Assembly (NCBI GenBank): GCA_025963715.1
Contig: JAOQAG010000004.1
Coordinates: 1-64,000 of the forward strand
Source of the DNA: Bacteroidota bacterium
GTDB taxonomy: Bacteria > Bacteroidota > Bacteroidia > 2-12-FULL-35-15
DNA length: 64,000 nucleotides
Direction of reading: 5' to 3'
Below, one piece after another: positions 1 through 64,000 of this stretch. Positions within the stretch are counted from its first letter, which is position 1; every line of letters begins with the position of its first letter. The position numbers were made by a program, and so were the translations under genes. The notes under the pieces were generated by a model. It searched no databases. It was not told the DNA's origin and saw only the letters and a list, made by a program, of their open reading frames with translations.

Positions 1-104
1 AGGCGGAGGGTTAAAATGTCGAAGTGGGTTGGTCACTCTGAGCTTGTCGAAGAGTATGCGCAGGCCAACGCAGATGCTTCGACAGGCTCAGCATGACAAC
101 GCAC
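1..104. repeat. Dispersed ~100-bp repeat, copy 1
   Basis: aggcggag..ttaaaa..gaag.gggttggtcactctgagcttgtcgaagag...ttcgacaggctca, also at 7301-7404. Confidence 0.75.
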
Positions 105-236
105 AAAATGTCGCTTCGATTGCGTCAGTTCGAGCGGAGTCGAGAACGAACATTCATTTATCAGCAATCTTTTTCGATGACGATCAAATAAAAATCACAA
201 AAAATAAAAAAATTACTACTTAGAATTTATAACGAT

Positions 237-2287
237 ATGAAAAAACTTTGCTTTTTATTCATACTTCTTGCATTAAAAACAAATGCAAAAGACGTGGAAT
301 TAAAAACCACGATCACGGCAGTTACCGTTTTCCAAAGCGGTGCACAGGTAACACGAACAGGCTCGGTAAAAATTCCGCCCGGTGAATCGGAAATAAAAAT
401 TTCGGATGCCACTTCCTTGTTAAAAGAAGAAAGCATCCAGGTAAAGGGCGAAGGAAACTTTACCATTCTTTCTGTGAATCATCAGCTGAAGCTGGGCGAT
501 GCGGAAAATGAAAAAACAAAATGGGCGGAGCTGCAGGCAAAACAAAAAAGCCTGATGCAGCAAATGGAAGACCTGAGCGTGCACATCCAGGTATTAAATT
601 CGCAGGAAACTGCCATCCTCAATTTGAAAGATATTTCCACTGCTACAAAAGGAATTACCGTGGAACAGATCGGAAAAGCGCAGGAACTGGTGCACATCAA
701 GCTTATGGAAATTAAAACGGAAAAGTTAAAAGCTTCCCGTTTGATCCTGCAATTGTTTGACGAACACAAAACCGTGACGCAGCATTTGCTTGCATTAAAA
801 ACACCCAAACAAAATGTACGCTACGAGATCGTGATCAAAGTATCTGCAAAAACAGAAGTAAGCGGCGATTTTGTAGTGAGCTACATTGTGCCAAATGCAC
901 ACTGGTATCCAACGTATGATTTGCGTGTAAAAAGCGTGGCCGATCCGATGACCATCGAATACAAAGCAAACGTATCGCAGGAAAGCGGCGAGGACTGGAA
1001 CAACATCAAATTAAAATTATCTACCGGCGATCCCTCGCAATCTTCCGAAAAACCAAAGCTGGAAGCATGGTGGCTGTATCTCAACCATGCGTATGTACAG
1101 CCGCGTGCGCAAACTAATTTTTACCGTTATACGGATGCGCGCTTTACACACGTGAGCGGCACCATCATCAACACCGAAACCGGCGAACCGATCCCATGGT
1201 GCAGCGTAATGGTAAACGGCACACACATTGGAACCACTGCGGATGGCGACGGAAAATTTTCGATGGTGCTTCCGCAGAACGGCACGCAGCTAATGGTTTC
1301 GTCCATCGGTTACAATGCGCAAACCGTAACGGTAAACGAAAAAGACCTGACCGTAAAACTGGAGAAAAAAGAAACACCGATCAACGAAGTGGTGAAAACA
1401 GATTATGAAAAAGAATTAATGACCCTGGAAGCGCCTGTATTTAATACCGATTATGAGGGTGATCTTGTAAAACTGGATGTAGATGTAAATTCGCCCTACA
1501 CATGGGGATTCAGCGGCGGATCAGGCAATGGAAGTGTAGCAGCATACGGATCCTCTTCCTACAATGTTACCATTGATGCCGATACAAAATCGGGCAGCAC
1601 CGTAACCCGCGAAGAATACCAGATAATGGCAAATAAAGACAAAAACACGAACATGGTAACCACTACCAAAACACTCAACATTGTGAGCACCGAATTTTCG
1701 ATCGAAGAAAAATACACCATTCCTTCCGATCCGAAAAACATGACGGTAGCCATCCAAAGCATTCAAACGGATGCAAAATATCAATATTATTGTGCGCCCC
1801 GTTTGGATAAAGATGTATTCCTGACCGCGCAATTGGTAAACTGGGAGCAATATAATTTCCTGGAAGGACAAGCCAATGTGTTTTTCGAAGGAACATTTGT
1901 AGGCAATACCTTATTTGACACGCGCTATTTAGTAGACACGCTCGAAATTTCGCTGGGCCGCGATAAAGGAATTAAAGTGGAGCGTAAAAAATCGACCGAT
2001 TATAACAAAAGTCAGCTGGTAGGTAATGATAATATTGCTTACCGCGATTGGGACATTGTGGTACGGAATGCAAAACAGCAAGCCATCGATATTATTGTAG
2101 AAGATCAGTTCCCGGTATCCTCCGACAGCAAAATTGTGATCACGCAGGAAGAAAAAGCGATGGTAAATTAAATGAAACTACCGGAATTGTTTCCTGGCCG
2201 TTCAAGCTGGATCCTTCGGCCACCAAAAATTTGCAATTGAAATACAAAGTAAAATATCCAAAAGGGAATTTTGTAGGATTGGATTAG
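237..2287 (+). CDS. DUF4139 / MuiA-family protein with an inserted carboxypeptidase-regulatory-like domain; apparent frameshift near 2152-2165
   Basis: ORF 237-2171 has a signal peptide, a DUF4139-type N-terminus (TAVTVFQSGAQVTRTG...) and an internal VSGTIINTETGEPIPWCSVMVNGTHIGTTAD segment. The expected C-terminus (SDGKLNETTGIVSWPFKLDPSATKNLQLKYKVKYPKGNFVGLD) continues in another frame to 2287. Confidence 0.8.
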
Positions 2288-2385
2288 GGGAGAAGGCGAA
2301 ATGCGGAAGTTCCGGTTCGGAAGTTTGCTGTGTGTGATCAAAGTAATTTTTTTTCAATTAAAAGAATTACACAGGTAAAAAATGT

Positions 2386-2440
2386 GTGCAGGCGCGTTGT
2401 TTCAACGTGCCTTTTTATTGTAGGGCATTCTGCCCTTCTC
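2386..2440. repeat. Diverged half-copy of the 117-bp element
   Basis: gtgcaggcgcgttgtttcaacgtgcctttttattgtagggcattctgcccttctc resembles the left half of copy A. Confidence 0.55.
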
Positions 2441-2490
2441 ATTTATTTAACTTATCAAATCATAAATAAAAAAGGATCTCAGCCTATCAA

Positions 2491-2520
2491 CTGTCATCCC
2501 GCAATGTTGCGGGATGACAG
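2491..2520. repeat. REP-like perfect palindrome
   Basis: ctgtcatcccgcaa-tg-ttgcgggatgacag. Confidence 0.85.
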
Positions 2521-2757
2521 CTTCGTAAAATGACTGTGATCCATATAAATCCGTTTCATCCGCAACATCCGCGTTCCATCACACGCAGATTAGTATATTA
2601 GTCCCGCACGTGCGGGATTGGTATTTAGTAGATAGCGGCTCCGGATTTGTAATTCGTACCCCAAAATCCAAACTTCATCCCCGTAGAAATTATTACCCGG
2701 CTAAATTAAGAAACTCAGATGCAACCTTCCTGATCAATTGTCGATCTTTGCGGTATT

Positions 2758-2843
2758 GACCACAAAACAAACCGCAATATTTTTATAGATTTTATACATA
2801 GACCACAAAACAAACCGCAATATTTTTATAGATTTTATACATA
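2758..2843. repeat. Perfect 43-bp tandem duplication upstream of adhesin gene
   Basis: gaccacaaaacaaaccgcaatatttttatagattttatacata occurs twice back to back (2758-2800, 2801-2843). Confidence 0.97.
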
Positions 2844-2863
2844 ATTAAGCAATTTCAATCTAC

Positions 2864-5800
2864 ATGAAAAAAATAATTACTTATTTCAGCGTCATTTTTA
2901 CAATGGCTTGTATCCCGGCTTTCGGCCAATATCAGATCAATGGAAATGCCAGCGATCTTGGCGGCGGCTGTTACGAATTAACGCCAAACATAGGCGCCCA
3001 GGCCGGTTCTGTCTGGAACACCAACGTGATCAGCTTGTCGCAACCCTTTGATTTTACTTTTAATGTTTTTTTAGGCTGTGATGATGCCGGGGCAGATGGG
3101 ATCTGTTTCGGGTTACAACCTTTGGGAACCACCATCGGTTCATCCGGTAACGGAATGGGAATGGGCGGCGTAAGTCCCTCACTGGGTATTTTCATCGATA
3201 CCTACCAAAATATAAGTCCGGATAACGACCCCGCTTACGATCACATTTCCATGAATGCCAATGGAGATGTAAACCATACCACGGCCAACAACCTTGCAGG
3301 CCCGGTGCAGGCAAGCGATGTTTCTGCCGATATTGAAGATTGCTCCTACCACACCATGCGTGTGCAGTGGGATCCTGTAACGCAAACCTACCAGGTATGG
3401 ATCGATGGCGTATTGCGATTAAGCTACACCGGCGACATCATTAACACTATTTTTGGTGGAAACCCAAATGTATACTGGGGTTTCACCGGCTCTACCGGCG
3501 GACTAACCAACGAGCAAAGCTTCTGTATTTTAATGGCCGCTAATTTTGCAGCGCCACCGGTATGTGCAGGCACAGTTACCACCTTTACTGATCAATCCAA
3601 CAGCGGTTCCACCGTTACCAACTGGTCATGGGATTTTGGCGACGGCACGCCTGTATTTTCAGGAAGTACAGCCGCTACCTTTCAAAATCCGACACATACA
3701 TACGCAGCAGCAGGAACCTACAATGCACTCGAAACCATCAGCAGCTCGGCAGGCAGCAGCACCATTTCACATACTGTAATCGTATTGCCACCACCTTCGG
3801 TTACAGCAAGCGGCGGAACTTCACTTTGTTCCAGCCAAACGATAAATCTTTCGGGAACTGTAAGCGGGCCATCCAATACGCCTTTGAGCTTTACAAGCAC
3901 GGGAAGTAATTCCAACGTAGCCATTGCGGATAACGGCGTGCCTTTCGGCTGGACCGGAACCGGCGGTACATTTGCCACTTCCAACATTCCCGTTACCGGA
4001 TTAAATGCAGGCTGGTCGTTAACCAGCATCACATTTAACATTACCCATACCTTCGACGGCGATTTGATCGGTTACCTGTTCGATCCCTGCGGCAACAGCA
4101 TTCAACTCATCAGCAGCACCGGTGGTGCAGGCGATAATTTTACAAATACTACATTTACTCCCGGTGCTACTACCGGCATTGGAACTGCAACAGCACCGTT
4201 CAACGGTACGTTTGTTCCAATGGGTGGAGCAGCAGCATGGAATGCATTCATTACGGCAAGCGCCAGCTGCGCTTCTGCAAACGGAACCTGGTCGTTTCAC
4301 GTAGGTGATAAAGCCGGTGCCGATGTGGGAACAATCGTTAACTGGAGCATTATCTTCAGCAATCCAACCAGCCCTACTTACGTATGGGCGCCTACTGCGG
4401 GCATGACCAATTCCACTACTCTTAATCCATCTGTTACTCCAACAGCCACCACCACGTATACCTTAACAGCATCCAATTCATTGGGATGCAGCAGCACCGC
4501 AACCACTACGATCACTATCACTCCGGGGCCTTCATTGGCAATTACCAACCCGGCGGCGGTATGCGCACCGGGCTTTGTTGACCTTACCCTGCCTGCTGTA
4601 ACTGCGGGAAGCACAGGCGGCGGAACGTTATCGTATTATACAGACAATACCGCTACCACACCGCTTACCTCACCAAATGCAGTAACTACAAGCGGAACGT
4701 ATTACATTACAACCAGTGTAGGCGGTGGTTGTTCCGATACAGCAGCAGTAACAGTAACCGTGAGCCCTGCACCAACATTAACCATTACCAACCCGGCACC
4801 GGTTTGTGCTCCAAACAGCATCGACCTTACTGCAGCAGCAGTAACGGCCGGAAGCACCGGCAGCGGAACATTATCCTATTATTCGGATGCGGCAGGAACC
4901 ACGCCATTGCCAACACCAAACGCAATGACCGCAAGCGGTACCTATTACATTGAAAGCGCCATTGGCAGCTGTAACGATATCGAACCGGTTACCATTACTA
5001 TTAATCCGGCACCTTCATTAGTAATCACCAATCCACCGGCTATCTGCGGAAGCGGCAGCATTGATTTAACAGCACCGGCTGTAACCAGCGGCAGTACAGG
5101 TAGCGGAACATTAACGTATTATACTGACAGTACAGCAACTACACCACTCTCTTCGCCAAATGCAGTTACTACGGGCGGTACATATTATATTGAAAGTACC
5201 GTTGGTTCCTGTACGGATATTAAGCCGGTTACAGTAGTGATCAGCCCTGCTCCTACACTCGCCATTACAAATCCGGCAGCAGTTTGCGCGCCGGGCAGTA
5301 TTGATCTGACAGCACCTGCAGTAACAGCAGGCAGCACAGGCGGCGGAACGCTGGCATATTATACGGATGCTGCTGCAACCACACCATTGGCATCACCATC
5401 GGCTGTGACCAGCAGCGGAACCTATTATATACAAAGCACCATCGGTTCCTGCAGCGATCTTGCAGCCGTTACCGTAACTGTAAATCCGGCGCCTTCACTG
5501 GTGGTTACAAACCCGGCAGCAGTGTGCGGACCGGCAAGTATTGATTTAACGTTACCTGCTGTAACAGCAGGCAGTACAGGCAGCGGAACATTAACGTATT
5601 ATACCGATGCGGGAGCAACCACAACATTATCGTCGCCAGCGGCAGTAACTGCAAGCGGTACGTATTATATTGAAAGCACGCTTGGTTCCTGCAGCGATAT
5701 TGAAGCGGTAACGGTAACCATTAACCCTACACCGTCACTGGTAATAACAAATCCGGCAGCAGTATGCGGCCCTGCAAGCATTGATTTAACAGCTGCAGCG

Positions 5801-7225
5801 GTAACAGCGGGCAGCACAGGCGGTGGCACATTGGCATATTATACCGATGCAAGCGCTACTACTCCATTGGCATCTCCTTCTGCAGTGACCAGCAGCGGAA
5901 CGTATTACATTCAAAGCAGCAACGGCGCTTGCGCTGATGTGGATGCAGTAACTGTTACCATCAACACCACTCCATCACTGGTAATTACAAGTCCGGCAGC
6001 AATTTGCGGCCCGGGAAGTATTGATATCACAACAGCTGCAATCACCGCAGGAAGCACCGGCGGCGGCACGTTAACCTATTATACCGATGCAGGTGCAACT
6101 ACTACACTGGCTTCGCCAACTGCGGTAAGCACCAGCGGTACGTATTACATTGAAAGCACACTTGGCTCCTGCAGCGATGTTGCAGCCGTTACAGTAACAA
6201 TTAATACAACACCATCACTAACCATCACCAACCCTGCGGCGGTGTGTGCACCGGCAAGCATCAACTTAACATCATCGGCTGTAACAGCAGGCAGTACAGG
6301 TGCCGGAACATTATCGTACTGGACCAATTCAACAGCAACCAGTCCCTTAGCATCACCGGGAACGGTTACCAGCAGCGGCACGTATTACATCCAAAGCAGC
6401 AATGGTGCCTGCTCGGATCTGGAACCGGTAACGGTTGTGATCAATGCGCCACCGGTTGCAAATGCAGGAAGCGATATGACCATTGCCTGCGGCACAAGCA
6501 GCATCAGCCTGGACGGCAGCGGATCAAGTACAGGCGCTACCATTACTTATAACTGGACAACTACGGGCGGGCACATTCTTTCCGGCGCTACCACTACAGC
6601 TCCTGCAGTGGATCAGTCCGGCGTTTATACCATCACGGTAATAAATACAAGCACGGGATGTTCGGCAAACAACACAGTAAATGTAACCGTCACCACCACT
6701 CCTGTTGCAGCGTTCACGGCAAGCCCGTCGTCCGGAACAGCGCCATTGATTGTTAATTTCACCAACAACAGCACCAATGCTACTGTATATGGCTGGACGT
6801 TTGGCGACGGTACAACTTCCACGCTCTCCGATCCGAATTATACGTACATGCAAACCGGCGATTACCAGGTGTGTTTGATCGCAGCTAACGGAGCCTGTGT
6901 GGATACCAGCTGTACACGCATTGAAGTGAGCAAAGATTTTGCATTTGCATTGCCGAATATTTTTACACCAAACGGCGATGGCAGCAATGATATTTTCAAA
7001 CCGATCATTGCAGAAGGCATTACTTCTTTTAACGGCGTGATCTACGATCGCTGGGGATTAAAATTATTTGAATGGAACAGCGTGACCAGCGGATGGGACG
7101 GACAAACAAAATCCGGCGCACACTCACCCGACGGAACTTATTATTACATCATCAAAGTAGCAGGATCGGATGCGAAAGAACACGAGTACACCGGTTATGT
7201 GACGCTTTTGAGTGAAGGAAAATAA
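2864..7225 (+). CDS. Secreted adhesin-like protein: lectin-like N-terminus, PKD domains, P-domain-like segment, 8 Ig-like repeats, gliding motility-associated C-terminal (T9SS type B) domain
   Basis: 1453 aa ORF with signal peptide; PKD motifs (WSWDFGDGTPVFSG); C-terminus IFTPNGDGSNDIFKP...YDRWGLKLFEW...GTYYYIIKV typical of CHU_C. Confidence 0.9.
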   Translation: MKKIITYFSVIFTMACIPAFGQYQINGNASDLGGGCYELTPNIGAQAGSVWNTNVISLSQPFDFTFNVFLGCDDAGADGICFGLQPLGTTIGSSGNGMGMGGVSPSLGIFIDTYQNISPDNDPAYDHISMNANGDVNHTTANNLAGPVQASDVSADIEDCSYHTMRVQWDPVTQTYQVWIDGVLRLSYTGDIINTIFGGNPNVYWGFTGSTGGLTNEQSFCILMAANFAAPPVCAGTVTTFTDQSNSGSTVTNWSWDFGDGTPVFSGSTAATFQNPTHTYAAAGTYNALETISSSAGSSTISHTVIVLPPPSVTASGGTSLCSSQTINLSGTVSGPSNTPLSFTSTGSNSNVAIADNGVPFGWTGTGGTFATSNIPVTGLNAGWSLTSITFNITHTFDGDLIGYLFDPCGNSIQLISSTGGAGDNFTNTTFTPGATTGIGTATAPFNGTFVPMGGAAAWNAFITASASCASANGTWSFHVGDKAGADVGTIVNWSIIFSNPTSPTYVWAPTAGMTNSTTLNPSVTPTATTTYTLTASNSLGCSSTATTTITITPGPSLAITNPAAVCAPGFVDLTLPAVTAGSTGGGTLSYYTDNTATTPLTSPNAVTTSGTYYITTSVGGGCSDTAAVTVTVSPAPTLTITNPAPVCAPNSIDLTAAAVTAGSTGSGTLSYYSDAAGTTPLPTPNAMTASGTYYIESAIGSCNDIEPVTITINPAPSLVITNPPAICGSGSIDLTAPAVTSGSTGSGTLTYYTDSTATTPLSSPNAVTTGGTYYIESTVGSCTDIKPVTVVISPAPTLAITNPAAVCAPGSIDLTAPAVTAGSTGGGTLAYYTDAAATTPLASPSAVTSSGTYYIQSTIGSCSDLAAVTVTVNPAPSLVVTNPAAVCGPASIDLTLPAVTAGSTGSGTLTYYTDAGATTTLSSPAAVTASGTYYIESTLGSCSDIEAVTVTINPTPSLVITNPAAVCGPASIDLTAAAVTAGSTGGGTLAYYTDASATTPLASPSAVTSSGTYYIQSSNGACADVDAVTVTINTTPSLVITSPAAICGPGSIDITTAAITAGSTGGGTLTYYTDAGATTTLASPTAVSTSGTYYIESTLGSCSDVAAVTVTINTTPSLTITNPAAVCAPASINLTSSAVTAGSTGAGTLSYWTNSTATSPLASPGTVTSSGTYYIQSSNGACSDLEPVTVVINAPPVANAGSDMTIACGTSSISLDGSGSSTGATITYNWTTTGGHILSGATTTAPAVDQSGVYTITVINTSTGCSANNTVNVTVTTTPVAAFTASPSSGTAPLIVNFTNNSTNATVYGWTFGDGTTSTLSDPNYTYMQTGDYQVCLIAANGACVDTSCTRIEVSKDFAFALPNIFTPNGDGSNDIFKPIIAEGITSFNGVIYDRWGLKLFEWNSVTSGWDGQTKSGAHSPDGTYYYIIKVAGSDAKEHEYTGYVTLLSEGK
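4529..6450 (+). repeat. 8 tandem ~240-bp repeats encoding Ig-like ~80-aa modules
   Basis: PSLxITNPAAVCxPxSIDLTxxAVTAGSTGxGTLxYYTDxxATTPLxSPxAVTxSGTYYIxSxxGSCxDxxxVTVTINP repeats eight times; successive copies of attaccaacc are spaced 243/240 bp. Confidence 0.95.
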
Positions 7226-7244
7226 TTTTTGAAATTTATTTTTG

Positions 7245-7276
7245 AAAGGCCGGAATTATTTTCCGGCCTTTTTTTG
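7245..7276 (+). terminator. Rho-independent terminator after the 1453-aa adhesin
   Basis: aaaggccggaattattttccggccttttttt stem-loop plus T-run. Confidence 0.85.
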
Positions 7277-7300
7277 TGATGTGTCACAATTATTCTTGTG

Positions 7301-7404
7301 AGGCGGAGTATTAAAACGTAGAAGCGGGTTGGTCACTCTGAGCTTGTCGAAGAGCGCACGAAAGCCTGCCCACATGTTTCGACAGGCTCAACACAACGCG
7401 CAAA
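7301..7404. repeat. Dispersed ~100-bp repeat, copy 2
   Basis: Same consensus and orientation as 1-104. Confidence 0.75.
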
Positions 7405-7409
7405 AGAAA

Positions 7410-7524
7410 GCCACAGATTCACAGATTTTTTTGTTAAGAATTAAATTACACAGAAAAAACCGCTGCGCGATTTTGAAACAATTCGTATAATTCTAATTGT
7501 CTTTTTAATCTGTGAATCTGTGGC
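7410..7524. repeat. 115-bp MITE-like element with 18-bp perfect terminal inverted repeats
   Basis: gccacagattcacagatt (7410-7427) and aatctgtgaatctgtggc (7507-7524). Confidence 0.75.
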
Positions 7525-7626
7525 TACCATCGCAGGTTCCATCCTCTTAAATCTCATTGTTAAAAAACAAGCGCAGAAGTTAATAACAGTTGTACCATTA
7601 TTCCTGTAAATTCAGTTCCTTTGCAT

Positions 7627-8460
7627 ATGTCCCTTTTTATTACCTCGTTAAATTCCGGAAGCAATGGAAATGCTTATTACATAGGCAATCAAAGCGAAGC
7701 CATTTTGGTGGATGCCGGTATTTCCTGCAGGGAAACCGAGCGGCGCATGGAACGTTTGGGATTATCGATGGAACGGGTCAAAGCCATTTTTATTTCGCAT
7801 GAGCATGGCGATCACATTCGCGGTGTATCCGTACTTTCAAAAAAATATAATTTGCCGGTATACATTACACCGGCCACATTAAAAAACAGCGGCTTTAAAC
7901 TAGCCGATGAGCTTAACAAAAACTTTACCGCAGGCGAATCCATTGCTATCGGCGAATTACAGGTCACACCTTTTAAAAAATTTCACGATGCATCCGATCC
8001 GCACAGTTTTATTGTAGAAAGCAAAGGTATTAAGATCGGCGTGTTTACAGATTTAGGTGTGGTATGCCCGGAGCTGAGTCATTATTTTAAACAATGCCAC
8101 GCTGCTTTTCTGGAAGCCAATTACGACGAAAACATGCTGGAGAACGGCCGTTATCCATTTCATTTAAAAAACAGGATCCGTAACGGACAGGGGCATTTAT
8201 CCAACAAACAGGCACTGGAGCTTGTTTTAAAACACAAGCCCGCATTCATGAGCCACCTGCTGTTATCTCACCTTTCAAAAAATAATAATTCGCCCGGACT
8301 GGTATATGAATTGTTTTTGCAAAATGCCGGAAACACCCACATTGTTATCGCTTCCCGCGATGAAGAAACAAATGTTTTTGAGATCACGGATAATTTTGCT
8401 CCTGCTCCTATTCAGAAAAAAAGAGTGATGGTACCGGCGGTGCAGATGTCGCTGTTTTAG
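7627..8460 (+). CDS. MBL-fold metallo-hydrolase (WalJ/YycJ-like)
   Basis: MSLFITSLNSGSNGNAYYIGN and HEHGDHIRGV metal-binding motif; tracked ORF starts at 7621, an alternative ATG is at 7627. Confidence 0.85.
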   Translation: MSLFITSLNSGSNGNAYYIGNQSEAILVDAGISCRETERRMERLGLSMERVKAIFISHEHGDHIRGVSVLSKKYNLPVYITPATLKNSGFKLADELNKNFTAGESIAIGELQVTPFKKFHDASDPHSFIVESKGIKIGVFTDLGVVCPELSHYFKQCHAAFLEANYDENMLENGRYPFHLKNRIRNGQGHLSNKQALELVLKHKPAFMSHLLLSHLSKNNNSPGLVYELFLQNAGNTHIVIASRDEETNVFEITDNFAPAPIQKKRVMVPAVQMSLF

Positions 8461-8566
8461 GAAATAAGAAGCAATAGATCAGATTCAAGAGTCAAACAAT
8501 CCTGATGGATGCGGTGTGAGAAATCTTTATTTGAATCAAATGCTCTTTGGAAACTGTCATCCCCTT

Positions 8567-8683
8567 CGCAGGCGCGAGTGTCCCAACGTGCCTTTTTATT
8601 TTTAGAGCGTCCCGCTCTTATGTATTTTAGTAATGGCAAGATGCCATAAAATAGTTTGGCACGTTGGGACACTCGCGCCTGCG
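8567..8683. mobile_element. MITE-like palindromic element, copy A (117 bp)
   Basis: 26-bp perfect terminal inverted repeats cgcaggcgcgagtgtcccaacgtgcc / ggcacgttgggacactcgcgcctgcg; near-identical inverted copy at 27613-27729. Confidence 0.8.
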
Positions 8684-8694
8684 CACAAAAAAAA

Positions 8695-8739
8695 CCTGTC
8701 AGGGTTTCAAACCCTTGAAGGGTTCGAAACCCTGACAGG
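8695..8739. repeat. 45-bp palindrome
   Basis: cctgtcagggtttc ... gaaaccctgacagg with inner aacccttgaagggtt. Confidence 0.85.
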
Positions 8740-8798
8740 GGAAGTTCTTTTAAACATACAGCAAACACGCAGATTAGTATATTCGTATTGATTGGTAT

Positions 8799-10661
8799 TT
8801 AGTAGATAATGATCTTCTTTACCGTTTCATTTTTCTCATTCGTCAGCGAAACCGTATAAACGCCTTTTCCATATTCCGAAACACTCAGCTGTTTCGTATA
8901 CGTTCCTGTAAAATCCGTGATCACATCGTGGTAGATCAATTGTCCTAGTGCATTTGAAATATTGATAGTATAGCTCGCTTTGGAAGCTGCGGTAAACGTC
9001 ACATTAAAATTACCGTCATTCGGATTCGGATACACATTAAACCCATTTACATTTTGTATTTCCCCGATCCCCGTAGCTGTGGTTACCAATGGTGCCGACA
9101 TCGCAGAAGCGCAACCGCTGGTATTTACCATTACCGTATAAGATCCGTTCAATGAATACGTGAACGACTGATTTGTAGCGCCCAAAATCAGTGTACCATT
9201 CCAATACCATTGGTTACCGGTAGTGGCACTGGATGTCAATACATTTCCCACCTGCGAAATTGTAGGTGTTGGAATGCCCGGATTTACTGTAATGTAGCTT
9301 GTATGTGTGTACGTATTTGTTCCCGATGGATTGGATGCCGTGAGCGTAACATTGTACGTTCCCGGCGTGGTATACGTTACCGTTGGCGTATGCGCTACTG
9401 ATGTTGCAGGCGTTGCACCCGGAAAGCTCCATGACCATGCAGTAGGGCTGTTGGTGCTGGCATCATTAAACATCACCGGAGAACCGGCGCACACCGTAGT
9501 GGACAATGTTGTAAAATCAGCAACCGGTGTGGAAGAAGTCGCATCATTGCGTTTGTACCAGATCGGCGAGGTCCAGATCTTGTTTCCATCCGTTTGTGTG
9601 ATCTCCAGGTAATAATAATATTGTGCAAGATTGGCGATCGGGTGCGTATACGTTAATGTATTTGAATTTGTATTGGATGTTAATACCGTTGGTGCGGTTC
9701 CACTTCCCGGTACACCGTAATAAAGCTTAATGGACGATGTTAATTCGCCATCCGGATCAGTAACCGTTACCGAGATCGTAGGCGTTCCCGTATGTGAAAA
9801 CACGCTTCCCATCGGGTACGATCCAATATTAAAATCCACTTTCACATTCCAGTCGTCCGAACTGTAAAAACGCATGCGGCGCAAAGCATCTAAAATATTT
9901 TCACGCGTAAGCGAAGGCGCCAATACTACCAAACGGCCCATGGTTTGGCGACCAAAAACCGAATTGTGTGTATCATGATCCAACCCTACACCCAAGTGAT
10001 AACCACGTTTTAGCGCATCATTGTAGCGTGCAATATAAGTACTGGTGGAAGGATCGGAATAAGTTGAATTTGTAGAAAATGCAGGGCCGCTGCGTGCTGC
10101 CATTCCAATGATCGCACTATCCGCATCCACATTGCGCGCTGTGGTAAACAAGTTGGTATAATCGCCTGATTGCGGATGTGCTAAATATCCGAAAGCGCCC
10201 GGGTGCATATTAATGCGTTTCCACAATGTTGCATAATCATTTTGTGCCACATGCACATCATAATCACCGGCATCCCAACCCATCAGCGAATCGTAGCCGT
10301 ATACCACCACGTGCCCGCCACCCGAAATTACGCCCCACTCCTGCCCGTACATCGCTACAAACGATCCGTCGGCATTGGCCGTATTTGCATCTGCCAAACC
10401 TTTGTGAAAGTTGGCAGGCGAAAGCATTCCGGCATTCAAATGGTTGTGATCCGAGATCCCGTAAAAATCCAGATGCTGCGATAATTTAGCATAGTTAAAA
10501 TCCTGCAAAGGCGTGGTGATAAGTGATGTGGCGCTGTCCACGTTACCATCCGAATACGACGACTGGCTGTGAATATTTCCAAAATAATAATTGAACGTCT
10601 GGGCTTGTAAACTCATTGCCAAAAGCAAACAGGTAATGGTAGCAGTAAGTGTTTTTTTCAT
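8799..10661 (-). CDS. Secreted PHP-like metal-dependent hydrolase with PKD domain and T9SS type A C-terminal sorting domain
   Basis: YYFGNIHSQSSYSDG...HLDFYGISDHNH is PHP-like; PKD segment AWSWSFPGATP; C-terminus NVYPNPNDGNFNV...KKIIIY. Confidence 0.8.
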   Translation of the reverse strand: MKKTLTATITCLLLAMSLQAQTFNYYFGNIHSQSSYSDGNVDSATSLITTPLQDFNYAKLSQHLDFYGISDHNHLNAGMLSPANFHKGLADANTANADGSFVAMYGQEWGVISGGGHVVVYGYDSLMGWDAGDYDVHVAQNDYATLWKRINMHPGAFGYLAHPQSGDYTNLFTTARNVDADSAIIGMAARSGPAFSTNSTYSDPSTSTYIARYNDALKRGYHLGVGLDHDTHNSVFGRQTMGRLVVLAPSLTRENILDALRRMRFYSSDDWNVKVDFNIGSYPMGSVFSHTGTPTISVTVTDPDGELTSSIKLYYGVPGSGTAPTVLTSNTNSNTLTYTHPIANLAQYYYYLEITQTDGNKIWTSPIWYKRNDATSSTPVADFTTLSTTVCAGSPVMFNDASTNSPTAWSWSFPGATPATSVAHTPTVTYTTPGTYNVTLTASNPSGTNTYTHTSYITVNPGIPTPTISQVGNVLTSSATTGNQWYWNGTLILGATNQSFTYSLNGSYTVMVNTSGCASAMSAPLVTTATGIGEIQNVNGFNVYPNPNDGNFNVTFTAASKASYTINISNALGQLIYHDVITDFTGTYTKQLSVSEYGKGVYTVSLTNEKNETVKKIIIY

Positions 10662-10671
10662 TTTTTGTTTT

Positions 10672-11283
10672 TTAGTTCTTTGTACACACTTTATTTATCA
10701 CTTCGTAATTCTCATAATCATCCGGATCTTCCAGCTTGCTCCAGCTTTTGCGGGCTGCAATAGTATCACCCAGGTAATAATTACAAAATCCTTTTTTATA
10801 ATACGCCTGTTCCAGTTTCGGATTCAGCCTTAGTACTTCATTGTAACAGCGTATTGCTTCTTTATATTTTTTATTGTTGAAATACACATTTCCTTTTTCC
10901 AAATACAGCTTTGGATTGTCTGCATCCACTTTTAGCCCCTGCTCCAGGTCACTGATGGCAGCAGCCATATCACCGGATTTATCTTCCGCTCTTGCCAGCA
11001 ATATATACACATCTGCCTTAGCGGGATTTAGCGCCAGTTCCAGTTTAAAATACACGATCGCCTGTTTATAATCCTGCAAATTGAATTCGGACAAGCCCGC
11101 ATAATAATTTATCTTTTCCAGCTGTGGCTGAAGTTCGATCACATACTGAAAATTAACCAGTGCATTTTTATAATCACCGGTTTCATACTGTTGTTTCCCT
11201 TTTTCGAAAAACACAGCCGCATCCTGCGCCGTGATCTTAAAAACGGAACTAAAAAACAAACAGAAACAGAGTACTGATCTCAT
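10672..11283 (-). CDS. Tetratricopeptide repeat protein
   Basis: Repeated TPR signatures (YETGDYKNALVNFQYVIEL, YFNNKKYKEAIRCYNEVLRLNP); signal peptide. Confidence 0.85.
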   Translation of the reverse strand: MRSVLCFCLFFSSVFKITAQDAAVFFEKGKQQYETGDYKNALVNFQYVIELQPQLEKINYYAGLSEFNLQDYKQAIVYFKLELALNPAKADVYILLARAEDKSGDMAAAISDLEQGLKVDADNPKLYLEKGNVYFNNKKYKEAIRCYNEVLRLNPKLEQAYYKKGFCNYYLGDTIAARKSWSKLEDPDDYENYEVINKVCTKN

Positions 11284-11679
11284 TATAAAAACGTTATTGA
11301 ACCGGAGTATTTTATATTAAAGATACCAATCAATTCTGTAACCATTCTGCACTTGTCAAATTTTAACATTTGCCCCGTTTTCATCGATAAAAACAGGCGT
11401 TTCGCAGCAGGATTTCTTCCTGCAAATGTGCATCCCGCCAAGGTTTCTGTAAAAATCATCACAATTATTTATTGCTGCTGACATACCGCTGTCACTCCCC
11501 ACTTGTTACTTTGTAGCCAACAACAGCAAAATGATGCTTTTTTGAGCACAAAGTGATCGGTGAAAAACGCACAGGTACTGTTCCCCTGCCGGTAACCACC
11601 GTTCACCGATTTCTGGCGTAAAACAGCCTATTATCAGTTGTGCAGCGTTGCAGATGTACCTACTTTTGATAAAAAATTA

Positions 11680-12504
11680 ATGACAATGGAAAATCAAGGA
11701 GTAGAACCACAGGAAGAAATGTGGCAACAATGGGAAAAAGAACATAAAAGAGGAAAAGTTCTGGGCGGCATTGCCATCGTTATCATCGGGTCGCTTTTTT
11801 TAGCACGTGAATTAGGCGTGATCTTTCCTGCCTGGTTATTGTCCTGGAAAATGGGATTGATAGCGCTGGGAGTATTCAGTGGTATTAAACACGGTTTCCG
11901 CAATGCAAGCTGGTTTATTTTGGTAGCTGTAGGCGGTGTGTATTTAGCTGCGGATTTTTATCCGGAGCTCGCCATCAAACCATTGATCTGGCCGCTGATC
12001 GTGATCTTTATCGGTTTGATGATCATCTTTAAACCACACCGGAAAAATCACAAGCACCATCACAAGCACCATAACTGGGAAAGATGGAGCAAACGCCACC
12101 AATACAAACACGAGTATTACAATGCGAAATATCAAAATGCCGAAACACAAACCAGCAGCGACGAGTGTATTGATTGTGTATCGTTCATGAGCGGGATCAA
12201 AAAAAACATCCTCTCCAAAAATTTTAAAAGCGGGGATGTGACCATCATATTTGCCGGTGCAAAAATTGACCTAAGCCAGGCCGATTTTGAAGGGACTGCA
12301 ACACTGGAGATCACCGAAATATTCGGCGGCACACAGCTGATCATCCCGGCCAACTGGGACATTAAATCGGACATTGTATGCGTGTTCGGAAGCGTGGAAG
12401 ACAAGCGTCCACCGCACCAAAGCGCACCCGGTGAAGAAAATAAAAAATTATTGATCCTGAGAGGTACCGTGCTTTTCGGAGGAATAGAAATAAAAAGTTT
12501 TTAA
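11680..12504 (+). CDS. LiaF-like / DUF5668 membrane protein with His-rich linker
   Basis: N-terminal TM segments, KPHRKNHKHHHKHHNWERWSKRHQYKHEYY linker, C-terminal FGG/FGSVE-type repeats as in LiaF-like domains. The tracked 11638 start uses TTG; ATG 11680 is more plausible. Confidence 0.75.
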   Translation: MTMENQGVEPQEEMWQQWEKEHKRGKVLGGIAIVIIGSLFLARELGVIFPAWLLSWKMGLIALGVFSGIKHGFRNASWFILVAVGGVYLAADFYPELAIKPLIWPLIVIFIGLMIIFKPHRKNHKHHHKHHNWERWSKRHQYKHEYYNAKYQNAETQTSSDECIDCVSFMSGIKKNILSKNFKSGDVTIIFAGAKIDLSQADFEGTATLEITEIFGGTQLIIPANWDIKSDIVCVFGSVEDKRPPHQSAPGEENKKLLILRGTVLFGGIEIKSF

Positions 12505-12587
12505 AATAAATACGCTTGCAATTATTGTTTACAAATTAAAAAAGGAGTTAAAAAAATTATATACAAACTTATTAATACCGTCTAACC

Positions 12588-12935
12588 ATGAATACATATT
12601 TAGCAAAACTCATTTTCAATATAGATATTGAAGATAGCAAACAAACATCACAGTTTGATGAACAGATCCGCCTGATCGAAGCAAAAAGCCTGGAAGAAGC
12701 ATTTTTTAAAGCACGCTCTATCGGCAAACAGGAAGAAGGCGCTTTTATGAATACAAAAAATAAAAAAGTGAACTGGAAATTTATTGACGTAACCGAATTG
12801 TATGCATTAAAAGATACAAAAGATGGCGAACAATTGTATGCATCCACGCACGAAACCGACGATTCCGATGCGTTTATTCAATTTACACGTCAGAAATCAA
12901 TTCTTATTCAAACAAATTTTTTGACCTTTGCATAA
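12588..12935 (+). CDS. DUF4288 domain-containing protein
   Basis: 115 aa, NTYLAKLIFNIDIED...EQIRLIEAKSLEEAFFKARSIGKQEE. Confidence 0.7.
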   Translation: MNTYLAKLIFNIDIEDSKQTSQFDEQIRLIEAKSLEEAFFKARSIGKQEEGAFMNTKNKKVNWKFIDVTELYALKDTKDGEQLYASTHETDDSDAFIQFTRQKSILIQTNFLTFA

Positions 12936-13980
12936 AAATTTGAATTCGCGTTTACCATATTCTTTATCCAAACTTTTAATAGTTTTTGTTGGCTGGTGGT
13001 TGTTCTGGGCAGCGGTGCAAACCTTTGTGTTGCACCGTTTGCAATTGAGCTGGGAGATCGCCGTGGTGGATTCCATCATTTCCAATTCCCTGATGGCATT
13101 TGCCGGGTTTACCGCCATCATCATGTACCGTTTTTATCAACCCGGGAAGACGAATCAGGTTAACCGGCTTATTTTTGCGATCGTCCTCCCGGTTATTTTT
13201 TGCAGCGTCCTCAACTGGGTGCTTTCGCGGATATTTTCTACCGATGCCGCGTATTTATTATTCCTTGAAAAATCATTGCCGGTCCGCTTTATTTTTTCAT
13301 TGCTCATCATTTCCTTCATCACGTTGTTGAACTGGATGTGGAACACCATGTCGGAACAAAAAGAAAATGAAAAACGTAAATCCGACAGCGAACAATTAAT
13401 GAAAGAAGCGGAATTAACAAAGCTGCGCCAGCAATTACAGCCGCATTTTTTATTCAACAGCTTAAATTCCATCAGCGCGCTCGTGGCGATGAAGCCCGCA
13501 GAAGCACGCAAAATGATCCAGCAGCTTTCCGATTTTTTAAGAGGAACTTTGAAAAAAGAAGATCAGCTGGTGAAACTCTCGGAAGAGCTCGAACATTTAA
13601 AATTATATCTGGATATTGAAAAAGTGCGCTTCGGACACCGCATGAATGTGGAGTTTAACACCAGTGACGAAAGCATGAATTACCAATTGCCATCGCTGCT
13701 GCTGCAACCCATTGTGGAGAACGCCATCAAATTTGGATTGTACGATCTCATTGGCGACGTGACTATCAGCATTTCCACGGAAGTGCGCGGCTCTTACTTA
13801 CACATTGAAATAAAAAACCCATTTGATCCGGAAACAAAACGTGCCAAATCCGGCGTTGGGTTTGGATTAAGCTCCATCCAGCGCAGGCTGTATTTGCTGT
13901 ATGCACGCCAGGATCTTCTGATCACTGATAAAAAAGAAACAACGTTCATCACTATTTTAAAAATACCACAGGCCGTATGA
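12928..13980 (+). CDS. LytS/YehU-family sensor histidine kinase
   Basis: TM segments, LRQQLQPHFLFNSLNSISALV phospho-acceptor region and LLLQPIVENAIKFGL N-box. The assigned start is TTG; overlaps the next gene by ATGA. Confidence 0.9.
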   Translation: MHKNLNSRLPYSLSKLLIVFVGWWLFWAAVQTFVLHRLQLSWEIAVVDSIISNSLMAFAGFTAIIMYRFYQPGKTNQVNRLIFAIVLPVIFCSVLNWVLSRIFSTDAAYLLFLEKSLPVRFIFSLLIISFITLLNWMWNTMSEQKENEKRKSDSEQLMKEAELTKLRQQLQPHFLFNSLNSISALVAMKPAEARKMIQQLSDFLRGTLKKEDQLVKLSEELEHLKLYLDIEKVRFGHRMNVEFNTSDESMNYQLPSLLLQPIVENAIKFGLYDLIGDVTISISTEVRGSYLHIEIKNPFDPETKRAKSGVGFGLSSIQRRLYLLYARQDLLITDKKETTFITILKIPQAV

Positions 13981-14726
13981 AAAAAGCGATCATTATTGAC
14001 GATGAACCCTTAGCCCGCAGCATCATTGCAGAATACCTGCAAACCCATACCGATATTGAACTGGTAACGGAATGCAACGATGGTTTTGAAGGCATTAAAA
14101 GCATTACGCAGCATCAGCCGGATCTGATCTTTTTGGATATTCAAATGCCAAAAATAAACGGATTTGAAATGCTGGAGCTGCTGACCACCACTCCTTCTGT
14201 GATCTTTACCACTGCGTTTGACGAGTATGCCATCAAAGCATTTGAGACCAACGCCATCGACTATTTATTAAAACCGTTTAATAAAGACCGTTTTGATGCA
14301 GCGCTGGAAAAATGGAGAAGCAAAGCGGGCGCTTCTGCGGATACCACAGCCAGCCACTTTCAGCATTTTATGCAGCACACCGAAAAACAACCGGAAGAAC
14401 GCAACCGCATTGTGGTGAAAAACGGTGCCGAGATCCGCATCGTTCCAGCCGAAGATATTTGTTACATCGAAGCGTACGACGATTATGTGAAGATCTTTAC
14501 CAAAGACAGCTATTACCTGAAAAAGAAAACAATGAATTATTATGAGCAGGTGCTCGATCCCGCTATTTTTTTCCGTACGCACCGCTCGTTCATCATCAAT
14601 ATTCACCAGCTTACTAAAATCGAATCGCTTGAAAAAAACAGTTACATCGCGATCTTAAAAAATGACAAGCGTATTCCTATCAGCAGGACAAGCTATAGTA
14701 AGTTGAAGGAAACACTGGGCTTATAA
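13977..14726 (+). CDS. LytTR-family response regulator
   Basis: Receiver domain (IIDDEPLARSII...DLIFLDIQMPKINGFEML) and LytTR domain (FFRTHRSFIINIHQLTKIE). Confidence 0.95.
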   Translation: MKKAIIIDDEPLARSIIAEYLQTHTDIELVTECNDGFEGIKSITQHQPDLIFLDIQMPKINGFEMLELLTTTPSVIFTTAFDEYAIKAFETNAIDYLLKPFNKDRFDAALEKWRSKAGASADTTASHFQHFMQHTEKQPEERNRIVVKNGAEIRIVPAEDICYIEAYDDYVKIFTKDSYYLKKKTMNYYEQVLDPAIFFRTHRSFIINIHQLTKIESLEKNSYIAILKNDKRIPISRTSYSKLKETLGL

Positions 14727-14840
14727 GTACGGATAACGAACAGGAACGTCCTTCGACAAGCTCAGGATGACTACGAATCTGTGCAAAAGCCAGTTCAAAG
14801 TTTAAAGTTCAAAGTTTGCTATGTACCCGTAACAAAAAAA

Positions 14841-16250
14841 TTACTGAATAATTATTTTTTCAGTATGAACTGTTTTTCCATCATCTGCTGTTACAAAATA
14901 AATCCCTTTTAAAACAGCAGAAAGATCAAGCTCTATAACCGGCTGCCGGTTTGACTTTGTAACAGAATAAACCCTTTCACCCAATACATTGTAAACGGTA
15001 ATTTGATAATTCGCCGCAGCTAATTCATCCTTTAATGCTACATTAAATTTTCCGTTACCGGGATTGGGATACACCGTAAATCCGTTATCAACAGTATTTT
15101 CCGCGATACCTGCAGCGGGCAGCGCGTATTTAAAAACAACCCCGTACTGGTGGGCGCCTCCTACATTTGTCATTCCGTATAGCGCTGAACCGTTATAAAC
15201 AAGCGAACCCAAAGGCTGGCTTCCAGATACAGCGGGAATAAAATCGAGTAATTTTGAAAAAGAAGTTCCGTCCGGCTTTATTTTAAATACTGTTCCTTTG
15301 CCGAACGCTCCGCCAATAAAGGTCATACTGTACAAAACCGTTCCATCGTAAACGAGGTCGCCCGGAGGATTACTTCCGGTTGCAGTACCTGGCAATGCAT
15401 CAAAATCCAGGAACTTTGAAAAGCCGGTTCCATCGGGTTTGATCTTAAAAAGCACGCCCGTATTATTTATTCCACCTTTAAACGTTGTCCCGTACAAATA
15501 AGTGCCATCGGAAATAAGCGCACCATGTGGTTCGCTTCCATGGATACTGTCAAAATCATATAACCTGGCGTATCCTGTTCCGTCGGTTTTTATTTTAAAG
15601 ATCGTTCCAGCATAATTTATACCACCACCCAATGTTGTTCCATACAGGTAAGTCCCGTCAGAAAACAATGTTCCTCTTGCATTAAAACCGCCGGGTGTGC
15701 CCGGGAAATCATATAGATCGGCATAGGCCGTTCCATTGGTTTTTATTTTAAATACGTTGCCGGTTCCATTGGCGCCGCCGGAAGTAGTTGTTCCATATAA
15801 ATAGGTTCCGTCGGAAATCAGCGAACCGTAGGGATATTCTCCCAATGTATCAACAAAATCAAACAGTTTCGTGTAACCTGTTCCATCCTGTTTTATTTTA
15901 AAGATCGTTCCTTCATTGTGTGTGCCGCCGATAGCGGTCATTCCATACAAATACGTCCCGTCAGAAATAAGAGACCCTTGTGGCAGGCTGCCGTTTGCGC
16001 CAGTAAAATCAAGCAATTTGGCAAAAGCAGTCCCGTCCTTTTTTATTTTAAAAATTGTTCCGACGTTATCAGCACCGCCCACAGTGGCCATTCCGTAAAG
16101 GTAATTGCCATCCGCAACAAGCGAGCCCTGCGGGAATCTCCCGTTGATGCTGTCAAAATCATACAATTTGGTATATTGCGCATAACTGTGGCTGCAAAGG
16201 CCCAATATCGCTATTATCACGATCAGGGAGACCGATAGAATCTTTTTCAT
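14841..16250 (-). CDS. GloVer-type tandem-repeat secreted protein with T9SS type A sorting domain
   Basis: Repeats of GTIFKIKxDGTxYxxLYDFDxxxGxxPxGxLISDGTYLYGTTxxGGxN; C-terminus FTVYPNPGNGKFNV...HTEKIIIQ. Confidence 0.85.
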   Translation of the reverse strand: MKKILSVSLIVIIAILGLCSHSYAQYTKLYDFDSINGRFPQGSLVADGNYLYGMATVGGADNVGTIFKIKKDGTAFAKLLDFTGANGSLPQGSLISDGTYLYGMTAIGGTHNEGTIFKIKQDGTGYTKLFDFVDTLGEYPYGSLISDGTYLYGTTTSGGANGTGNVFKIKTNGTAYADLYDFPGTPGGFNARGTLFSDGTYLYGTTLGGGINYAGTIFKIKTDGTGYARLYDFDSIHGSEPHGALISDGTYLYGTTFKGGINNTGVLFKIKPDGTGFSKFLDFDALPGTATGSNPPGDLVYDGTVLYSMTFIGGAFGKGTVFKIKPDGTSFSKLLDFIPAVSGSQPLGSLVYNGSALYGMTNVGGAHQYGVVFKYALPAAGIAENTVDNGFTVYPNPGNGKFNVALKDELAAANYQITVYNVLGERVYSVTKSNRQPVIELDLSAVLKGIYFVTADDGKTVHTEKIIIQ

Positions 16251-16387
16251 GGAAGGTTTATTTAACGTTCATTACTACAGACTCTTTAAGGAGCGGGAAG
16301 GTTGTATTGAAAAATAAAATTTTCATTATGCTATGTATGGATTAGAGCCTGGTTAAATTATTTTTTTTACTTCCATTACCATTAGAA

Positions 16388-16484
16388 CTGTCATCCCGCA
16401 CTTGTTGCGGGATCCCGTAAATGTTTGCAGCCCCAACCACATTGTTTTTAATTAACCGATCCCGCAACAAGTGCGGGATGACAG
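16388..16484. repeat. 97-bp palindromic MITE/REP-like element
   Basis: 27-bp perfect inverted termini ctgtcatcccgcacttgttgcgggatc / gatcccgcaacaagtgcgggatgacag. Confidence 0.85.
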
Positions 16485-16694
16485 ATGAGAAGAAAAGTGT
16501 ACTCCGAATTAAGCATTCCTCACACAAGATTGACAGATGCATCTACCCAGATTTGTAAATTCGTATTCATTGGTAATTTGTAACACGCAGCCGTGTCATC
16601 CTGAGCCAGTCGAAGGACGTTTTTGTTCCTGCCCGAATCGTTCAGGCGGGCGTTATCTGTAACCCCTCTCGCCTGTTGTCTACTGCCTATTTGC

Positions 16695-17603
16695 CTACTT
16701 CTTCTGCAGCTCCTGCAGTTGCTTAAACAATTCCACTTCCTGCTCCGATAAATTTTTCGGTGTTATAATTTTCACTTTCACATACAGGTCGCCGTATTCT
16801 GTTGCTGCCCCAAATTTCGGCATCCCCATTCCCTTTAACCGTAATACTTTTCCGCTATCCGTTTCTTTTGGGATGTCAATTTTAATTGTTCCTTTCATGG
16901 TGCGCACCAATGCTTTTCCGCCTAACAATGCGGTATACAATTCAACGGGGGTATCAGCATACAGATCGTCTTCCTTACGCTCAAAATGCGGATGTGCGGG
17001 GATATGCACGGTAATGTATACGTCGCCGCGTGATCCGCTTTTTTGTTTTACACGCAGTGTTTGCCCGTCTTTCACACCTTTGAATTTCATTTGTAATTTT
17101 TCGCCCGGTAGTTCCAGCATCCGGGAAGCGCCTTCGTAGGCTTCTTCCAGCGACAAGGTTACTTCTGCGTTGTAGTCGCTTTTGCGTTTGTTGTTTGTAC
17201 GTCCTGCATTTCCGCCACCACCGCCAAAACTACTGCCGAAAATATTTTCAAAAAAGTCGGAAAAATTTGCGCCGCCAAAACCTTCATTGCCGGAACTGTA
17301 TTGTTGCTGGCGGTTTCCACCGGTTTGGTATCTCGACCAGTCAAAATCACCATTACGTTGTGTGCCTTGTTGTTCGTATTGTTTCCAGTTTGCTCCCAAC
17401 TCATCGTATTTCTTGCGTTTTTCGGGATCACTCAATACTTCATTCGCTTCGTTCGCTTCCTTGAATTTGTCCTCTGCAGGCTTATTTCCCTGGTTTTTAT
17501 CCGGATGATACTTGATCGCCAGCTTGCGGTATGCTTTTTTTATTTCGTCGGCACTCGCTGTTTTTGCAACACCAAGTATTTTATAATAGTCTTTGAAATC
17601 CAT
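16695..17603 (-). CDS. J-domain protein, DnaJ/CbpA type
   Basis: [40 protein letters not shown] and DnaJ C-terminal domain; no zinc-finger region. Confidence 0.93.
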
Positions 17604-18034
17604 TGGTATGAGTGGTTATTTTTGGTTTAAGAAATATAAAAGATTGATTAAAAATTTATGCCCGTTCGTCTTTTGCTTCATTCGCGGGGCTTTTCAGTGC
17701 TGCTGATCATTTTTTCGAAATGCAAATATCCACTATTTATTTATGATAAAAAAGAAGCAAAATCATACTCTGAACGATTAAAAATCATCGTTTTATTACT
17801 ATAAAATGCTACCTTAAAACCGTGTAAGTTTTTACTCAAAATAAACATAAATAACTAACAATCAATTAATTAAAAAATAAAAAGGCTTTTAGGATTAGTA
17901 GAATTTTACATTTTTACTTTTATTTTTTGAATTGAACGCTGTATTCTTGTATCGTGAATTTAAAAACACAGTATTGCTTGAGTATTTAATCAAATAATAC
18001 AAGAAGAAATTCACGGAGAATAAAAGATAAAAAT

Positions 18035-18042
18035 TACCTTTG
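18035..18042 (+). promoter_or_regulatory. Putative Bacteroidota -7 promoter element (TACCTTTG) for a candidate sRNA
   Basis: Exact match to TAnnTTTG; weak TTCACG-like upstream element 19 bp away. Confidence 0.5.
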
Positions 18043-18047
18043 CAGGC

Positions 18048-18228
18048 GATTTCGTAGGGAAGTTTGAAATAGAAAATAAAAGCGGGTAAAAAAACCGCAA
18101 TTAAATATCCAATTTGGCCGGAAAGGGCCGCTAAGACAGAATGGAAAAACAAAAATCGTGTAGACGATGAACGTTTTCCAATTCTAAAAGCATGTCGGAA
18201 GGAGAGAGCCGGCATGCTTTATTTTTTT
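18048..18228 (+). ncRNA. Candidate structured small RNA, about 180 nt, family unknown
   Basis: TACCTTTG promoter-like element upstream, internal stem-loops (gcgg/ccgc, ggcc/ggcc, ggaaaa/ttttcc enclosing atcgt-gtag-acgat) and a strong intrinsic terminator; no credible ORF. Confidence 0.5.
18187..18228 (+). terminator. Strong Rho-independent terminator
   Basis: aaagcatgtcgg-loop-ccggcatgcttt (12 bp including one G-U) followed by attttttt. Confidence 0.85.
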
Positions 18229-18431
18229 GTACCGGTACGGATAACGCCCGCCTGAACGATTCGGGCAGGAACAGAAACGAAACTGCGAATCTATGTCTAT
18301 CCAGTGTTTACTAAATCTTTTCTAATCCTTCCCCGAAGCTGTCATCCCTTGCCTGACACGGGATCTCATAAATGCTTGTAGTAAGTTAATAAAATACTTT
18401 ATTTTTTCTTCTCTAGTTTCTAAAAATATCG

Positions 18432-18439
18432 TACATTTG
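18432..18439 (+). promoter_or_regulatory. Putative hipBA promoter -7 element (TACATTTG)
   Basis: Exact TAnnTTTG match upstream of the hipB-like gene. Confidence 0.55.
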
Positions 18440-18443
18440 TAGC

Positions 18444-18496
18444 ATAAAAGCAACATTAAATAATTAAAAACTATTTATTGTAACATAAAAGCAACA
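18444..18496 (+). promoter_or_regulatory. Candidate HipB operator: direct repeat ataaaagcaaca x2
   Basis: Perfect 12-bp repeats at 18444-18455 and 18485-18496, 41 bp apart, between the -7 box and the start codon. Confidence 0.5.
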
Positions 18497-18499
18497 CTT

Positions 18500-18844
18500 A
18501 TGTACGCACAAAAAAACTGGTACAACCTCGGCGATCCCGCCATTGTTCGTGAGTTGAGCAAGCAGGTAAAACAAATGCGCATCAATAAAAACATGACGCA
18601 ACAACAGCTGGCAGAACGCACCGGGCTGGATCGCGTTACGATCAGTCGTTTTGAAAACGGCCGCGCTGCCACACTGCTCACCTTTGTAGAAATTTTACGC
18701 GCACTCGATAAGCTGGAATTACTTGACACTTTTACAGAAGAACCGGAGATCAGCCCGCTGAAAGTAGCCGAAATAGAGGAACAATACCGCAAACGCGCTT
18801 CTTCCAAAAAAGCAGATCCAAAACAAAAACCGTCTGAATGGTAG
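18500..18844 (+). CDS. hipB: XRE-family HTH regulator, HipB-like antitoxin
   Basis: HTH_3 signature MTQQQLAERTGLDRVTISRFENGRAATLLTFVEILRAL; overlaps the HipA-like ORF. Confidence 0.85.
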   Translation: MYAQKNWYNLGDPAIVRELSKQVKQMRINKNMTQQQLAERTGLDRVTISRFENGRAATLLTFVEILRALDKLELLDTFTEEPEISPLKVAEIEEQYRKRASSKKADPKQKPSEW

Positions 18845-20130
18845 CCAAAGTAAAAATATGGAACCAGTTGGTAGGTGCTGTTCTGTGGGATAAAAATGCC
18901 AATATTGCCCGCTTCGAATTTGATGAGCACTTTTTAAAACAAGGCCTGGACCTTTCCCCGGTACGCATGCCTGTCGCGGAAGCGCTAACCGGAAAAAAAA
19001 TTTACTCCTTCCCTGCTCTCCCTTTTGAAACCTACCGCGGTTTGCCCGGATTACTGGCGGATTCGCTGCCTGATCGTTTTGGGAATCAATTGCTGGATAC
19101 CTGGTTTGCACGACAGGGAAAAGATCCGGAACAGATAGATCCCGTAGAACGCCTGTGTTACATTGGTAAGCGCGGCATGGGTGCACTGGAGTTTGAGCCT
19201 TCCGGCGAATTGGCCAACAGCGCTTCCGAACACCTTGAAATAAAAGACCTTGTCAATCTTGCCAAAAAGGTAATGAACGAGCGGCAGGATCTGAAAACCA
19301 ATATTCACATCAACAGCGATGAAGGATTAAAACAGATCATCAGCGTGGGAACATCCGCAGGTGGTGCCCGTGCAAAAGCAATTATTGCGTATAATGAGGC
19401 AACCGGTGATGTACGCTCGGGACAAATGGATGAGTTGGAAAATTACAGTTACTGGATCATCAAATTTGATGGTGTTACCAATAAAACACTCGGCGATCCA
19501 AAGGAATATTGCCGCATCGAATACGCATATTACCGCATGGCGGTGGATTGCGGCATCATCATGGCCGAAAGTAAATTGCTGGAAGAAAACAAACGCGCCC
19601 ATTTTATGACCAAACGCTTTGACCGTCCGCAAGGCAATACAAGGCTGCACATGCAAACCCTGTGCGGATTAGCGCATTTTGATTACAATAATCCGGTGGC
19701 GTATTCTTACGAACAAACCTTCCAGGTGATGCGCCAGCTGCGGCTTCCATACAACGATGCAGAACAGTTATTTATGCGCATGACGTTTAATGTGATGGCC
19801 CGCAACCAGGATGATCATACTAAAAATATTGCTTTTCTGATGGATCAGCAGGGTACCTGGAGCCTTGCACCGGCGTATGACATGACGTATGCCTATGACC
19901 CGAATAATAAATGGATCCGCAGCCACCAGTTATCGCTCAATGGAAAACGCGATGACATCAGTAAAGCCGACCTGTTGGCCGTTGCGAAAGAAATGAACAT
20001 TAAAAAAGCAAATGACCTGGTTGAGCGTGTTGCCGCTAGCATCGGGCAATGGAAAAAATTTGCAACACAGGCTGGATTACCAAAAGAACAAGCAACAGCC
20101 ATTGCAAAAACACACCTGCTTTATCAATAA
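18838..20130 (+). CDS. hipA: HipA-like serine/threonine kinase toxin
   Basis: FETYRGLPGLLADSLPDRFGN, NVMARNQDDHTKNIAFLMD and LAPAYDMTYAYD motifs. Confidence 0.92.
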   Translation: MVAKVKIWNQLVGAVLWDKNANIARFEFDEHFLKQGLDLSPVRMPVAEALTGKKIYSFPALPFETYRGLPGLLADSLPDRFGNQLLDTWFARQGKDPEQIDPVERLCYIGKRGMGALEFEPSGELANSASEHLEIKDLVNLAKKVMNERQDLKTNIHINSDEGLKQIISVGTSAGGARAKAIIAYNEATGDVRSGQMDELENYSYWIIKFDGVTNKTLGDPKEYCRIEYAYYRMAVDCGIIMAESKLLEENKRAHFMTKRFDRPQGNTRLHMQTLCGLAHFDYNNPVAYSYEQTFQVMRQLRLPYNDAEQLFMRMTFNVMARNQDDHTKNIAFLMDQQGTWSLAPAYDMTYAYDPNNKWIRSHQLSLNGKRDDISKADLLAVAKEMNIKKANDLVERVAASIGQWKKFATQAGLPKEQATAIAKTHLLYQ

Positions 20131-20197
20131 TTTGAAATAAAAACGGGAACATCCGGCATCATTAAAAAAGAATGTTTTCAAAAAAATAAATTAGTAC

Positions 20198-22459
20198 ATG
20201 TCGACCAATACTACTGAAAATACAGCAGCTTCCATCGCTTCGAGGTTTATTAACAACACCAATAAAAACGTGTTTTTAACCGGGAAAGCAGGCACAGGCA
20301 AAACCACTTTTTTAAAACACATTATCAAACACACGTACAAAAATGCGGTGATTGTGGCGCCTACGGGCATTGCGGCGATCAATGCAGGCGGTGTGACCAT
20401 TCATTCGCTGTTTCAATTGCCTTTCGGAGCGTTTATTCCGGCGCGGGATGCTGAAAATAAATTCAATGAAAATGTAAAAATAAATACGCCACAAACGCTG
20501 TTTAAAGGCTTCCAGTTGAATGCTACCAAACGCCGCTTGTTACAGGAACTGGAATTACTGATCATTGATGAAGTGAGCATGCTGCGTGCCGATTTGCTGG
20601 ATGCGATTGACCTGGTGCTGAAAAGCGTCCGCCGCAAAAATCATTTGCCTTTTGGCGGCGTACAAGTATTGTTCATTGGCGATATGCTGCAATTGCCACC
20701 GGTAGTGAAAGAAGATGAATGGCAGTTTTTAAGAGCGTATTATAAAACCGCTTTCTTCTTTGATGCGCAGGTGCTGCAGCAGAACAAACCCTTGTACATC
20801 GAACTGGATAAAATATACCGCCAGGCGGATGATGCTTTTATTAAGATCCTGAATAATCTGCGCAGCAATCATGTGACCACACAGGACATTGAAACGCTGA
20901 ATACGTTTTATAAACCGGATTTTAAAGCTGCAGCGAATGATAATTACATTCACCTGACGACGCACAATTACAAGGCGGATAACCTGAACAAGGAATCGCT
21001 GCGCCGACTGGAAGGACAATCGTATTTTTTTAAAGCGGAAACTACCGGCGATTTTAATGAATATGCCTATCCCGTGGAATTGAACCTGGAATTAAAAAAA
21101 GGCGCGCAGATCATGTTTATCAAAAATGACCCGACCGGTGCACAACGTTTTTTTAACGGGAAGATCGGGATCGTTTCCGACATCAGCAGCAGCAAAATTG
21201 AAGTGAGCTTTAACGATGAAAGCAAACCTTTCCTGATCGATAAATATGAATGGCAGAATATTAAATACACGCTGAACGAAGCCACCAATGAGATCGAAGA
21301 AAAAATAAACGGCACGTTCACACAATATCCGATCAAACTGGCATGGGCGATCACGGTACACAAAAGCCAGGGATTAACATTCAGCAAGGCTATTGTGGAT
21401 ATTGGCGATGCGTTTGCACCCGGGCAAGTATATGTAGCGCTTTCGCGACTGACTTCGCTGAGTGGATTGGTGCTTTCGTCGCGGATCAATGTAAACAGCC
21501 TCAACGTGGACAAGAACATCACGGATTATTCCAACACACGCGACAGCAACGAAGCATTAACGGAATTATTTGAAACGGCATCCATCGGATTTTTCCAGGA
21601 ATATGTGATCGCGTGTTTTAATTTTTCGGAGCTGAACAACAAGCTGAAAGTGCATTTGGAAGATTACCAGAAAGACGAGCATAAGTCGGCCAAACAAAAG
21701 TATTTTAACTGGGCGCTGGAATTACAAAAGGAAACGGAGGCGGCAAAAAACGTGGCGGATAAATTTCTGAATCAATTAAAATATATTTTCGAATCGAACC
21801 AACCCGATTACAAAGAGCAATTGAAAACGCGCGTGGAAGCTGCAAAAAATCATTTTGTTCCACTGCTGAAACAATTTTCAAAAACGGTAATCAAACAGAT
21901 CAACGGGCTGGAATCGGAGAAAAAAGTAAAAACCTATTTGCAGGAACTGGCCGAGCTGGATGCATTATTTTTCAAGCAATTGCAGCTGATCCACAAAGCA
22001 GAAGCCATGGTAAAATCGGCTACCGAAAACAGCGAATTCTCCAAAGAAACAATCAATACGGATACAGAAAATAAAGAACGCATCCAGGAATTAAATGCTG
22101 TAGCTATAGCTCCAAAAGGGAAACGTGAACGCAAAAAAGAACCGGGCGAAAAAAAGGAAAAAGTAAAAACCAAAGAAGTATCCTACACGTTATATAAAGA
22201 AGGAAAAAATATGGAGGAGATTGCAAAAGAACGCAACCTGGCGATTACCACCATTGAATCGCATTTGGCTGAATATGTGGGATTGGGGTTGATCGATGTA
22301 AAATTATTTGTGGAAGAAGAAAAAATGAAAAACATCATTACCGTATCCAAATCACTGGATACTTACCTGTTTGGTACCATTAAACAGGCACTTTCGGATG
22401 ACTATACCTATTCCGAGATCCGTTTTGCAATTGCCTGGTATCAGAATTCAAAAAAATAA
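20198..22459 (+). CDS. Pif1-like superfamily 1 helicase with C-terminal helix-turn-helix region
   Basis: Walker A LTGKAGTGKTTFL, Walker B LLIIDEVSML, AWAITVHKSQGLTF motif VI region, C-terminal NMEEIAKERNLAITTIESHLAEYV HTH. Confidence 0.88.
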   Translation: MSTNTTENTAASIASRFINNTNKNVFLTGKAGTGKTTFLKHIIKHTYKNAVIVAPTGIAAINAGGVTIHSLFQLPFGAFIPARDAENKFNENVKINTPQTLFKGFQLNATKRRLLQELELLIIDEVSMLRADLLDAIDLVLKSVRRKNHLPFGGVQVLFIGDMLQLPPVVKEDEWQFLRAYYKTAFFFDAQVLQQNKPLYIELDKIYRQADDAFIKILNNLRSNHVTTQDIETLNTFYKPDFKAAANDNYIHLTTHNYKADNLNKESLRRLEGQSYFFKAETTGDFNEYAYPVELNLELKKGAQIMFIKNDPTGAQRFFNGKIGIVSDISSSKIEVSFNDESKPFLIDKYEWQNIKYTLNEATNEIEEKINGTFTQYPIKLAWAITVHKSQGLTFSKAIVDIGDAFAPGQVYVALSRLTSLSGLVLSSRINVNSLNVDKNITDYSNTRDSNEALTELFETASIGFFQEYVIACFNFSELNNKLKVHLEDYQKDEHKSAKQKYFNWALELQKETEAAKNVADKFLNQLKYIFESNQPDYKEQLKTRVEAAKNHFVPLLKQFSKTVIKQINGLESEKKVKTYLQELAELDALFFKQLQLIHKAEAMVKSATENSEFSKETINTDTENKERIQELNAVAIAPKGKRERKKEPGEKKEKVKTKEVSYTLYKEGKNMEEIAKERNLAITTIESHLAEYVGLGLIDVKLFVEEEKMKNIITVSKSLDTYLFGTIKQALSDDYTYSEIRFAIAWYQNSKK

Positions 22460-22495
22460 TCGTTAAATTAGCTGAACATAAAAATCCTTTTTCCT

Positions 22496-23608
22496 ATGCT
22501 GAAACACGCCTCTTTATTTTTAATCGTTGCATTTACCGCATTATCATTCAATTCCAAAGCACAGGATAACGCAGCGCCCAAAGTAGACACTGCGGATGCC
22601 GTAGGCGTGCTGATCAAAAGCGGGAACATCAAGTGTGATTCGGCAGCCGTACATGCAAAAAACAAGGATACAAAAGGTGCTAATAAATATTATGCGGATG
22701 CCATCAAGGATTATAAAAAAGCAGCAAAAACAAATGCCAATTCATTTGCCGCATGGTGGAGATTAGGAGCTGCACAGGCAAAAACAAACGACTTTAAAAA
22801 TGCTGTTGCCAGCTACGAAAAAGCGCTGGTAATTGAGCCCGAACGTGGAGAAGTATACCGCGAACGAGGAATAGCGCAGCTGGCACTTGGAAACGATACC
22901 ATGGCCATGCACGATTTTAACAAAGCCATCGAAAAAAATTACGATGATTACCAGGCTTTTTATCAACGCGGAATGATGCGGGAAAAAGGGCGCAAATTGC
23001 AGGATGTGCTGGAAGATTATGGCAGAGCGCTGGAACTCAACCCTAATTTCACGGAAGTGCTGATGCACAGAGGTAAATTGTATTACAACGTAAAAAAGGA
23101 TTATGTACTGGCCTTGAATGATTTTAATAAAGTGATCGAGGTGGATCCTGATAACAATGAAGCATTTTTATGGAGAGGAAAAACAAATTTCAGCGGCGGT
23201 AATTTTAAGGCTGCCGACAAAGATCTGAGCCGTTACATTGATTTTGAGCCGGAAAATATTGATGCGCTCATTACCCGCGGTGCTGCAAGGATCAACATCA
23301 ACGATAATTCCGGCGCTGTGCGCGATTTTGATGATGTGATCAAACTGGATCCCAAAAATGTGATCGCGCTTACCAACCGCGGCATTGCCAAAGGTGCGAT
23401 GAAAAATTTTGCAGGCGCATTAGAAGACCTCGATATGGCCATCAAATTAAAATTCGACTATTCTTCAGCCTACATTAACCGTGCTGCCATTAAACTGGCC
23501 TCCGGTGATAAAAAAGGCGCTTGTAAAGATCTGAAAGCGGCGGATGGATTGAACAATGACAAAGCCTACGACCTGCTGCAGAAATATTGTAACGAAGAGG
23601 ATAAATAA
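22496..23608 (+). CDS. Tetratricopeptide repeat protein
   Basis: Consecutive TPR motifs (AVASYEKALVIEPERGEVYRERGIAQLALG etc.), signal peptide. Confidence 0.9.
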   Translation: MLKHASLFLIVAFTALSFNSKAQDNAAPKVDTADAVGVLIKSGNIKCDSAAVHAKNKDTKGANKYYADAIKDYKKAAKTNANSFAAWWRLGAAQAKTNDFKNAVASYEKALVIEPERGEVYRERGIAQLALGNDTMAMHDFNKAIEKNYDDYQAFYQRGMMREKGRKLQDVLEDYGRALELNPNFTEVLMHRGKLYYNVKKDYVLALNDFNKVIEVDPDNNEAFLWRGKTNFSGGNFKAADKDLSRYIDFEPENIDALITRGAARININDNSGAVRDFDDVIKLDPKNVIALTNRGIAKGAMKNFAGALEDLDMAIKLKFDYSSAYINRAAIKLASGDKKGACKDLKAADGLNNDKAYDLLQKYCNEEDK

Positions 23609-23773
23609 ATACAGATAGCGCCCGCCTGAACGATTCGGGCAGGAACAGAAACGAATTTACGAATCCGGGTAAAATCAGTTCAAAGTTTAAAGTTCAAAGT
23701 TTGCTCTGCGCAGACGCTGTGTGCTGATCATATACTGGCTAAAATTATTCTTTTATTTCTATCATAAAAATAT

Positions 23774-23868
23774 CTGTCATCCCGGGCACCGACCCGGGAT
23801 CTCAGAAATGTTAGCAGCGCCAAATCCTGGTTTTTAATAAACAGATCCCGGGTCAGGCCCGGGATGAC
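23774..23868. repeat. 95-bp palindromic MITE/REP-like element, same family as 16388-16484
   Basis: Same layout: ctgtcatcccgggcaccgacccgggatc ... gatcccgggtcaggcccgggatgac with a shared core aaatgtt-gcagc-ccaa ... tttttaat. Confidence 0.8.
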
Positions 23869-23941
23869 GATCTGGAGGAGGAATTTCACTCCGAAATAAG
23901 CACAGATTCGTAATTTCGTTTTTTATTCGTTATCTGTACCA

Positions 23942-25003
23942 TCAAAAATCTAAAATCAACCTCTCCTCTCCTGCCCTGTAAATAATAGTACTTATTTTTT
24001 TTCCCGGTACACATTCCAACTCCACAAAACCTGTATGCTGATCGTCCTGGAAAACCGGGTCAAATTTTTTCTTTTTTGCAAGATGCGAACGCTTGCTCAC
24101 ACAACCACTGATAATATAACGCATCCCCTTCTCTTTAAAAAATTGCAAATTGTGCTCGTGCCCGGATGCATAAATAACGTTGTCGTAGTTATTAAAAACC
24201 GCCAGCATTTTCCTGCGCATTTTTTTATAACGCGGCTGCGCTATATCCTGCGAAAACAAACGGTTAGGTCCCAACAGTCCAAATACAGCAAACGGTGTAT
24301 AATTCAGCAAAAAACGCAGTGGCTGTCGGCTAAGCGAATGTTTTCCGTTGGTGTACATCGGGTGATGCGCCACCACAATTACCTGCTCCTTGTTTAATTT
24401 TGCAGCATTTAAAATGCTATCCAGGCGGGAATAAAATAAATCGATGGTGTGTTTTTTAGAGCCGGTCTTGTTTTTTTTATACACCTGTAAAAACCATTGT
24501 GTATCAATCGTCACCAGGCGTAATCCTTCTTTCAACAAAACCGTTTCCGGGCCGGGCAAACCGTTCAAAGGCAAAAAAGGATGCTGCTCTTTATTCGCGG
24601 CAAGCGTATTTGTTTTTACATATTGTTCAACGTAAGCCTGCTGCGCATTTATTTTTTCGAGGCCTTTTCTCCCCTGCGCATCCCAATCATGGTTACCCGG
24701 AATAAAATAAATTTGCCCTTTATACTGCTGTAGAATTTGCAGCTGCGAACCCAAATGTTTCTGCGCTTCTTTATCATCCGCTGAGATGCCATCCGGATAA
24801 GCATTATCACCCAGAAAAATCACCGCACTGTTTGGATGTGCCAACAATTGCTCTTTCAACAATAATAATGCTTTCCCTGAAATCGTGTCTTCTCCGCCAT
24901 CTCCGGCAAGGTAAACCGAAAATGAATTTGCATTTTCAGTTTGGGCAACCAACGAAACAGAACACAAAAAAAGAAAAAGAAAAAGCATTTTTTTCATACA
25001 CAC
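23942..25003 (-). CDS. Secreted metallophosphoesterase
   Basis: FLGDNAYPDGIS, IPGNHDWD, VVAHHPMYTNGKH motifs; signal peptide. Confidence 0.9.
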   Translation of the reverse strand: MCMKKMLFLFLFLCSVSLVAQTENANSFSVYLAGDGGEDTISGKALLLLKEQLLAHPNSAVIFLGDNAYPDGISADDKEAQKHLGSQLQILQQYKGQIYFIPGNHDWDAQGRKGLEKINAQQAYVEQYVKTNTLAANKEQHPFLPLNGLPGPETVLLKEGLRLVTIDTQWFLQVYKKNKTGSKKHTIDLFYSRLDSILNAAKLNKEQVIVVAHHPMYTNGKHSLSRQPLRFLLNYTPFAVFGLLGPNRLFSQDIAQPRYKKMRRKMLAVFNNYDNVIYASGHEHNLQFFKEKGMRYIISGCVSKRSHLAKKKKFDPVFQDDQHTGFVELECVPGKKISTIIYRAGEERLILDF

Positions 25004-25290
25004 ATTTTATAAATATAGCTCGTCATGATAATTCCAATGGTAATGAAATAAGAATACTTCACATACGCCGCGCCATTTTTAAATCTGAAATACAGGTGCG
25101 CAGCAGTAAGACCGAGAGTAAAAATTACAGGCAGCAAAGCCGGGTAGAGATGAAAGCTGTTTGAAAAATCGCCTTTCAGCAATTCAATAAAAGAACGCTG
25201 CATGCCGCAACCCGGACAGTCAATACCAGTAAGCGCCTTGTACGGGCAAGTCAGCAGGTGATTTTCTAACCAATGGATCAGTGCAGGCAT
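24994..25290 (-). CDS. DUF2752 membrane protein
   Basis: CPYKALTGIDCPGCGMQRSFIELLKGDF signature plus TM segments. Confidence 0.9.
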   Translation of the reverse strand: MPALIHWLENHLLTCPYKALTGIDCPGCGMQRSFIELLKGDFSNSFHLYPALLPVIFTLGLTAAHLYFRFKNGAAYVKYSYFITIGIIMTSYIYKMCV

Positions 25291-25304
25291 GTGCGTAAAT
25301 AAAA

Positions 25305-25325
25305 AAAGGACGGGATCCGTCCTTT
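25305..25325 (-). terminator. Stem-loop between CDSs
   Basis: aaaggacgggatccgtccttt. Confidence 0.6.
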
Positions 25326-25338
25326 AAAATAAAGCCGG

Positions 25339-25749
25339 TTAACGCATCAGGTTCCATGGCGAGTGCGAAGCTGCAACACCAACAATGAGCAGGTAGATCC
25401 AGAAAAACATCCATAAGGAAGAAATGATCAGCCCGATGATGCCACAGATCTTACCGGCACTCATATTTTTGAATGAAGAAACGGTATACAACGATGGATT
25501 CTGATTGTACAAAGCTGTTGCACGGCCAGCCAATACCAGGGAAATGATCCCGAGCGTTACCCCGATAATGCCGTAACAAAAACATCCGATAATGGAAATG
25601 ATCCCCAATACCAAAACTGCGGTGGCATTAGGCAGTTCCATTTTTTCGAATGGTGGCTGAAATGGTTGATTGGGTGGCGTCGGAGGCGTGGTTTGTCCAA
25701 ATTGCTGATCGAACTGCTGATTGATATTTTCGGGATTTGAGTTTTCCAT
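25339..25749 (-). CDS. CCC-motif / DUF4190-like membrane protein
   Basis: Pro-rich N-terminus then TAVLVLGIISIIGCFCYGIIGVTLGIISLVLAGRA. Confidence 0.8.
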   Translation of the reverse strand: MENSNPENINQQFDQQFGQTTPPTPPNQPFQPPFEKMELPNATAVLVLGIISIIGCFCYGIIGVTLGIISLVLAGRATALYNQNPSLYTVSSFKNMSAGKICGIIGLIISSLWMFFWIYLLIVGVAASHSPWNLMR

Positions 25750-25805
25750 GTATGTTAGTTTTAGTTTGAATTTAAAAGTAAGAACAATTCTTTAAAGCAA
25801 AAAAA

Positions 25806-26399
25806 TTAATTGGCTCCTGCCAGTTTTAATAAGTGTGTGTGAATCTGCAAGATCTGCGGAATGACCAGTTCCTGCTCATCGTTCAGCACGGTATAATCCG
25901 AGCGTTTTATTTTTTCTTCATCATTCATTTGATTCACCATCCGCTCTTCCACCTGCTGTTCCGAAATACGATCGCGCTGCAAAATTCGCTTTATTTTCAA
26001 GGTTTTGGGCGCCGTTACCGTGATGATCTTTTCAACTTGCTTGTAAGCGCCGCTTTCAAATAAAATTGCCGCTTCCTTTAAAACATAACGTGCGTTTTTA
26101 TATGCTGCACACCAGGTTTCAAAATGCCGGGCAACAGCAGGGTGCACAATGCTATTCAATTGTTCCAGTTTTTGTTTGTCCTTAAAAACCACATCCGCCA
26201 GTTTTTTACGGTCGATCCGCCCGTCTTCCGTCAACACATCGCCCGCTATCGCTGCAATTTGGCGGATCACCTCTGTTTCTTCCAAAACGTTTTTTGCAGC
26301 AGCATCCGACGAATATACCGGGATACCCAGCAATGCAAACACACTGCAAACAGTGCTTTTGCCGCTTCCTATACCGCCGGTAATGCCAACTTTGATCAT
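25806..26399 (-). CDS. coaE: Dephospho-CoA kinase
   Basis: MIKVGITGGIGSGKSTVCSVFALLGIPVYSSDAAAK. Confidence 0.95.
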   Translation of the reverse strand: MIKVGITGGIGSGKSTVCSVFALLGIPVYSSDAAAKNVLEETEVIRQIAAIAGDVLTEDGRIDRKKLADVVFKDKQKLEQLNSIVHPAVARHFETWCAAYKNARYVLKEAAILFESGAYKQVEKIITVTAPKTLKIKRILQRDRISEQQVEERMVNQMNDEEKIKRSDYTVLNDEQELVIPQILQIHTHLLKLAGAN

Positions 26400-27406
26400 T
26401 ATTTTTTGATGATAAATTCTACTTTCTCCGGGTTTAATTTAATGGAGCGGATGCCTTCCGGAAATGTTTCCAGCACAATTTTTAATTTATTGCTGTTCGG
26501 CTCTGCTTTTTTATAATCAATCACAGCACGGAACTGCGATGCATTGATGTTCTGATAATTATCAAATGCCACATCGTATTTCACCAACACTTTATCCGGA
26601 AAAGATTTCAGCGAATAACCGTTCGGCAGGTTGATCGCTTCGATCGTTAATTCGACACTTGCTTCCGTATATTTTTTCACATGGATCTGCGCTTTTACCT
26701 GCGAAAAATTGGTTTCCATATAACCGGCATTCTGACTTTTAGCAATGTCCAGCACCAGCGTGCGCGATTCATTCAGATTTTTGATCGTTACCGGAACAGT
26801 TTCTACAAAATTAATTTTCTCTAATACGTCGGCAGCACCCGAAACCTGTATATGATCAGGGATCAGGCGGATAGAATCCGATTGCTGGTACTGGCTGTCC
26901 ACCGTTAAATTAATATTGGCTTTTACCGGTACGCGTTTGCTTACTTTGCGGTTGAAGTTTAAAAAGATCGTATCGGGCATAATGCGCTGCACTTTAATGC
27001 GCGACGAAAACTGCTCCGTCATTTTATTGATGCGGGAATTGGTTAGCAAATAAAAATAATTTTTGGTTGCCATTGGCCTGCTGTCTTCCAGGTCGACATA
27101 CACCGTTTGTGCTTTTTTGAACTTGTACGCCAGCAGAAAAAATCCTTTCGCCCTGATCTCGATATCGATCTCTTTCGGCAGTAAATTGGAGATCACCCGG
27201 TCCTTCGGCGTGTTCATATATTCCACAGGATAACTCACAATAATATTGTATTCTTTCGACAACATCATCATCAGCCAAAAGAACATCGACACGAGCACGC
27301 AGACCAAAAACGTGATCACACGCCGGTTCAAACGGATCGGTTCCTTAAAAATGTTATCCTGACGGTCTTTTGACAAACAAAAAAGTGTTAATGATTGATA
27401 TTTCAA
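26399..27406 (-). CDS. YbbR-like domain protein
   Basis: N-terminal TM and YbbR-like repeats; adjacent to coaE and yajC as in other Bacteroidota. Confidence 0.8.
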   Translation of the reverse strand: MKYQSLTLFCLSKDRQDNIFKEPIRLNRRVITFLVCVLVSMFFWLMMMLSKEYNIIVSYPVEYMNTPKDRVISNLLPKEIDIEIRAKGFFLLAYKFKKAQTVYVDLEDSRPMATKNYFYLLTNSRINKMTEQFSSRIKVQRIMPDTIFLNFNRKVSKRVPVKANINLTVDSQYQQSDSIRLIPDHIQVSGAADVLEKINFVETVPVTIKNLNESRTLVLDIAKSQNAGYMETNFSQVKAQIHVKKYTEASVELTIEAINLPNGYSLKSFPDKVLVKYDVAFDNYQNINASQFRAVIDYKKAEPNSNKLKIVLETFPEGIRSIKLNPEKVEFIIKK

Positions 27407-27520
27407 ATTTACTAAAACTTCAGGCCAAAACAGTACTTATTATAGTAAAAATGCTGATCGTTTAAAACAGGCGCAAATTCGTAATATTCGAATGTCTATT
27501 AAATAAATCTATAAATTAAA

Positions 27521-27552
27521 AAAAGCGTTAAGAAATTAATCTTAACGCTTTT
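27521..27552 (-). terminator. Stem-loop, potentially bidirectional terminator
   Basis: aaaagcgttaaga-aattaa-tcttaacgctttt, 13-bp perfect stem. Confidence 0.75.
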
Positions 27553-27612
27553 ATAAATGATAACATATTACATCTCAACGTTTACGCCCCCCCTGTCAGG
27601 GTTTTTTTGTGA

Positions 27613-27729
27613 GCAGGCGCGAGTGTCCCACTCGTGCCAAACTATTTTATGGCATCTTGCCATTACTAAAATACATAAGAGCGGGACGCTCTAAAAATAA
27701 AAAGGCACGTTGGGACACTCGCGCCTGCG
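27613..27729. mobile_element. MITE-like palindromic element, copy B (inverted relative to copy A)
   Basis: Reverse complement of 8567-8683 with few changes, including the internal agagcgggacgctct hairpin. Confidence 0.8.
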
Positions 27730-27774
27730 AAGTATACAGATTCGTAATATTCGTTTCTGTTCGCTATCCGTAAA

Positions 27775-28062
27775 TTACATTGTTTTTTGCTCTTCGTTGA
27801 TCAAAGTAGATGCATCCATAGAGATCGCACTTCTTTCGATTTTCAATTTTATGCCACCTTCAACTGAAATAATAAATGTTTTTTCCTGAACATCTACAAT
27901 TTTACCGTGAATCCCGCCGATGGTAATGATCTTGTCACCCACTTTAATGTTTTCACGGAATTTTTTCTGATCTTTTGATTTTTTCAACTGAGGACGGATC
28001 ATGAAAAAATAAAATACTACGATGATTAATACTAAAGGAATAAACTGTCCGAACTGACCCAT
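27775..28062 (-). CDS. yajC: Preprotein translocase subunit YajC
   Basis: FFMIRPQLKKSKDQKKFRENIKVGDKIITIGGIHGKI. Confidence 0.95.
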   Translation of the reverse strand: MGQFGQFIPLVLIIVVFYFFMIRPQLKKSKDQKKFRENIKVGDKIITIGGIHGKIVDVQEKTFIISVEGGIKLKIERSAISMDASTLINEEQKTM

Positions 28063-28109
28063 GATTGTTTTTTGTTTTTAATTATTAATTGATATTACTA
28101 TTTTGATTC

Positions 28110-28592
28110 TTATTCTTCTTCCGGAACGATGATCGTGGTGCTGATCGTCAGCACTTTGGTGCTGGGGTTACAATTGGTTACCAGTGTCACCGTTTTTTGC
28201 ACCAGCCCCGATTTTCCTTCACTGTTAAATACCACATCGATCTTAGAAGTTGCGCCTGCTTTTATCGCTACGTGCGGATATGAAGGAACAGTACAGCCGC
28301 AGCTGCCTTGCGCCGAGGAGATCACCAGGTCCGATCCGCCGGTATTTTTAAACATAAAGGAGTACGATACTTTTTCTCCCTGTGTGATCTTTCCGAAATC
28401 GTGTTTGTCTTCCGCAAATGTGATGACCGGTGCGCTTCCCGGTTCTGCCGGTTTGCCCGATGCTGTTGCAGGTACGCTGATCACATCCGTGGAAATAACC
28501 GGTTCCACTTTTTTAGGATCGTCCTGTTTGCAGGAAACAGCAGCCAATAAAGTAATTCCGGCAAGTGCAATTAAAAGCGATTTGATTTTCAT
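28110..28592 (-). CDS. DUF1573 lipoprotein
   Basis: Lipobox LAAVSC; FAEDKHDFGKITQGEKVSYSFMFKNTGGSDLVISSAQGSCGCTVP. Confidence 0.93.
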   Translation of the reverse strand: MKIKSLLIALAGITLLAAVSCKQDDPKKVEPVISTDVISVPATASGKPAEPGSAPVITFAEDKHDFGKITQGEKVSYSFMFKNTGGSDLVISSAQGSCGCTVPSYPHVAIKAGATSKIDVVFNSEGKSGLVQKTVTLVTNCNPSTKVLTISTTIIVPEEE

Positions 28593-29014
28593 TTTTTGTA
28601 TTTATTTAATATTTTTCACGTTTTCCTCAGTGTAAACGTTAAACTTATTTCTAATTAACAGATCCCGTGTCAGGCACGGGATGACAGTCATAGAAGATGT
28701 TTATACTCCGAATTAAACACAGCACTCAAACACAGATTCGTAAATTAGTATTTATTTGTAATTCGTAATACACACAGATTCGTAATTTCGTTTTCATTCG
28801 TTATCCGCACCTGACACACCCCTAGCCCCTCTCAAGAGGGGAATTGATCCTGCATCCAATTTAATCAGTACACAGATTTGTAAATTTGTATTGATTTGTA
28901 ATTCGTAACCAACACAGATTCGTAATGTCATCCTGAGCTTGTCGAAGGACGTTCCTGTTCGTTATCCGCACCGTACACAGCAAACTTTAAACTTTTGAAC
29001 TTTAAACTTTGAAC

Positions 29015-29962
29015 TTATTCCATAAGCCCGCGCCCCATTTTATTCAGCATATTATCGCGTTTAAAATCCGCGATCAGCTTATCTAAAATCCCGTTGATAA
29101 ACACTTTACTCTTCGGCGTGCTGTACATTTTCGAGATCTCAATAAACTCGTTCAGCGTTACTTTTACCGGGATGCTGGAGAAATGCAACACTTCCGTGAT
29201 CGCCATCTTCATCAGCAATACATCCATCAGTGCAATCCGGTCCACTTCCCAGTTCTTTGTTTTATCCCCGATCAGTTTTTCATTGTCTGCATTCCGGATC
29301 GCCGTTTGGCGGAACAGATCCTTTACAAACTCTTCATCCTCTTCCCGGTCTTTGTATAGCGGCAGCAACGTAAAATCCGGTGCCGACTCTTCCTTAAATG
29401 ATTCAATTGTTTTTACGATCATCGGGTTCACCACATAAATATCATCGCCCCAATGCAGATTTTTTTCTTCGTACAAATGATTTACCAATTCATAATCCGC
29501 AATAAATTCCTTAAACATTTCCAGGATAAAACTACGGTCGGTTTTGTACGTATCCGTTTCCGCGATCATATATGCCTTGTACTGATCCGATGCTTTAATC
29601 GCATTCAGCATCTTGCGCACCAGCTCAAACTCATTGTTCCAGTTGATCTTACGGTTGTTCATTTCCCTTTTCAGGTGAATGTTCTCCGCCAGCTGTTTAA
29701 TAAAACGGTTCTCGATAAAACGCAGGTTCGGGTTCAATTCCGCATCCGTCGGCAAATGTTTTTCTTTGGCATCTTCCGAAACAGTAGTTGCTACATGGTG
29801 CAATTCCAGGAGCAATGCCAGCTGATAAATGTACAGGTCGTAGATCTTATCGATCCCGTTAAATAAATCACGCTCTCCCCGCGCCAGGTCTTGTGTATCC
29901 GATTGAAAAAATCCATACAACGCCTGCATCACTTTTATTCTTAAATATCTTCTGTTCAACAT
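29015..29962 (-). CDS. nusB: Transcription antitermination factor NusB
   Basis: MLNRRYLRIKVMQALYGFFQ; C-terminal NusB fold VTLNEFIEISKMYSTPKSKVFINGILDKL. Confidence 0.92.
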   Translation of the reverse strand: MLNRRYLRIKVMQALYGFFQSDTQDLARGERDLFNGIDKIYDLYIYQLALLLELHHVATTVSEDAKEKHLPTDAELNPNLRFIENRFIKQLAENIHLKREMNNRKINWNNEFELVRKMLNAIKASDQYKAYMIAETDTYKTDRSFILEMFKEFIADYELVNHLYEEKNLHWGDDIYVVNPMIVKTIESFKEESAPDFTLLPLYKDREEDEEFVKDLFRQTAIRNADNEKLIGDKTKNWEVDRIALMDVLLMKMAITEVLHFSSIPVKVTLNEFIEISKMYSTPKSKVFINGILDKLIADFKRDNMLNKMGRGLME

Positions 29963-30080
29963 GGTTTATCTACTAAATACTAATCTGTACTAATATACTA
30001 ATCTGCGTTTGCTAAAAAATCCAATTAATACTAATTTACACACAGATTGGTACATTAGTATTAATTGGTATTTGGTAGAT

Positions 30081-31190
30081 TTAAAATTTCACTTTAATTT
30101 TTCCAATATCTGCAATGCGCTTTTCAGCGATACGGTTTGCAGCCATATATGTTGGAATGTTCTGCTCTTTCGAAATTTTAAAGATGTTCAGTGTCGTGTC
30201 GTAAATTTTCTCTGCATGTGCCAATGCACGTTCGCGGTTATAACCTTCCAGCTCATAAAACACGTTGATGATGCCGCCTGCATTCACAACAAAATCCGGC
30301 GCATATAAAATTCCTTTTTCGATCACCATTTTACCGTGTACATTTTCATCTGCCAGCTGATTGTTGGCTGCACCGCAAATGATCGCACATTTCAAACGGT
30401 TCAATGTATCTGTATTTACGGTTGCTCCCAAAGCACACGGCGCATAAATATCCATGTCCATGTCGTAAATTTTTGCCGCATCCGTGATCACTTCCGCACC
30501 GGTTTCTTTCGCAATCGTTTTCAAACGCTCTTCATTAATATCATAGATAGAAACTTTTGCTCCTTCTTTCACCAAATGTTTCACTAAGCTTTCGCCTACG
30601 TGACCGATTCCCTGTATCACTACTTTTTTACCGGAAAGACTGTCGTTCCCCCACTTTTCTTTTGCAGATGCTTTCATGGAAAGATAAACGCCATACGCCG
30701 TTACCGGAGATGGATCGCCGCTGCCGCCCATATTTTCGGCCAAACCGCTCACAAAATCCGTTTCCATTTTAATGTACTCCATGTCTTTTGTTCCCACTCC
30801 CACATCTTCTGCAGTAATGTATTTCCCGGAAAGGCTGTTCACGAATTTCCCGAAACGGCGCATCAATGCTTCGTTTTTCTGTGTTTTGGAATCGCCGATG
30901 ATCACTGCTTTTCCGCCACCCAAATTTAATCCGGCTACAGCCGATTTATAGGTCATACCGCGCGAAAGACGCAATACATCCGTTAACGCTTCCATTTCGT
31001 TGTTATACGCCCACATGCGTGTTCCGCCAAGGCTTGGGCCCAGGATGGTGTTGTGGATCGCAATAATTGCTTTTAAACCGGTTTCATTATCATTGCAAAA
31101 AACCACTTGTTCGTGGTCGTGCAAGCCCATTTGTGCGATTACCGGATTTTCGGCCAAGGGAGAATTTTTAATATCTTGAACTTGTATCAT
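30081..31190 (-). CDS. Glu/Leu/Phe/Val dehydrogenase (leucine dehydrogenase-like)
   Basis: GPSLGGTRMW, GGGKAVIIGD, VVIQGIGHVGESLVKHL, CALGATVNTDTL. Confidence 0.92.
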   Translation of the reverse strand: MIQVQDIKNSPLAENPVIAQMGLHDHEQVVFCNDNETGLKAIIAIHNTILGPSLGGTRMWAYNNEMEALTDVLRLSRGMTYKSAVAGLNLGGGKAVIIGDSKTQKNEALMRRFGKFVNSLSGKYITAEDVGVGTKDMEYIKMETDFVSGLAENMGGSGDPSPVTAYGVYLSMKASAKEKWGNDSLSGKKVVIQGIGHVGESLVKHLVKEGAKVSIYDINEERLKTIAKETGAEVITDAAKIYDMDMDIYAPCALGATVNTDTLNRLKCAIICGAANNQLADENVHGKMVIEKGILYAPDFVVNAGGIINVFYELEGYNRERALAHAEKIYDTTLNIFKISKEQNIPTYMAANRIAEKRIADIGKIKVKF

Positions 31191-31291
31191 CGTTATATTG
31201 GTTTTGTGATTTTTTTAGCTGGATTATTTCAGGCTATTCTTTCCTGGTACTCTTTTTAATAATTACTTTTGTACGGATTTGAATTGTGGCG

Positions 31292-31321
31292 CAAAATTAT
31301 AGTTATTTTTCGAGTAGCCAA
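31292..31321 (-). promoter_or_regulatory. Putative promoter for the amino-acid dehydrogenase (TTG-N19-TAATTTTG on minus strand)
   Basis: Reverse complement contains TAATTTTG (31299-31292) with TTG (31321-31319) 19 bp upstream, matching the Bacteroidota consensus. Confidence 0.55.
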
Positions 31322-31493
31322 AATCATACAGTGTTAAATATTAAATAACGGCATCGGGCAAACCGCCCTGCAAAGCTATTGTATATTCAATATTAAATAA
31401 TAGCAGACACAGAAAACACAAAGAATTCAGAAATTCGTTGTCACCCTGAGCTTGTCGAAGGGTTTTATCCATAAAATATCATACAGCACTATC

Positions 31494-33266
31494 GTGAAAT
31501 CATTAAAACACATCAATAAATACTTTTACAAATACCGCTGGCGACTGATCCTCGGCGTTATTTTTGTTTCCATTTCCAACCTTTTTGGCGTGTATACGGT
31601 TACGTACGTGGGTACTGCCATCGATTTTATCAAAAAAGTGATCTCACACCCCAGTCCGTCCGATTATTTTTACTACCACATGCGCATGTTTGCCTTTACC
31701 ATAGTTGGATATGCCATTTTAAGCGGATTTTTCCTGTTCCTCACCCGACAAACGCTCATTGTCATGTCGCGCTTTATTGAGTACGACCTCAAAAATGAAA
31801 TTTACGAGCATTACCAGAAGCTGGACAATGCTTTTTACAAACGCAACAATACCGGCGATCTCATGAACCGCATCAGCGAGGATGTAAGCCGTGTGCGGAT
31901 GTACATCGGGCCTGCCATTATGTACATTGTAAATACAGTGATCACTTTTGCGCTTACTATTACGGTGATGCTGGCGATTGATGTAAAACTGACGCTCTAT
32001 GTATTGTCGCCGCTGCCATTCCTGGCGCTGAGCATTTATTACGTGAGCGAGCGCATCAATAAAAAAAGCACCAAAGTGCAGGAAAAGCTTTCCGATATTA
32101 CCACACAGGCGCAGGAAGCTTTTTCGGGGATTCGCGTATTAAAAGCGTACGGACGCGAAAAACAATCGCAGGATCAGTTTGAAAAAGAAAGCGCGGAGTA
32201 TAAAAAACGTACGATGGGACTGGTAAAGATCGAATCGCTTTTTCAACCCTTCATGATCCTGCTGATCGGGCTCAGCAGCATTTTCACCATTTATATTGGC
32301 GGTACGCAGGTAATCCGCGGCGTGATCACGTTTGGAAACATTGCCGTATTTATTGTATTTGTGAACCGTTTAACCTGGCCGATCGCTTCTTTGGGCTGGG
32401 TTACGTCACTGATCCAGCGCGCTGCCGCTTCTCAAAAACGCATCAATCAATTCCTGGAAACAGTACCGGAAATACAAAATAATCAGCCGGAACAAACTCC
32501 TATCCGCGGCCGCATTGAGTTCCGGAATGTGAGTTTTACGTATCCGGATTCGGGAACAGTGGCTTTGCAAAATGTATCGTTTGTGATCGAACCCGGGCAA
32601 TTACTGGCGATCATCGGGAAAACCGGTTCGGGAAAATCAACCATTGCCAGCCTGATCTGCCGTTTGTATGATGCGGATTCCGGCCAGATCCTGATCGATG
32701 GAAAACCAATAGAGGAATTGAATTTAGCGAATTTGCGCGATCAGATCGGCTACGTGCCACAGGAAGTATTTTTATTTTCGGATTCGATCGCCAACAACAT
32801 CGGCTTTAGCATAAATAAGGACAAACAGGACCGCAATGCCATTGAGCAGGCGGCAAAAGATGCGGTGATCTATTCCAACATCATTGAATTCCCTGATAAG
32901 TTTGAAACCATTGTTGGCGAGCGCGGGATCACACTTTCGGGCGGACAAAAACAGCGGGTTTCCATTGCCAGGGCGATCATTAAGGCACCGCACATTTTAC
33001 TTTTTGATGATTGTTTGTCGGCAGTAGATACTGAAACAGAAGAAGAAATTTTAAATAACCTGAAAAAAGTAATGACCGGTAAAACCGCGATCATCATCAG
33101 TCACAGAGTTTCGTCCGTAAAAAATGCAGATACGATCATTGTACTTGACGATGGAAAAGTGATCGAAAGCGGAAAACACAGGGATTTATTAGAGAAACAA
33201 GGCGCTTACAATGAACTGTATAAAATGCAGCTGCTGGAAGCCGAGCAAACCAACGAAACGCCTTAA
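31494..33266 (+). CDS. ABC transporter, fused permease/ATPase (MsbA-like)
   Basis: ABC TM domain; Walker A IIGKTGSGKST, signature LSGGQKQRVSIARAI, Walker B ILLFDDCLSAVDTE. The tracked start (31452, TTG) lies in a REP-like repeat; GTG 31494 is more likely. Confidence 0.9.
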   Translation: MKSLKHINKYFYKYRWRLILGVIFVSISNLFGVYTVTYVGTAIDFIKKVISHPSPSDYFYYHMRMFAFTIVGYAILSGFFLFLTRQTLIVMSRFIEYDLKNEIYEHYQKLDNAFYKRNNTGDLMNRISEDVSRVRMYIGPAIMYIVNTVITFALTITVMLAIDVKLTLYVLSPLPFLALSIYYVSERINKKSTKVQEKLSDITTQAQEAFSGIRVLKAYGREKQSQDQFEKESAEYKKRTMGLVKIESLFQPFMILLIGLSSIFTIYIGGTQVIRGVITFGNIAVFIVFVNRLTWPIASLGWVTSLIQRAAASQKRINQFLETVPEIQNNQPEQTPIRGRIEFRNVSFTYPDSGTVALQNVSFVIEPGQLLAIIGKTGSGKSTIASLICRLYDADSGQILIDGKPIEELNLANLRDQIGYVPQEVFLFSDSIANNIGFSINKDKQDRNAIEQAAKDAVIYSNIIEFPDKFETIVGERGITLSGGQKQRVSIARAIIKAPHILLFDDCLSAVDTETEEEILNNLKKVMTGKTAIIISHRVSSVKNADTIIVLDDGKVIESGKHRDLLEKQGAYNELYKMQLLEAEQTNETP

Positions 33267-33370
33267 GAGAGCAAGTATAAAAAGTTATTAACAAGCCTTG
33301 TTTTAGCGATTTTTTTTGTAAACATTTGCCAATAGTATAATTTAAAACGATAAACAATACTATTATTACG

Positions 33371-33745
33371 ATGGAAGAAGGATTTGAAAAAAATGGATCA
33401 GACAGAGAAGAAATTTTCTCTAAATCTGTAAGAGCAGGGAAAAGGACTTATTTCTTTGATGTGAAAAGCACCAAAGGGAATGATTACTACCTAACAATTA
33501 CCGAAAGCAAAAAACGCTTCGGCGATGACGGTAAATTCTTTTATGAAAAACACAAATTGTTTTTGTACAAAGAAGATTTCGAAAAATTTGCAGAAGGCCT
33601 GAATGAAGCGGTTGCTCACATCAAATCCATCTCCCCTGTAGTTGAAAACACATCGTACTCTTCTGACCATTCAGAAGAATCTTCTTCTGCCAGCAACAGC
33701 GGCAGCAGTTTTTCGGATGTAAATTTCGAAGACTTAGATAAATAA
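33371..33745 (+). CDS. DUF3276 / PUR-alpha-like DNA/RNA-binding protein
   Basis: EIFSKSVRAGKRTYFFDVKSTKGNDYYLTITESKKRF. Confidence 0.93.
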   Translation: MEEGFEKNGSDREEIFSKSVRAGKRTYFFDVKSTKGNDYYLTITESKKRFGDDGKFFYEKHKLFLYKEDFEKFAEGLNEAVAHIKSISPVVENTSYSSDHSEESSSASNSGSSFSDVNFEDLDK

Positions 33746-33760
33746 GGAAATACAATAGTT

Positions 33761-33797
33761 AAAAATCCCGCTTCGTTTTCGTGGCGGGATTTTTTTA
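33761..33797 (+). terminator. Rho-independent terminator
   Basis: aaaaatcccgc-ttcgttttcgtg-gcgggattttttt. Confidence 0.88.
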
Positions 33798-33990
33798 TTG
33801 CAAAAAAAGTTCAAAGTTTAAAGTTCAAAAGTTTAAAGTTTTGCTGTACAGATAACGCCCGCCTGAACGATTCGGGCAGGAACAGGAACGAAATTACGAA
33901 TCTGTGTGTCTACTAAATACCAATTTTTACGAATATACTAATTTACGTGTGTGCTGTGGGTGTTAAATCAGAGGCAAATCTCTCTTCGCA

Positions 33991-34020
33991 CTGTCATCCC
34001 GGGCCTGACCCGGGATCTGC
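33991..34020. repeat. REP-like palindrome
   Basis: ctgtcatcccgggcctgacccgggatctg; near-identical at about 34652-34680 and, inverted, at about 35073-35101. Confidence 0.8.
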
Positions 34021-34082
34021 CAATTAAGAACGCTTACCGGATATTGAATTTTTTTTATTAATCCTGTACTATATAAATTCTC

Positions 34083-34601
34083 ATGAAATCAAAACTATCC
34101 AATCACTTCCTGTTATTTTTTGCATTGTTTTGCATTTCATTGTACTTGTGCAGCTGCGCTCATTCCGCCCCGGCAAGCGCAGCAACACACTCAACGGATA
34201 CAGCTGCAAAAGCACCCGCCGTGCAAAATAGCATCCAAACAGTAAAAGACAGTATAAAAAAACCTGCTACCGCTATCCGGAAATTCACACAGGTGGATGC
34301 ACGTACGTATACCGTGGAAGTGATCATCCGCGATGTAACCGAACCGAAATCGTTTAAAAAGCTGCTGGAAAAACTCCCGGACGGATATACCGTCAGCAGC
34401 GAATCGCTGAATGATCCTGCGGCACGCTTCAAACCGGGAGAATTAAAATATGTATGGGTTGCTAATTACGAACGTGATTTTTCCGTTACTTATACGCTAA
34501 AAATTCCAAAGCATAAAAAGCTGATCCGCGACTATGAAGGTTACTTTGCTTACATTGATAACAATGCAAAAGTGAGCGTTAATGTGCAAAGCAGCGAATA
34601 G
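34083..34601 (+). CDS. Hypothetical lipoprotein
   Basis: Signal peptide with LCSCAHS lipobox; 172 aa, no family recognised. Confidence 0.75.
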   Translation: MKSKLSNHFLLFFALFCISLYLCSCAHSAPASAATHSTDTAAKAPAVQNSIQTVKDSIKKPATAIRKFTQVDARTYTVEVIIRDVTEPKSFKKLLEKLPDGYTVSSESLNDPAARFKPGELKYVWVANYERDFSVTYTLKIPKHKKLIRDYEGYFAYIDNNAKVSVNVQSSE

Positions 34602-34730
34602 TACTTGTTAATTTCAAATTAAACATTCGAAGTAGTGTTCTTCTTTTAAGACTGTCATCCCGGGCCTGACCCGGGATCTGCCTATAAAAAAAACGGATTC
34701 AATTTAAAATAAAAAATTAAACAACCACAC

Positions 34731-34970
34731 ATGAACATCAGCGACTGGATTGGATTTATCGGCGTTACCATTTTATTGTTCGCATTTTTATTAAACCTGA
34801 CCGGGAAAATTTCACAGTCGGATCTTTCCTATATTGTTATGAATATTATTGGAGCCGGGCTCGCCGGACTGGCCTCGTTTCTGATTCACTACGTTCCCTT
34901 TATTATTTTGGAAAGCACCTGGACGCTGGTATCCATCGGCGGATTGATCAATTATTTCAGAAAAAAATAA
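34731..34970 (+). CDS. Small membrane protein (CBU_0592-like)
   Basis: 79 aa, WIGFIGVTILLFAFLLNLTGKIS...ILESTWTLVSIGGLINYFRKK. Confidence 0.75.
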   Translation: MNISDWIGFIGVTILLFAFLLNLTGKISQSDLSYIVMNIIGAGLAGLASFLIHYVPFIILESTWTLVSIGGLINYFRKK

Positions 34971-35212
34971 GGCACCACCCAATATCTTAAAAAATCTTAT
35001 TTACACACAGCTATCCTTTTGATCTTAAAAACCATAATGATCTGCGTTCCTGTTGCATCTGCAAAAAATCAACAGATCCCGGGTCAGGCCCGGGATGACA
35101 GTAAGAGAGGGAGATTGGTTTCCAAATTATACATCACGCAGCATTCACACAGATTGGTATATTCGTATGCATTCGTAATTTGTAACCACACAGCAGAACT
35201 TTAAACGTTGAA

Positions 35213-38200
35213 CTAGTTTTTTGTAATCGTGATCGTTTTTGTATCCTTCCCTAATGTATTTGTAACTTCGATCACCACCACGTTTGCACCCGCATTTAAT
35301 GTAACCGGAATTGTGAGCGCGCCCATCCTCGAATTAAATAAAAATCCGGTAAACGCTGTTCCGTTTATTTTTACAGTAATACCGCCCGATGCCACATTTG
35401 TGGTTGTTGCCGTGATCGTATATGTAGCATCCGTAGTACTCACGCTGGCCGGTGTTTCCAGCGCAATTGCTGGCATTGCTCCCGTTGTGCCTTTTCCTTC
35501 CGCTGCTTTTATTTCTGTACTGCGGCCCGGATGTGTTACCGTTCCGGGTGTTACAAGCGGCGTTGTAGTTGGCGCTGTTACATGTGTTGGCGCTGCCGCC
35601 GTTGTGCGCGTTACCGAAAGTATTTTAAAGCTGTTACCTGTGGTATTGGATGCTGTGATCCGCAGGGAATTGCTGCCCGCTGTCAGGTTCAGGTTTACTT
35701 TTAATTCGTGCGTAGCACTGTTGTAATTGATATCGCCTGCAGGCAACGCCGCTCCGTTAACCATTACGGTAATGTTTGATGCATCGGCAATTTCTGTAAC
35801 AGTAGCTTGCAACAGCAGCGTAGCCAACGACGTTGTGAACGGATTGGAAACAGGATTCACCATCGTAATGATCGGCCTGGAAACCATTACCGGTGCTGTA
35901 TAATCGATCGTTTGCATTTTTGATGCAGAACCGGATGTATTTGCCGCTACAATTTTTACAGCGTTGGAACCCGAAATTAAATTCACATTGAACGTCAATT
36001 CATTCGTGGAAAGGTTGTAATTCCAGTCGCTTGCCGGGATCGTATTTCCATTTAAGAAAACCGTAATGCCGGATGCTGCCGTTACATTTATCACCGATGC
36101 GCTGATCGCAATAGCGCCCGAACCGCTTGTATACGGATTCGTTGGCGGATTGATCATCGTGATCAGGGGTCTGGACATCAGCACCGGAAGCGAATAAATG
36201 ATCGTTTCGGATTTTGAATCGGAGTCCATTGTATTTGTAGCTTTTACCACAATGGTATTGGCGCCGTTCACCAGCGTTACATTAAAAGATACAGCATGAC
36301 CGGCTGCATTAAAATTAAGTGCCGTTGCCGGAATAGCGGTACCGTTTTGCGTTACCGCGATTTGCGATACCGACGTAATGTTCAGTACCGATGCATCCAT
36401 AGTTGTTACAGCAGTTGTAAGGTAAGCCGGATTCGCATTCGGATTGATGATCGTTACCACCGGTTTTGCAAGGCCGCCTGGTTTTGAATAAACGATCGTT
36501 TGTGTTTGCGAATCGCTACCGCTTGCATTGGTAGCGCTGATCGCGATGCTATTTGCACCTGCAATCAAATTTGCATGCACTGTTAACTGGTGCGAAGTGG
36601 TGTTATAACTCACCGCTCCCATTGGCGCCATTGTTCCGTTGATGGTGGCGCTGATCTGCGAACCCGATGTTACATTCAGCACGGTTGCATTCACCGTTTC
36701 GGAATTGGAAATGGTGGTGTATGGATTTGCAGTTGGGTTGGTAATTGTGATCACCGGTTTGGGCGCTGCTTCCGGAACCGAATAAATAACAGTTTCTGTT
36801 TTCGAATCAATGCCGCTTGCATTGCTTGCTTTGATCGTGATCATGTTAGCACCCACGATCAGATTCACATTAAACGTAAGCTTGTGCAATGCTGCATTAA
36901 AACTCAGCGCATGCACCGGCAGTGTTGCGCCATTCAGCGTTACCGCGATGTCCGTTACCGCCGTTACATTCAATACCGTTGCCGCAATTGCCTGAGCATT
37001 TGTACTTGTCGTATATGGATCGCCTGCAGGATTAGTTATAGTAATTTGTGGTTTCGGCTCCACAACCACCGGCGTGTAAATAATGGTTTCCGTTTTCGAA
37101 TCAGTTCCCGCTTCATTCACCGCCTGGATCTGGATCGTGTTAGCGCCATTGACAAGGTTCATCGCAAAGTTTAAATTACCATTGCTCAAATCGTACGTAA
37201 ATCCTGAATTAGGGTAACCATTTACGATCAGCGTAATGGCATTGCGCGATTCCACATTGTGCACTGTTGCCAGTACATTTACCGCATTCATATTGGTGTT
37301 ATAAGGATTTGCTGCCGGATACACCATGCGGACTTCCGGTTTTGGCGCATTGTAAATGCCTGCGCTTTGTTGAAAAATCACCGTTGTTGCTTTGGTATCA
37401 TCTCCAACATTGTTGGTTGCCGTGATCACAAAAGTGTTGGCGCCCGGCATCAATCCCGAATTAATTACAAAAGAATGCGTTGGTGCATTGTAGCTCAATC
37501 CGGGTACCGGCTCACCGTTTACGGTTGCATGGATCTGGCTTTTATTTAAAATATGCTCGATGGTACCGCGAATGGCAACACCGCCTTCAGCCGTCACATA
37601 AGGATTTTGCGCAGGCTCTGCAATGATCACAACCGGAAGCGGTGGCTGATTGGCAGGAACCGGCACCAGGATCACCGGTTGTTCAAAGATCACAGTAGTG
37701 CTTGCATTCACTGTTCCGGAAGGATTGGATGCCGATACCACAAATGTATTTCCGCCATTTTGAAGCGGCGCAATGAAGCTGAATACCTTCGTTTCGGAAT
37801 TGTATGTAAATCCGGGAACGGCATACCCGTTAGCAGTAATGCTCATTTCGTTACCGGATGCAATGTTGATGATCGTACCAGTTACAGCAATGGTGGGCTG
37901 ATTAGTTACGGCATTCGGCACATCCGGGTTGGTAAACATAATAACCGGAAGCGGCAATGGCGCCGGGATGTAGGTTATTACAGGCGTTGTGTTGTGCAGG
38001 CTGGTATTTTTTGCAGCGCGGCCAAAACCAAATTTCAACCATACGGATGTGTAATGATACATATCATTATTACCGGTGGGTGTATTGGTGGCCGACCAGC
38101 GTTGCCCGTCCAGCACATCATTCAGGCCCCAGGTCATTTTGTGTTCAATGCCAATGGAAACTCCTTTTACAATTTCGAAACCCAAACCAATTCCCAGTGA

Positions 38201-38857
38201 TGGCATAAATTTCCAGCGTGGATTTTGGTTTCCGTCGGCCAGCGTTTCATACGAGCCATCCGACATGTTGTTCAACCGCGTTCTGATCTCTGATTTGCTT
38301 GCTGTACCTGTGGAATCTATCGCAGCATAATTGTAACGCTGGTTTTTATCATTCAACTGATCGGTTTTTGCAACTGCTTTTGTTAAACCCAAGCCGCCAA
38401 AAATATAGGGATAAAAGCCGGTGCGCTCGCGCAGCTTGTTGGCGCCGATCAATAATTCCAGTGATAATTCATCCAAATGTGTTTTGTAATTCTGGTAAAC
38501 AAAACCATTGGTATGTGCATAATCCAGCGCGGGATCCGTTTCGCCGTTCAGCGCTGTATTATTTTTTAAACCGTAGGCAGGTTTGTAATCCTGCCCGTAC
38601 GTATTTGCATACAGGTAACGGAAGCGCCATCCCCAAAGCAAAGGACTGGTTGCATTCATACAATAAGTTTGTCCGAATGTAAATCCGAAACCGGCGCCTA
38701 ATTTTTTCATTTTCACATCGCTTTTCAGCCAGGAAACACCGCCATTGAAGCCAAGTTCAAACGGGTGCGGGCTTTGCGCAGAAAGCGAAGAAGAGAAAAA
38801 GAAAAGAAGTGTGAAACTGAAGAGTGTAATTATTTTTTTCATATACAGGTTTTTCAA
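35213..38857 (-). CDS. Outer-membrane beta-barrel-like protein with about nine C-terminal Ig-like ~90-aa repeats
   Basis: 1214 aa, signal peptide, N-terminal barrel-like region (FELGFNGGVSWL...WLKFGFGRA), then repeats ITITNPxxNPYTTxxxxxxVxATVLNVTxxxxIxVxxNGxxxP. Confidence 0.8.
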   Translation of the reverse strand: MKNLYMKKIITLFSFTLLFFFSSSLSAQSPHPFELGFNGGVSWLKSDVKMKKLGAGFGFTFGQTYCMNATSPLLWGWRFRYLYANTYGQDYKPAYGLKNNTALNGETDPALDYAHTNGFVYQNYKTHLDELSLELLIGANKLRERTGFYPYIFGGLGLTKAVAKTDQLNDKNQRYNYAAIDSTGTASKSEIRTRLNNMSDGSYETLADGNQNPRWKFMPSLGIGLGFEIVKGVSIGIEHKMTWGLNDVLDGQRWSATNTPTGNNDMYHYTSVWLKFGFGRAAKNTSLHNTTPVITYIPAPLPLPVIMFTNPDVPNAVTNQPTIAVTGTIINIASGNEMSITANGYAVPGFTYNSETKVFSFIAPLQNGGNTFVVSASNPSGTVNASTTVIFEQPVILVPVPANQPPLPVVIIAEPAQNPYVTAEGGVAIRGTIEHILNKSQIHATVNGEPVPGLSYNAPTHSFVINSGLMPGANTFVITATNNVGDDTKATTVIFQQSAGIYNAPKPEVRMVYPAANPYNTNMNAVNVLATVHNVESRNAITLIVNGYPNSGFTYDLSNGNLNFAMNLVNGANTIQIQAVNEAGTDSKTETIIYTPVVVEPKPQITITNPAGDPYTTSTNAQAIAATVLNVTAVTDIAVTLNGATLPVHALSFNAALHKLTFNVNLIVGANMITIKASNASGIDSKTETVIYSVPEAAPKPVITITNPTANPYTTISNSETVNATVLNVTSGSQISATINGTMAPMGAVSYNTTSHQLTVHANLIAGANSIAISATNASGSDSQTQTIVYSKPGGLAKPVVTIINPNANPAYLTTAVTTMDASVLNITSVSQIAVTQNGTAIPATALNFNAAGHAVSFNVTLVNGANTIVVKATNTMDSDSKSETIIYSLPVLMSRPLITMINPPTNPYTSGSGAIAISASVINVTAASGITVFLNGNTIPASDWNYNLSTNELTFNVNLISGSNAVKIVAANTSGSASKMQTIDYTAPVMVSRPIITMVNPVSNPFTTSLATLLLQATVTEIADASNITVMVNGAALPAGDINYNSATHELKVNLNLTAGSNSLRITASNTTGNSFKILSVTRTTAAAPTHVTAPTTTPLVTPGTVTHPGRSTEIKAAEGKGTTGAMPAIALETPASVSTTDATYTITATTTNVASGGITVKINGTAFTGFLFNSRMGALTIPVTLNAGANVVVIEVTNTLGKDTKTITITKN
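35545..37945 (-). repeat. Intragenic tandem repeats (Ig-like modules)
   Basis: Repeated PxITxxNPxxNPYTT...NLxxGANxIxIxAxNxSGxDSKTxTIxYS. Confidence 0.85.
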
Positions 38858-38902
38858 TTTAAAAAGCGGCTATGCATTTTTTATGCCGAATTAAGTATTA
38901 AT

Positions 38903-38931
38903 AAAAAAGCCGAACAAAATCCGGCTTTTTA
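38903..38931 (-). terminator. Intrinsic terminator
   Basis: aaaaaagccg-aacaaaatc-cggcttttt. Confidence 0.75.
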
Positions 38932-38949
38932 GAGGTTCTATGCAATTTT

Positions 38950-41658
38950 TTATTTCTGTTTTCGTGAGATCTTAAATTCTGTACGGCGGTTTTTTGCATG
39001 CTCTTCTTCCGTACATTCTACTCCATCCGCACATTTATTGATCAGCCTGCTTTCGCCATAACCTTTTCCGGAGATCCGCTCTTTGGAAACACCTTTTGAG
39101 ATCATGTAATCCACGGCTGCTTTGGCGCGCTGCTGCGACAATTTCATGTTGTATTCCGATGAGGAACGCGAATCGGTATGCGATGAAAGCTCGATCATCA
39201 GCTGCGGATCATTCTTCATGATGTTGATCACTTTATCCAGTGTTTTTTCGGCTTCCGGTAAAATTTTATATTCGCCGTAATTGTAATAAATATTTTCTAC
39301 GATCGTCAGGCTGTCTTTTTTTACTTCATTTTTCAGCTGCAATACTTTCAGCCATGGATCGTCCACATACACCACGCCCAGCTTGTTTTGATCGGTTGGC
39401 AAAACACTGAATTTAAATTTGCCGTTCACACGTATAAATTCTTTGATGATGTTTCCTTTTGCATCCGTTAAATATAACTTGTTAAAGGCTTTTAGCTTTG
39501 TATCTGTTTCATCAATGGAAAATAAAATGCTGTTCTCGGCAGGTAAATTGGTAAACTGAAAAGCTCCGTTTGCATCCGTTTTAGCACTTTGCAGCACTTC
39601 TCCTTTTTCGTTCACAATGTTTACAACGGAGTTGGCCATTGGTGCTTTATTTTCAGCAATCAATTTTCCATTCAGGTCGAAACGCAGCTCACGATCTTCC
39701 ACGCTCATTTGTTTCAGCGTATTTTTATCGCTCGACAGGAATGAAAATTTAAAGCCATTTGCACCGGAAGTGGTGGTTTGCATTTCTTTCCCGCTTTTGT
39801 TGGTGATGATCACTTTTGTATTCGGTGCCAGCTTCGTATCTGTTTCATCCACCTTCACCAAAAAATTCTGATCGTTCGGCAGGTTTGTAAATACAAAAGC
39901 ACCAAAGGCATTAGTATTCACCGTTTGCACGATCTCGCCTTTATCGTTTACCAGATTTACTTTTGTATTTGCCAGCGGCATCGATGGATTTTCGCCGTAT
40001 AATAAATTCCCGGCGATCGTCAGATCATCGTCGCCTTCCATTTGTGGCAAAGCATTCGGATCGGCAGGTAAATTCTGGAACACAAATTTTCCGCCTTTCT
40101 CATTCAGTACCGTTACACGGATGATCTTGTCTTTTTCGTCCGTTAAATAATATTTCTTTTTGTTGGCAAGCTGCGGATCTGTTTCATCCAGCTTCACCAT
40201 GTATTTTCCATCCGGATCCAGCTTATCGAATTTAAAAAATCCGCTATTATCGGTATTTTTCACTTCCAGAATTTTTCCATTTTCATCCAGCAACATCACG
40301 CTTGCATTTTTTATAGGATCGTTCAGATCTTTGCTCAGCAATACTTTTCCGGCAACAGTTGTAAATTTATTAAGCGCTGTAAAGCTGTAAATATCATCCT
40401 TTCCAACGCCGCCATCTCTATTGGAGGAAAAATAACCTTTGTTGATGTCGTCCGAAAATACAATTCCGAAATCATCCGTAAAGGAATTTAACGGTGTGCC
40501 TAAATTTTTTACATCACCATATTGTTTTTCATTTTTTGTTGCCGAAAAAATATCAAGGCCGCCAAATCCGCCGTGTCCCTCGGAAGCAAAATAAAGTGTG
40601 CCGTCCTTACGGATACAAGGGAACACTTCATCGGCAGCTGTATTCACTTCCGGCCCCAGGTTTTGCGGCGCGCCCCACTCTTCGCCGTTTTTTTTGCAAA
40701 CATAAATGTCCATTCCGCCCATTCCGCCCGGCATATCCGATGTAAAAAACAGCCATTCGCCATCTTCCGAAAGGCTTGGATGCGCTACCGAATACGCGGC
40801 ATTGTTGTACTGAAATGCTTTGGGTTTGTTCCAGCCTTTTCCTTTTGCCGTAGCAATGTAAATTCCCGGGCGGTTCACAAAACCAGGCGCTTTGTTTACC
40901 ACGTAATTAACACGCGTGAGGTACATTGTGGTTTGTTCCTTGTTAAAACAAACCGGGCCATCGTGGTAATTGGTATTGATGGGCGAAGAAAAGGATTTTA
41001 CTTTTGACGAATACACCGGCTTGCTATCCGTTCCTTTTTCGCGCTCGCTATAATACACATTCAGGAACGGCTGATCGTTCCACTCATATTTATTATTGTT
41101 TACCATGTCCTTGTTCCGTTCGGACGTGAACACCATGGTATTTTTATAAAATACCGGGCAAAAATCGGAATGCACACTGTTAATGTCCGGCACCAGCGTT
41201 ACCTCAAACTGCTGCGTTTTACTGATCCATACTTTGATCTCGTCGCAGGATTTTACAGAAAGCTCCGCTACTTTATCAGACGGTACTGCATCCACATATA
41301 TTTTAAATTGTTCTTTCGCTGCATCGATCTTGTTGTTGTTTTTCAATACCATTCCATAATAAAAATGATCGATCGGCGCTGCATCCGCTTGTTTTATCAG
41401 GTCAGCATAGATCACCTCCGCCTCTTTGTAATTTTTGGTAAGCCGGTACGAAGTACCCAGTTTTTCGAGCGCTTCGGTAGTCGTGCTTTTTTTGATCACT
41501 TTTTTATACAGCGGGATCGCTTTGGAATATTCATAATCATCGTAATATTTATTCGCCCGCTTTAACTGGGAAAACGCACTATTTACGGCGAGTATAAGGA
41601 ATAATAAAATGAAAAACTTAACCTGTTTCATAAAATGCTTTACAACAAAAAAATTCAA
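38950..41658 (-). CDS. OmpA-family protein with TPR, PD40-like propeller and CNA-B/carboxypeptidase-regulatory-like repeats (PorE-like architecture)
   Basis: TPR-like N-terminus, SEDGEWLFFTSDMPGGMGGMDIYVC propeller repeats, C-terminal OmpA motif IELSSHTDSRSSSEYNMKLSQQRAKAAVDYMISKGV. An internal Met (MKQVKFF) is a likely start. Confidence 0.88.
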   Translation of the reverse strand: MNFFVVKHFMKQVKFFILLFLILAVNSAFSQLKRANKYYDDYEYSKAIPLYKKVIKKSTTTEALEKLGTSYRLTKNYKEAEVIYADLIKQADAAPIDHFYYGMVLKNNNKIDAAKEQFKIYVDAVPSDKVAELSVKSCDEIKVWISKTQQFEVTLVPDINSVHSDFCPVFYKNTMVFTSERNKDMVNNNKYEWNDQPFLNVYYSEREKGTDSKPVYSSKVKSFSSPINTNYHDGPVCFNKEQTTMYLTRVNYVVNKAPGFVNRPGIYIATAKGKGWNKPKAFQYNNAAYSVAHPSLSEDGEWLFFTSDMPGGMGGMDIYVCKKNGEEWGAPQNLGPEVNTAADEVFPCIRKDGTLYFASEGHGGFGGLDIFSATKNEKQYGDVKNLGTPLNSFTDDFGIVFSDDINKGYFSSNRDGGVGKDDIYSFTALNKFTTVAGKVLLSKDLNDPIKNASVMLLDENGKILEVKNTDNSGFFKFDKLDPDGKYMVKLDETDPQLANKKKYYLTDEKDKIIRVTVLNEKGGKFVFQNLPADPNALPQMEGDDDLTIAGNLLYGENPSMPLANTKVNLVNDKGEIVQTVNTNAFGAFVFTNLPNDQNFLVKVDETDTKLAPNTKVIITNKSGKEMQTTTSGANGFKFSFLSSDKNTLKQMSVEDRELRFDLNGKLIAENKAPMANSVVNIVNEKGEVLQSAKTDANGAFQFTNLPAENSILFSIDETDTKLKAFNKLYLTDAKGNIIKEFIRVNGKFKFSVLPTDQNKLGVVYVDDPWLKVLQLKNEVKKDSLTIVENIYYNYGEYKILPEAEKTLDKVINIMKNDPQLMIELSSHTDSRSSSEYNMKLSQQRAKAAVDYMISKGVSKERISGKGYGESRLINKCADGVECTEEEHAKNRRTEFKISRKQK

Positions 41659-41666
41659 TCAGCAAA

Positions 41667-42596
41667 CTATAAATAGCGTGGCGACATCATTCTCGATTTA
41701 AAAATATTAAAGTCGTACCCGATCATGATCTCGTGACTTCCTCTTCCTGCTACTCCAATCTTGTTCAGTCCCATATCGTACGAATATCCGAGCTTTAATT
41801 TGTCGGTGATCTGGAATTCAACCAATGCCACCACTCCATAGCCGGTTCTAAAGGATGCGCCCAGCCACAAACGGTCTTTCAGCAAAAAGCAGGCATTGAG
41901 ATCCACCTCCGTGGGTGCGCCTTTTGCAGCTTTTATCAATAGCGAAGGAGCAAAAGTAAGCTTGTCGGAAAGCTGCCAGGATTTTCCCAATGTAAAAAAC
42001 AAGTGCGGCGAGAGTTGTGCATCATCTCCGTTAAGGTTGGAAACACTTGTTAAACGGCCGTTGTACAAATGCGTGGCACTCAGCCCGGCATACAAGGAAT
42101 TGGTATAATAATAAATTCCGGCATCGGCCGTGGGTACTATCCGGGAAGTAATGTTACCGGTATTGTATATGTCGTTCTGGTCTTTGTAAGTAATATCCGA
42201 CCAGTTGTAGGTATAATTATAAATGCCTGCTCTTAATCCAAAAGATAATTTTCCGTTGCCGACAGGAATGCGGTAAGCGTAAGAACCCAATGCACCAATG
42301 CTTTTCACCGGTCCGATCTGGTCGGCGATCACGGTAAAACCCAATCCTACTTTTTTCTTTTTTAATGGTGCATGAATGCTGAATGTTTCTGTTTTTGGTG
42401 CGCCTTCAATCCCTGTCCATTGATTACGCAGCAATACCGTAGTGCTCAATGCTTCCTTGCTTCCGGCATACGCAGGGTTAAGCGCCAGTTGATTAAACAT
42501 GTACTGGCTGTACTGCGGATCCTGTTGTGCCTGTACTTTCGACAGAAAAGCAAGAACAGCGATAAGCACAATTATTATTTTTTTGAATGCTCCCAT
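41667..42596 (-). CDS. PorP/SprF family type IX secretion membrane protein
   Basis: QDPQYSQYMFNQLALNPAYAGSKEALSTTVLLRNQWTGIEGAPKTETFSIHAPL. Confidence 0.93.
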   Translation of the reverse strand: MGAFKKIIIVLIAVLAFLSKVQAQQDPQYSQYMFNQLALNPAYAGSKEALSTTVLLRNQWTGIEGAPKTETFSIHAPLKKKKVGLGFTVIADQIGPVKSIGALGSYAYRIPVGNGKLSFGLRAGIYNYTYNWSDITYKDQNDIYNTGNITSRIVPTADAGIYYYTNSLYAGLSATHLYNGRLTSVSNLNGDDAQLSPHLFFTLGKSWQLSDKLTFAPSLLIKAAKGAPTEVDLNACFLLKDRLWLGASFRTGYGVVALVEFQITDKLKLGYSYDMGLNKIGVAGRGSHEIMIGYDFNIFKSRMMSPRYL

Positions 42597-42734
42597 TTTA
42601 AATGGTGTTAATTTTTTATTTCTTTATTTTTTATAACCAGCTTTTATACACACAGTCCAATATCCAACATCTATTTTACAGTCCGCTTTTTTTCCACACA
42701 GTCTAATATCCAACATCCAATTTCCAACATCCGG

Positions 42735-43502
42735 TTAATGTGTCACCTCTACCCATCCTTTGTATGTTTTTCCTCCGGCTTCCACGAGGTAAAAATAAGT
42801 GGCATCGGTTAAGTCCTTTCCATTTGTGTTTTTTCCGGCAAATACCACGGTATTGTTATCATAATTCTCGCCTTTCCAAACCTGGTCGCCCCAGCGGTTG
42901 TATATCAATACCCTGCTCGTTTCAAAATTGGTAATCCCGTCGATCACCCATGTATCGTTATGTCCGTCGCCATTAGGCGTTACGCCTTTGTAAAAGATCA
43001 GCTGCTGGCCGCAATCGATCTGATCTTCGCTGATCACAACCGAATCTGTAATGGTAAAATTTCCGTCCGTTACAACGTATGGATATGTTCCCGGCGCCAG
43101 GTTGGTAAACAAGGTGCTGGTTCCAAATCCTTCATTATTAAAATTAATGGTTACCGGGCCGGTGCTGGTAAACGGCTGAAACATAACCGAACCGTTCTTT
43201 GCATCAATACAGGTGGAATTCACGCTGTTCACACTTTCATTCAATGTGCTGTTGGCATCGTTCGGCTGCTGGAAACCCTGCGTTAAAAATTTGGTGTTGA
43301 ACGGCCCTACAGTTGTAACAATGCATTCTCCAACCGTGTAATCAATAGAGATCCCGGAAGGCAATACCTTTGTTCCGCCCGATGTACCAAGTACATTCTG
43401 CATCGGTGGATTGTTCTGCACCTGCGCCTGTACACTCATACCAATAAGTACAAGAAGCAGCAGGAATAGAACGCTGATATTATTGCTTGTCTTATTCATC
43501 AT
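42735..43502 (-). CDS. Small CHU_C (T9SS type B sorting) protein
   Basis: FYKGVTPNGDGHNDTWVIDGITNFETSRVLIYNRWGDQVWKG...ATYFYLVEAGGKTYKGWVEV; start ATG overlaps the upstream stop as TAATG. Confidence 0.85.
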   Translation of the reverse strand: MMNKTSNNISVLFLLLLVLIGMSVQAQVQNNPPMQNVLGTSGGTKVLPSGISIDYTVGECIVTTVGPFNTKFLTQGFQQPNDANSTLNESVNSVNSTCIDAKNGSVMFQPFTSTGPVTINFNNEGFGTSTLFTNLAPGTYPYVVTDGNFTITDSVVISEDQIDCGQQLIFYKGVTPNGDGHNDTWVIDGITNFETSRVLIYNRWGDQVWKGENYDNNTVVFAGKNTNGKDLTDATYFYLVEAGGKTYKGWVEVTH

Positions 43503-46500
43503 TAGTTTGCTTTCGTAACGGTATAAGTGATCACTACTTTGCACATGATCAGGTTGCTGTTTGCCTGCATACTTCCCCAGCGTAAATAATAAGTATAAAC
43601 CGAATTATTTACAACCGGAGATGAAATGGTGGTGGTACTTAATGACTGGATATTTGTGTTTGTGCCTGTAGTTGCCGGTGCAGAAGCCATTATAAGCGAA
43701 TTACCGGCAGCAGTACCGACAGCATAATCGTTTCTCCACAATTGCAGCGGCTGCGTATTATACGTTCCATCTTTATCAATTACAAATGCTTCCAGTTTTG
43801 TTACAGTTGCACCATCAGGCAAATTTACCGGTGCCTGCAGGTAGGCAACTACAGTCGCACTTCCATCCGGCACATACAATCCGTAAGGCCCTATAGTCGT
43901 TGTATAAGTGGCACCTTCCTGTGTAAATGCCGGTGGTGAAATGCTGTAATACGATGTTTTTGCACTACTGTACATGTAATCGTTTGCAGCAGGGATCATC
44001 ACGTTCCCTATTACTTCCAGCTTTTGTCCCGGTGCCGGATTTCCAATCCCTACATTTCCACCCATGAACTGGAAATTTCCTGTACCTTCAAAATCTGTAT
44101 AAAAATAATTTCCTGCGGATCCACCCAATACGTCACCTATCTTCACACCGTTTCCATCTATTCCAAAACCGGCATTCCCCCCGTTATCATACGCCACTAA
44201 TGAATAAGCCGGGTCTGTACCGCCAAAGATCCCGGTATGCCCGTTTCCATCGATGGTGATGCGCGGCGTATTGTTGGTCCAAAAATCCATTGTGTTGGTG
44301 CTGTTGTTATACCGGATCACACCTTTACCCGGCGTACCTGCAACGCCAAACATCAGTGAAGACGCAAGAGAAGAGCTTGTTAAAAGGCTGATCGCAGGTG
44401 CTGTTGTTGTATTGTTAATTTGCAGCATCTGCCCCGGCGTTGCTGTTCCAATCCCTACGTTTCCACCATTGAAGATGGCGCTGTAGTTCACATCCGCACC
44501 GGATACATTCACTAATAATCCCTGGTTGACCTGGCCTGTTGTAGGTGACCATGATCCGGTAGATTCGATAGAAAGTCCTGTTTTTGTTGATCCTGAGCCG
44601 CCTGCTTTTGTAACAAGATTTTGAACCAGCATGCCGATGTTATCAATAGACCTGTCGCCTGAGTTCACCACCGTAAGCGCTCCACCAGAAATGGCACCTG
44701 TCATAGGGTTCTGGATCGTGGCAACATAACCAGAAGTAGTCGCATTATCCGATATTTTTGTTTGTCCGTTTACCTGGAATTTCACTGTTGGCACAATACC
44801 TACCCCCACATTTGTTCCGTCGCTGTATAAATTACTTGTTGCTGTCCATGTTCCCGAGTTATTGTACAATGTTTGCCCGGTGGTTCCTATGGGAAGCAAC
44901 CCGCTGATCGGGTTCAGCGTTACATTCGTTACTCTTCCGAATCCATCCGTAGTGATCGATGGCACTTGCGTGGAAGAGCCGTATGTTCCTGGCGTTCCTA
45001 TAGATCCAAGGCCAATTGTGCCGGATGTAGTGATCGTACCGCCGATTAAGCCCGTACCTGCAGTAATGCTGGTTACGGTACCGCCGCCTACGCTAAGCGT
45101 TGACCATACAGCACCATCGAAATAAGAAAATTTATTCAGTGTGGCATCGTACACGATCAAACCGGCTATTGGCGAAGCAATGGCCAGTTTTTGAGCACTG
45201 GTCATGCGCGGGATCAAAATACCTTTTGTGGTGGATGTAATATCCAGCTGGGCTGCTGCATTTGGAGTAATGGTACCCAATCCAAGGTTTCCGGCAGTAA
45301 AATCACCATAGATCAACGGCGGATTGGTGGTAGAGTTTGCAATGTAAAGCTTGTTGGAACCTGTTTCATTGTAACCTGCATTTAATCCTAAAAACACATT
45401 CCCGCTTCCGCTCGTATTTGTAAAGCCAGCATGATATCCTAAAGCAGTATTTGTATTACCTGATAAATTATTATACAAGGCTTCAAATCCAACAGCAGTA
45501 TTACTTGCACCGTTTGTATTCAATGCCATTGTATTGTATCCGTATGCAACGTTCGAGCTTCCGTTACTGGATGATAAACTTCCATATCCAACAGCTGTAT
45601 TATTGCTTCCTGTTGTGTTCCCGAACATTGAAAAATATCCCGCTGCCGTATTATTTTGTCCTAATGTGTTAGCCGAAAGCGAATTATTTCCAAAGGCCGC
45701 ATTGTCCTGTCCCTGTGAATTTGCTGTAAGTGCGCTTGTACCAATAGCGGTATTGGATCCTCCTGTTGTATTGGTTTTTAATGCACCCTGCCCCACCGCA
45801 GTATTTAACGTACCCGATGTATTTGCCTGTAATGCCTGGTAACCGATTGCGGTGATCCCTGCTGCAGTATTTACATTTCCGGCCTGGTAACCATACACCG
45901 TTTGTCCGCCCGCATCTATCCTTCCGGCCTTTTGGTTATTCACTTTCATATTAAAAGGAACGTTATCAGTTGTACCGATAAAATTAGTCCCGTCAACCGT
46001 TCCCGAATTTCCTACTGTCAGCCAGGATGCGTTTGTGGATGTGATCGGTCCACCCGATCCCGCCGTTGCAGCAAGTGTAAGTGTTCCTGCAGGGTTAAAT
46101 GTTAAGGAAGTCAGCGTCCAGGTTGGGCCTGTTGAACCCGTATTACCCGTTAAGCCAGTGTTTCCTGTATTTCCGGTATTTCCGGTATTTCCGGTAGCAC
46201 CCACAATTCCTGTAGGCCCTGTGTTACCGGTTGCACCGATGGTTCCTGTAGATCCGGTGTTTCCCGTATTTCCGCTCGGGCCAACCAATGAAACACCTGC
46301 TCCCGGCCATACTGTTGTTTTAGGTCCGTATAAAATGTTAGTGCTTGTATTAATATAAAAATCACCAACCGATCCAATTCCCACCGTAGGATTTACCGTT
46401 CCGTTCAGCACGCTTGTTCCTGTTGAACCTGTAGCGCCCGTTATTCCTGTATTTCCGGTTGATCCAACAATACCTGTACCTCCGGTTGCACCGGTAGTAC

Positions 46501-47716
46501 CCGTTACACCTATAGTTCCCGTAGCTCCGGTATTACCTGTTGCACCAACTACACCTGTTGAACCTGTAACTCCTGTATTTCCAGTATTACCAATAGTTCC
46601 GGTTGATCCCGTTATTCCGGTATTACCCGTTGCACCAACTATACCGGTTGAACCTGTAACTCCTGTATTTCCAGTATTACCGATAGTTCCGGTTGATCCC
46701 GTTATTCCGGTATTACCTGTTGCACCAACGATGCCGGTTGAACCTGTGGCACCGGTAAGGCCTGTATTACCAGTAGCACCAACTGTTCCCGTAGATCCTG
46801 TTGCGCCGGGATTTCCGGTTGCACCTGTATTACCTGCTAATCCTGTACTGCCTGTTGCTCCATCCGCTCCGCTATTTCCGGTGGCGCCTGTTGCACCAAC
46901 ACCGGTTGGGCCTACCAGGCCGGTTGATCCGGTTACACCTGTAGGGCCATATAATACACCGGTAATAATGCTTGCACCACTACCATAAGTAATTGTTAAT
47001 GTTCCGTCTCCATTATCTGTAATTCCTGTAATGGCTGCTCCTGTTACACCTGTTACACCTGTTGCTCCGGTTGATCCATCGGCACCGGTTGTACCCGTTG
47101 ATCCTACCGGGCCTGCTATTGTGGATGCAGCACCGGTTACACCCGTTGCGCCGGTTATTCCATCAGCACCGGTTACACCCGTAGAACCTACGGGACCTGC
47201 TACTGTTGATGCTGCGCCTGTGGCACCTGTAACTCCCACTGCACCTGTAGCGCCGGTTGGGCCTGCCACTGTTGATGCAGCGCCCGTTGCACCGGTTGCG
47301 CCCGTTAAACCACCGCCAGCATTTGCTGCATACAAGGCATAAGGAACGCTTTGCATCTGTACACGCCCCATGCTGATAAAGCCGCTTCCGCTGCCATCAT
47401 CTACTTCTACTTCTAAATATCTTGCTCCACCAGCCCAGTTGATACTGTTAAAGCTGGTTGTATTTGCACTTCCGATCACGCTTGTGAATAAACCGTAAAC
47501 GTTGGTGGTAACACCTGTATGGGTTTCCTGGAATAAGTTTGTACCGCCGGTAACTGCATCCCAAATGGTAAAACGCACATCAATACTGGTACTGATCACC
47601 GGACCGCCGGAACTGGTACGCGCTACTGCCTGGTAATTAATCCCTGAAGGTGGTGCCTGGCTAAAACCTAAAGCTGATAACAGGATCAGTAAAAACAATA
47701 GTAAAGTTTTTTTCAT
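43502..47716 (-). CDS. Collagen-like (Gly-X-Thr repeat) fibre protein with YadA-head-like repeats and tail-fibre-like C-terminus
   Basis: 1404 aa, signal peptide; long GATGATG/GNTGNTG region; [26 protein letters not shown] repeats; [23 protein letters not shown]. Confidence 0.85.
46100..47320 (-). repeat. Collagen-like G-X-T repeat region, with a 90-bp tandem duplication near 46560-46740
   Basis: Translation is runs of G-x-T/G-x-x; aacctgtaactcctgtatttccagtattacc occurs at 46561 and 46651. Confidence 0.9.
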
Positions 47717-47752
47717 GGTATTTTTTATTAATCAGTTTTTGAATGGAAGAGC

Positions 47753-47830
47753 TTATTTTACGAAAGATGCGGGCATCATCGTAACAAAAAAAGAGTATAA
47801 AAAGAAAAACCAGAGTAGAAATCTTTTCAT
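47753..47830 (-). CDS. Possible 25-aa hydrophobic micro-ORF
   Basis: Reverse strand ATG...TAA encodes MKRFLLWFFFLYSFFVTMMPASFVK in the gap between two genes. Confidence 0.2.
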   Translation of the reverse strand: MKRFLLWFFFLYSFFVTMMPASFVK

Positions 47831-47932
47831 GCCTTATTTATATTCCACGGAATAAAAATAGACAATTTTAGTTATAATCAAAGTGGATTATTTTGAAAAA
47901 AGAGAAGGCAGGAAACAAATTAACTAGCTGAT

Positions 47933-49720
47933 TTACTGAATCTTTACACCAATTACAAGAATGTCATCCACCTGATCAAGCGGGCCGCGCCATTCCTCAA
48001 TTGTTTGGTTCAGGAATTCCTTTTGTTTGTCGATCGGATGCTTGTGAACATCCAGTAAAAGATCACGGAAATGATTGGCCATAAACTTTTTACCATTCGG
48101 GCCGCCAAACTGATCGGCATAACCGTCGGAGAAGATATAGATCACATCTCCTTGTTGTAATTTAAAGGTATGATTGGTAAATTTCTTTTTCTCTTCGCCT
48201 AAAAACAAACCGATCGGGAATTTATCCGCTTTTGTTTGGATCAGCTGTCCATCACGAATAACATAAAGCGGATTAAACGCACCCGCATATTGCAATTCCA
48301 TAGCGTTGTAATCAATGGTGCAAAACGAAAGGTCCATCCCGTCTTTGGCCTGTGATTCTTCATGGCCGTGGTGTAATGTTTCACTCACACCTTCATTCAA
48401 TGCATCAAGGATCAGGGAAGGTGTTGTAAAATTATTATTGTTAACGGAATGTTTTAAAATATTGTATCCTACGATGCTCATAAAAGCTCCGGGTACACCG
48501 TGACCGGTACAATCCACAGCTGCAAACATGGTTTTACCATCTTTTTCATCGATCCAGTAAAAATCGCCGCTGACAATATCCTTTGGTTTATATAATACAA
48601 ATGAATTGGGTAATACACGTTTTACCAGGCTGTCCGGCGGCAGGATCGCTTCCTGGATCCGTTTCGCATATTTGATACTATCGGTCACATGCTTGTACAG
48701 CACTTCCAGCTCTTCGTTCTTGGTTTCGATCTCTTCTTTCTGACGCACCACTTCTTCTGTACGCTCAATTACTTTTGCTTCGAGCACACGCTCATTCTCA
48801 CGCAAATCTTCCCGCATTTTTAATAAGGCTGCGCCCAATGTATCATCTTTACTCAAAGGACGGTAATGCGAATCAAAGTTACCGGAACCTACCTGTTTCG
48901 CAAACTGTGTGGTGCGTGCCATTCCATCCACCAGGTCGTTCAACGCGATGGACATTTCACCGATCTCATCATTTCTGTCTTTGATGCGCTCGGTTGGCAA
49001 TACGCCTCTTCCCATGGATAACAATATTTTTTTCAATTGCTGGATCGGGCGAACAATGGTTCTTACCGTATATACTGCAATTAAAAGTCCGCCCACAACA
49101 AGCAAGATCCCCAGCCACACAACAATTTTTTGCAGGAACGTAAAGGAATCCAGCATTTTATCGGAATTATCGGTTGCATTCGAATTTTGTTTATCAATAA
49201 GCTTGCTTAAATTTTCGTTGATCACCTGGAATTGCGGCTCCAGATCCTCAAATGGCAGCTGCGCTACAAATTTCACATTGGAATCGTTGTACGTATCAAA
49301 GGAATTTAACGTGGCCATTACATCCTCTTTGTAGCTTTTGAACATTTTCTCTACCAGTGCAAGGATCGCATCAGCGCTTTTCTGCTCATCTTTGTTCCAG
49401 TTTACCGAATATTTTTTAATGTTGGTTTTTACTTCCGGATATTCATAATCCAGCAAATGGCGCAACGCTTTTTTGTGCGCGGCATCATCACCTGTTTGAA
49501 CGTAAAACCATTTGGTAATAAGTAATTTGGAACGGTTGAGCAAGTTGTCCAGCTCTTTCAGCGTAGCCACCGAAGGATTGTAGATCTCGGTAACCTGGTC
49601 GGTTTTTTTGCGACTGTCGTTAAGAGTAACGTTGGTAAGTAAAAACGCTATAATTGTCAAAAAAATGATTATGCCAAAGCCCAATCCTATTTTTCTACCA
49701 ATTGTAAATCTTAATTTCAT
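47933..49720 (-). CDS. HAMP-domain sensor with C-terminal SpoIIE/PP2C phosphatase
   Basis: N-terminal TM and MCP-like four-helix region, HAMP (VRTIVRPIQQLKKILLSMGRG), PP2C FAAVDCTGHGVPGAFMSIVGYN, YIFSDGYADQFGG. Confidence 0.92.
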   Translation of the reverse strand: MKLRFTIGRKIGLGFGIIIFLTIIAFLLTNVTLNDSRKKTDQVTEIYNPSVATLKELDNLLNRSKLLITKWFYVQTGDDAAHKKALRHLLDYEYPEVKTNIKKYSVNWNKDEQKSADAILALVEKMFKSYKEDVMATLNSFDTYNDSNVKFVAQLPFEDLEPQFQVINENLSKLIDKQNSNATDNSDKMLDSFTFLQKIVVWLGILLVVGGLLIAVYTVRTIVRPIQQLKKILLSMGRGVLPTERIKDRNDEIGEMSIALNDLVDGMARTTQFAKQVGSGNFDSHYRPLSKDDTLGAALLKMREDLRENERVLEAKVIERTEEVVRQKEEIETKNEELEVLYKHVTDSIKYAKRIQEAILPPDSLVKRVLPNSFVLYKPKDIVSGDFYWIDEKDGKTMFAAVDCTGHGVPGAFMSIVGYNILKHSVNNNNFTTPSLILDALNEGVSETLHHGHEESQAKDGMDLSFCTIDYNAMELQYAGAFNPLYVIRDGQLIQTKADKFPIGLFLGEEKKKFTNHTFKLQQGDVIYIFSDGYADQFGGPNGKKFMANHFRDLLLDVHKHPIDKQKEFLNQTIEEWRGPLDQVDDILVIGVKIQ

Positions 49721-49754
49721 ATACTGCCCGGAGTAGCGTAATATTAATACTAAC

Positions 49755-50663
49755 CTATTTTTGTTTTTCTATTTCTTCCAGTTTTTGCTTGTACATGTTT
49801 GATTTATCAAACTCGTTCAAGCTAAAATAAATACCTGACAGACCCAACAGCGTTTCTCTGCGTTTTGGATCCAGCTCGTATGCTTTTTCCATGAAAGGAA
49901 GTGATTCTTTAAATAAGTTAATGGAATTGTCCTGGATGTCGTTCAGCGCCACAATGTCCAGATCGTAATCGGATTGATTGATGAGGTTTACCGCCTGGTT
50001 GTAATACAAAATCCCCATGTTGTAATTGGCAGCAATGTTATTCGGATCTATCGCCAGAATTTTGTTGTACGCATCTTTCGCCAGCTTCAAAAATTCAATT
50101 TTTCCTTTGCGGTCGCTTTCAAATACTTTGGTGTAAAGCGATGCAATGGCCAGTGTAAAATCAATGTCTTTTTGCTGAATGTTTGCAGGTGTAGGATCTA
50201 CCAGCAAATAATATTCTTTGAAAATATCAAAATTAGCGATCGCGATCTTATAATCGATGGAATCAAGGCTGGCTCCGGCATCATTGTACAGCGTGGTACA
50301 CAGGTACTTAATGTTTTTCACATTCTCCTGTACATTTTCCTGGGCGGTATCCAGCTCTATCGATTTTTTGAATGATTTCAGCGCCACGATCCGGGAAGTG
50401 GATTGTTTATTTCCTTTTTCGCTTTTGTTGTAAATGGATTTGTAGATAAAACCGCGAACATACCATGATTTGCCATCTCCGGCAGTTTCGGGATGTAAAA
50501 CAACAGCATCGATGTTCACTTTAGCGCTATCGAGATTTCCCTGCTGCAAGAACGTATACGCAGCGTTGAATTTACGCTGCTGCGCTTTGCCCACTATTGT
50601 TGCGAAAAGCAGCAATAACGTAAAACAAATGGTTCTTTTTAAGTTTAACATCTTAATTATCAT
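49755..50663 (-). CDS. Tetratricopeptide repeat protein
   Basis: Signal peptide, AAYTFLQQGNLDSAKVNIDAVV, KDAYNKILAIDPNNIAANYNMGILYYNQA. Confidence 0.85.
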   Translation of the reverse strand: MIIKMLNLKRTICFTLLLLFATIVGKAQQRKFNAAYTFLQQGNLDSAKVNIDAVVLHPETAGDGKSWYVRGFIYKSIYNKSEKGNKQSTSRIVALKSFKKSIELDTAQENVQENVKNIKYLCTTLYNDAGASLDSIDYKIAIANFDIFKEYYLLVDPTPANIQQKDIDFTLAIASLYTKVFESDRKGKIEFLKLAKDAYNKILAIDPNNIAANYNMGILYYNQAVNLINQSDYDLDIVALNDIQDNSINLFKESLPFMEKAYELDPKRRETLLGLSGIYFSLNEFDKSNMYKQKLEEIEKQK

Positions 50664-50680
50664 GTAAATATATAAAAAAA

Positions 50681-51214
50681 TTATTTAACCTGTACCGACA
50701 TATCCACCAGCGTGGTTGCGACCTTGAGTTTATACTTCTCTATATTTGCTTTGTTCAATTCGATCTTCTGTTTATTTTCTACAATTGAAAAGTTTATGCC
50801 CGATCCCAGCTTTGTTAATCCGGCTTTATCTGTAACAATGAGCGTGCTTTTACCGGTTACTTTTTTGATCACTTCGGGCAGTTCGTCCGAGCTGTTTGTT
50901 AAAATGTAAATAATGTGACATTGTGCTGCTTCCGCCGGATTACCAATGCTTTTGATCTCCAGTTTCTGAGCGCCTACGGTTTTGGAAGCCGCCATTTTAC
51001 TCAGCTCATTAAACAGGGGAATGTTGGTACCATATACGCCAATTACAAAGTTGCCGGATTTGTAGTTGTCCGGCCATTCAATGTATTTCGTAAAATTGTA
51101 GATGTAAATTGCCTTGATGCGGGCACCGGCCTCTTCCGATTGGTCCATCCGGATCGCTGCACTTTGCGTGAGCAACAAAATCGGGAGTACTAATATGAAA
51201 AGTAGTTTCTTCAT
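50681..51214 (-). CDS. YfiR family (DUF4154) periplasmic protein
   Basis: IKAIYIYNFTKYIEWPDNYKSGNFVIGVYG ... GSGINFSIVENKQKIELNKANIEKYKLKVATTL. Confidence 0.9.
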   Translation of the reverse strand: MKKLLFILVLPILLLTQSAAIRMDQSEEAGARIKAIYIYNFTKYIEWPDNYKSGNFVIGVYGTNIPLFNELSKMAASKTVGAQKLEIKSIGNPAEAAQCHIIYILTNSSDELPEVIKKVTGKSTLIVTDKAGLTKLGSGINFSIVENKQKIELNKANIEKYKLKVATTLVDMSVQVK

Positions 51215-51350
51215 TCGTTCAAAATGCCTAAAGCAAATTGTTAGCCAGTTTTTTTAACGCACAAATATAAACAAATTTACATGATCCGGCACCCAATCTT
51301 TAGGATCTGCAAGAGCGGGATTTTATACTGGATTTAAGCAATAAAAATCC

Positions 51351-51358
51351 TATTTTTG
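51351..51358 (+). promoter_or_regulatory. Putative -7 element TATTTTTG for the sigma factor gene
   Basis: Exact TAnnTTTG match 8 bp before ATG 51367; would give a nearly leaderless mRNA. Confidence 0.4.
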
Positions 51359-51366
51359 TGCTACGC

Positions 51367-51960
51367 ATGTACGCTACAGAACTCCATACACTTGATGATC
51401 TGCAATTGGTTGCCCGTTATAAACAAACCGGCGACAATAACTGCGTGGGTGTATTGTTCCAGCGTTACACCCACCTGGTGTTTGGTGTGTGCATGAAATA
51501 CCTGAAAGATGAAGATGACAGCAAAGATGCTTCCATGCAGCTGTTTGAAAAATTATTGACCGATCTGAAAAAGCACGAGATCCAGCAATTTAAAGCCTGG
51601 CTGCACATGGTTTGCAAAAATTTTTGCCTGATGCAGCTGCGCTCCGGTTCGGCTAAACTTAAACACAACAAGGCCATGCAGCAGGATTTGGGAGCGCTTA
51701 TGGAAACCGACCTGAACGCGCATCTTGTACATGAAAACACAAAAGAAATACAGCTCACACACATGGAAGAATGCATGAAAGGGCTGAATGAGGAACAGCG
51801 CCTGTGTGTGGAATTGTTTTACCTGCAGGAAAAAAGTTATAGTGAAATTACCGAAACAACCAGCTTTAGCATGAATAATGTAAAAAGCTATATACAAAAC
51901 GGCAAACGGAATTTAAAGATCTGCATCGAATCGCGCAGCAGTGTATTGCAACAAAAATGA
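51367..51960 (+). CDS. Sigma-70 family RNA polymerase sigma factor (ECF-like)
   Basis: DLQLVARYKQTGDNNCVGVLFQRYTHLVFGVCMKYLKDEDDSKDASMQLFEKLL and sigma4 EKSYSEITETTSFSMNNVKSYIQNGKRNLK; tracked start 51358 is GTG. Confidence 0.9.
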   Translation: MYATELHTLDDLQLVARYKQTGDNNCVGVLFQRYTHLVFGVCMKYLKDEDDSKDASMQLFEKLLTDLKKHEIQQFKAWLHMVCKNFCLMQLRSGSAKLKHNKAMQQDLGALMETDLNAHLVHENTKEIQLTHMEECMKGLNEEQRLCVELFYLQEKSYSEITETTSFSMNNVKSYIQNGKRNLKICIESRSSVLQQK

Positions 51961-53312
51961 GTGAAAAATTAAAACATACATTATATACGCCTACGGATTG
52001 TATTTCGGAGCAAACGATGTTTGATTACATCGACCACGCTCTTTCTCCGAAACAACAGCACGTGGTGGAAAAGCATTTGCTGGAATGTGAGCTGTGCTCG
52101 GACGCAATGGATGGTTTAAGACTGGTAAAGAACCGCAACATTATTGGAACGATCAATCAACAGGTTGCCGAAAAAATGGCAATGCCGCCGGTTGTAAAAA
52201 AATCAGGAGGGTTCAATTATAAAATAGTCATGTCGGTCGCGGCCGGATTGTTATTGCTAATGGGCGGCCTTTTCTTTTTCAATCACTTAGCGCCGCCATC
52301 TGCGGAAGAAAAAGCAACGGTTGCTGATCTGAAAACAGATCAAAAAGCAAAAGAAATACAAAACGAAACAACACCGGGAACCGGTAAACCGGCAACTCCA
52401 TCCGGCACGGTAACAACAAAAAACAAAGCGGTTGACCGATCGGAAGCAAACGATCAATCTCCTGCGCCTGTATTAAAAGAAGAGGAAGCAAAACAGGAAA
52501 GACCGGCACAGGAAACGGCGCCGGATGAATTACGGAAAGCTGAAAACACAGAAAAAACAGAAACGACCGTTGCACTGGAAGGCGCAGCTGCAAATGCAAA
52601 ATTAACGGACAGTATTTCCGTTGCTGACAAAGGCACGGGAACTTACACCTACGAATGGAACACGCCAAAAACCGACAAGGATGATGGTAATTCAGCCGGA
52701 GCAGGGGCTCTGGCACCACAAAAAGAAGAAGATAAAAATCAGGCAGCTACTTATGCTGTGGTAACGGAACAATTGGCCGATGAAGCGAAAGATCAAAAAG
52801 CAGAAAAAATGAAAGCGAAAAAAGCGCCGGAAGAGAAAAAAGCAAATGCTGTTGCCGGTGATTACAAAGCTACGCCCTCTACTTCAGAAACTCCGGCTTA
52901 CGCTCCGCCGGATCTTGCACAAAATTACAATAAGGTGATCAAAGGAGATTCTATCAGTACAATCTCCGGCTTGAGTAACAATTCAATAACTGCTTTTGTT
53001 GACCAAACGCCGGAGTTTCCGGGAGGAAATGCTGCCTTGTTAAAATTTATCAGCAGCAATGCCAAATGGCCGGTGCAGGCTGCAGGAAAAGAAATAACAG
53101 CAACAAAAATTTACGTACAATTTACGATTGATAAATACGGAAATGTAAAAAATCCGAAGATCCTGAAAGGCATCAACGACGGGTATGACAAGGAAGCATT
53201 GCGCGTTGTAAGCCTGATGCCGAAATGGAAACCGGCAATATCCGGCGGCAAAACCACTGCGTATGTTTATTCGATGCAGATTTTGACCGATCAAAAATTA
53301 AATGCAAAGTAG
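51957..53312 (+). CDS. Anti-sigma-like zinc finger fused to TonB C-terminal domain
   Basis: zf-HC2-like VEKHLLECELCSDAMDGL, one TM segment, Lys/Ala/Glu-rich linker, TonB-like VQFTIDKYGNVKNPKILKGINDGYDKEALRVVSLMPKWKPAISGG. Confidence 0.88.
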   Translation: MSEKLKHTLYTPTDCISEQTMFDYIDHALSPKQQHVVEKHLLECELCSDAMDGLRLVKNRNIIGTINQQVAEKMAMPPVVKKSGGFNYKIVMSVAAGLLLLMGGLFFFNHLAPPSAEEKATVADLKTDQKAKEIQNETTPGTGKPATPSGTVTTKNKAVDRSEANDQSPAPVLKEEEAKQERPAQETAPDELRKAENTEKTETTVALEGAAANAKLTDSISVADKGTGTYTYEWNTPKTDKDDGNSAGAGALAPQKEEDKNQAATYAVVTEQLADEAKDQKAEKMKAKKAPEEKKANAVAGDYKATPSTSETPAYAPPDLAQNYNKVIKGDSISTISGLSNNSITAFVDQTPEFPGGNAALLKFISSNAKWPVQAAGKEITATKIYVQFTIDKYGNVKNPKILKGINDGYDKEALRVVSLMPKWKPAISGGKTTAYVYSMQILTDQKLNAK

Positions 53313-53406
53313 CGCCCGCTATTAACATTCCGCTTTTAATAAACTTTTTATTTCAGTCCGAAAAACGCCTGTATTCCGTTTTACATTTGAGAAACGTGAA
53401 ACCAAC

Positions 53407-53973
53407 ATGCAGCTCAAACGGCTTTTTTCTTTTTATTTGTTCCCGCTGGCATTCGCGTTGCCTTTATTTATAAGCTCCTGCCGACCGGCAAAAGAAATTT
53501 CAAAAACAGAACAACGCTCTTCTGAAAAAGAAAATAAACCGACTGTTTCTTCCACAAAATTAGAAAAAAAATACGCAGAACTGCTGAACGTAAATGAAGA
53601 CCGGATCAGCAACACGAAGCTGTATTCCTTTATCGACGATTGGTACGGCGTGCCTTATAAATACGGCGGACAAAATAAAAAAGGAATTGACTGTTCTAAT
53701 TTTGCGGCTACGCTTTACGCAACTATTTACAACAAACAGCTGAAAGGCTCCTCTGCTTCTATTTTTAACCAATGTAAAGTGATCTCCAGAAGCGATCTGA
53801 AAGAAGGCGATCTTTTATTTTTTAAAATTGAAAAGGAAGATATTTCGCACATCGCGGTGTATCTGCAAAACAACAAGTTTGTGCATGCCACCACAAAAAA
53901 AGGAGTGATGATCGATGATCTGGATGAAGCATATTATAAAAAATATTTTTACAAAGCAGGCAGAGTGAACTGA
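53407..53973 (+). CDS. NlpC/P60 family lipoprotein
   Basis: Lipobox SSC; WYGVPYKYGGQNKKGIDCSNFAATLY, DLLFFKIEKEDISHIAVYLQNNKFVHAT. Confidence 0.92.
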   Translation: MQLKRLFSFYLFPLAFALPLFISSCRPAKEISKTEQRSSEKENKPTVSSTKLEKKYAELLNVNEDRISNTKLYSFIDDWYGVPYKYGGQNKKGIDCSNFAATLYATIYNKQLKGSSASIFNQCKVISRSDLKEGDLLFFKIEKEDISHIAVYLQNNKFVHATTKKGVMIDDLDEAYYKKYFYKAGRVN

Positions 53974-54135
53974 TTATTGATGAGTTGATTACTGATGTGC
54001 AGATGGCTGTACAGATAACGCCCGCCTGAACGATTCGGGCAGGAACAGAAACGAATATTACGAATCTGTGTATCTACCAAATACGAATATTTACCAATAT
54101 ACTAATCTGTGTGTTAAACTAAAATTATAAAATGT

Positions 54136-54180
54136 GCAGGATCAGTTCCCCTCTTGAGAGGGGCCAGGGGTGTGTTAATT
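54136..54180. repeat. ~40-bp dispersed repeat with cccctcttgagagggg palindrome
   Basis: gtgcaggatcagttcccctcttgagaggggccaggggtgtg; also about 56038-56078, inverted at about 28815-28854. Confidence 0.75.
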
Positions 54181-54400
54181 ACGAACAGAAACGAATATTA
54201 CGAATCTGTGTATCTACCAAATACCAATTAATACCAATATACTAATCTGTGTGTGAGCGAATGTATAAAAGAAAATAAATCTTCATCCTAACTGTCATCC
54301 CGCACCTGTTGCGGGATCGGTTAATTGATTTAGCTAACAAACATTATTTTTTTAACACAATGCATTTAATTACCAACGACTATTGACTAAGTACTAAAAT

Positions 54401-55546
54401 ATGGCAAAAGAAAATTCATGCTCCCAGATCCGCATCATTACACGCATTACAGCCATTGCCTGTTTGATCAGTATGCTATTGTGCTACAAGCTGTGGCTGA
54501 ATGACCGTACCTTTCCGGTAGTCCCGCTGCTACACTTTTTACCGGCATTGCATCATCCCTTTGATTATATCCTGCCGGGAATTGCCGCTGTTTTATTGCT
54601 GTGCATCGCAATCGTACGTAATCCGCAACGGTTCATTATTCTTTTTCTTGTGAGCGCTGTTTTACTCATGCTGCTCGATCAGAACCGCTGGCAACCCTGG
54701 TTTTACCAATATGTGCTGATGTTTTTTATTATGGCATTTTTTAATTACCGTTGCGACGATACCAAACAACAGGCAGCCATTGTGTTCACGTTTAAATTAA
54801 TGATCGCCGCTATTTATTTCTGGAGCGGACTGCAAAAATTAAATCCTAATTTTTTATCCGATACATTTCCCTGGCTGATGCAACCCATCACCGATCATTT
54901 AGGGCCAAACAGCATTCTGCATTTCCGCTTTTTAGGATATTCCTTTCCGCTCATTGAAACAGCTACGGGTATTTGCCTGCTGATCCCGGCATTGCAAAAG
55001 CAAGCAGTGATCGCAGCCATCCTCATGCACGTTTTTGTCTTAGTGATTCTGAGTCCGCTGGGACACAATTACAATCCCGTGGTATGGCCATGGAATGTTG
55101 CCATGATCTTATTTGTGCTCCTGCTTTTTTATAACGATTCTACTTATACGTTTGCCGACATCCGCAGTACGCTGCATTACAATTCCTCCAAATTTGTGCT
55201 GGTATTATTTTTATGCATGCCGCTGTTTAATTTTTTCAACGCCTGGGATTCGTACCTCTCGCATAATTTGTATTCGGGAAATACCAGCGGCGGTGTTATT
55301 TTTATTACAGACGTAGTAAAGGAAAAGCTTCCTGCATATATTAAAACGTACGCGATTCCGGAAGAAGGCCAAAGCGAGATCAATATCAAATACTGGTGCA
55401 TGAAGGAGCTGGGCGTACCGGCTTATCCGGAAAAACGGAATTTTGAAGCGGTGAAGAATAGTCTTTTTGCTTATACAAATGATACTTCTCAGATCTATCT
55501 GTTATATACACCGAAATTAAAAGCAGGCGAAAAAGTGAAACAATAG
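54401..55546 (+). CDS. Polytopic membrane protein, HTTM/DoxX-like
   Basis: Multiple TM segments with IYFWSGLQKLNPNFLSDTFPWLMQP; no firm family. Confidence 0.6.
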   Translation: MAKENSCSQIRIITRITAIACLISMLLCYKLWLNDRTFPVVPLLHFLPALHHPFDYILPGIAAVLLLCIAIVRNPQRFIILFLVSAVLLMLLDQNRWQPWFYQYVLMFFIMAFFNYRCDDTKQQAAIVFTFKLMIAAIYFWSGLQKLNPNFLSDTFPWLMQPITDHLGPNSILHFRFLGYSFPLIETATGICLLIPALQKQAVIAAILMHVFVLVILSPLGHNYNPVVWPWNVAMILFVLLLFYNDSTYTFADIRSTLHYNSSKFVLVLFLCMPLFNFFNAWDSYLSHNLYSGNTSGGVIFITDVVKEKLPAYIKTYAIPEEGQSEINIKYWCMKELGVPAYPEKRNFEAVKNSLFAYTNDTSQIYLLYTPKLKAGEKVKQ

Positions 55547-55613
55547 TACGGATAACGAACAGGAACGAAAAACGAATCTGTGTAAAAATAGTTCAAAGTT
55601 TAAAGTTCAAAAA

Positions 55614-55955
55614 TTTAAAGTTTGCTGTGTTTTATGCAGCGAATAACGAATCTAAACGAATAGCGAATCTGTGCATGATCCATATTTTTAACTGTTTTTG
55701 CTAAAAGTTTAAAGTTGATTAGTTTAAAGTTTGCTGTGTTTTATGCAGCGAATAACGAATCAAAACGAATAGCGAATCTGTGCATGATCCATATTTTTAA
55801 CTGTTTTTGCTAAAAGTTTAAAGTTGATTAGTTAAAGTTTGCTGTGTTTTATGCAGCGAATAACGAATTTAAACGAATAGCGAATCTGTGCATGATTCAT
55901 ATTTTTAACTGTTTTTGCTAAAAGTTTAAAGTTGATTAGTTTAAAGTTTGCTGTG
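55614..55955. repeat. Tandem repeat, period 108-109 bp, about 3 copies
   Basis: tttgctgtgt starts at 55621, 55730, 55838 and 55947; unit includes ttatgcagcgaataacgaat..aaacgaatagcgaatctgtgcatgat.catatttttaactgtttttgctaaaagtttaaagttgattag. Confidence 0.95.
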
Positions 55956-56160
55956 TGTGAGCTATGTGTGATGGAACTCGAATTTTGTGGATGGAACGGA
56001 TTTCTGCGGATAAATAGTTATTAAAATTATAAAATTGTGCAGGATCAATTCCCCTCTTGAGAGGGGTCAGGGGTGTGTAAGTACCGGACAGTACAAAAGT
56101 GAATCCCCTTTTTTATAGCAGAGTCGGAAAACGATTGTGAACACCTCAATATAAAACATA

Positions 56161-56197
56161 AAAAAAGCGCCTCCCGTTTTCCGGAAAGGCGCTTTTC
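56161..56197 (-). terminator. Intrinsic terminator downstream of the 1540-aa adhesin
   Basis: aaaagcgcct ... aggcgctttt. Confidence 0.75.
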
Positions 56198-56216
56198 TAT
56201 TTGCTAATTAATACTG

Positions 56217-59200
56217 TTATCTCACTAACGTAACCGTACCGATATAATTGTGTGTTTTACCAAACACATCCTTTAATTTTACTTTCCACACATATACATC
56301 CTGCTGCGCCACATCACTTCCGTGATTGGCTTTACCATCCCATTTGGATGCATAAATATTATCCCCGTGATAGATCATATTTCCCCAGCGGTCGAAAATG
56401 TAAATGTCGTAATCCACAATACCAATGCCTTGCCCGAAGAAATAATCATTCACACCATCACCATTCGGCGTAAACGCATTCGGGATGTAGAATGTAAATT
56501 CAGGCCCGATGTCCACCGGTTTCTGGATCGTATCCCAGCATCCGTCGGCATTATGCACGATCAGTGTTGCAAGGTAAGAGCTGGCTTCTCCGTTTGGATA
56601 CGTATGTACCGGGCTGGAGGTAGAAGGCGAAATACTGTCGCCATCGCCAAAATAATAATTCCAATAGTTTACATCCGTTGATGAAGCATTTTCAAGTGTT
56701 ACCACCGGATTTAATACCGTTGCATTGGTTGGGTTAGGGTTAAAATCCGCTACCGGTGTGGCATATACCTGCACCATGTGGATATTGGTTAACGTACTCA
56801 CACAACCATGGTTGGAGGTTGCCGTTAATGTTACGTCATAAAAACCGGTTTGTGAAAAACAATGCGATGTGTTTTGTGTGGTCGAATCAACCGCGCTTCC
56901 ATCACCGAAATTCCAATCCCAGGATACAATGTTATCACCTCCGCCAATGGTCGACAGATCTGTAAATGCACCGCAGTGTACAGGGCAGCCGTTCGGATCA
57001 TCTACCGTAAAGACAATTACCGGATTTTCGTAGAAGAAGAATGTTACACTCGACGAAGCAAATGTACATGGTCCGCTTGGATCGTTGGTTGTTAATGTTA
57101 ACGTAATCGAACCTGCTGCATATTCTGCTGCACTTGGTGTGTACACTGCATTTAATGTTGCATTGTCCGGCGCATACGTACCTGCACCGCCGCTCCACGT
57201 TCCGCCCGAAGCGGCACCGCCTACAGCACCTGCAAGCGTTAAGCTGGAACCGGCACATACTGACTGGCTGGAACCTGCATTGGCTGTTGCAACCGGGTTA
57301 ACGGTTACAATCACTGTATCATGCGATAAACAACCAGTTGCTGTGATCGTTGTTGTTACTGCATACGGCGTACTTACCGGTGCTAATGTTAAATTGGTTA
57401 ATGTTACCGTTGGATCCGAAATAATGGTGCTGCTCAGGCCTGTTCCCGGCGTCCAGGAATAGGTATCGCCTGCTGTTGTAGGTGTACCGATTGGCCCCGT
57501 GCTGCCTGTACACAATACCAGGTCAGGCCCGGCATCTGAAACAGGTAATGGATTGATCGTTACTACAACAGAATCCAGATCGGTACAACCTGCACCGGAA
57601 GTTATTTTAATATAATACGTACCACTTGCAGCAACAGCTGTTGGCGTTAACAAAGGATTGGTTGCCGCAGCATCCAGCCAGTATGACAATACACCTGCTC
57701 CTACACTACCTGCGGTTACTGCCGGAAGGGTAATGTCGACCGTTAAAGGCGCGCACACAGCTGCCGGGTTGGTGATCGCTAAAACAGGGAATGGATTTAC
57801 AGTTACAATCGCGGTGTCTTTCGACTGACAACCGGTTGCCGTAATTGTTGTTGTTACAATATACGTTGTTACAATTGATGTGGTTCCTGCGTTTGTTGTG
57901 GTGTTATCAGGGTTGGAAATAGTAGAGGAGCTCAGGCCGGTAGCCGGTGACCATGCATACCCGTAACCTGCGGTAGTTGCAGTTCCAAGTGTAGCAGGCG
58001 TTCCGGTACAGATGGTAATATCAGGTCCTGCGTTGGATACCGGTAATGGATTTACGGTAACGGTTACCGGATCAATATCGGTACAACCGCCGGTTGCCGT
58101 TACTTTGATGTAATACGTGCCGCTGGTTGCAACAGCTGCTGGTGTAGCCAATGGAACGGTTGCACCGGCATCTGTCCAATACGTGAGTATACCGCCACCT
58201 GTGCTGCCCGCAGTTACAGCTGCTGCCGTAATATCAACGGTAGTTGGTAAACATACTGCAGCCGGATCAGTAATGGCCAGCACCGGTTGAGGATTTACGG
58301 TAATAACAGCGGTATCGGTTGTCTGGCAACCGGTTGCGGTAATCGTTGTTGTTACAACATACGATGTTACAATGGGTGTGGTTCCCGGATTAGTAGTGGT
58401 ATTCGAGGGATTAGAGATTGTTGACGAGCTCAAACCAGTTGCCGGAGCCCAGGCATAACCGTACCCCGCAGTAGTTGCAGTTCCAATGCTTGCTGCCGTT
58501 CCCGAACAAATCGTTACATCGGCACCGGCATTGGATACCGGCAATGGATTAATGGTTACTGTTACCGGATCAATATCGGTACAACCGCCGGTTGCCGTTA
58601 CTTTAATGTAATACGTTCCGCTTGTTGCAACAGCTGTTGGTGAAGCCAACGGAACGGTTGCAGCCGCATCTGTCCAATACGTAAGTGTACCGCCGCCTGT
58701 ACTACCGGCAGTTACTGCAGCTGCAGTAATGTTAACGGTATTCGGCGAACACACTGCAGCCGGATTGGTAATGGCCAGCACCGGTTGCGGATTAACTGTA
58801 ACAGTTACCGCATCGGTGGATGTACAGGTGTTGGCTGTTGTTGTTACGGTATAATTGGTTACGATCGGTGTTGTCCCTGCGTTCACTGTGGTGATAGATG
58901 GATTGGAAATGCTGGTAGAGCTTAATCCGGTAGCAGGCGTCCAGCCGTAGGTGTAGCCAGCTGTTGTTGCTGTTCCTATTGTTGCGGCGGTTCCCGAGCA
59001 AATGGTCACATCGGTGCCTGCATCGGAAATTGGCAATGGATTTACAACAATCGTAGAAGTGGCATTTCCGGCACATGCCCCGGTAACGCTGTAAGTAATG
59101 GTATTGTTACCCACTGTTGCGGAAGATGGCGTAAATTGACCTGTTGCGGCGTTTGTAATTCCTGTTCCCGCCCATGTTCCACCGGTTGGATTTCCGGTTA

Positions 59201-60839
59201 ACGTGGTAGCGGCCGCATTTACACAAAATGGTCCGGCAGCTGTAATGGTAGGCGATACGCCGGGATTGACCGTAACATTGGCCGTAAAGCTGTTGGTACA
59301 TGTTCCCGAGGTTACTGTTAAGGTAACCGGAAAGGAACCTGCTCCCGGAAATGTGTGCGTTGGATTCTGTACGGCGGCATCAGTGCTGGCATTGGCATCA
59401 AAATCCCATGCCCAGGCGGTAATGCTTCCGGCCGGTGTGGAATGGTCGGCAAAAGTTGTAGCCGATCCCTGGCAGACGACATCGCTGGTAAAGTTAGCAA
59501 TAGGGTTAAAAGGGTTACCCGGAATAACGGTATCCAGTGAAAAAGTACAAGGAATATTTGGTGGTGTTGTAACGGTTTGCATGGTTACAGTATATGTTCC
59601 TGCAACGTTTGCCGAAATAGTAGCGGTATTGGATGCACCTACAATTCCCGGTCCGGTCCATGAATAGCTTGCAAGGCCGGTTGGAGCCGATACGTTAATG
59701 GAAGAACCGCCGCAAATGGTTGGCGAAGATGTTAAGATCTGAGGGGGAGTGCAGGAACAGTCGATGTACGCCCAGGCATCGTGACTCCCCGGAGCTGGAT
59801 TTCCGCTGGCATCAATACTTCCCATACAATCGGAAACCGTAAATTCAATGGTTACGTTTTGTCCGGCATAGGCATTCAAAGGAATCAATACCTGCGTCCA
59901 GTTTTTGTAGTAATATGTTCCGCTAAGCGTTAAACCAAGTGATGCGGCCGAAGTTCCGTTGATATCAAGGGAAGCACAATTGATCGGGGTTCCCGAATTG
60001 TTAACACCAAGGTACATCCTGATCTGGAAATACGGCTGGATCGGTGCTGTGTGCCCGCTTCCGCCATCTTCGATCACTGCTGCATAATTATAAGTAAAAT
60101 AAGGACTGGACGGATTTACTAAAAATGTTTGGGAAAGACGTGCAGAATATTCTCCGCCGCCAGCCTGTTCACCCAATCTCACAGAAGCTGTTCCACCTGC
60201 CATTACACGGCTAATTGCCGGAATAACCCCGTCTGTTCCGCCTGTCATGATGGTGTGCTCGTTCCCGGTAGAATTAACAGTACCCAAATCGAAGCTTGCG
60301 GTAGCTGTAGGATCCTGCGAACTGCCCCAGGAGCCGGTCCAGCCGGTTAAAGTGCCGGTTTCAAAATCCATGTTGTTGCAGGGTTGTCCGGGCGAAAAAG
60401 GAACGGGATTGGATCCACCCAATTGTTTTTGCTGGTTATCTGCCTGTTGCTTTTTGAAATTAGCATACAGCGCTGCATATACTCTTACCTGGCTTTGTAC
60501 ATAGGCTTCCAGATCTTGTTTCGTGTTGATCTCGCCTTTGCCGATCTTTATCATCAGCCTGTATTTATCGAGCGAGGGACGTGATCCCAGGTATTTTTCA
60601 AAATCTTTTGTAGTTGCAGGTTCGGTAACTACGGCTGCAAATATGGATTTTTGAATGTGAATGTGCGATGAAAGCAGCAATTGTTTTGCTTTTTGCTGAT
60701 AGGCTGTGTAGGTAGCCTGATTGAGATCACCATCAACTGTTGAACTTTGTCCAAATACCGGATTTGTTAACACTCCACCAATAGAGAAAATCGCCAAAAG
60801 CGAAATCTTAATGAGAGAGAAAAAAGATCTATTTGCCAT
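56217..60839 (-). CDS. Giant PKD/Ig-like repeat adhesin with gliding motility-associated C-terminal (T9SS type B) domain
   Basis: 1540 aa; PKD motifs (AWAWDFDANASTDAAVQNPTHTFPGAG, WDWNFGDGSAVDS), C-terminus YIPNAFTPNGDGVNDYFFGQGIGIVDYDIYIFDRWGNMIYHG. Confidence 0.92.
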   Translation of the reverse strand: MANRSFFSLIKISLLAIFSIGGVLTNPVFGQSSTVDGDLNQATYTAYQQKAKQLLLSSHIHIQKSIFAAVVTEPATTKDFEKYLGSRPSLDKYRLMIKIGKGEINTKQDLEAYVQSQVRVYAALYANFKKQQADNQQKQLGGSNPVPFSPGQPCNNMDFETGTLTGWTGSWGSSQDPTATASFDLGTVNSTGNEHTIMTGGTDGVIPAISRVMAGGTASVRLGEQAGGGEYSARLSQTFLVNPSSPYFTYNYAAVIEDGGSGHTAPIQPYFQIRMYLGVNNSGTPINCASLDINGTSAASLGLTLSGTYYYKNWTQVLIPLNAYAGQNVTIEFTVSDCMGSIDASGNPAPGSHDAWAYIDCSCTPPQILTSSPTICGGSSINVSAPTGLASYSWTGPGIVGASNTATISANVAGTYTVTMQTVTTPPNIPCTFSLDTVIPGNPFNPIANFTSDVVCQGSATTFADHSTPAGSITAWAWDFDANASTDAAVQNPTHTFPGAGSFPVTLTVTSGTCTNSFTANVTVNPGVSPTITAAGPFCVNAAATTLTGNPTGGTWAGTGITNAATGQFTPSSATVGNNTITYSVTGACAGNATSTIVVNPLPISDAGTDVTICSGTAATIGTATTAGYTYGWTPATGLSSTSISNPSITTVNAGTTPIVTNYTVTTTANTCTSTDAVTVTVNPQPVLAITNPAAVCSPNTVNITAAAVTAGSTGGGTLTYWTDAAATVPLASPTAVATSGTYYIKVTATGGCTDIDPVTVTINPLPVSNAGADVTICSGTAASIGTATTAGYGYAWAPATGLSSSTISNPSNTTTNPGTTPIVTSYVVTTTITATGCQTTDTAVITVNPQPVLAITDPAAVCLPTTVDITAAAVTAGSTGGGILTYWTDAGATVPLATPAAVATSGTYYIKVTATGGCTDIDPVTVTVNPLPVSNAGPDITICTGTPATLGTATTAGYGYAWSPATGLSSSTISNPDNTTTNAGTTSIVTTYIVTTTITATGCQSKDTAIVTVNPFPVLAITNPAAVCAPLTVDITLPAVTAGSVGAGVLSYWLDAAATNPLLTPTAVAASGTYYIKITSGAGCTDLDSVVVTINPLPVSDAGPDLVLCTGSTGPIGTPTTAGDTYSWTPGTGLSSTIISDPTVTLTNLTLAPVSTPYAVTTTITATGCLSHDTVIVTVNPVATANAGSSQSVCAGSSLTLAGAVGGAASGGTWSGGAGTYAPDNATLNAVYTPSAAEYAAGSITLTLTTNDPSGPCTFASSSVTFFFYENPVIVFTVDDPNGCPVHCGAFTDLSTIGGGDNIVSWDWNFGDGSAVDSTTQNTSHCFSQTGFYDVTLTATSNHGCVSTLTNIHMVQVYATPVADFNPNPTNATVLNPVVTLENASSTDVNYWNYYFGDGDSISPSTSSPVHTYPNGEASSYLATLIVHNADGCWDTIQKPVDIGPEFTFYIPNAFTPNGDGVNDYFFGQGIGIVDYDIYIFDRWGNMIYHGDNIYASKWDGKANHGSDVAQQDVYVWKVKLKDVFGKTHNYIGTVTLVR
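57530..59040 (-). repeat. Tandem repeats of 498 bp (166 aa), about 3 copies
   Basis: Core taatacgt-containing block recurs at 57611, 58109 and 58607, exactly 498 bp apart. Confidence 0.9.
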
Positions 60840-61096
60840 GTTATCAATTAATTGTGTAAATGTGAAAGAAACGAAAATAAGCTAAAATTATCCGGATTCA
60901 AAATTCAGGAGTTGATTTTTTTGATTCCGGTAATAGTCAAAATGTTAGACAAATTTCATTTTAAGGCGGAGTAATTCCGATTTACCTTCTATGAATTTGA
61001 TTTGGAGATACCCCTATTCGCAAAAAGGTTGCATTTGCGACCTGATTTTCAAAATCCGCGATCTTGTTTCATTAAAACAACCGGAATTAAAAATGA

Positions 61097-61999
61097 TCAG
61101 GCCCAGGAAATGCCTTTTTTCAAAAGTGAGAGGGTTTTTTCTTCGGCGCTGCCGGGAGTTGGCAGGTAATTGTAGTGCCATCCCGCTGTTTCGGGCAGGC
61201 TCATTAAAATGGATTCGGTACGGCCATTGGTTTCCAGCCCGAATTTGGTTCCTTTATCGTATACAAGGTTAAATTCAACGTACCGGCCGCGACGCAGTAA
61301 TTGCCATTTTTTGTGTTCTTCGGAGTATGTTCTTACCTTATTTTTATTCATTAACCGGGTATAAACCGGTGCAAAAGTATTTCCAATTTCCTGTACAAAT
61401 GCAAAACGCTGGTCTTTCGAAATTTCCGGAGTTTGACTCAGTTTATCAAAAAAGATCCCGCCGATGCCTCTTGTTTCATTTCTGTGGTTGATGAAAAAAT
61501 AATCATCCGCCCATTTTTTAAATTCGGGGTAAAAACCGGAACTGTGTTTATCGCAGCTGTTTTTTAATGCGTCGTGAAAAAAGCGGGCATCTTCTTCATC
61601 CACATAATGCGGAGTAAGATCAATACCACCACCAAACCACCAAACGCCTGTGCTCATTTCAAAATAACGCACATTCATGTGGATGATAGGCACCATTGGG
61701 TTGGAAGGGTGGATCACAATGGAAACGCCCGTAGCGTAAAATGTATGTTGCTGATCGCCGGAAATGGCATTTTCGTTTTTCAAAAAATCAGGTACCGGGC
61801 CATGTACTGCGGAAAACAAGACTCCACCTTTTTCAATTACATTCCCGTGTTGGATAATGCGTGTGCGGCCACCACCACCTTCTGTCCGCTCCCAGTTATC
61901 TTCAATAAATTTCCCATTTCCGTCTTCGGCTTCCAGTGCAGCACAAATGTTATCCTGCAATGTTTTAAACCAGGTAGTGATCTCCTCTTTTGTGTGCAT
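61097..61999 (-). CDS. hemF: Oxygen-dependent coproporphyrinogen III oxidase
   Basis: WERTEGGGGRTRIIQHGNVIEKGGVLFSAVHG, VWWFGGGIDLTPHY, GRYVEFNLVYDKGTKFGLETNGRTESILMSLP. Confidence 0.97.
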   Translation of the reverse strand: MHTKEEITTWFKTLQDNICAALEAEDGNGKFIEDNWERTEGGGGRTRIIQHGNVIEKGGVLFSAVHGPVPDFLKNENAISGDQQHTFYATGVSIVIHPSNPMVPIIHMNVRYFEMSTGVWWFGGGIDLTPHYVDEEDARFFHDALKNSCDKHSSGFYPEFKKWADDYFFINHRNETRGIGGIFFDKLSQTPEISKDQRFAFVQEIGNTFAPVYTRLMNKNKVRTYSEEHKKWQLLRRGRYVEFNLVYDKGTKFGLETNGRTESILMSLPETAGWHYNYLPTPGSAEEKTLSLLKKGISWA

Positions 62000-62003
62000 G
62001 CCT

Positions 62004-63788
62004 CTAATTTGCTTTTACCAATTTATAATCCTGGTACTTAAGTATGTACACAAACCTATTTTCAAATCCACTATCGGGAGGGAACTGAGCAAAACTGAAA
62101 TTAGTCATCATGCATTGCTGCTTGTTTTCGCTCAGTGTTTTTAAAAATCCGGAACCATTATTTTGCAAGGCTGCCATAAAATAATACGTGATGTCAAATC
62201 CCTGGTAGGAATAATTTTCAGGTTCTGTTTTATACTTGTCGCGGTAATTTTTAATGAATTGTTTTGACTGTGCATTTTCATAATCCACAAAATTATTGGC
62301 AGGAATGCGCAGCGATAAATTGTTCAGGTATTCCAGGTCGAGGTTATCGTATGAAGTCCAGTTTTGCAGCCCGCACAGGATAATGTCATGCTTCTCTTTC
62401 ATATTGTTCAGCTTGCCGATAAACTCCGTTACATACGATTGATTGTTGGAAGGCAGGATCACGATGTTTGTTTTTGTAGCGCTCAGCATGCTTTGTACAC
62501 CGCTTAAACCCACCACCTCTTTTACCGAATCGGCTGCGGAATGGCCTTTTTCCAACAGGGATTTATTGGCAGTTGCTTTAAATGTATTGTAAAGCCCTGC
62601 ATCTTTTGCCATGCCGCTGTTTACCAAAATAATGTTTTGTGTATGGAATGTATCCACCACATAATGCGCCAGCTGCTCGATCTGCAGAGTGGTGGAAGAT
62701 GCTACTTTACAGACATACGGGTTGTTGAACAAAATTTTATTCACTTGCGTAAACGGAGAAACAATAGCGATCTGATGTTCTTTTGCATATTTCGAAAATG
62801 GAATAAAGCTGTAGCCGTACAAAGGCCCGATCATCAGGTCCATAGTTGCCAGTTCCGGCTTTTTAAGAATATTGAGCATGTTGAGCGAATCGCTGTCGTC
62901 GATATCATACACATACACTTTTGCATTAAAATGTAATTTTTTAAGCGAGTCGATCGCGAGTAAAGCGCCTTCATAAAATTGCAGCGCCACTTCTGTTTTG
63001 TTGGAAAACTGAATATCGCCATGTACCAGCTTATCAAGGTCCATTTCGTTTGCTTCATTTACATGAAATGGCAAAAAGAAAGCGATGTTATAGGACGGTT
63101 TTTTTTCGCCTTTGTAATCCGTTGTACCGGTTACGATCCTGTCGGTTGGTGCATTGGAATTATCGGTGCTTGTTAAAACAGCAGTTGCCGGTAATTTGGT
63201 TACCGGTATGGATGAAATAACAGTACCGGGTGTGACCGGAGCTTTCGGCTCGTTTGTTTTTACAACGACCGGAGTTTCCGTTTTTGGTTTATTGGAAGGG
63301 ATCTTCAGCATTTGCCCTGCTTTTAATCCGTCTTTCAATTCGGGATTGAGCAGTTTTAACTTTTCGGCATCCACACCATATTGTTTGGTAATGGCATACA
63401 AAGTTTGCCCCGGTTCCACCTTGTGCATACTATAATTGCTGGTATCAACGGTGGCAAGCGTCACTTTCTTTTTTTCAAACGGAATTTTCAGGATCTGCCC
63501 GGGTTTCAGCCCATCGATCGCATCCGGGTTTTCAATCACCAGGTCATTTACATCGATGCCGTAAAATTTAGCGATCGCGAATAAGGTTTGTCCTTTTTCA
63601 ACAGTATGCAAATAATATTTAATTCCGCCAATCGTTGCCGAGCTGCGGGTTTTGTGGATCTCGGTGGATTCCTGCGCGGAGGAAACAGCAACATTGAACA
63701 CCAGCAATAAGGTGCAGAAAATCATCCATCGGTGATTTCCTTTTTTTATTTCCGGTATGTGATTCAGAATTTTCAAATTTATTCCCAT
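62004..63788 (-). CDS. LysM-domain protein with periplasmic-binding-protein-like C-terminal domain
   Basis: Two LysM motifs ([56 protein letters not shown]) then a Peripla_BP-like domain. Confidence 0.88.
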
Positions 63789-64000
63789 TCAATGGTTGCA
63801 GGCGGTTTCGAGCTAATATCGTATACCACACGGTTAATTCCTTTTACTTTATTGATGATCTCATTGGATACTTTTCCTAAAAATTCGTATGGCAAATGAC
63901 ACCAGTCGGCCGTCATACCATCCGTGCTGGTTACGGCACGCAGCGCCACTGCATTTTCATACGTGCGTTCATCGCCCATTACACCTACCGACTGCACGGG
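63779..64000 (-). CDS. guaA: GMP synthase (glutamine-hydrolysing), C-terminal part, truncated by window edge
   Basis: [52 protein letters not shown]. Confidence 0.95.

Follow-up and report, generated by a model that had tools for sequence, protein, structure and literature searches.

What is encoded by the DNA between a dnaJ-like gene and hipBA? On one side is a dnaJ/cbpA-like gene (16695-17603, minus strand; PF00226, PF01556). On the other are hipB (18500-18844) and hipA (18838-20130), both on the plus strand (PF01381, PF07804, PF13657). An earlier note proposed that an orphan structured small RNA (sRNA) occupies this gap; the dnaJ-like gene is divergent from this candidate. We examined the proposal in the context of the window, meaning the whole 64,000-nucleotide stretch of DNA analysed. 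A non-coding, independently terminated unit is the best reading of the block. Conversely, the accompanying ideas of a switchable fold and a 6S-like identity were not upheld. The candidate sRNA would span ~182 nt (18047-18228, plus strand). The block is single-copy and non-coding, matches no Rfam family and folds with a z-score of about -5. On balance, we favour the view that an intergenic sRNA of this length is encoded here by a gene standing on its own, ordinary in kind and specific to its lineage.

A strong intrinsic terminator has no coding gene to serve

The block ends with an intrinsic terminator, AAAGCATGTCGG-AAGGAGAGAG-CCGGCATGCTTT followed by ATTTTTTT (18187-18228, plus strand). This comprises a 12-bp stem, the loop AAGGAGAGAG and the T-run ATTTTTTT. 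The hairpin and T-run are as previously described, but the stem is only moderately GC-rich, with 6 of its 12 pairs being G-C. Compared with shuffled sequences, the terminator alone scores z -5.4. Its strength matches that of terminators found 3' of genes in the window, such as those at 7246, 25325 and 33763. Several strong plus-strand terminators in the window come after the stop codons of plus-strand genes. The candidate terminator has no plus-strand coding gene to serve. The nearest such gene in the 5' direction has its end at 14726, and between it and the terminator lie two genes on the minus strand, which encode a Por-secretion-tail protein and the DnaJ/CbpA-type chaperone. The sole long open reading frame in the block, 106 codons on the minus strand (17895-18215), has no Pfam match and a codon-use score below that of all known genes. 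The claim that no coding frame explains the block is thus borne out by both measures. Since the terminator lacks a coding gene, and the gap contains no coding-like frame, a non-coding plus-strand unit probably starts in the 580 nt 5' of the terminator. This position is the strongest evidence for the candidate sRNA.

Just 3' of the terminator, and outside the RNA, lies a copy of a dispersed repeat with the core GATAACGCCCGCCTGAACGATTCGGGCAGG (18235-18296, plus strand). The repeat is REP-like, with ~60 conserved bp; when at most 2 mismatches are allowed, the genome contains 70 copies, distributed over both strands. Five copies fall in the window (16628-16657 on the minus strand, 18240-18269, 23614-23643, 33851-33880 and 54014-54043). 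Here, the repeat starts about 10-15 nt past the T-run, and several other copies are directly 3' of stop codons. Such a placement would be expected at the end of a transcription unit. The candidate block itself occurs once in the genome and, hence, is not one of the local palindromic repeats. Separately, a second dispersed palindromic repeat, TGTCATCCCGGGCCTGACCCGGGATCT, was noted at 18337-18372 and in the flanks of L052 and L060. A degenerate copy of this element sits between the candidate and hipB.

Folding is concentrated in hairpin D and the terminator

All of the stems originally described, gcgg/ccgc, ggcc/ggcc and ggaaaa/ttttcc enclosing atcgt-gtag-acgat, were recovered at their reported places. 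Hairpin B (gcgg/ccgc; 18082-18098, plus strand) and hairpin C (ggcc/ggcc; 18116-18129, plus strand) form with pair probabilities of about 0.97-1.0 and about 0.98, respectively, in regions that fold no better than shuffles. Hairpin D (18138-18185, plus strand; z -4.0) has an internal loop and a GTAG apical loop. From the outside in, its layers are AGAAT/ATTCT, GGAAAA/TTTTCC (18143-18179) and ATCGT/ACGAT. The outer helix (18138-18142 with 18180-18185) was absent from the earlier note and brings hairpin D to 16 pairs. Against dinucleotide shuffles the whole block scores between z -4.7 and -5.2, but the 5' 90 nt, where stems B and C are located, reach no more than -1.3. The folding signal thus comes only from hairpin D and the terminator. 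Among 184 intergenic windows of 140 nt from the same 64-kb sequence, the block ranks between 15th and 30th. A strong fold alone is not unusual here, because the intergenic DNA is full of palindromic repeats. Five other intergenic segments (2382-2591, 8531-8740, 16391-16530, 23749-23888 and 27617-27756) fold with z-scores of about -6 to -9 on both strands; these are probably further palindromic repeats or terminators.

The proposed switch relied on CGATTT near the 5' end pairing with AAATCG in hairpin D. The complementary letters exist, but the switchable fold is unsupported at equilibrium. In the full RNA this pairing has a probability of ~0, and imposing it yields -39.8 rather than -52.5 kcal/mol, a cost of 12.7 kcal/mol. 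Only in nascent RNA ending near 18158-18163 does the probability rise, to about 0.3-0.6. Given the cost, any such pairing would be transient and confined to transcription. Furthermore, the alternative helix leaves the terminator intact. As the pairing is unpopulated in the full RNA, and the terminator is untouched, present evidence does not point to a regulatory switch.

A candidate promoter precedes the block

The TAnnTTTG-type -7 box reported upstream, TACCTTTG, is present at 18035-18042 on the plus strand. In flavobacteria, such boxes are located between positions -12 and -5 (PMC9723704), and the predicted +1 is near 18047. The window contains 68 TAnnTTTG boxes, counting both strands, meaning that they arise often by chance, and there is no TTG at the -33 spacing from TACCTTTG. 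For these reasons the box is only suggestive as a promoter element, and transcription may start farther 5' than 18047. Directly 5' of the candidate promoter is an imperfect inverted repeat (17944-18005) with 27-nt arms that are 70% complementary.

The candidate has no detectable homologue among the genomes compared

Consistent with the view that the block has no assignable family, our Rfam search of the block matched none. The ncr982 model gave 23 bits, against a cut-off of 50, and mainly matched the terminator. The conservation and covariation checks that had been proposed had nothing to work on, with no homologue found by BLASTN or by covariance model; hence, there is no covariation to report. 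BLASTN against 59 relatives returned nothing beyond chance matches, which were short and AT-rich. Of those overlapping the block, the best (G038) falls within a coding gene and was rejected. Nothing was found by BLASTN in 36 genomes of the order or in phage and plasmid records, nor by an exact 22-mer scan of viral contigs. A covariance model based on this one sequence was run on two samples, 395 genomes from the class and 396 from the phylum. It found the candidate itself and no homologue in either sample. Three weak matches in the 395 genomes (E 7e-4 to 7e-3 per genome) were judged to be chance; the strongest falls within a TPR gene, and in the other two some helices are broken or missing. 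Regions 5' of dnaJ in relatives share no sequence with the block, and the element is absent from 29 hipA loci of relatives.

In the closest comparison available, within the genus bin, DnaJ identity reaches at best 73%. With no near relative among the genomes compared, the element could be old in its species group yet invisible to these searches. For this reason, the lack of conservation does not amount to the refutation that the earlier note had set for sister genomes. Bacteroides thetaiotaomicron has 49 high-confidence intergenic sRNAs, of which 27 are strain-specific (PMC7366714). Orphan status is therefore normal for RNAs of this type.

Alternative explanations

Hairpin D and the terminator could be what is left of a plus-strand gene that has decayed or was very short, with the rest of the block being AT-rich spacer and nothing functional surviving. 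Such an origin would account for the folding data, where only these two elements surpass shuffles, and for the lack of conservation in any search. Moreover, dispersed repeats adjoin the region, which has thus been rearranged. However, the region holds no gene-like frame, and the terminator is nearly perfect, a state that a decaying relic need not keep. We regard this explanation as unlikely, while giving it some weight. Translation of an intact small protein is much harder to sustain. The block would then be a messenger for, say, a 40-codon frame on the plus strand (18192-18314) or the 106-codon frame on the minus strand. Both frames are open, but the 40-codon frame starts within the terminator hairpin and continues through the dispersed repeat. 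In addition, codon use in both is far below that of genes and neither matched a family. We consider a messenger of this sort very improbable.

The block shares its strand with hipBA, and a structured RNA ending in a terminator could be a cis-acting leader. Transcripts from 18035 would stop at the terminator unless a signal, or translation of a 9-codon frame within hairpin D (MEKQKSCRR; 18141-18170), refolded the RNA, as in attenuation or a riboswitch. The layout of the locus argues against this. The hipB start is 270 nt past the terminator, with the dispersed repeat intervening. Immediately before hipB is a -7-like box, TACATTTG (18432-18439, plus strand), that forms part of the probable promoter of hipBA itself. 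Two direct repeats of TTGTARCATAAAAGCAACA, each 19 nt and 41 apart (18437-18496, plus strand), are directly 5' of hipB and are probably HipB operators. Since hipBA has its own box and probable operators (18432-18496), it has no need of the terminator for attenuation. Nor does the full RNA contain a competing antiterminator helix, and two exclusive folds of similar energy, one of them with the terminator, were not seen; likewise, the hipA loci of relatives reveal no conserved association. We think a leader function improbable. A diverged 6S RNA, binding RNA polymerase, was hinted at by the length of about 180 nt, and Rfam models found no 6S RNA elsewhere in the genome. The architecture is nonetheless wrong. 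The block folds as separate hairpins, with no end-closing stem and without the one long, centrally bubbled hairpin of 6S RNA, and the 3' end is an intrinsic terminator. There was also no match to RF00013 or RF01685. Of 119 genomes from the class, the 6S-Flavo model (RF01685) matches only 3; because it is silent in nearly all of them, its silence here is uninformative. Neither architecture nor Rfam supports a 6S identity, which we deem scarcely credible.

A model for the candidate sRNA

Returning to the free-standing sRNA gene, our model is as follows. A sigma-A-type promoter with the -7 box TACCTTTG would direct transcription from near 18047, and the intrinsic terminator (18228) would end it. 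Hairpin D and the terminator would shield the 3' part of the RNA. The most likely action would be antisense pairing to at least one mRNA. The pairing segment might be the A-rich 5' third, which is mostly unstructured (about 18065-18081), the linker at 18099-18115 or the purine-rich terminator loop AAGGAGAGAG. Pairing was predicted against the leaders of 38 window genes, hipB and dnaJ among them, and exceeded shuffled controls for none. An RNA linking chaperone stress (DnaJ) to HipBA toxin control, via hairpin D or the terminator loop, is a notion to which we attach almost no credence; nothing was found in support.

Comparison with known systems

If transcribed, the candidate would be another orphan sRNA from an uncultivated Bacteroidota lineage, and of value for annotation. 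It would also show that strong terminators without genes are a good route to finding such RNAs. The general picture is unaltered by this example. Intergenic sRNAs have already been mapped in Bacteroides, and the candidate would belong with them as a kind, not as a homologous family. With 6S RNA (RF00013, RF01685) the candidate shares only its length. The closer likeness is to GibS of B. thetaiotaomicron (PMC7366714), where an open 5' part is followed by small hairpins and then by an intrinsic terminator. Along with further sRNAs of that organism, GibS resembles the candidate in being an intergenic single gene of a similar length class with a Bacteroidota-type -7 box, and most sRNAs of this type are narrowly distributed (PMC7366714). 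Unlike that group, the candidate is missing the -33 element; the likeness is one of layout, and we claim no similarity of sequence. A parallel is also found in Flavobacterium psychrophilum, in which RNA-seq mapped the independent non-coding transcripts Rfp1-89, with TAnnTTTG promoters and a median length of 176 bp (PMC9723704). The candidate is a prediction only, but is likewise short, non-coding and preceded by a TAnnTTTG box, and its box-to-terminator length of about 182 nt is near the Rfp median.
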